Shown here: positions 1-33,057 of the stretch, piece by piece
How the letters are laid out: the number at the start of each line of letters is the position of its first letter
Position numbering within the stretch: the stretch's first letter is position 1
DNA from: an uncultured Acidobacteriota bacterium
GTDB taxonomy: Bacteria > Acidobacteriota > Blastocatellia > RBC074
Direction: 5' to 3'
Length of the DNA: 33,057 bases
Assembly: GCA_903828635.1 (NCBI GenBank)
Contig: CAIKMY010000257.1
Span: 1-33,057 of the forward strand
The notes under the pieces: model-generated
Database searches by the model: none
The model's input: the letters and a program-made list of their open reading frames with translations, nothing else
Told to the model about the DNA's origin: nothing
Translations under genes and position numbers: made by a program

Positions 1-1
1 G

Positions 2-679
2 GGCGAGTCGATCGTCGCGCAGAGGCTCTTCCTCTTTGGCCCACCAGCCCGGACGATCCTTGATCTTTCAACGGGTTACGATCTGACAGTGGTTGGTGCG
101 CATGATCGTTATGAATCAACCCTGCCGGGGCTTGGCCACATCGCGACGTGCATCGTCGAGCAATCGACCAATGCCACGCTGGTCGGCCGCGAGATCCCTC
201 CCGGTCGCGGTTTGCGCGTGCTGGCCTGCATTGACGGGTCGCTTGCCTCGCAGAACGCGCTTCGCTTCATGGCCAGCTCGCTGCAACTCGACTCCTCGGA
301 GGTGACGCTGCTCCATATCGCCGAGACTCCGTGGATCCATCCCGGTCCCGTTCCTGAGTGGACGGAATATCCCAGCCGCGAGTTTGAGGCCGCTGATCCC
401 GAGGGCCAGATCGACCGTGAGCTTCGACGTGAATCGTCCCACATCCTTGAAGTGGCGCGCCTCATGCTCGAATCATACGGGATTGCGGCTCAGGTGCTGG
501 CGAGCGAGGGTGACGCCGTCCTCGAAATCGTCTCCGAGTCTGAGTCGGGGGAGTACGATCTGATCGTTATCGGGGCCACCGGCGAAGAGGGATTGAGGGA
601 GGCGCTGACCGGTCACGCCTCGTCGCGCATTGCGGCTGTCGCTCCATGCTCGGTGCTCATTCCACGGTATGTCGCGTAA
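2..679 (+). CDS. Universal stress protein, tandem UspA domains, 5' end outside window
   Basis: Frame is open from base 2 (GESIVAQRLFLFGPPARTILDLSTGYDLTVVGAHDR...), so the ORF-track GTG start at 89 is internal. End of one Usp domain (YDLTVVGAHDR), then a second (LRVLACIDGSLASQNALRF ... YDLIVIGATGEEG...SSRIAAVAPCSVLIPR). Confidence 0.85.
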   Translation, partial: GESIVAQRLFLFGPPARTILDLSTGYDLTVVGAHDRYESTLPGLGHIATCIVEQSTNATLVGREIPPGRGLRVLACIDGSLASQNALRFMASSLQLDSSEVTLLHIAETPWIHPGPVPEWTEYPSREFEAADPEGQIDRELRRESSHILEVARLMLESYGIAAQVLASEGDAVLEIVSESESGEYDLIVIGATGEEGLREALTGHASSRIAAVAPCSVLIPRYVA

Positions 680-692
680 ATCGGGGCACGCA

Positions 693-747
693 ACATCGGA
701 ACATTGCCCGCTGGAAGCATCACGAATCAGGGGGCATGTTCCGATGT
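693..747. repeat. Perfect 12-bp inverted repeat (ACATCGGAACAT / ATGTTCCGATGT) with 31-nt spacer; copy B of a dispersed palindromic element (similarity extends over 688..741)
   Basis: Arms 693-704 and 736-747 are exact reverse complements. Spacer shares CCCGCYGGAA and CACGAATCAGG with the minus strand of 13291..13344. Confidence 0.8.
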
Positions 748-765
748 CGGCTGTTTCTATTCATG

Positions 766-3699
<2,934 letters not shown>

Positions 3700-3950
3700 T
3701 AGTGTGCCGCCATTTGGCCGTCAGTTGGCCATTAGTTAAGTTCGGGTCAGCCAGGGCCGCCACAATGGTCACCTGGCCGCTGATAGTGTACTACCAGAAC
3801 CTGCACAAAAACAGTCTTAAAACTTTCCATTGTCAGTACAAAATAGAAATGTCCCCTGCCGGGCAGTTGCCATCCACAAGGGGGAATTCATCGCCGGCGG
3901 CAGGTATTGATGCCTTGTGTTGACTAAACACGAAGCCGGGAGGTGTTCCA

Positions 3951-3978
3951 TTGAACAAAATGCCGCCGATCGTATACT
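3951..3978 (+). promoter_or_regulatory. Putative sigma70-type promoter for the downstream ATPase: TTGAAC-N16-TATACT
   Basis: -35 TTGAAC (3951-3956) and -10 TATACT (3973-3978), 16-bp spacer, about 65 bp before the ATG, followed by SD aaaggagaga. Confidence 0.5.
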
Positions 3979-4042
3979 CTGCCTGCCTGGATAGTGATTT
4001 TGGCGAACGCGCCGTGATGGCGGTAACAAAAGGAGAGACCTC

Positions 4043-5296
4043 ATGTTGAAAGAACTCCATCTCCACCAATGGAAGAGCTTCGAGACGGCGACTCTCCATA
4101 TCGATCCGCTGACGATCCTCATTGGAACCAACGCCAGCGGCAAGTCGAACACCCTCGATGCGCTGTTGTTTCTGCAACGGGTCGCGTCTGGAGTTGGCAT
4201 CTTTCAGGCCATCAACGGCGATGTCAACCTGCCGCCTATCCGTGGAGGCATGGAGTGGGTGTGCCGCAAGCCAGCGAGGGAGTTTACCCTGAAGATGATT
4301 CTGGGGACAGAATCGGATAACTATGATTATCGCTACGAAGTGAGCGTACAGGTCAATGGCGTCAGGGCGGAGGTTGTCCGCGAAGAGTTGATCCTGCTGA
4401 CATACGGCCCGCGCCGCCAGATCCCGAAAGAGAACCGCCTCTTTTACACCCAGCCACCGGAGGCGAACACACCGGGAATTTCCTGTTATTTTTCCACCGG
4501 CACCAAAGGCCCGGGCAGGAGAATCGATGTCAATCGCTCGCACATCGTGCTGGTGCAAGCGGACGCCCTGAACCTGCGCCGGGAGGTGCAAGAGGGGGTC
4601 AAACAGGTGCTTGGTCAGTTGCAGCAGATTTTTGTGTTTGATCCCATACCGAGCCATATGCGTGATTACTCACCCTTCTCTGAAAGGCTCCAAACGGATG
4701 GCTCCAATATTGCGGGGGTGCTTGCCGCCCTCGATCCTTCACAGAAAGCGGAGGTCGAAAAGACCCTGACCGAATATCTCAAAGCCCTGCCGGAGCGTGA
4801 CATTCAGCGAATCTGGACCGAACCGGTCGGCAAGTTTCAGACCGATGCCATGCTCTATTGTGAAGAGGGATGGTTGGGCACAGTTTCGCATACGGTGGAT
4901 GCCCGCGGCATGTCGGACGGGACGCTGCGCTATCTGGCGATCGTCACCGCCATGTTAACCCGTCAACCTGGCAGCCTGCTGGTCATTGAAGAGGTTGATA
5001 ATGGCCTGCATCCTTCCCGAGCCCATGTGTTGGTGGAGATGTTGCGTACTCTGGGCAGGCAACGAAGTATCGATGTCATCGTCACGACCCACAATCCCGC
5101 ACTGCTCGATGCCGCCGGAGTCCAAATGGTACCCTTCATCACGGTTGCCCACCGGGATGCTGTCACTGGTGCCAGTCTGCTTACCCAGTTGGAAGATGTC
5201 CAGCAGCTTCCCAAATTGATGGCCTCCGGATCACTGGGACGCCTGACGTCGGAGGGACGCATCGAGGCGGCTCTCAAACAGGAGGTGGCCAAATGA
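4043..5296 (+). CDS. AAA/ABC-type ATP-binding protein (AAA_21-like predicted ATPase)
   Basis: Walker A GTNASGKSN near N-terminus; late signature-like region (ARGMSDGTLRYLAIV), Walker B (SLLVIEEVDNGLHPSR) and H-loop-like VIVTTHNPALLD; strong SD. Confidence 0.85.
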   Translation: MLKELHLHQWKSFETATLHIDPLTILIGTNASGKSNTLDALLFLQRVASGVGIFQAINGDVNLPPIRGGMEWVCRKPAREFTLKMILGTESDNYDYRYEVSVQVNGVRAEVVREELILLTYGPRRQIPKENRLFYTQPPEANTPGISCYFSTGTKGPGRRIDVNRSHIVLVQADALNLRREVQEGVKQVLGQLQQIFVFDPIPSHMRDYSPFSERLQTDGSNIAGVLAALDPSQKAEVEKTLTEYLKALPERDIQRIWTEPVGKFQTDAMLYCEEGWLGTVSHTVDARGMSDGTLRYLAIVTAMLTRQPGSLLVIEEVDNGLHPSRAHVLVEMLRTLGRQRSIDVIVTTHNPALLDAAGVQMVPFITVAHRDAVTGASLLTQLEDVQQLPKLMASGSLGRLTSEGRIEAALKQEVAK

Positions 5297-5380
5297 AGAA
5301 GGTGCTGATTCTTGATACGAGCATCCTCTGAATGGATTGTTCCAAGGATAACCCTCCAGCGGGAGAAAGTCTCAGCCTGA
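5293..5380 (+). pseudogene. 5' remnant of a PIN-like partner gene, overlapping the ATPase stop (ATGA) and terminated after 12 codons
   Basis: ATG at 5293 overlaps TGA 5294-5296; reads MKKVLILDTSIL* (PIN-like beta1 with Asp). Another frame continues EWIVPRITLQREKVSA* to 5380, as expected after a small deletion. Confidence 0.5.
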
Positions 5381-5458
5381 CACCCATAAAACTATCCCTT
5401 CTTATGGCAAAGCAGCAGTGTCCGGCCGGCTCCTCGCCTGAGCGCACGTTCCTGACTA

Positions 5459-8251
5459 TCATTCCGCCCTTCCGAGGAGAATGCTGTTAAAAAGCAGCTT
5501 GAAGGTGCCGTGAGGCTGGGCGCGGAAAGTGATCTCCGGTCCGAAGAGGCAGAGCCTGCCTGCTCCGACGCGCGCCTCGGCGGCAGCAACTGCATCTTCG
5601 AGGTGGTGTTCTCCCCAGGCCCAGCCGCTGAGCAGCGGAGCCTTGCCGGCAAACCATGCGACCGGCTTGATGCCACTCAGCGCCGCCTCGGGCCGCAACC
5701 GAAAGGCAGGGCTGTTGTCGAAGAGGAAGTTGACCTTCGTCGCCAGACCATAGGCGATCGGGTGAGTGTTATCGACGCTGGCTTCGAGGATCGATCCGGG
5801 GACATAGAATTTGTCACGCGGCAGGGGACGCTCGCCGCCACTGGCGAGTTTCTCGACGAGGGCATTGCCCATTGGCAGGCCGAGATGATACCCAAGGGCA
5901 GTCGAGCTGCCGATGGTGATGACAGAGCCGCCGGCTTCAAGGAAGGCTTTGAGCTGCGGGACGGTGGTGCTGATGGTAACATTGCCGAGTCGATCGCGGA
6001 ATTCGGCCGGTATCGAGTCATCGCGCTCTCCGGCACGCCCATCGCGTGCGGGGATTGCGCCGCCGACGAAGATCAGCACGTCGAATTGCGAGGCAAGATC
6101 GCCGGCATCGAGCCTCTGCGGATAGACTACGGTGAAGGGAAATTCGAACTGTTCCAGCAGCCAGCGCGTCCAGCCCGAGGGCATCGACCCGCCATAACGA
6201 TCCCAGAGGCCAACGCGCACCGGCCTGATGCGCAGTGTCGCGACACCGGGCGGTGTCGCGATCGGATCAAATTTGAGCCCGAGCTCACCGGCGATCTTTT
6301 CGACGCGCTCAACTGTTCCGGTGCCATTGGCCACCCAGATCGTTCCTGCCGGATAGTGCCGCTCACCAATGGTCAGCGGACTCTTCAGCCAGCGAACCTC
6401 ATCGCCTGCCCGGAGCAGCCGGTTGGTGGCGATGAAGGAGTCATTGACCTCATGGCTCAGCAGGAATCCGGCCGTGCCGGCTGGTGCCGTCACCCTGGCA
6501 GCATCGAGTCGCGCCATCCCGGTGATCTTTTCAAAGGGTCCGTCGAAACCATCGAGCACCCGGTCAAAACTGACTCCCATCTGCAGCGCCAGCGTCCAGC
6601 CGGCATTGTCGTATGGCGGAATCGGCGGTCCTCCGGGATACTGCAGGTCATTGGGATGATCCTGTGGTTCGAACATGTCAAGAATGTGCGCACGAAAGGC
6701 CTGCGCTGTCTTCACCACATAGGATCCGGCCGGATAGCTTCGCCCGGCGACGGTGAAATCGGCTGTGGCGCGGTGAACGGCAATGCCGTTTTTGATCAGC
6801 GCGTTGACGAATTTCGTCACGGTCGAAAAATCGGGCTGATTCGCCGGCAGGATATAGCCGCGCGCATCGCGCCACTCCGGTCGGCGCAGCATCTCGTAAT
6901 ATTTCAGTGGTACGCTCTGGCCGCCTCCGGCGAGGGCAGGGATGTCGATCTCACCGGGCTCTGATCGATCACCATTACCGCGCCGCTCCTTCTGGTAGGT
7001 GGCCTGCACCTCGGCGAGCCGGCGTGGATAGGGCGTCCAGTTATCACGACTGCCGCGCTCGATCGCATTGCGACCCATCCTGAAAATATTCATCAGGAAA
7101 TCTTCGCGATTCTTTGTCGCGACATCGAACACCGCGCGGTTTGCCGTCAGCGAGTACTCGATCGATTGCCGGAAATGCCATTTCTGTGGAGCAATCGGTG
7201 CTGGCAGATTCCCCTGAGGCAGATAACGATTGAAGAGAAACGGGATCTCCATCGGTGTCGGATGGCCAATCGTCTCCGTCAGCAGCCCGATCATGTTGTG
7301 GAAATAGACCGTTGTGCGCAGCCCGCCGTTCCACCATGTCGAGTAGCCGGCTCCGGTGCGCGTCGTCGCTCCCGGCTTGTTCTCGGCAACAAAGCGGTGA
7401 TGCATTGCCGCTCCGACCACATCCAGCCCGGTGACCACCAGCGGGTCATAGAGATAGTTGAATGGATCACGGAATGGCGGTGCAAAGAGCACTGTCCCCG
7501 CCGGCCCCGTCTGGTGATGATTGTAGACAATCTGCGGAAACCATTCGTGATAGAAGACCCGGTTGATTGCCTCCGATTCCGGCTGTGATGAAAGGTAAAA
7601 GTCACGGTTATTGTCGTGACCGATATACTTCTGATAAAGGCGCGGGATGTTCGAATAGCTGCGCTTCGTCTTTTCAGGCTCGCGCATATACCAGTTCGAG
7701 ACCAGCTCCATGCCATCCGGGTTGACGAGGCACCCGAGGATAATCGTCTCGTCAAGGAAGCGGCGCGTCTCCTCATCGTTGAGGCTGACCATCTGCCAGA
7801 TCGTCTCGATCAGTTGCTGCGCACCGAGCGTCTCGGTCGCATGCAGCCCGCCATCGATCCAGACCACCGCCTTGCCCTCGCGAGCCAGCGCGCGCGCCTG
7901 CTCCTCATTCAGACCTTCCGCCAGCGCCAGCCGCCGCGAAATCTCACGGTAGCGATCCAGCTTCCGGTGATTTGCCGCCGAGGTGATGATCGCCAGATAC
8001 ATCGTTCGCCCCTCGGCTGATCGCCCCATCTCAACCACCTTCAGTCGATCTGATTCGCGGTCGAGGACCTTGAGATAGGCCTCGTACTGCGTGTAATTGA
8101 CCAACTGGTAGTCGTCGCCAATCGCGAAGCCGAACTGCTCGCGCGGGCTCGTCAGCTTGGTCTGAGCCGAGGCGATCGACAGTGTGCTGACCAGACAAAG
8201 ACCAATCAGCAGGGAGCGGAAGAGTTGCGGGAGACTGGAAATATGGGACAT
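5459..8251 (-). CDS. Secreted M14-family zinc carboxypeptidase-like protein
   Basis: Signal peptide (LLIGLCLVSTLSIASAQ); M14-like architecture with zinc HxxE in WIDGGLHATETLGAQQ; downstream YNHHQTGPAGT. Confidence 0.85.
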   Translation of the reverse strand: MSHISSLPQLFRSLLIGLCLVSTLSIASAQTKLTSPREQFGFAIGDDYQLVNYTQYEAYLKVLDRESDRLKVVEMGRSAEGRTMYLAIITSAANHRKLDRYREISRRLALAEGLNEEQARALAREGKAVVWIDGGLHATETLGAQQLIETIWQMVSLNDEETRRFLDETIILGCLVNPDGMELVSNWYMREPEKTKRSYSNIPRLYQKYIGHDNNRDFYLSSQPESEAINRVFYHEWFPQIVYNHHQTGPAGTVLFAPPFRDPFNYLYDPLVVTGLDVVGAAMHHRFVAENKPGATTRTGAGYSTWWNGGLRTTVYFHNMIGLLTETIGHPTPMEIPFLFNRYLPQGNLPAPIAPQKWHFRQSIEYSLTANRAVFDVATKNREDFLMNIFRMGRNAIERGSRDNWTPYPRRLAEVQATYQKERRGNGDRSEPGEIDIPALAGGGQSVPLKYYEMLRRPEWRDARGYILPANQPDFSTVTKFVNALIKNGIAVHRATADFTVAGRSYPAGSYVVKTAQAFRAHILDMFEPQDHPNDLQYPGGPPIPPYDNAGWTLALQMGVSFDRVLDGFDGPFEKITGMARLDAARVTAPAGTAGFLLSHEVNDSFIATNRLLRAGDEVRWLKSPLTIGERHYPAGTIWVANGTGTVERVEKIAGELGLKFDPIATPPGVATLRIRPVRVGLWDRYGGSMPSGWTRWLLEQFEFPFTVVYPQRLDAGDLASQFDVLIFVGGAIPARDGRAGERDDSIPAEFRDRLGNVTISTTVPQLKAFLEAGGSVITIGSSTALGYHLGLPMGNALVEKLASGGERPLPRDKFYVPGSILEASVDNTHPIAYGLATKVNFLFDNSPAFRLRPEAALSGIKPVAWFAGKAPLLSGWAWGEHHLEDAVAAAEARVGAGRLCLFGPEITFRAQPHGTFKLLFNSILLGRAE

Positions 8252-8266
8252 ATGGGGTGTATGGAA
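8240..8266. repeat. Degenerate 9-bp tandem repeat x3 at the M14 start codon (minus strand TTCCATACA CCCCATATG TCCCATATT)
   Basis: Direct reading; encompasses the ATG at 8251. Confidence 0.5.
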
Positions 8267-8345
8267 TAAATTGGACAGAGTTTGCAGTCAGTGACGCGTG
8301 GGCATCCGGACTGCCGGCATCAAGTCTCGACGTTACGCAGGAGAC

Positions 8346-8386
8346 TATAAAACAAAATCGGGCGGTCGACAAAGCGACCGCCCGAT
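8346..8386 (-). terminator. Rho-independent terminator for the DUF5666/TIGR03437 gene
   Basis: 12-bp perfect stem ATCGGGCGGTCG / CGACCGCCCGAT (8357-8368, 8375-8386), 6-nt loop, then TTTTGTTTTAT on the minus strand, 25 nt after the stop codon. Confidence 0.9.
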
Positions 8387-8410
8387 ATTTGATGAGTGCT
8401 TTTCAGGCGA

Positions 8411-11176
8411 CTACCTGACGCTGATGGTTACCTCGTTGGAGCGGGTGACGCTGCCCTCACCATTGCGAACCTTGATGGTGATGGTCAGGGTACCGGAGGA
8501 GATGTTCGCCGGAAGCTCAACGTTGAACTGGTCAAGTCCGGAGAAACCAGGTGCCGGACCGGCATAGCCCACATTGAGCGTGGTGGTGCCGATGCTGGCG
8601 TCAACCAGTTCGGCGACTCCATTGGCCGGATTGCCATCGAGATCCTCGAGTCCGCGGAGACCGGTGCCGTAAAGCACAAGGAAGAGCCGGTCACCGCTCT
8701 GCCGGGTGATCGTTACCGGCAGGATCCTGCTGGTGGCGCTGTCGTAGCGGGCGAGCGGCTCGTAGCTGGTCTGGCCGCTGGCTTTGACACGCAGCAGCTG
8801 ACCGGCCGGGTTGCCCTTGCCGGAGCCATCAGCGGTGAAGAGGCTCGGCGCGGCGGCCGAGATCTCGATCGTCCCCTGGGCCACAGCCTGACCGTCACGC
8901 ATGACCGTGACCATTGCCGTTCCCGGCAGTACTTCATCCGGGACAAGGTAGTTGATCTGCGTCGGCGAGGCGAAGAAGAGTCCTGCCGCACGCCCGTCGA
9001 CCATCACTGAGACTCCGCCAAGAGTGGTTGGCAGCGGCTGGATATTGGCCGATGCCGTCGTCGTCGTCAGGTTGGAGCCAAAGGCGGCAATGATCGAGGA
9101 GGATGAATTTGATGTCAGGTAGCTGCCGGCATTGACCGAGGCCAGCGGCTGGAACTGCATGAATGTCGCACCGGTCGATCCGGCTTCAACCTCGATGAAC
9201 TTCGCGTCAACCTCACCACCGGGTAATTCGGCACCGACCACCTCGGCGAGTGCTCCAACCTCGATCCGGCTCCGCTGGCGATCGATCAGCGTCGAGCGGC
9301 TGACATTGACCTTGCGGCCATTGTCGAAGACCCACTGGCCGATGAAATTGGCCGTCTCCGGCAGATCGCTCACCCTGGCGATGAACTCGATGATGCTCAG
9401 ATCGTTGATGGGTGCTGTCACGGGTGGAGTCGGTCGTACTGAGATTGAGAGTGCCGTCACCACACCGTCGGCAAAGAGATATCCCTTGACCTCGACGAAG
9501 GCTCCAACCTTGATCTCGCCGCGCTGTGTCTCGGTCTTCGTCGCCTCATTGACGTTGACCTTGCGACTGTTTTTGCCGATCGTCCACTCACCCGGATACT
9601 TCCCGGCGACGGCGGCTGGCAGAGTTTTGATGTCACCATAAAAATTGATGAAGCCGATGGCTCCAGCCGGTGCGTCCTTATCGCGCTCGACCTGAATGGC
9701 GAAGGCGTCAACACCGCCATCGGTCCGCTGGTTACCCTCGACCTGAACATAGGCGCCAACCTGCGGAGTGCCGTGCTCACGGACGATGCGCGTCCGTGAA
9801 CTGACCGTCACCGGCCGTCCGCTGACGACCCACGTGCCAACGAGGGTGCTGCCGTTCGGCAGGGTCTCGATCGTGCCATAGAACCTGGTATAGCTGATTG
9901 ATCCACCGGTGCCGGCTCTGATTTCGATCTCCTTTGCGAGGATCGACCCGTCAGCCTGGATGATTCCCTCAACCTCGGCGATTGCACCAACTTTGGCACT
10001 GGCATTGCCCTGGTCAATCTTCGTCTCGGCAACGACCCTGACGGTGCGCTCGCCAACTTTCCAGGTGCCGATCAGGCTCGGAGTGCTTCCGCTGGTTGAC
10101 GTTGGTTCGATGCTCCTGATCTCACCAGCGAAACGCACGTACCCTGGTGTCGGCTCGGCGCCAATGACCGCGATCGAGGTCGCGATGACCGCACCCGTCT
10201 GGTCGGTTGTTCCCCGAACTTCGACCTGAGCACCAACCACCAGCTTGCTCTTGTCGCCATCGATCTTCGTCTCTGCCGAGACCTTGATCGTTCGGCCACT
10301 CACCTTCCAGTCACCAATGAAATTGCTGGTCGAGGGCAGCGTCTCGATCGTGCCGCGCAGCATTACCGGCAGTGTCGGAACCTGAATCTCGGCCTTGACC
10401 TCGATCCTTGTCGCGGCAAACTTGCCACCGGAGGTCAGGCTGCCGGTCACCTCAACCAGTGATCCGATCATGGCCTTCGCCCTCTGCTCATCAATCACCG
10501 TCTCGTTGGCAACCAGCACCGTGCGGCCGCTGATGACCCACTCTCCCGGCTTGATCGGGTTGGGCAGCTTTTCGACCTTGCCCACAATCCTGATCGTTGT
10601 CGGCGGCCCGAACTCCGGCAGGATGCCGACACTCAGCGCGGTGAGCGAATTGTCCTGCTCGATTCGCGCGATCACTGCGGCATTGGCACCGACTGCCGGG
10701 GCGCCAAGTTTCTGGTCGATCTTTGTCATGTCGTTGACATTGACGGTCCGGGTGCCGATCTTCCACGGGCCGATCCGGCCCGGTGTGCTCGGCAACTCCT
10801 CGATCCGTCCGACAAAGTTGAGCTGCGCGGCACTGACCGGCGCATACTTGATCTCAATTTTAGTGGCGTTGAAGACTCCACTTGACTGCCTTGTCCCACT
10901 GGCCTCGACCCAGGCCCCAACCTGGGGTTTGCCCTCGATCTTCGTCGAAGCGGTAACGCTGACCTTGACCTGTGCAATTGTCCACTCGCCGATCCATCCC
11001 TGGGTTGATGGCAGGCTGACGATCCCGCCGGCAATCTTTGACTCGGGGGCGCTGCCACTCTGAGCTGCGGCCCTCTCGCCCGGAGGGAATGTGGCCAGCG
11101 AGAGAATCATCACCACCACTGCCATCACGAGCGATCTCCGTCGTGCCGGAACCGATGCTGAAAGACTGTTATTCAT
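8411..11176 (-). CDS. Secreted protein with eight DUF5666-like repeats and TIGR03437-type C-terminal domain
   Basis: N-terminal hydrophobic signal; eight repeats of the type G.I..LP....IG.W.V.GRTV.V...T.ID.....VGA.VEV.G....G...A..IEV; C-terminal SVNAGSY...PLPTTLGGVSVMVDGRAAGLFFASPTQINYLVP...FLVLYGTGLRG...GLDQFNVELP. Confidence 0.85.
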   Translation of the reverse strand: MNNSLSASVPARRRSLVMAVVVMILSLATFPPGERAAAQSGSAPESKIAGGIVSLPSTQGWIGEWTIAQVKVSVTASTKIEGKPQVGAWVEASGTRQSSGVFNATKIEIKYAPVSAAQLNFVGRIEELPSTPGRIGPWKIGTRTVNVNDMTKIDQKLGAPAVGANAAVIARIEQDNSLTALSVGILPEFGPPTTIRIVGKVEKLPNPIKPGEWVISGRTVLVANETVIDEQRAKAMIGSLVEVTGSLTSGGKFAATRIEVKAEIQVPTLPVMLRGTIETLPSTSNFIGDWKVSGRTIKVSAETKIDGDKSKLVVGAQVEVRGTTDQTGAVIATSIAVIGAEPTPGYVRFAGEIRSIEPTSTSGSTPSLIGTWKVGERTVRVVAETKIDQGNASAKVGAIAEVEGIIQADGSILAKEIEIRAGTGGSISYTRFYGTIETLPNGSTLVGTWVVSGRPVTVSSRTRIVREHGTPQVGAYVQVEGNQRTDGGVDAFAIQVERDKDAPAGAIGFINFYGDIKTLPAAVAGKYPGEWTIGKNSRKVNVNEATKTETQRGEIKVGAFVEVKGYLFADGVVTALSISVRPTPPVTAPINDLSIIEFIARVSDLPETANFIGQWVFDNGRKVNVSRSTLIDRQRSRIEVGALAEVVGAELPGGEVDAKFIEVEAGSTGATFMQFQPLASVNAGSYLTSNSSSSIIAAFGSNLTTTTASANIQPLPTTLGGVSVMVDGRAAGLFFASPTQINYLVPDEVLPGTAMVTVMRDGQAVAQGTIEISAAAPSLFTADGSGKGNPAGQLLRVKASGQTSYEPLARYDSATSRILPVTITRQSGDRLFLVLYGTGLRGLEDLDGNPANGVAELVDASIGTTTLNVGYAGPAPGFSGLDQFNVELPANISSGTLTITIKVRNGEGSVTRSNEVTISVR

Positions 11177-11212
11177 ATCGTGTGACCTCTAATGTGGTTG
11201 AGGGCGGGCTCG

Positions 11213-11287
11213 GCTGTCATTATTAAAGCTGTCATTATTAAAGCTGTCAGGATTAAAGCTGTCAGGATTAAAGCTGTCAGGATTCAA
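11213..11287. repeat. 15-bp direct repeat x5 (GCTGTCATTATTAAA x2, GCTGTCAGGATTAAA x2, GCTGTCAGGATTCAA)
   Basis: Exact periodicity of 15; lies 36-110 bp upstream of the 8411..11176 start codon. Confidence 0.95.
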
Positions 11288-11550
11288 ATGACAGATACGG
11301 GGACAGACGAACCCAATATTGGTAAAGAACTACGGGGCGTGAGTGTTATGACTGTTCAGAACTCTGCAAAGCGGCAGACTAATGCCGATCTGAGGCCTGT
11401 GCAAAGCGAACAGATCAGAACGAAGCCGATGCATCCGGGGGGACGGACCTGAAATTATTGTGAACCCTGCTTCAGGGGTTTGTCGACAGGGAGTTTTGTA
11501 AAGCGAAAGAATTTACATTTCAATTACAAATGACTGATCGATTTTGTCGA

Positions 11551-13377
11551 TCATCCGCTCTTCAGGACCATGCCATTCACCGTCTCATTCGGGCCATGGC
11601 CTGTCAGGGGATCGCCGTGGCAAACAACAGAACCATTGATGATCACAGTGATGATTCCGGTTGCCTCGCGGCGGGGATGGCGGAAAGATGCCCGGTCGCG
11701 GAGTTTGTCGGGATTGCAGAGAACGAGATCGGCAAAGGCACCCGGACGGATGACACCGCGGTCGGCGATGCCGAAGAGTGTTGCCGGGTAGAGGGTCATG
11801 CGATGAACCGCGGTCTCGAGTGAGAGACGGGGCGGGGAACCAGTGAATTTCGAGAGGATACGTGGGAAGGCGCCATAAGCAGCGGGGTGAGGCAGTCCGC
11901 GGCCGTAGTCCTCGGCATCGGTGCAAAAAGCGCAAAATGGATGGCGGGCGAGGCGATCAAGCCAACGTCGCTGGCGACGTCCGCCGGAGATCTCAAAGAT
12001 GATCATCGAGACCTCGCCCTTCTCCTCGATCAGAAGATCAGAGATGGCGTCAAACGGGCTTTTGCCAATGAGCGCACCTAGTCGGGCGAGGCTCAGACCC
12101 TCATACTGACGATGGCGGCGACTGCCAACCCGCCCGATGGTGATCGCCTCCCAGCCGGTGGCAGCAACCAGATTGTGAGGCCAGCCGCCATCGAGCCACG
12201 GGGGCCAGCCCAACTCGTCGGGGCGCGGAAGCTCGATCTCCCGCTCGATACGGCGGCGCAGATCGGGATCACGCAGCCTCTCCAGCAGTGAGGTAACTCC
12301 TCCCTCGAGCGCCCATGGCGGGTAGATGGCAATCATCATGGTTGCCGCGCCGGTGTACGGGAAGATGTCGAAGCTGAGGCGGATCCCCTCGCCGCGTGCC
12401 TCGTCCTCGAGGGCGAGAACCTCGTCGATCTTCGGCCAGTGTGCGCGGCCAACCGCCTCGCTGTGGGAATGGTGCAGCCTGACACCGGTGGCACGGCCGA
12501 TCTCGATCAGCTCTTTGACGGCCGGCAGCAGCAGCTCGCTCGAACCGCGGATATGGCTGGTGCAGATCCCGTCGTGCGCCGCAACCACCCGGGCGAGTTC
12601 GATCAGCTCGTCGGTTGCCGAGTAGATCCCCGGTGGATAGATCAGCCCGGTTGAGAGGCCAAAGGCACCATCGTCGAGTCCTCGCTCGACGGCCGCGCGC
12701 ATCTGTCGCAACTCTCCCGCATTCGGGATTCCTCTCGCCAACCCCATCGCCCCGATTCTGATGGCTCCTTGCGGGATCAATGTCCCGACATTGAGCAGCA
12801 CACCATTGTCACGCAGACGTGCAAGGTAGTCGCCGATACTGCGCCACCTCCACTCAATCGACTCGGGGGTCATCCAGCCGGCAATCCCACGCATCTGTGC
12901 CTCGGCCTCGATGCTGGCCACTGGCGCACAGCCAAGCCCGCAGTTGCCGATGATCGTCGTCGTGATCCCCTGAGTCAGCTTGCCGCGCAGCAATTTCGCC
13001 TGCCGTGCCGGAGGGAGTGGAAAGATGAGATCCGCGTGTGAATGGGGATCGATCAGCCCCGGCAGCAGCGTCAGCCCGCGCCCGTCAATTTCACCTCCGG
13101 CCTCTCCAGCCATTTTACCAGCAGCCTCAGTAACCTCAGCAGCCTCAGTAACCGAAGAGACCCAGGCAATCCGATCGCCGCTGATGCCGACGTCGGCGAT
13201 CCGCGCCGGTGCTCCCGTGCCGTCAATCAGCCGTGCGCCGCGAATGACCAGATCCAAACGGACAGAGCCAACATCAGAACAGACAACATTGGAAATCGTT
13301 CCTGATTCGTGGCGATTCCGGCGGGTCGTGTCCCGATGTTGTGTGTTTCGATGGCGGCTCTGTCTGTTCAGCCTCAT
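11551..13377 (-). CDS. N-acyl-D-amino-acid deacylase-type amidohydrolase; start uncertain (ATG 13377 coupled to upstream stop, or TTG 13257)
   Basis: LDLVIRGARLIDGTG, LLPGLIDPHSHADL, GITTTIIGNCGLGCAPV, HHSHSEA, FADLVLCNP. ATG 13377 overlaps the upstream TGA 13376-13374 (ATGA). Confidence 0.85.
   Translation of the reverse strand: MRLNRQSRHRNTQHRDTTRRNRHESGTISNVVCSDVGSVRLDLVIRGARLIDGTGAPARIADVGISGDRIAWVSSVTEAAEVTEAAGKMAGEAGGEIDGRGLTLLPGLIDPHSHADLIFPLPPARQAKLLRGKLTQGITTTIIGNCGLGCAPVASIEAEAQMRGIAGWMTPESIEWRWRSIGDYLARLRDNGVLLNVGTLIPQGAIRIGAMGLARGIPNAGELRQMRAAVERGLDDGAFGLSTGLIYPPGIYSATDELIELARVVAAHDGICTSHIRGSSELLLPAVKELIEIGRATGVRLHHSHSEAVGRAHWPKIDEVLALEDEARGEGIRLSFDIFPYTGAATMMIAIYPPWALEGGVTSLLERLRDPDLRRRIEREIELPRPDELGWPPWLDGGWPHNLVAATGWEAITIGRVGSRRHRQYEGLSLARLGALIGKSPFDAISDLLIEEKGEVSMIIFEISGGRRQRRWLDRLARHPFCAFCTDAEDYGRGLPHPAAYGAFPRILSKFTGSPPRLSLETAVHRMTLYPATLFGIADRGVIRPGAFADLVLCNPDKLRDRASFRHPRREATGIITVIINGSVVCHGDPLTGHGPNETVNGMVLKSG
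13119..13154. repeat. 18-bp tandem duplication inside the amidohydrolase CDS (encodes VTEAAE / VTEAAG)
   Basis: CAGCAGCCTCAGTAACC[T/G] twice, 17/18 identical. Confidence 0.85.
13257..13368. repeat. Long nested imperfect palindrome; copy A of the dispersed element (core 13291..13344 on minus strand)
   Basis: Outer arms AACGGACAGAGCC (13257-13269) / GGCTCTGTCTGTT (13356-13368), 12/13; inner arms ACAACATTGGAA (13283-13294) / TCCCGATGTTGT (13331-13342), 10/12. Confidence 0.8.
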
Positions 13378-15236
13378 TTGCCGGAGGGTGTCGCCGGGGC
13401 AGGGGAGGGAGAAACCATCGGGTAGAGGCGCGTCTCGGCGACACCGCTGCCCTCCTTCAGGACATAATGGCGATTGGCGACGAGGCTGCCCAGCTTCTCG
13501 ACCTTGCCGTTTGGCCATTCGACCTCGACACGTTCGGCACGGTCGTTCCGTCCCAATCCGAAGGTCAGCGGCAGCTCGCTCTGCGAGCAATAGCTCGATC
13601 CGCTGTGCACTTGCTGCCAGAGGCGGCTTCCATCAGGCAACACCATCGTTACTCGCGCCCCGATCCCGCTCGTGTTGGAGACGACCCCGGTCGCCTCGAT
13701 CCGCAGAAAGCGGTTCTGGTTGCCGCCATCGTTGCGCAGCAGCGACGCCGGCCCGCCATTGGTCGTCACGAGGATGTCGAGGTCTCCGTCGTTGTCATAA
13801 TCACCGTAGGCGGCACCGCGGCCGACGATCGCTCGCTGAAAAGGCCTGCCGGAACGCTTCGTTACTTCGGCAAAACGCTTGCGGCCTTCGTTGCGGAAGA
13901 GCTTCGGTGCCATTGCATAAGTGATCTTCGGTTGTACTTTGTTGATATCGTCGGCGACGTGGCCGTTGGCGAGGAAGATATCCGATCGTCCGTCGAGGTC
14001 GTAATCAAAGAAGAACAGACCGAAGGTCAGCGTCAGCAGCGTTGCCTGGCCAAGCGTCGAGGCGGGTGCCTCGTCGATGAAGAGGCCCGATTTACCCTCA
14101 TTGTGGTAAAAACCAAGCATCTCGTTTGAGAAATTGCCGATGATCAGGCTCGGATAACCGGAGCCATCGTAGTCGGAGAAATCGACTCCCATCCCGGCGC
14201 GTGCCTTGCCTTCCTCGCTGAAGGCGACACCGGCGGTGGTGGCCACCTCGGTGAAGCCACCCTTGCCATTGTTCTGGTAGAGCTTGTTCGGCTGGGTATC
14301 ATTGGCGACGAAGATGTCGATCAACCCGTCGCGGTTGTAATCGAAGGTTGCCACGCCGAGTGACTTGCTGGTCGGATCGGCAATGCCCGCGGCCACGCTG
14401 ACATCTTCAAATCGCCCACCGAGGTTGTGCCAGAGGCGTGCGCTCTGCCCCTTGTAACTCTCCGGTGTGCAGTAGCTTTTGCCGGTCCCGTCGAGTGAGC
14501 AGAAGAGATCGCCGGCAATCGTCCAGTCGACGTAGTTGCCGACAAAGAGGTCAAGCCGGCCGTCACGGTCGTAATCGAGCCACGCAGCACTGGTCGAGAA
14601 GGCGGGTGGCCCCGTCAGGCCGGCTTTCGCCGTGACATCAGCGAAACGCCCGTCACCGCCATTCCGGAAGAGCCGACTCTGGCCGAGCGCACTGACGAAG
14701 ATGTCGTCCCATCCGTCATTGTCGTAGTCACCGACGGCGACCCCCATCCCATACATCGGCTTCGCCAGCCCGGCAGCAACCGTCACATCACTGAATGATC
14801 CATTGCGATTGTTGCGGTAAAGAGCCATTACCGACCGCCGCTTCCGTGGCGCATCCTCGAAGTCCATCGCGTTGATCAGCAGCAGATCCTGCCAGCCGTC
14901 ATTGTCGAAATCGAGGAAGGCACAGCCGGAGCCGGTCGTCTCCGGGAGGTACTTTTTCCCATAGGCGCCATTGTTGTGGCGAAACCTGATGCCGGCACTT
15001 GCGGTGGCATCACTGTATTCGACCGGCACGATCTGCTCGGGGTAGGGGGGCAGCTTGTCACTCGGAACCCCGGCTGACTCGCCTGGCCCGGTTGCCCCGG
15101 CCTCAGTCGTCTCAGGTGTTGGCGTTGGTGACGATGTCACCTGCGGCCCCTCCGAGCGGCGACAGGCGGTCGAGAGCAGCACGGCGAGGAGAAATGTCAG
15201 AAGATATCTGGATCTCATAGGTGATCTCATTGTCAC
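13374..15236 (-). CDS. FG-GAP/VCBS-repeat protein with C-terminal ASPIC/UnbV domain (CRTAC1-like)
   Basis: Lipoprotein-like N-terminus (LLSTACRRS); repeated DFDNDGWQDLLL, DYDNDGWDDIFVS, DYDRDGRLDLFVGNY, DYDNDGDLDILVT; C-terminal IGARVTMVLPDGSRLWQQVHSGSSYCSQSELPLTFGLG...VEVEWPNGKVE. Confidence 0.9.
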   Translation of the reverse strand: MTMRSPMRSRYLLTFLLAVLLSTACRRSEGPQVTSSPTPTPETTEAGATGPGESAGVPSDKLPPYPEQIVPVEYSDATASAGIRFRHNNGAYGKKYLPETTGSGCAFLDFDNDGWQDLLLINAMDFEDAPRKRRSVMALYRNNRNGSFSDVTVAAGLAKPMYGMGVAVGDYDNDGWDDIFVSALGQSRLFRNGGDGRFADVTAKAGLTGPPAFSTSAAWLDYDRDGRLDLFVGNYVDWTIAGDLFCSLDGTGKSYCTPESYKGQSARLWHNLGGRFEDVSVAAGIADPTSKSLGVATFDYNRDGLIDIFVANDTQPNKLYQNNGKGGFTEVATTAGVAFSEEGKARAGMGVDFSDYDGSGYPSLIIGNFSNEMLGFYHNEGKSGLFIDEAPASTLGQATLLTLTFGLFFFDYDLDGRSDIFLANGHVADDINKVQPKITYAMAPKLFRNEGRKRFAEVTKRSGRPFQRAIVGRGAAYGDYDNDGDLDILVTTNGGPASLLRNDGGNQNRFLRIEATGVVSNTSGIGARVTMVLPDGSRLWQQVHSGSSYCSQSELPLTFGLGRNDRAERVEVEWPNGKVEKLGSLVANRHYVLKEGSGVAETRLYPMVSPSPAPATPSGK

Positions 15237-15258
15237 AGCACGGAAAGCCCCGGATGCT

Positions 15259-18198
15259 TCACCGCCCGGCGGCGATCATCTTCCCGCCGCGCCGACGCGA
15301 GGCCACACGCGAACCTGCCGGCGTGCTCACCCCCCTGCCGGCATACTTGCCGGCATATATCCGGGATGGCGGAACCGAAACGTGTTCGTGAATCTGCTGC
15401 CGCTCATTGTTGTCTTCCGGATGGAGCTGCCGATAAGGCCCGGTGATCGCCTGCGCCGACTCGTCCGCCTTGAAGCGCAAATAGAGCTTTCGCTCACGCT
15501 CGGCCGAGATGGCATCGCCCAGCCCCTGATAGGCGAGCATCAGATTGTAATGGGCCTGCAGATCCTCGGGATCGACGGCCAGTACGCGCTGCAGAGCCGT
15601 GACTGCCTCGCGGTAGCGGCGCTGCAAAAAGAGAACCCGACCGATTGTGTTGAGCACGACACGATCGCGCGGATACTGGCTGGCAGCCGTCTGCAGATGA
15701 GAATAGGCCTCGTCATAACGCCCCTCGGCCTTGAGTGTCAGCGCGAGGAAGAAATGTGTCTTGGCCAGTGTCGGATTGATCCCGAGCGCCTGGCGCAACA
15801 TCTCCGCCGCCCCGGCCATGTTGCCTTCCTGAATCCGGGCGCGCGCAACATTGACCCAGCCGTCAGCATAGCCCGGCTCCATCTGCGTCACCTTGAGGAA
15901 GGTTGCCTCCGCCGCCTTGATGTCACCCTGCAGCAGCAGCCCGATGCCGTAATCGTTCCATCGCTCGCGCACCGATTGATCGAGTACCGGCTTCATCTCC
16001 GGCAGCTTCTCTCCACGTCCGACGACCCGCAGCGTGACCGTGTCCTCGGCCATAGTGACGATCGGCAGGTCGGGGATCTCCTTCAATTTGCCCGAGACTC
16101 CCGAGGTGTCGCCAGTGAAGACCCACCTTCCGTCATCATGCCCCGGCGCGATCGAGTATTCACCCTGCGCCGGATCACGCACCCCGGCGTATGACCACTG
16201 CGTGTTCCACCACGCGAATTTGCGGTAGTTGACCTTTGCCTTAATCGTCAGCCGGTTTCCGCAATCCGGCGGAATGATTAACCGGTAATGGACGGTGTCG
16301 GCGGCACCGGGAGGCACCAGCCGCACATAGGCGACCGAGCGCGCCGCCCAGGCATTACGTTTGTTGATCGGGTTGCCCCTCTCGTCGAGCATCAGTGAGC
16401 GGTAGAAATGGGCCCCCTTCTCGACTGGTCCGCGGCGGCCGGATTCATCATCCTCGGTCATCCCGCTCCAGAAAACGATCTTACCGTTCTCGTCAACGGC
16501 CTGCAGTTCAACCCAGACGTCGAAGCCATCGACCGTCCCGCCCGGGAAGAAATGACCGACCTTTCGCGTCCGCACAACGACGTCGAGCCTCATCTCCTCG
16601 CCGCGACGTACTGCCGCATCCGGAATCCGGTTGAGCGGTCCGATCGTCTCGGTCGGCTCGCTGATGTATATCTGCGAGGCACCAAACTGCATAGACTCCT
16701 CGCCGATGGCAAAGGTCGATGCGAGCCGCGGCGTGTCGTCGCCGGCTCGCGTCCGTGCCTCAGTTACCTTGCGCGCCTTGCCCGGTGTCATCCCGAAGAT
16801 GTCGACCGTCACCTGCTTGTCCTTGAGGAACTCCGTGATCACTCGCAACTGCTCGGCATCCTGGTTGACAAACGGCAGCGCCGTATTGGCCCCCGGGAAG
16901 CGATGCGACCTCACCTTGCCGTTCTTCGCCGCCGGATCATTCGAATTGACGAGTGGCATGTGGCACTCCGCACACTTCTTCGGCTTGTCGGGATAGTAAA
17001 AGGCACGCGCCCCCTGTCCCGACACCCCTGAGGCCTGCCAGTTGTCATAATCGTTGAAGCCGCGGAACCATCGGTAATTGTTGACCGGTTTGTCAAGGTG
17101 AACCTTGTGGCACGAAGCACAGTATTCCGGTGTGTTCTCGCGCATGAAGGGCTTGACGAAGGTCCTGGTGTGCAACTCGGGTTTGGCATAGGTCAGCAGG
17201 TCATGGCCCCACTGCAGGAAACGGTTGTCGCTGACTGCAAGATCGTGCAGCGGCGGGTATTTGATCTCAAAATCGGCCTGCCCCATGCTGCTGCGGACGT
17301 GGACGATCGAGTGGCAGGAGTTGCATCCCAGCCCGTTCTGCGCCTCCGGCGTGTTGATCTGCTGCTTGATCGGGGTGTCGAATCGCCCGTTGAAGAGGAC
17401 TGCGTGATCATGGCAACCGGCGCACCATTTTGATGGCTGCGTGCCGACCGTGTCCTGCATGTACTCGATCGATTTGCGATACCACTGGTTGTTAAACGAA
17501 GCGAAGTGGTGCGCGGATGAATTCCACTGGTCGTAGATCTCCTTGTGGCAGCGGGCGCAGGATTCAGAAGTCATAAAGAAATTGGACGGGATCGTCCCGC
17601 CCGTGTTGGTCGTTGCCGATGAGGGGTAAAACGGCCCGGTCGGTCCCTGCCCCTCACCCTCCATCGAGACCGGCGGAGACTGAGGGTTGACGATGTTGTC
17701 CTTTGCCGCCGTCGTCTGACGGCGGTACTGCCACGCCACCAGCGGCAGGATCAGCGCGATCGCCAGCGCCACACCGAAGGCCCGCGCGAAAAGGGAATGC
17801 TCGGCGCGACGTCGTGCAACCTGAATCGCCAGCAGTGCCAGTCCAAAGACTCCGATGATGACGTGCAACGGCCCGGCCCACTTCAGCGGCCGGCCAAATC
17901 CCATCCACGGTCGCGTCGCTCCAAAGAGCAGAATGAAACACCCAATCCCGGCACTCACCAGCATCAGGATCGCTCCAAGCCTCATTCCCCCTGACAATCC
18001 TGCCCAGCGCCTCCAGAGCTCTCTCAGCCCCAGCACCGTCAGCACCAGCCCAAGCCCGAAATGGAGCCCCAGCCCGGCGATGTATGAAACCGATGGCTCG
18101 TCAAAGGCTGCAAGGTACGAACTGTTGAGCAACAGCACCAGCAGACCAATCGCAAGAACCAATCCGGCTGCCGACCTCGATCTGGCAAGGTTGAACAT
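15259..18198 (-). CDS. Membrane-anchored pentaheme c-type cytochrome fused to C-terminal TPR domain
   Basis: Several N-terminal TM helices; five CxxCH (CARCH, CAGCH, CNSCH, CASCH, CAECH); C-terminal TPRs. Start MFNLARS at 18198 chosen because of SD GGAGG; the track start at 18243 lies in the repeat-bearing leader. Confidence 0.85.
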   Translation of the reverse strand: MFNLARSRSAAGLVLAIGLLVLLLNSSYLAAFDEPSVSYIAGLGLHFGLGLVLTVLGLRELWRRWAGLSGGMRLGAILMLVSAGIGCFILLFGATRPWMGFGRPLKWAGPLHVIIGVFGLALLAIQVARRRAEHSLFARAFGVALAIALILPLVAWQYRRQTTAAKDNIVNPQSPPVSMEGEGQGPTGPFYPSSATTNTGGTIPSNFFMTSESCARCHKEIYDQWNSSAHHFASFNNQWYRKSIEYMQDTVGTQPSKWCAGCHDHAVLFNGRFDTPIKQQINTPEAQNGLGCNSCHSIVHVRSSMGQADFEIKYPPLHDLAVSDNRFLQWGHDLLTYAKPELHTRTFVKPFMRENTPEYCASCHKVHLDKPVNNYRWFRGFNDYDNWQASGVSGQGARAFYYPDKPKKCAECHMPLVNSNDPAAKNGKVRSHRFPGANTALPFVNQDAEQLRVITEFLKDKQVTVDIFGMTPGKARKVTEARTRAGDDTPRLASTFAIGEESMQFGASQIYISEPTETIGPLNRIPDAAVRRGEEMRLDVVVRTRKVGHFFPGGTVDGFDVWVELQAVDENGKIVFWSGMTEDDESGRRGPVEKGAHFYRSLMLDERGNPINKRNAWAARSVAYVRLVPPGAADTVHYRLIIPPDCGNRLTIKAKVNYRKFAWWNTQWSYAGVRDPAQGEYSIAPGHDDGRWVFTGDTSGVSGKLKEIPDLPIVTMAEDTVTLRVVGRGEKLPEMKPVLDQSVRERWNDYGIGLLLQGDIKAAEATFLKVTQMEPGYADGWVNVARARIQEGNMAGAAEMLRQALGINPTLAKTHFFLALTLKAEGRYDEAYSHLQTAASQYPRDRVVLNTIGRVLFLQRRYREAVTALQRVLAVDPEDLQAHYNLMLAYQGLGDAISAERERKLYLRFKADESAQAITGPYRQLHPEDNNERQQIHEHVSVPPSRIYAGKYAGRGVSTPAGSRVASRRRGGKMIAAGR

Positions 18199-18217
18199 CT
18201 TATCCTGACCTCCGTAT

Positions 18218-18241
18218 TTAACCCGGCGCTTAACCCGGCAC
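18218..18241. repeat. 12-bp tandem duplication (TTAACCCGGCGC TTAACCCGGCAC) in the cytochrome leader
   Basis: 11/12 identical, 20-43 bp upstream of the 18198 start. Confidence 0.8.
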
Positions 18242-18500
18242 ATTGAAGCCGGTCAGCTATGCTTCGCACCCCGATTATCACGGGAAATTGATGAACGATC
18301 AGGGTAAACGATGCCCGCCGCCATCGCAAGTCAGAGCCTGTGGCGCCGATCGCGAAATGGCTGACTGTACAATCCTCACTGCGGAGTGTACTTTTATACC
18401 CATCCTGCGTTACCGGGTCGAAAGGGTAGTTCCAGAGCGGGATGCTCGGGCAGACAAGCTGAAGCGTCAAAGATCCTGGCTGGATTGTCAAAGATGTTAA

Positions 18501-18580
18501 AAGGGTCTGAGAGGATCTGATGTAAGAGGATCCAGGAGGATCCAAGAGTATTTAAGAGTATTTAACACTACTTAATAATA
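18501..18580. repeat. Degenerate 10-bp periodic repeat upstream of rmlB
   Basis: aagggtctga gaggatctga tgtaagagga tccaggagga tccaagagta tttaagagta tttaacacta cttaataata; adjacent decamers similar, drifting along the array. Confidence 0.7.
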
Positions 18581-18599
18581 ATAGGATGCAGTTGGCGAT

Positions 18600-19685
18600 A
18601 TGGAGAGACTGATAGTCACCGGCGGGGCCGGATTCATCGGGGTCAATTTTATCAACTACCTGTTGGCAAAGACCGATGCAGTGGTGGTCGTCATCGATAA
18701 ACTGACCTATGCCGGGAACATTGCCAGCCTTGAAGCGGCACTGAAGAGCGACCGGGTGGAGTTTATCAGGGCGGACATCAGTGACCGCGGGGTGACAGGT
18801 GAGATTTTCGGCCGCTTTTCGCCAACCGGTGTTGTCAATTTCGCCGCCGAGTCGCATGTTGATCGCTCGATTGACGATCCGACCCCGTTCATTGAGACCA
18901 ATATCAGCGGCACCTTCGTACTGCTCGAAGCCGCGCGCCGCCACTTTGCGACACTTTCCGGGGGGCCTCGCCGTGATTTCCGCTTTCTGCACGTGTCGAC
19001 CGACGAGGTCTACGGGACACTCGGCCCTGAGGGCCTCTTCTCGGAGGAGACGCCCTATGCACCAAACTCTCCCTATGCCGCCTCGAAGGCGGCGGCCGAC
19101 CACCTTGTCCGGGCCTGGCACGAGACCTATGGTTTGCCGACGCTGATCACTAATTGCTCAAATAATTATGGCCCGTTCCAGTTTCCCGAGAAGCTGATCC
19201 CGCTGATGATTCTCAATGCCGTCGAGGGGCGTGCGCTGACGATCTATGGTGATGGCGCCAACATCCGTGACTGGCTCTATGTCGAGGATCATTGCGCCGG
19301 AATCCTGCAGGTGTTGCGTCATGGCAGGGCTGGCAGCAAGTACAACATCGGGGGAGGGAATGAGCGCACCAACCTCCAGATTGTCGACCGGCTCTGTGCC
19401 GAGGTCGAGTCGATCCTGCCGGCAGGGGGCAATCCGGCGCTGATTGCCCGCGGCCTGAGTAGTTATCTCGAACTGAAGACTTTCGTTGCCGATCGCCCCG
19501 GCCATGACCGGCGCTATGCCATTGATGCCTCCAGAATACGTGCTGAACTTGGCTGGAGCCCGGCGCACGATTTTGAGTCAGGGATTGCCGACACTGTTCG
19601 CTGGTATCTCGCCAACCGTCCCTGGTGTGAGGCCGTTCTTGCCGGTAAATACCAGCGTCAGCGCATCGGCATCATTAACTCGTAA
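18600..19685 (+). CDS. rmlB: dTDP-glucose 4,6-dehydratase
   Basis: TGGAGFIGVNFI, YAGNIASLEAAL, HVSTDEVYGTLG, SPYAASKAAADHLVRAW, NCSNNYGPFQFPEKLIPL. Confidence 0.95.
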   Translation: MERLIVTGGAGFIGVNFINYLLAKTDAVVVVIDKLTYAGNIASLEAALKSDRVEFIRADISDRGVTGEIFGRFSPTGVVNFAAESHVDRSIDDPTPFIETNISGTFVLLEAARRHFATLSGGPRRDFRFLHVSTDEVYGTLGPEGLFSEETPYAPNSPYAASKAAADHLVRAWHETYGLPTLITNCSNNYGPFQFPEKLIPLMILNAVEGRALTIYGDGANIRDWLYVEDHCAGILQVLRHGRAGSKYNIGGGNERTNLQIVDRLCAEVESILPAGGNPALIARGLSSYLELKTFVADRPGHDRRYAIDASRIRAELGWSPAHDFESGIADTVRWYLANRPWCEAVLAGKYQRQRIGIINS

Positions 19686-19778
19686 GCCGGCAGGGGCTGA
19701 CCAGTGCCTGTCAGTGCATCTGCATTCGCTGGTCAGACATCCGGTGACCGACACCAAAGAGACTCACGAAAGAGACTT

Positions 19779-20660
19779 ATGAAGGGAATCATTCTTGCTG
19801 GTGGCTCCGGCACCCGACTCTATCCAATCACCATGGCAGTCAGCAAGCAGCTCCTGCCAATCTATGACAAGCCGATGATCTACTATCCGCTCTCGACCAT
19901 CATGCTGGCGGGTATTCGCGATATTCTGATCATCACGACCCCCGAGGATCAATGGCAGTTCCAGCGATTGCTCGGGGATGGCAGCCGTTTCGGCCTTAAT
20001 CTCTCCTTTGAGATACAGCCGAGTCCGGACGGACTGGCCCAGGCCTTCATCATCGGTGACCGCTTCGTTGGCGACGATTGTGTCGCGCTGATTCTCGGTG
20101 ACAATATCTATTATGGGCACGGAATGATGGAAGATCTGCGCCGTGCGGCTCAGCTTCGCGAGGGGGCGACGGTCTTTGCTTACCAGGTGCGTGATCCGGA
20201 GCGCTACGGTGTCGTTGAGTTCGACGAGTCAGGTCAGGCCCTGAGCATTGAGGAGAAGCCGGCTCATCCGCGATCGACCTGGGCGGTGACGGGATTATAT
20301 TTCTATGACAATCGCGTCCTCGATATTGCACGGGGACTTAAGCCATCACCCCGCGGTGAGTTGGAGATCACGGATGTCAATCGGGCCTATCTCGAACTTG
20401 GGGATCTGCGGGTCGAGCGTCTGGGGCGGGGCATCGCCTGGCTTGATACCGGAACCCACGAATCATTGCAGCAGGCGTCGAGCTTCATTCAGACGCTACA
20501 GGAGCGGCAGGGGCTGATGGTGGCCTGCCTTGAAGAGATAGCCTATCGACAGGGGTGGATCTCCGCTGATGATGTGATGCGGGTTGCTGAGCAGCTGAGG
20601 AAGAACGAGTACGGAAAGTACCTGCTGCGCATGCTCGAATTCAGTGATCAGGAGCAGTGA
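19779..20660 (+). CDS. rmlA: Glucose-1-phosphate thymidylyltransferase
   Basis: [39 protein letters not shown]; start reassigned from track 19704 to 19779. Confidence 0.95.
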
Positions 20661-20695
20661 TCCCGGGGGGGGGAGTACGAGGGGGCAGAGCAGAG

Positions 20696-21294
<599 letters not shown>

Positions 21295-21298
<4 letters not shown>

Positions 21299-22143
21299 AG
21301 ATTCTGATTGTCGGGGCGGGGGGGCAGTTGGGGCGGGCATTGATCGATGCCGGGGCAGGGCATGATCTGCTCCCACTGACCTCGTCAGAGCTCGATATCA
21401 CGGAACTCGGTCAGGTTCGGAAGGTGACCGCCGCCCATTGCCCGGAGGCGATCATCAACTGCGCCGCGTGGACCGATGTTGACCGTGCCGAGGCGGAGCC
21501 ACTCGCCGCCTTCAGGGTCAATTCGCTCGGACCGCGCAACCTCGCACTTGCCGCGGCAGGTCTCGGGATCCCGCTTCTCCACGTTTCAAGCGATTATGTC
21601 TTTGACGGCAGCGGCGAGCGACCGCTTCACGAGTACGACACTCCCAACCCGCTCTCCGCTTATGGTCACAGCAAGCTGGCCGGAGAACTGGCCATTGCCG
21701 GGATCCACCCTCTTCACTACATTGTCCGCACCTCGTGGCTTTACCATGTTGATCCGCCAACCCGGCGGAACTTTCCACGCGTGATGATCAGCCTCGCCGA
21801 CAGGGAGATGGTGCACGTCGTCAGCGATCAATTCGGCTCGCCAACCTATGCGCCACACCTCGCCGATGCCATTCTCGGGCTCCTGGCAACAGAAGCCTAC
21901 GGTGTCTGGCACCTTGCCGGCCGCGGGCTGACCAGCTGGCACGGTCTGACTACGAGGCTCTACCAGAATTTGGGCATCACCACGCCGGTCATTGCCGTCC
22001 CCTCTTCGCGGTTTCCACGCCCGGCACCAAGGCCCCGCTTCTCCCCGCTGACCACCATCCAGTCGCCGCAAATAATACTGCCTTCATGGGAGGATGGAAT
22101 TGACCAGTTTTGTCGTGATATAGTGCATTCTCCAAACAACTAA
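21295..22143 (+). CDS. rmlD: dTDP-4-dehydrorhamnose reductase (TTG start overlapping rmlC stop)
   Basis: [53 protein letters not shown]. Confidence 0.93.
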
Positions 22144-22164
22144 TAACCGATAAGAGGGTCCGCC

Positions 22165-25100
22165 ATGCGCTATCGACATATCACCGCCCTGCTGGTAATG
22201 CTCCTGTTCTGTTGTCTGGTGCCTCTGCGAAACGAGCATGCGCAGGAGGGCGGCGGTGAGCGCTGGCAGCCTGCCGGAGAGCTTGAGAGCAATCTGATTA
22301 TCGTACGCAGCGGCGATGGCATCTCCTGTCGGTCCATGACGCGCCAGGAGGCAGAGGATCTGCGGATCGCTCGGGGGCGTGGCGAGTTGCGCGAGCTGAC
22401 TGCTGACGAGCCAATGCGGCTTGAGGCCCAGCAGACGGGCATGAAGATTATCCTGCGAGCAACCTCGCAGCTCGATGCCAACCCAACTGCCAGGCAGGCA
22501 TTTCTGCGGGCGGCGGCCTACTGGGAGTCGATCATCAAATCACCAATCACCGTGGTGATCGACGTCGATTTCGGGCCGACGCGCTTCGGTATTCAATATC
22601 CCTCCCCGAATATCATCGGGGCGACTTCGAATCAGGCGCTGACGGCATTGGGCATCTTTGAAGAGCTGCGAAACAAGCTGATAGCCGGGGCCCCCGGCGC
22701 TCAGGAGAGGGCTGTCTTCACGGCACTGCCGAACAGTTCGCTGGTGACCGATATCGGGACGACGGGCACCATCTTTATTGCGACTCCGGTATTGCGGGCA
22801 CTCGGCTTTATTAGTGCTGCTGCCGATCCGGCCAGTGAGTTGGGGTTCGGCCTTCCGCCATCGATCGGTTTCAACTCGGCATTCGGCTTCGATTTCGAGC
22901 CGGCGGATGGCATCGATATTGACAAGGTCGATTTCAATGCGACGGCGATTCACGAAATCGGCCATGCGCTTGGTTTCAGTTCGAGCGTTGGCAATGCGGA
23001 GCGGTCTCCGTTAGCACCGCTGTCAGTCAATTTCTGGGACTGCTATCGTTTTCGTCCCGGAGTAACGATTGACAATTTCGGTACGGCTTCGCGAGTTCTG
23101 CTGTCCGGAGGCGAACATATTTACTTTGCCGGGTTTAATGATGTGTCGCTCTCGACTGCCAGAAACGACGGGCTGGAGGGCGATGGACGCCAGGCTTCCC
23201 ACTGGAAGGACGATACATTGACAGGGCAGTTGCTTGGCATCATGGATCCGACATTATCGAGCGGGTTGCGTGACGAGGGGACGGCCGAGGATGTGCAGGC
23301 GCTCGTTAGTTTTGGTTACCAGGTCAGCGGAGCCGTGGCTGTGGCCGAGCGTCTTTCGGTTGACGACAATCGCCGCGATGCCCAGCCGGTAGCCAACAAT
23401 GCGATGGTGGTCAATCGTTTCACTCCGTCACGATATCCGGCGACGCTGAGGAGCGCGATCATTCAGATTCCGATCACCGGAGATCAGCCTTCTCCGGTCG
23501 GCAGCCAGTTGCGAATCGTTGTTCTCGCCGATCCCAACCGGACAGGCCAGCCTCCGGCCGGTGCGACGCCAATCTTCAATCAGGTCTTTACCATTCCGAA
23601 CATCACATCGAGCCGCTTCGTTGAGTTCACCTTCAGCGGGCCGGTGATTGGTTCGGGAGACTTCTATCTCGGGATTCAGACGACAGCTCAGCAACTGGGG
23701 ATCCCGATCGATACCACCGGGGCACCAAAGCCCGGGTCGTTCATCTCACTCAATAATGGCGTCAGCTTCCAGCCGCTCAACACGCTGACCGGTGGCAGTG
23801 GAGCTGCCAATTTCATGGCGCGGGCAGTAGTCACCTCACAGTTTGATGTAGTTCCGACGCCGGCACTGACCACTGTCAGTCCGGCGATTCTGCCGCCGGG
23901 AGGGGCCGGGGCCACGATTCTGCTGCGGGGAACCAATTTTCGACCTGACTCGATAGTCCGCTGGAACGGGGCCGATCGTCCGACGACATTTATTACCGGC
24001 TCGCAGCTGCAGGCCTCACTGAGCGGTGCCGACCTTGCCAGTGCGGGAACGGCCAATGTCACCGTCTTTACACCGGCCTCCGGTAGTGGCGGCGGAGGCT
24101 CCTCGACGGCGTTTGCCGTCTCCATTGGAAGCTCCAATCCGGTTCCGTCGATTACACGGCTCGATCCGCCATCGGCGGCGCGATCGACCGAACCGTTTGT
24201 CGTCAATGTTCTCGGGCTCAATTTCAGTCCGGCCTCAAAGGTGCGGGTCGGCGGCAGCGAGCGTGATACCGTCTTTGTCAGCAGCCAGCAATTGAGGGTA
24301 ACGCTGACGGCCGCCGACATGGCGACGCCTGGCGCTCTCGGGCTGACCGTCTTCAGTCCTGCTCCGGGGGGCGGGACTTCCGGCGAGCAATCCTTCGGGG
24401 TCATTCTCTGCACCTACCAGCTCTCGACGCTGAGCCAGTCCGTCGCCTCGGTTGGCGGTGACAGGGGAGTGATGCTGACCGTCGGTGAGCCCTGCCGGTG
24501 GACGGTGACTTCTGACTCCTCGTGGGTCAGCGTCCTCAATCCGACTCCCGCTGCCGGGACTGGCAAGCATCCAATTCGCCTCTCCGTCCAAGCCAACAGC
24601 ACGCCGTCGTCGCGCCAGGCGCGGCTGACGATCGGTGGCCAGATAATGGTTCTCGATCAGTATGGTCTCCTGAGCAACGTCTCGGCTGCGAGCTATTCTG
24701 CCGCAGTTACCCCTGAGTCGATCGTTGCCGGTTTTGGTCTTGGTCTGGCGCGGACGACCACATCCGCCAGCGCTCTCCCGCTGCCGACCAATCTCTCCGG
24801 CACGGCGGTCAGTGTCCAGGATATGCGTGGTGTCATTCGGCCTGCTCCGCTCTTCTTCGTCTCGCCACAGCAGGTCAACTATCTGATGCCCGCCGACACC
24901 GCCGCCGGTATTGTCGGCGTGACCCTCTCGATCGACTCGGTGGTTGTCTCAACCGGCGTGCTTACCGTCTCAACTGTTGCCCCCGCCCTCTTTGCCGCCA
25001 ACTCTTCCGGCAGGGATGTCGCCGCCGCCAGCATCGTTCGCCTCCGTAATGGGGCCGTCACCTTTGAACAGGTCGCCAGTTTCAGTCAAACCGACCAGAA

Positions 25101-25380
25101 GTTCCAGCCGCTCGCCATCGACTTTGGCCCGGAGTCTGATCAGCTCTTCCTCGCTCTCTTTGGCACCGGAATCCGTGGGCGTACCTCGCTTGCCAATGTC
25201 GTCGTCAGGATCGCCGATCTTACCCTCGCCCCCAGCTTTGCCGGAGCCCAACCGGAGTTTGTCGGACTCGACCAGGTCAATGTCGAGCTGCCCCGCAGCC
25301 TCAGGGGCAGGGGGGGCGTCAATGTCTCGATTACTGTCGATGGAAAGCTCTCCAACCAGGTGACGCTCAATTTCCGGTAG
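22165..25380 (+). CDS. Secreted metzincin-like metalloprotease with two IPT/TIG domains, a BACON-like domain and TIGR03437-type C-terminus
   Basis: Signal peptide; zinc motif HEIGHALGF (22951-22977) and later GIMDPT Met-turn-like; SPAILPPGGAGATILLRGTNF and DPPSAARSTEPFVVNVLGLNF (IPT); CRWTVTSDSSWVSV (BACON-like); PLFFVSPQQVNYLMPADT...LFGTGIRGR...GLDQVNVELPR. Confidence 0.8.
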   Translation: MRYRHITALLVMLLFCCLVPLRNEHAQEGGGERWQPAGELESNLIIVRSGDGISCRSMTRQEAEDLRIARGRGELRELTADEPMRLEAQQTGMKIILRATSQLDANPTARQAFLRAAAYWESIIKSPITVVIDVDFGPTRFGIQYPSPNIIGATSNQALTALGIFEELRNKLIAGAPGAQERAVFTALPNSSLVTDIGTTGTIFIATPVLRALGFISAAADPASELGFGLPPSIGFNSAFGFDFEPADGIDIDKVDFNATAIHEIGHALGFSSSVGNAERSPLAPLSVNFWDCYRFRPGVTIDNFGTASRVLLSGGEHIYFAGFNDVSLSTARNDGLEGDGRQASHWKDDTLTGQLLGIMDPTLSSGLRDEGTAEDVQALVSFGYQVSGAVAVAERLSVDDNRRDAQPVANNAMVVNRFTPSRYPATLRSAIIQIPITGDQPSPVGSQLRIVVLADPNRTGQPPAGATPIFNQVFTIPNITSSRFVEFTFSGPVIGSGDFYLGIQTTAQQLGIPIDTTGAPKPGSFISLNNGVSFQPLNTLTGGSGAANFMARAVVTSQFDVVPTPALTTVSPAILPPGGAGATILLRGTNFRPDSIVRWNGADRPTTFITGSQLQASLSGADLASAGTANVTVFTPASGSGGGGSSTAFAVSIGSSNPVPSITRLDPPSAARSTEPFVVNVLGLNFSPASKVRVGGSERDTVFVSSQQLRVTLTAADMATPGALGLTVFSPAPGGGTSGEQSFGVILCTYQLSTLSQSVASVGGDRGVMLTVGEPCRWTVTSDSSWVSVLNPTPAAGTGKHPIRLSVQANSTPSSRQARLTIGGQIMVLDQYGLLSNVSAASYSAAVTPESIVAGFGLGLARTTTSASALPLPTNLSGTAVSVQDMRGVIRPAPLFFVSPQQVNYLMPADTAAGIVGVTLSIDSVVVSTGVLTVSTVAPALFAANSSGRDVAAASIVRLRNGAVTFEQVASFSQTDQKFQPLAIDFGPESDQLFLALFGTGIRGRTSLANVVVRIADLTLAPSFAGAQPEFVGLDQVNVELPRSLRGRGGVNVSITVDGKLSNQVTLNFR

Positions 25381-25389
25381 AGGTGTCAA

Positions 25390-25428
25390 CTGGATACTCG
25401 GTCTGGATACCCGGTCTTGATACCCGGC
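25390..25428. repeat. 13-bp tandem repeat x3 (CTGGATACTCGGT CTGGATACCCGGT CTTGATACCCGGC)
   Basis: Direct reading, just 3' of the 22165..25380 gene. Confidence 0.85.
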
Positions 25429-25462
25429 GATGCTGGCAGGTGGAGTGGCAGGGAAAAGAATT

Positions 25463-25537
25463 TGGCGTCCCGTACGGGAATCGAACCCGTGTTACCGCCG
25501 TGAAAGGGCGATGTCCTGACCTCTAGACGAACGGGAC
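25463..25537 (-). tRNA. tRNA-Glu (anticodon TTC), CCA encoded
   Basis: Minus strand GTCCCGTTCGTCTAGAGGTCAGGACATCGCCCTTTCACGGCGGTAACACGGGTTCGAATCCCGTACGGGACGCCA: acceptor GTCCCGT/ACGGGAC, anticodon loop CTTTCAC, T-loop GGTTCGAATCC. Confidence 0.95.
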
Positions 25538-25735
25538 GCAAGACCGGAACTGAAATCGAAACCGGGGCCGGTTGAGCCTCGGACCAGGGCATGGCAAATT
25601 CCGGACAAGAATTCATCATAACCCCGGCAAGCCGCGTGCGTCAACAGGGCTGTCAAGGATTTTCATCAGGCAGAAGCCATCGATCGTGTGTTACTCTTTC
25701 ATTCGGCGTGACGGCGGTGATCCGGAGGTGACGAC

Positions 25736-25759
25736 AGGCTTTTGAAAAGGCTTTTGACG
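25736..25759. repeat. 12-bp tandem duplication (AGGCTTTTGAAA AGGCTTTTGACG) in the leader of the TPR gene
   Basis: 10/12 identical, 41 bp before the 25800 ATG. Confidence 0.7.
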
Positions 25760-25799
25760 TCGATCACCACCCGGTGACTGCGCGACGGGAGGCGCACCG

Positions 25800-27569
25800 A
25801 TGAGGTATTCAAAATTATTGAGGGGCTGCTTAAAGATGGGATTGTCGGAAGCAGGATTTAACAGAAGATTTAACAGGAAATTTAACAGAAGATTGGGCAG
25901 GGGACTCGCGGTGGTGCTGGTGGCTCTGGGGTTACTGACGGGGCAGCCGGAGAGTTTGCCTGGGGCGTTATCAGGGAGGGCGGGGGCGGTCGCTGGTGAC
26001 CGGATCATGGTTCTGCCCTTCGAGAATCGTTCGCAGCGGGGTGATTACAACTGGATACGCGAGAGTTTCCCGATACAGATGGCAGAGGCGCTTGAAGTGC
26101 CGGGGATCGAGGTGCTGAGTAGTGGTGAGCGGAATCAGGCCTTTGAGCGAATGCGGCTCAACCCGGAGGATCTGCTGACGCGGGCGGCGATGATCAGACT
26201 GGCGGAGGCGGCGAGGGCCAACCTTGCTTTGATTGGCGAGTTTGATATTGGCGGGGAGAAGGATGCGGTGACGATTGCGGTCACGGCGCGGCTGGTTGAA
26301 ACGACAGAGGGGCGGCTGGTGGCCAATCGGGTCTTCAATTTCAGCGGACCGTTGAGCGAGCTGCAGCAGATGCAGGGGCAGCTTGCCTGGAATCTGCTTT
26401 ACCTGCGGAATCCGTCGCTGCCATACACGAAGGAGCAGCTGGTGGCAAGGGCGACGGTGGCGCCGCCACTTGCTTACCAGAGTTACGTCAAGGCGGTGCT
26501 GACAGCGGATCGGAAGCTGCGAGAGTCATTTCTGCGGCGGGCAATTCAGGAGTTTGACGCCTCAGGTGCACCGGGCCATTTTGGCGCAGCGATCTTCGAG
26601 CTTGGGCTGCTCAATTATCGACAGGGGAGCGACAGCGACGCGCTGGCGCAACTGGCGCAGCTCAACCCCTCAGACCGCCACTTTGATGAGGGGCTCTTCA
26701 TTGCCGGGTTGTCGGCCTGGCGCAGCAGCAACTACGAGTTGATGGCGGAGCGGCTCAACGCGCTGGCTGCAGCCCGGCCGCATCCGGCAGTTTTTAACAA
26801 TCTTGGACTTGCCGAACTGATGCGAGGTAACCTGCAGGCGGGGCTCTCATCATTGCTCAAGGCGGCGGCCAATGCCCCGGCGGATGCCATCCTCCAATTC
26901 AATTATGGCTATGCGTTATGGCGCAACGGGCAGGCGGAGGAGGCGATCATCCGCCTGCGTCAGGCGGTCCAGGCCAACCCGCGCGATGGTGAGGCGCTTT
27001 ACCTGCTGGCAAAATGTCTGGCGGCGACCGGGCGTGAGGCAGAGGCGGCAAAGGCTGATAACGAGGCGCGTCATCATCTGCAAAGCTACGCGAAATGGGA
27101 GGTCGATCCACAGAGTATTCCACCACTGGGCCGGCTGAAGCAGGATTTTGACGTGGTTCGGTCTGCGGGGGCCGGTCGCGTGGCGGAGTCAGGCGGGCCA
27201 TTGCTGCCACAGATGCTCCTGCGGCAGCGGCTCGATCGCGCGAGGGGGCTGCTCGACCGCCAGGAGGATGGGGCGGCACTCACCGAGGTCGAGGCGGTGA
27301 TTGCCGCCGAGGGGAATAATGCCGAAGCCCATTACCTGCGCGGGCTGATTCATCTGCGACGCGGGGAGGGAGAGGCCGCGCTCAGTGCGCTGCAGTCAGC
27401 GGTTACGTGGGATCCGCGCCGCCTCGATGCTCACCTTGAACTGGGGCGGCTTTATCTGGCGCGCAATGATCAGGCAAGAGCGCTCTCGCACATCAATCAG
27501 GTGCTGGCGATCGATGCGCGCAACCGGGTCGCGCTCACCCTCCGACGACAGATCGAGACCAGTCGCTGA
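25800..27569 (+). CDS. TPR-repeat protein with N-terminal membrane/signal segment
   Basis: Hydrophobic segment LAVVLVALGLL; IMVLPFENRSQRGDYNWIRESFP (TolB-N/CsgG-like); C-terminal TPRs. Confidence 0.8.
   Translation: MRYSKLLRGCLKMGLSEAGFNRRFNRKFNRRLGRGLAVVLVALGLLTGQPESLPGALSGRAGAVAGDRIMVLPFENRSQRGDYNWIRESFPIQMAEALEVPGIEVLSSGERNQAFERMRLNPEDLLTRAAMIRLAEAARANLALIGEFDIGGEKDAVTIAVTARLVETTEGRLVANRVFNFSGPLSELQQMQGQLAWNLLYLRNPSLPYTKEQLVARATVAPPLAYQSYVKAVLTADRKLRESFLRRAIQEFDASGAPGHFGAAIFELGLLNYRQGSDSDALAQLAQLNPSDRHFDEGLFIAGLSAWRSSNYELMAERLNALAAARPHPAVFNNLGLAELMRGNLQAGLSSLLKAAANAPADAILQFNYGYALWRNGQAEEAIIRLRQAVQANPRDGEALYLLAKCLAATGREAEAAKADNEARHHLQSYAKWEVDPQSIPPLGRLKQDFDVVRSAGAGRVAESGGPLLPQMLLRQRLDRARGLLDRQEDGAALTEVEAVIAAEGNNAEAHYLRGLIHLRRGEGEAALSALQSAVTWDPRRLDAHLELGRLYLARNDQARALSHINQVLAIDARNRVALTLRRQIETSR
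25856..25903. repeat. 12-bp tandem repeat x3 plus a degenerate fourth (ATTTAACAGAAG ATTTAACAGGAA ATTTAACAGAAG ATTGGGCAGGGG), encodes FNRRFNRKFNRRLGRG
   Basis: Direct reading; in frame, just before the hydrophobic segment. Confidence 0.9.
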
Positions 27570-27633
27570 TCGTCTGCAGGGAATTGCTGCTGCGGCGTTC
27601 AGTGGCTGAAGGGAGGGGCCGAACGAGGCAGAG

Positions 27634-28590
27634 ATGCTGACGCTGATCAGATACCCAAAGCGGACAAGAGGGCTGGTGATCGCTATCATGCTCTCACTGT
27701 CGCTTCATCTCTCCGTCTTCATCGCCTGGTATTACTCTCCGGCGGTCAGGCTCGCCCTTGGTTATCGCGGGATCGAGTATGTCGATGAGGAATACAATCG
27801 CGCGATCCTCATCGATTTCTCGAAGCAACTGCGTTATCCGCCGGGCTTTCTCGGTTTCGTCGCTCCGACAAAGGTCAGATCACTGGAGGAGATCCGCCGC
27901 GAAGAGGAGCGGCTTGCTCGCGAGCGTCGTCGGCGAGAGGAACGTCTGGCGGCGGCGAGGAAGAAGGTTGCTGGTGTTGAGGCTGACGGCAGGGAGCCCG
28001 GGGAGCCTCTCCCCTCCGCTGAGAAGAGTCCCGCGCCGCCGCCGGATTCGCCTCCCGGCGAAACCTACCCCGGTGGCTTCGGCAAGATCAATACCGCGCC
28101 AATTCGTGACCAGGTGAAGCGGCTTTATGATGCCAATCGTGACGGTCTGCTGGTGATCCCCGAGGGACGGCTGAAGGTCGGGGTCTCGGGAAGTATTCGT
28201 TCCGATGGGACGCTGAAGAACTACCGGCTGATCTTTCCTTCCGGCATTCCCGAGATCGATGCCTCGGCGCTGGCCATTCTCGAAGCGGTGAGTGAGAGCC
28301 GCGCTCTCGGTCCACTCCACAAAATGAGTTCGATCAGCATGGTCCTTGACATCGACCAGGCCGCACAGCTCAATGTCGTCGGCTTCACCGAAAATGAGCA
28401 GGAAGCACGAGCCATCGTCGATCTCGCCAACGCAGTTCTGCTCTTTGCGAAGATCAAAAAGAGTCAGGATCCTGCCGTCATGACAATGCTCAACAACCTG
28501 AAGATCTCACGCACCGGCCAGCGTGTTCAGGCTATCATCAGCATGCCGCGGCTGACGGCGACCAGTGCGCTCCACCAGACGATGAAGTAG
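27634..28590 (+). CDS. TonB-like protein: N-terminal TM, charged/Pro-rich linker, C-terminal domain
   Basis: One TM near N-terminus, EERLARERRRREERLAAARKK, APPPDSPPGE, then GSIRSDGTLKNYRLIFPSGIPEIDASALAILEAV. Confidence 0.6.
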   Translation: MLTLIRYPKRTRGLVIAIMLSLSLHLSVFIAWYYSPAVRLALGYRGIEYVDEEYNRAILIDFSKQLRYPPGFLGFVAPTKVRSLEEIRREEERLARERRRREERLAAARKKVAGVEADGREPGEPLPSAEKSPAPPPDSPPGETYPGGFGKINTAPIRDQVKRLYDANRDGLLVIPEGRLKVGVSGSIRSDGTLKNYRLIFPSGIPEIDASALAILEAVSESRALGPLHKMSSISMVLDIDQAAQLNVVGFTENEQEARAIVDLANAVLLFAKIKKSQDPAVMTMLNNLKISRTGQRVQAIISMPRLTATSALHQTMK

Positions 28591-28603
28591 CTTTCAGGCC
28601 TGC

Positions 28604-28631
28604 CTTACTCGTCGAAACTTACTCGTCGAAA
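28604..28631. repeat. Perfect 14-bp tandem duplication (CTTACTCGTCGAAA x2) across the MIP-channel stop codon
   Basis: 28604-28617 = 28618-28631; duplicates the codons for FDE*. Confidence 0.9.
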
Positions 28632-29374
28632 TGCTTCCCGACCAGCCAGTCATAGATCGTGACGCCGAGAGGCCCGCCGATCAGCGGTCCGACGATCGGC
28701 ACCCAGAAATAGTAATTATTTGCCTGGAAGACCTGGACGCCCCAGCCGGCAACCGCAGTCAGCAGCCGCGGGCCGAAGTCGCGGGCGGGATTGATCGCAT
28801 AGCCGGCATTTAAACCAAAGCACATCCCGATGACCATCACCAGTGCGCCAACCATCAGCGGGCCGAGGCTGCCGATGTTGTTGTTGCGTGCATCACCGAT
28901 CGCCGAGATGACCATCAGCAGCATTGCCGTTCCGAAGATCTGATCGATCAGCCCGCCGAGATGGCTCAGGAATGGCTGGGGCGCGGTCGAAAAGATGCCT
29001 GCCGTATCAAGGCCACGCCCCCCGCCATCGAAGGCGCCTAATGCTTCACGATAGACCAGCAGCACGGCAGCAGCAGCGACGAAAGCGCCCGCCGTTTGTG
29101 CCAGCGCATAGGGGGCAAGTTTGTTCCACGGGAACTTGCGCCGCACTGCCAGCGCAAGGGTCACTGCCGGGTTAAGATGCGCCCCCGTCACCCCGTTGGC
29201 AATGTAGATCCCCATCGTCACGGCCAGCCCCCACGCCAGATTGATCGCAAGGTAGGATCCGTTGCTGCCACGGCTGAGCACATTCTGGGCGACCACTCCG
29301 GCGCCAAAAGCATACATGACGAATGTGCCAAGAAACTCTGCAAACATCTCCCGTCGAATAGTCGATTCCTTCAT
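28619..29374 (-). CDS. Aquaporin / glycerol facilitator (MIP family)
   Basis: Both NPA motifs: GAHLNPAVTLALAV and GYAINPARDFGPRLL. Start at 29374 (MKESTIRREMF) preferred to 29407; SD AGGGGTGA. Confidence 0.92.
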   Translation of the reverse strand: MKESTIRREMFAEFLGTFVMYAFGAGVVAQNVLSRGSNGSYLAINLAWGLAVTMGIYIANGVTGAHLNPAVTLALAVRRKFPWNKLAPYALAQTAGAFVAAAAVLLVYREALGAFDGGGRGLDTAGIFSTAPQPFLSHLGGLIDQIFGTAMLLMVISAIGDARNNNIGSLGPLMVGALVMVIGMCFGLNAGYAINPARDFGPRLLTAVAGWGVQVFQANNYYFWVPIVGPLIGGPLGVTIYDWLVGKHFDE

Positions 29375-29463
29375 ACTCACCCCTGATGGTTTCGATAGGT
29401 CAGACAATGCTCAAGCGATGCTGTTGAAAACGGGTCGAATCATAGCCCCACTCGCCCCGATGA

Positions 29464-29559
29464 TCAAGCTTGATGGCGGTGGTCGGCGTGATGGTCGGGG
29501 CGCTCGGCGTGGTGGTCAGCAAAAGCCGGCGTTATTTCCGTCGTCACCGCTTTGTTCAT
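29464..29559 (-). CDS. Candidate 31-aa His-rich small ORF: MNKAVTTEITPAFADHHAERPDHHADHRHQA
   Basis: ATG at 29559 with GGAG about 8 nt upstream, 6 His in the last 17 residues, same strand and 90 nt before the MIP-channel start. Confidence 0.3.
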   Translation of the reverse strand: MNKAVTTEITPAFADHHAERPDHHADHRHQA

Positions 29560-29597
29560 GCTCAATGCTCCGTTATCATTATTGATCTTTCGATGAC

Positions 29598-29662
29598 ATT
29601 GATAACAAACATTGATAACAAACATTGATAACAAACATTGATAACAAACATTGGTAACAAGT
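29598..29662. repeat. 13-bp direct repeat x5 (ATTGATAACAAAC x4, ATTGGTAACAAGT)
   Basis: Exact 13-bp period, ends 11 bp before the S9 peptidase ATG; each unit carries near-palindrome TTGATAACAA. Confidence 0.95.
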
Positions 29663-29673
29663 CGAGGGGCACG

Positions 29674-31746
29674 ATGGTGACAAAGAGGCCAACCGTGGGG
29701 CAAAGCCTGGTCGGGCAAAGTCTGGTTGTGATGATTCTGGCGATGGTGGTTCTGGTGTCGGCGGGGATGGCTCAGGGGCGGCGGCCATTGACGGCGGACG
29801 AGATTGTCGGGCTCAACCGGGCGAGTGAGACGCAGATCGCGATCGATGGTCGGCGGATAACCTTTGTGCTGACGACGTGGGATCGCGAGCGAGATCGCTT
29901 CAACACTGATATCTGGCTGACGACCGATGCCCGTGAAACGACGAGGCTGACGACCCACACCGGGCGGGACGAGCATCCGCGCTGGCAGACAGGCAGTGAG
30001 GGGCTCGCTTTTCTCTCCGACCGGGGCAGTGAGCCGGGCAGCACCGGCATGCAGATCTATCTGATGAACACCCGGTATGGCGGTGATGCGGTGCGTCTGA
30101 CCAGTCACGGCGCTCCGGTGCAACGTTTTGAGTGGTCGCCGAACGGAGCGAGGATTGCGTTTCTGGCGGCGGTGGGACCGGGTGAGAAGTCCGGTGGGCA
30201 GCGAGTCGGAACAAAGCCCCCGGTAGTTGTTGACGAGGATGATCGGCCGCATCAGCTCTGGCTGCTCGATGTCGCCAGTCGGCAGGTGACGCAACTGACG
30301 ACGGGGCAACATCACCTGACCGCCTTCAGCTGGTCGCCCGATTCAACGTCGATCGTTTGCGCCGCTCGCCCGAGTTCGCGGCAGATCGATTCGCCGGCGA
30401 GTGAAATCTTTGTTGTTGCGGCGGTCGCTGAAGGCGCACCCCGCGACATCGGCAGAGCCCTCCAGGTGACGAGCGGCAATGGCACCGAAGGCGAGCCTCG
30501 CTTTTCGCCGGATGGCCGCTGGCTGAGTTACCTTGCCAAAGCCGATGGTGATCCGCTGACCGGGCCCGACCGGCTTCACCTCGTGCCGTGGAACGCCGCG
30601 TCAAACCAGCGTGGTACGGGCGAAACCGTTATTCTGCCGGCGGCTGCCGGTGCCGGCTTCGATGGCTACATTCGCACTTACAAGTGGCTCCTCGACAGCC
30701 AGAGAATCATCTTCAATGCGGGCCTCGGGGTCAATGAGCAGATCTTCAGCATCAATCTGGTTGACCGCAAGCCGCTGGCACTGACTCGTAGCGAGGGGGT
30801 CAACTCCGGTTTCTCGGTCACCCCCGATGGCATGACCATTGCCTTTGTCCACGAAAGTCCGCGAATTCCGTCGGAAGTAGCCTTCCTCACCGCACGCATC
30901 ATGATTCCAATCTTCCTGACGGAACTCAACCCGCAGAGCAGCAGCCTGTTGCTCGGCCAGGTCGAGACTATTCGCTGGCGGGCAAAGGATGGCGCCGAGG
31001 TCGAAGGGCTGCTCGTCTATCCCTCAGGCTATGAGACAGGAAAGCGCTACCCGCTGGTTGTCTACCTTCACGGCGGGCCGGAGGGCGCCTACACACGAGG
31101 CTTTAATGCCAGCTGGAGTGCCTTTCCCCAGGTCTATGCCGCACGGGGGTATGCGGTCTTCATGCCCAATTTTCGCGGATCTTCCAATTACGGGGCAAAG
31201 TTTGCACAGGCGAATGCCGGGCGGGCCGGCAGTGTCGATGTCGATGACATTCTGGCGGGAATTGACCGGCTGGTTGCTGACGGGATTGCTGACGAGGGGA
31301 GAATGGCGCTTGCCGGCTGGAGCTATGGCGGATATCTGAGCGCGATGCTCATAGGAAAGACCAATCGTTTTCGCTGTGCGGCATACGGCGCGGGACTCTC
31401 CAATGCCGTCTCCTACTGGGGGACGGCCGATATCATTGCGCAGCGCGAGCGGCTGCATGGCGGGACGCCGTGGCAGGCGGCAAAGATCTACGAGGAGTCA
31501 TCACCACTGGCCCGCCTCGCCAATGTTCGCACTCCGACGCTGATCTTTCACGGTGAAAAGGATGAGCGCGTTCCGCTTTCGCAGTCACAGGAGAGTTACC
31601 GCCGCTTGCGTCGGCTCGGAGTCAATGTTCAAATGGTAGTTTACCCGGAGCAGGGACACGCGCTGGAGACGCCGAGTTACCAGGCAGACAAGATCAATCG
31701 CGAGCTTGCCTGGATCGAGAAGCATCTGCAGCCGGCCGGTCGCTGA
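29674..31746 (+). CDS. Secreted S9-family prolyl oligopeptidase-type serine peptidase
   Basis: Signal peptide MVTKRPTVGQ...VMILAMVVLVSAGMAQG; beta-propeller WD40/TolB-like repeats; catalytic GWSYGGY, HGEKDERVP, EQGHALE. Track start 29638 is a TTG inside the leader repeat. Confidence 0.92.
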   Translation: MVTKRPTVGQSLVGQSLVVMILAMVVLVSAGMAQGRRPLTADEIVGLNRASETQIAIDGRRITFVLTTWDRERDRFNTDIWLTTDARETTRLTTHTGRDEHPRWQTGSEGLAFLSDRGSEPGSTGMQIYLMNTRYGGDAVRLTSHGAPVQRFEWSPNGARIAFLAAVGPGEKSGGQRVGTKPPVVVDEDDRPHQLWLLDVASRQVTQLTTGQHHLTAFSWSPDSTSIVCAARPSSRQIDSPASEIFVVAAVAEGAPRDIGRALQVTSGNGTEGEPRFSPDGRWLSYLAKADGDPLTGPDRLHLVPWNAASNQRGTGETVILPAAAGAGFDGYIRTYKWLLDSQRIIFNAGLGVNEQIFSINLVDRKPLALTRSEGVNSGFSVTPDGMTIAFVHESPRIPSEVAFLTARIMIPIFLTELNPQSSSLLLGQVETIRWRAKDGAEVEGLLVYPSGYETGKRYPLVVYLHGGPEGAYTRGFNASWSAFPQVYAARGYAVFMPNFRGSSNYGAKFAQANAGRAGSVDVDDILAGIDRLVADGIADEGRMALAGWSYGGYLSAMLIGKTNRFRCAAYGAGLSNAVSYWGTADIIAQRERLHGGTPWQAAKIYEESSPLARLANVRTPTLIFHGEKDERVPLSQSQESYRRLRRLGVNVQMVVYPEQGHALETPSYQADKINRELAWIEKHLQPAGR
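29698..29727. repeat. 15-bp tandem duplication in the signal peptide (VGQSL VGQSL)
   Basis: GGGCAAAGCCTGGTC / GGGCAAAGTCTGGTT, 13/15. Confidence 0.8.
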
Positions 31747-31788
31747 GTTCGACCTTGTCTGTTGCGCTCACCAGAGTTTGACTTGGGC

Positions 31789-31826
31789 ATCGCCCGGAAA
31801 TCGCCCGGAAATCGCCCGGAAATCGC
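31789..31826. repeat. 11-bp direct repeat (ATCGCCCGGAA x3 plus partial ATCGC) upstream of the FeoB-like gene
   Basis: Exact 11-bp period, ends about 25 bp before the ATG at 31851. Confidence 0.95.
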
Positions 31827-31850
31827 TAAGAGCGCGCTTCATAAATCGAT

Positions 31851-33057
31851 ATGGCAAACTTTCAAACATCTTCCGATCCCGCCGCTACCGATTCGCCACG
31901 GATCATGCTGGTCGGGAATCCTAATGTTGGCAAATCGGTAATCTTCGGCTACCTCACGGGAAAGTATGTGGCGGTCTCGAATTACCCCGGGACGACCGTC
32001 GAGGTTTCGCGGGGCAGCATGCGGTATGGTGGGCGAACGATCGAGGTGATCGATACCCCGGGGGTCAACTCGCTGGTGCCGCAGTCGGACGACGAGCGGG
32101 TAACACGCGACATGCTCCTGCGGGACAGGCCCGACGTTTTGATCCAGGTGGCCGATGCCAAGAACCTGCGGCGGACGTTGCTGCTGACCTCGCAACTGGT
32201 TGAGTTCGGGCTGCCGATGGTGCTGGTGCTCAACCTGATGGACGAGGCGCGTGACCGCAACATTGAGATCGATATTGTCGGGCTGCGTGACCTCCTTGGC
32301 ATACCGGTGATTCCGACGGTGGCGACGGATGGTGAGGGGCTCAACCAATTGCACCGGGCGATTGCGAAGGCAGCCGTGCCACACGACCCGCTGGCGGAGA
32401 GCCGGGCACGCCTGCTGGCGCAGGATGTGCTGATTGGCGATCTGATGCCGGCGGATTCGCGGCTGCCGCGGCAATTGGTACTCGAATGGTTGCAGACGCG
32501 CGATCCGGACATGCGCAAGGCGGTGATCGAGTCGCTGGCTCCGGCGCCGGAGGCCCTTGCTGAACTCGACGGCGACGGACGCCGAAGATTGCGGACAATC
32601 GTTGGCAAACTGGAGCAGTTGCGGAATGGCTTTCTTGACGAGACGGCCGCAACCCTCAAGAAGGTGCTGCCAACGCTGACCGCTGAGGCCGGTGAGAGCC
32701 GCATCCTCGGTATTGCCTATCTCTTTCTCGGGATCGGGCTGGTGACATTTCTTTACACCGAAGCGGCGCGCCTCGCCAATCAGTTTATCGGCCCGGCGTG
32801 GGGAGTGACGCTCCCGACGCCCTATGGCGCACTTGCCGGATGGTGTGATGCCTCGGTGATACCGCGGCTCGACGGCTGGCTCGAAGGCCACAGCCTTGGT
32901 GCGCTGAGTGCCATCCTGTTTGGAGAGCTCAATCCGGAGAGTGGTGCCTGGGAGAGTGGTTTCTTTTACCCGACGATCATCCAGTTGCTGGTGCTGATTG
33001 CACCAGTGGTCGTACCGCTGGCGATTGTTCTTTACCGCTCGCGTCGCTTCGCCGAGA
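31851..33057 (+). CDS. feoB: FeoB-like ferrous iron transporter (3' end beyond window; not in the ORF track)
   Basis: ATG 31851: MANFQTSSDPAATDSPRIMLVGNPNVGKSVIFGYLTGKYVAVSNYPGTTVEVSRG (G1, G2), IDTPGVNSL (G3), LVLNLMDEARDR (G4), then TM segments. Confidence 0.8.
   Translation, partial: MANFQTSSDPAATDSPRIMLVGNPNVGKSVIFGYLTGKYVAVSNYPGTTVEVSRGSMRYGGRTIEVIDTPGVNSLVPQSDDERVTRDMLLRDRPDVLIQVADAKNLRRTLLLTSQLVEFGLPMVLVLNLMDEARDRNIEIDIVGLRDLLGIPVIPTVATDGEGLNQLHRAIAKAAVPHDPLAESRARLLAQDVLIGDLMPADSRLPRQLVLEWLQTRDPDMRKAVIESLAPAPEALAELDGDGRRRLRTIVGKLEQLRNGFLDETAATLKKVLPTLTAEAGESRILGIAYLFLGIGLVTFLYTEAARLANQFIGPAWGVTLPTPYGALAGWCDASVIPRLDGWLEGHSLGALSAILFGELNPESGAWESGFFYPTIIQLLVLIAPVVVPLAIVLYRSRRFAE

Follow-up and report, generated by a model that had tools for sequence, protein, structure and literature searches.

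A PDC-M07-type ATPase gene followed by a truncated PIN-like partner gene in an uncultured Acidobacteriota bacterium

The locus described here raises the question of why an intact ATPase gene should be followed immediately by the first dozen codons of a second gene and then by nothing that resembles the rest of it. It lies in a stretch of 33,057 nucleotides (the window) of contig CAIKMY010000257.1 from an uncultured Acidobacteriota bacterium, and a first-pass annotation made from the letters of this DNA had taken it for the relic of a two-gene, possibly defence, module. We put a probability of roughly 70% on the following reading: the ATPase is what is left at this locus of a PDC-M07 module that was acquired horizontally, a module in which a PtuA-like ATPase would gate a PIN ribonuclease and which has become inactive through truncation of its effector gene. 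The PDC-M07 family is already known, by number only, and the copy in the window is a degraded member of it.

The ATPase gene occupies positions 4043-5296 on the forward strand and is open over 417 codons, as the first-pass annotation had stated. The good Shine-Dalgarno sequence claimed for it is present (AAGGAGAG at 4030-4037, forward strand); the good promoter of its own is not borne out, since the single sigma-70-like match upstream (3951-3978, forward strand) is weak, agrees at 9 of 12 positions and is no better than chance (1.1 such matches expected). Four motifs of an ABC ATPase are intact in the reading frame, i.e., Walker A (GTNASGKS, 4124-4147, forward strand; G28, N30, G33, K34 and S35 invariant), the signature SDG (S291-G293; S291, D292 and G293 invariant) upstream of Walker B, Walker B itself (LLVIEE, 4976-4993, forward strand; E316 and D319 invariant), and the invariant H-loop residue H350 downstream of it. 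Forty relatives define 102 columns with at least 95% conservation, and the ATPase of the window agrees at every one. The protein belongs to Pfam AAA_21, and its best PADLOC profile by a wide margin is PDC-M07A (E=3.5e-169, residues 1-414); HEC-01A, AriA (E=5.8e-32) and others follow far behind. The top fold matches of its AlphaFold2 model (pLDDT 91.7) were PtuA of Septu and PtuA of retron Ec78/Eco7, with Rad50/SMC heads also found. We therefore describe it as an SMC/ABC ATPase of the PDC-M07A type.

The nature of the second gene was read from the relatives of the ATPase. Eighty of these, from many phyla, were fetched in a main search anchored on the ATPase, and 70 of them are followed directly by an intact gene of about 170 codons. 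The encoded protein begins M(K/R)KVLI(I/L)DTSILC in these 70, and its start usually overlaps the ATPase stop by 4 or 8 nt, mostly by 4 nt. The homologues are thus not solitary, which would have refuted the first-pass annotation, and the partner motif DTSxLC expected there does stand at the beginning of the intact partner genes. The downstream gene of the relatives matches PDC-M07B (E=1.9e-50); it gave no Pfam match and no sequence match in the PDB. Its AlphaFold2 model (pLDDT 91) has PIN topology, and the leading Foldseek hits are PIN domains (VapC, SMG6/EST1A), which are weak matches (best E 0.035, TM to target at most 0.65). All 51 partner sequences compared share D8, E59, D126 and D149, which follow one another as is expected of the PIN acidic quartet. 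Its topology, the agreement among the hits and these four acidic residues lead to the prediction that the partner has a PIN/VapC-like ribonuclease fold, and the earlier description of a PIN-like partner agrees with this predicted domain. When the search was anchored on the partner instead, 11 cases were obtained (7 plasmids, 2 genomes of the window's phylum, 1 virus contig and 1 Limnohabitans genome), none of them without the ATPase; one case that has no annotated ATPase (H7) was counted as ATPase-bearing on the ground that it matches as H6 does. Eleven cases are too few to establish a one-sided loss. The phage GenBank records searched contained no match to the partner, and the E. coli genomes searched contained no match to a related pair.

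In the window, the stop of the ATPase gene overlaps the start of the partner as ATGA at 5293, the same arrangement as in most relatives, and the PIN-like start runs for 12 codons (MKKVLILDTSIL, 5293-5331 with the stop, forward strand) to a TGA at 5329-5331, both as first described. In a base-by-base comparison with the 15 closest partner genes, every letter of the first 38 nt (5293-5330) is also seen at the same place in these genes, so that the remnant is not a chance resemblance, and from nt 39 the agreement collapses. The sequence that follows (5331-5476) is no more similar to partner genes than shuffled sequence is, has no similarity to any of the fetched flanks of the module, and is present in a single copy in the genome. 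Homology to the relatives resumes at 5477 with the M14 gene, at most 180 bp after the ATPase stop, whereas a complete partner gene takes 513 bp, and a search of all contigs found no partner gene elsewhere in the genome. With a clean break at nt 38 and 180 bp in place of a 513-bp gene, the partner gene is, as judged from its sequence, truncated by deletion or recombination and not frameshifted. The effector loss beside an open ATPase frame proposed in the first-pass annotation therefore stands, with 38 nt of the partner left, while the repair suggested there, i.e., restoring two bases to read DTSILCEWIVP, fails. Partner similarity ends at nt 38, and the downstream sequence scores 8.9 in local alignment to the partner profile against a shuffle mean of 8.4, with 29% of shuffles scoring as high; the apparent continuation CEWIVP is a coincidence. 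Two further candidates were also rejected: an internal deletion fusing the partner start to its C-terminus (VPR...) has no DNA or protein support, and a repeat-mediated deletion finds no matching repeats at the breakpoint.

A role for the intact pair is suggested by the loci in which it is found. In one relative (L009) the pair lies between a PglX-like gene (our own reading of a 1174-aa methyltransferase) and a PglZ gene with all junctions overlapping; in another (L007) it precedes a HEC-06/Orf5 gene and PglZ; in two (L061 and L065) it precedes HsdS; and in L054 the ATPase gene is placed between HsdS and HsdR (HsdM-HsdS-ATPase-HsdR). An intact PDC-M07 pair is also present in a viral contig (L135:2730-4507) beside antirepressor-like and Arc-like genes, both labels being our own readings, and a diverged pair is carried on a 9-kb mobilisable plasmid. 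At L009:983-9039, HEC-02B was also observed upstream of the PglX-like gene, the PDC-M07 pair and PglZ. In a broad flank scan most neighbours were ordinary, and many relatives have housekeeping genes around them and lie outside defence islands; the association with defence loci (BREX, type I restriction-modification, prophage) is seen in relatives only. That the pair is embedded in BREX operons, in type I restriction operons and in a prophage supports a defence role, in keeping with the suspicion of a defence module, and we regard the intact pair as a candidate defence system that is probably anti-phage. PADLOC PDC systems are "guilt-by-embedding" candidates, mostly untested (PMC12988326), and our literature search found no mention of or experiment on PDC-M07.

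The comparison with known systems places the locus closest to PDC-M07 of PADLOC-DB (PDC-M07A plus PDC-M07B), with which it shares the ATPase family and the position, overlap and starting motif of the partner; it differs in that only 12 codons of PDC-M07B are kept and the partner is not intact. The PtuAB proteins of Septu and of retron Ec78 likewise pair an SMC-like ATPase lacking a long coiled coil with a following nuclease gene, and PtuA is the best fold match, but PtuB is an HNH protein, whereas the partner here models as PIN, and the sequence match to PtuA is weak (about 13-16% identity; PtuA NCBIfam score of 30 against a cut-off of 500). PARIS (AriA/AriB) and AbiL/RloAB are also two-gene systems with an AAA_21-type ATPase and a nuclease effector; their effectors are TOPRIM/OLD-like, whereas the partner here models as PIN-like and is thus no TOPRIM AriB. 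The VapBC type II toxin-antitoxin systems share the PIN fold of the toxin and differ in their antitoxin, which is small and DNA-binding, while the putative regulator here is a 417-aa ATPase that is encoded first. In the AarT:AAA pair of A. guerrae (PMC10440598), an AAA ATPase antitoxin accompanies an RNase-like toxin, a likeness by description only. These last two systems bear on the possibility that the pair is a plain toxin-antitoxin or a plasmid or prophage stabilisation pair and not an anti-phage system, which we consider unlikely: the VapC-like PIN fold, the presence of pairs on a mobilisable plasmid of 9 kb as well as in a prophage region, and the service of AAA ATPases as antitoxins (PMC10440598) would all fit, but the likeness of the ATPase to PtuA and the embedding of the pair, with overlapping genes, in BREX and type I restriction operons argue for defence.

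The window is not alone in having lost the effector. The partner is broken in six relatives (by a nonsense change in L006, by being cut short in L010, by a frameshift in L024 and by a deletion in L028, and disrupted in L042 and L053) and gone in four (L036, L054, L071 and L074). Counting the window, the partner is lost and the ATPase kept at 11 of 81 loci, which requires ten separate changes on the ATPase tree, although single-base breaks may be errors in several of these loci, which come from draft metagenome contigs. The effector has been lost about ten times independently while the ATPase stays. Whole genomes were also searched: those of L054, L036, L074 and the window yielded no partner, and that of L071 only a distant partner beside its own ATPase. 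The genome of Limnohabitans sp. DM1, which also carries an orphan PDC-M07 ATPase, contains a distant pair of an ATPase (464 aa) and a PIN-like protein (200 aa) whose genes overlap (L153:1480-3431).

Such recurrence invites the thought that the orphan ATPase of the window is still functional and selected, either as an immunity protein that neutralises the PIN toxin when a new copy of the module comes in, or as a part that another system has borrowed. Speaking for this are the ten tree changes that led to an orphan state with an intact ATPase and the finding that conserved sites have changed no more in orphans than in paired ATPases (mean 1.4 against 1.9). In addition, two Limnohabitans orphans with the same junction (L054 and L071), which sit in a type I restriction operon, are separated by 40 synonymous and 4 nonsynonymous changes (dN/dS 0.030). 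Against this, the orphans are scattered tips of the tree, mostly with partner debris, as recent losses would give. In L054 (3970-6475), three direct repeats of about 228 nt bracket one truncated and one full ATPase copy between HsdS and HsdR of a type I restriction operon. Recombination between these repeats could have deleted the partner, and identical deletions could thus have arisen twice in Limnohabitans. Comparisons of the window's ATPase with most relatives are saturated in dS (the two that were computable gave 1.8-3.0), so pairwise dN/dS is no measure of selection since the loss; dN is even among the window, L004 and L030, and its branch is therefore not fast. We consider continued function of this orphan quite improbable, and the wider proposal, that orphan PDC-M07 ATPases are a selected end state, whether as antitoxin or immunity factors against incoming modules or as proteins co-opted by neighbouring restriction systems, is a speculative one with little probability.

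The left-over ATPase appears to have come from elsewhere. Its module sits between a penicillin-binding protein (PBP) gene and an M14 peptidase gene, and the neighbour genes in the window are housekeeping genes. In a genome of the same genus (G001) the gap between these two genes holds a TPR gene (L132:2090-3586) and lacks an ATPase, the GC content dips over 3600-5550 (0.52-0.57 in the insert against 0.60-0.65), and in the tree the ATPase of the window groups, without resolution, among those of Cloacimonadota, Gammaproteobacteria and Chlorobi. The locus without ATPase, the lower GC of the insert and the tree placement indicate horizontal acquisition of the module. Close ATPases are rare in the phylum of the window (5 of 396 genomes at E<=1e-30), and the partner is present in 2. 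Elsewhere in the window, a large protein with repeated DUF5666 domains is encoded on the minus strand at 8411-11176. That the truncation is an assembly mis-join and the partner intact in the organism is very improbable: the genome is a fragmented draft of 482 contigs and the breakpoint is read from this assembly, but the module and its two flanking genes, M14 and PBP, share one contig, and these two genes are also found as neighbours in the genome of the same genus, so that a mis-join would need a small internal deletion, no other contig carries the partner, and the 3' segment is single copy.

The family assignment, the overlapping gene pair, the truncation, the predicted fold and the defence context of the relatives were obtained here, and from the parallels with Septu, PARIS, AbiL and RNase-like or TOPRIM toxins that are reported to be neutralised by AAA ATPases (PMC10440598) we infer how an intact module would sense infection, inhibit its effector and reach an RNA target. 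In such a module of two overlapping genes, the PtuA-like SMC/ABC ATPase most likely either keeps the PIN-fold ribonuclease, a protein of about 170 aa, in an inactive state or bears it as part of a complex. Upon sensing infection the ATPase would release or activate the PIN protein, and the freed protein would cut RNA (tRNA or mRNA, by analogy with VapC), so that phage growth would stop. PIN ribonucleases that have no classical antitoxin do act in defence, as in DS-3 and DS-5 (PMC13092281). With its effector gene cut after 38 nt by deletion or recombination, the module in the window could not work in this way, and with the effector gone it is most likely inactive in its host.

For the family, a PADLOC candidate so far listed only by number gains a concrete anatomy, i.e., a PtuA-like ATPase with a predicted PIN ribonuclease. 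The repeated loss of the effector while the ATPase stays makes it testable which of the two genes bears the cost, and whether orphan ATPases may be immunity factors.
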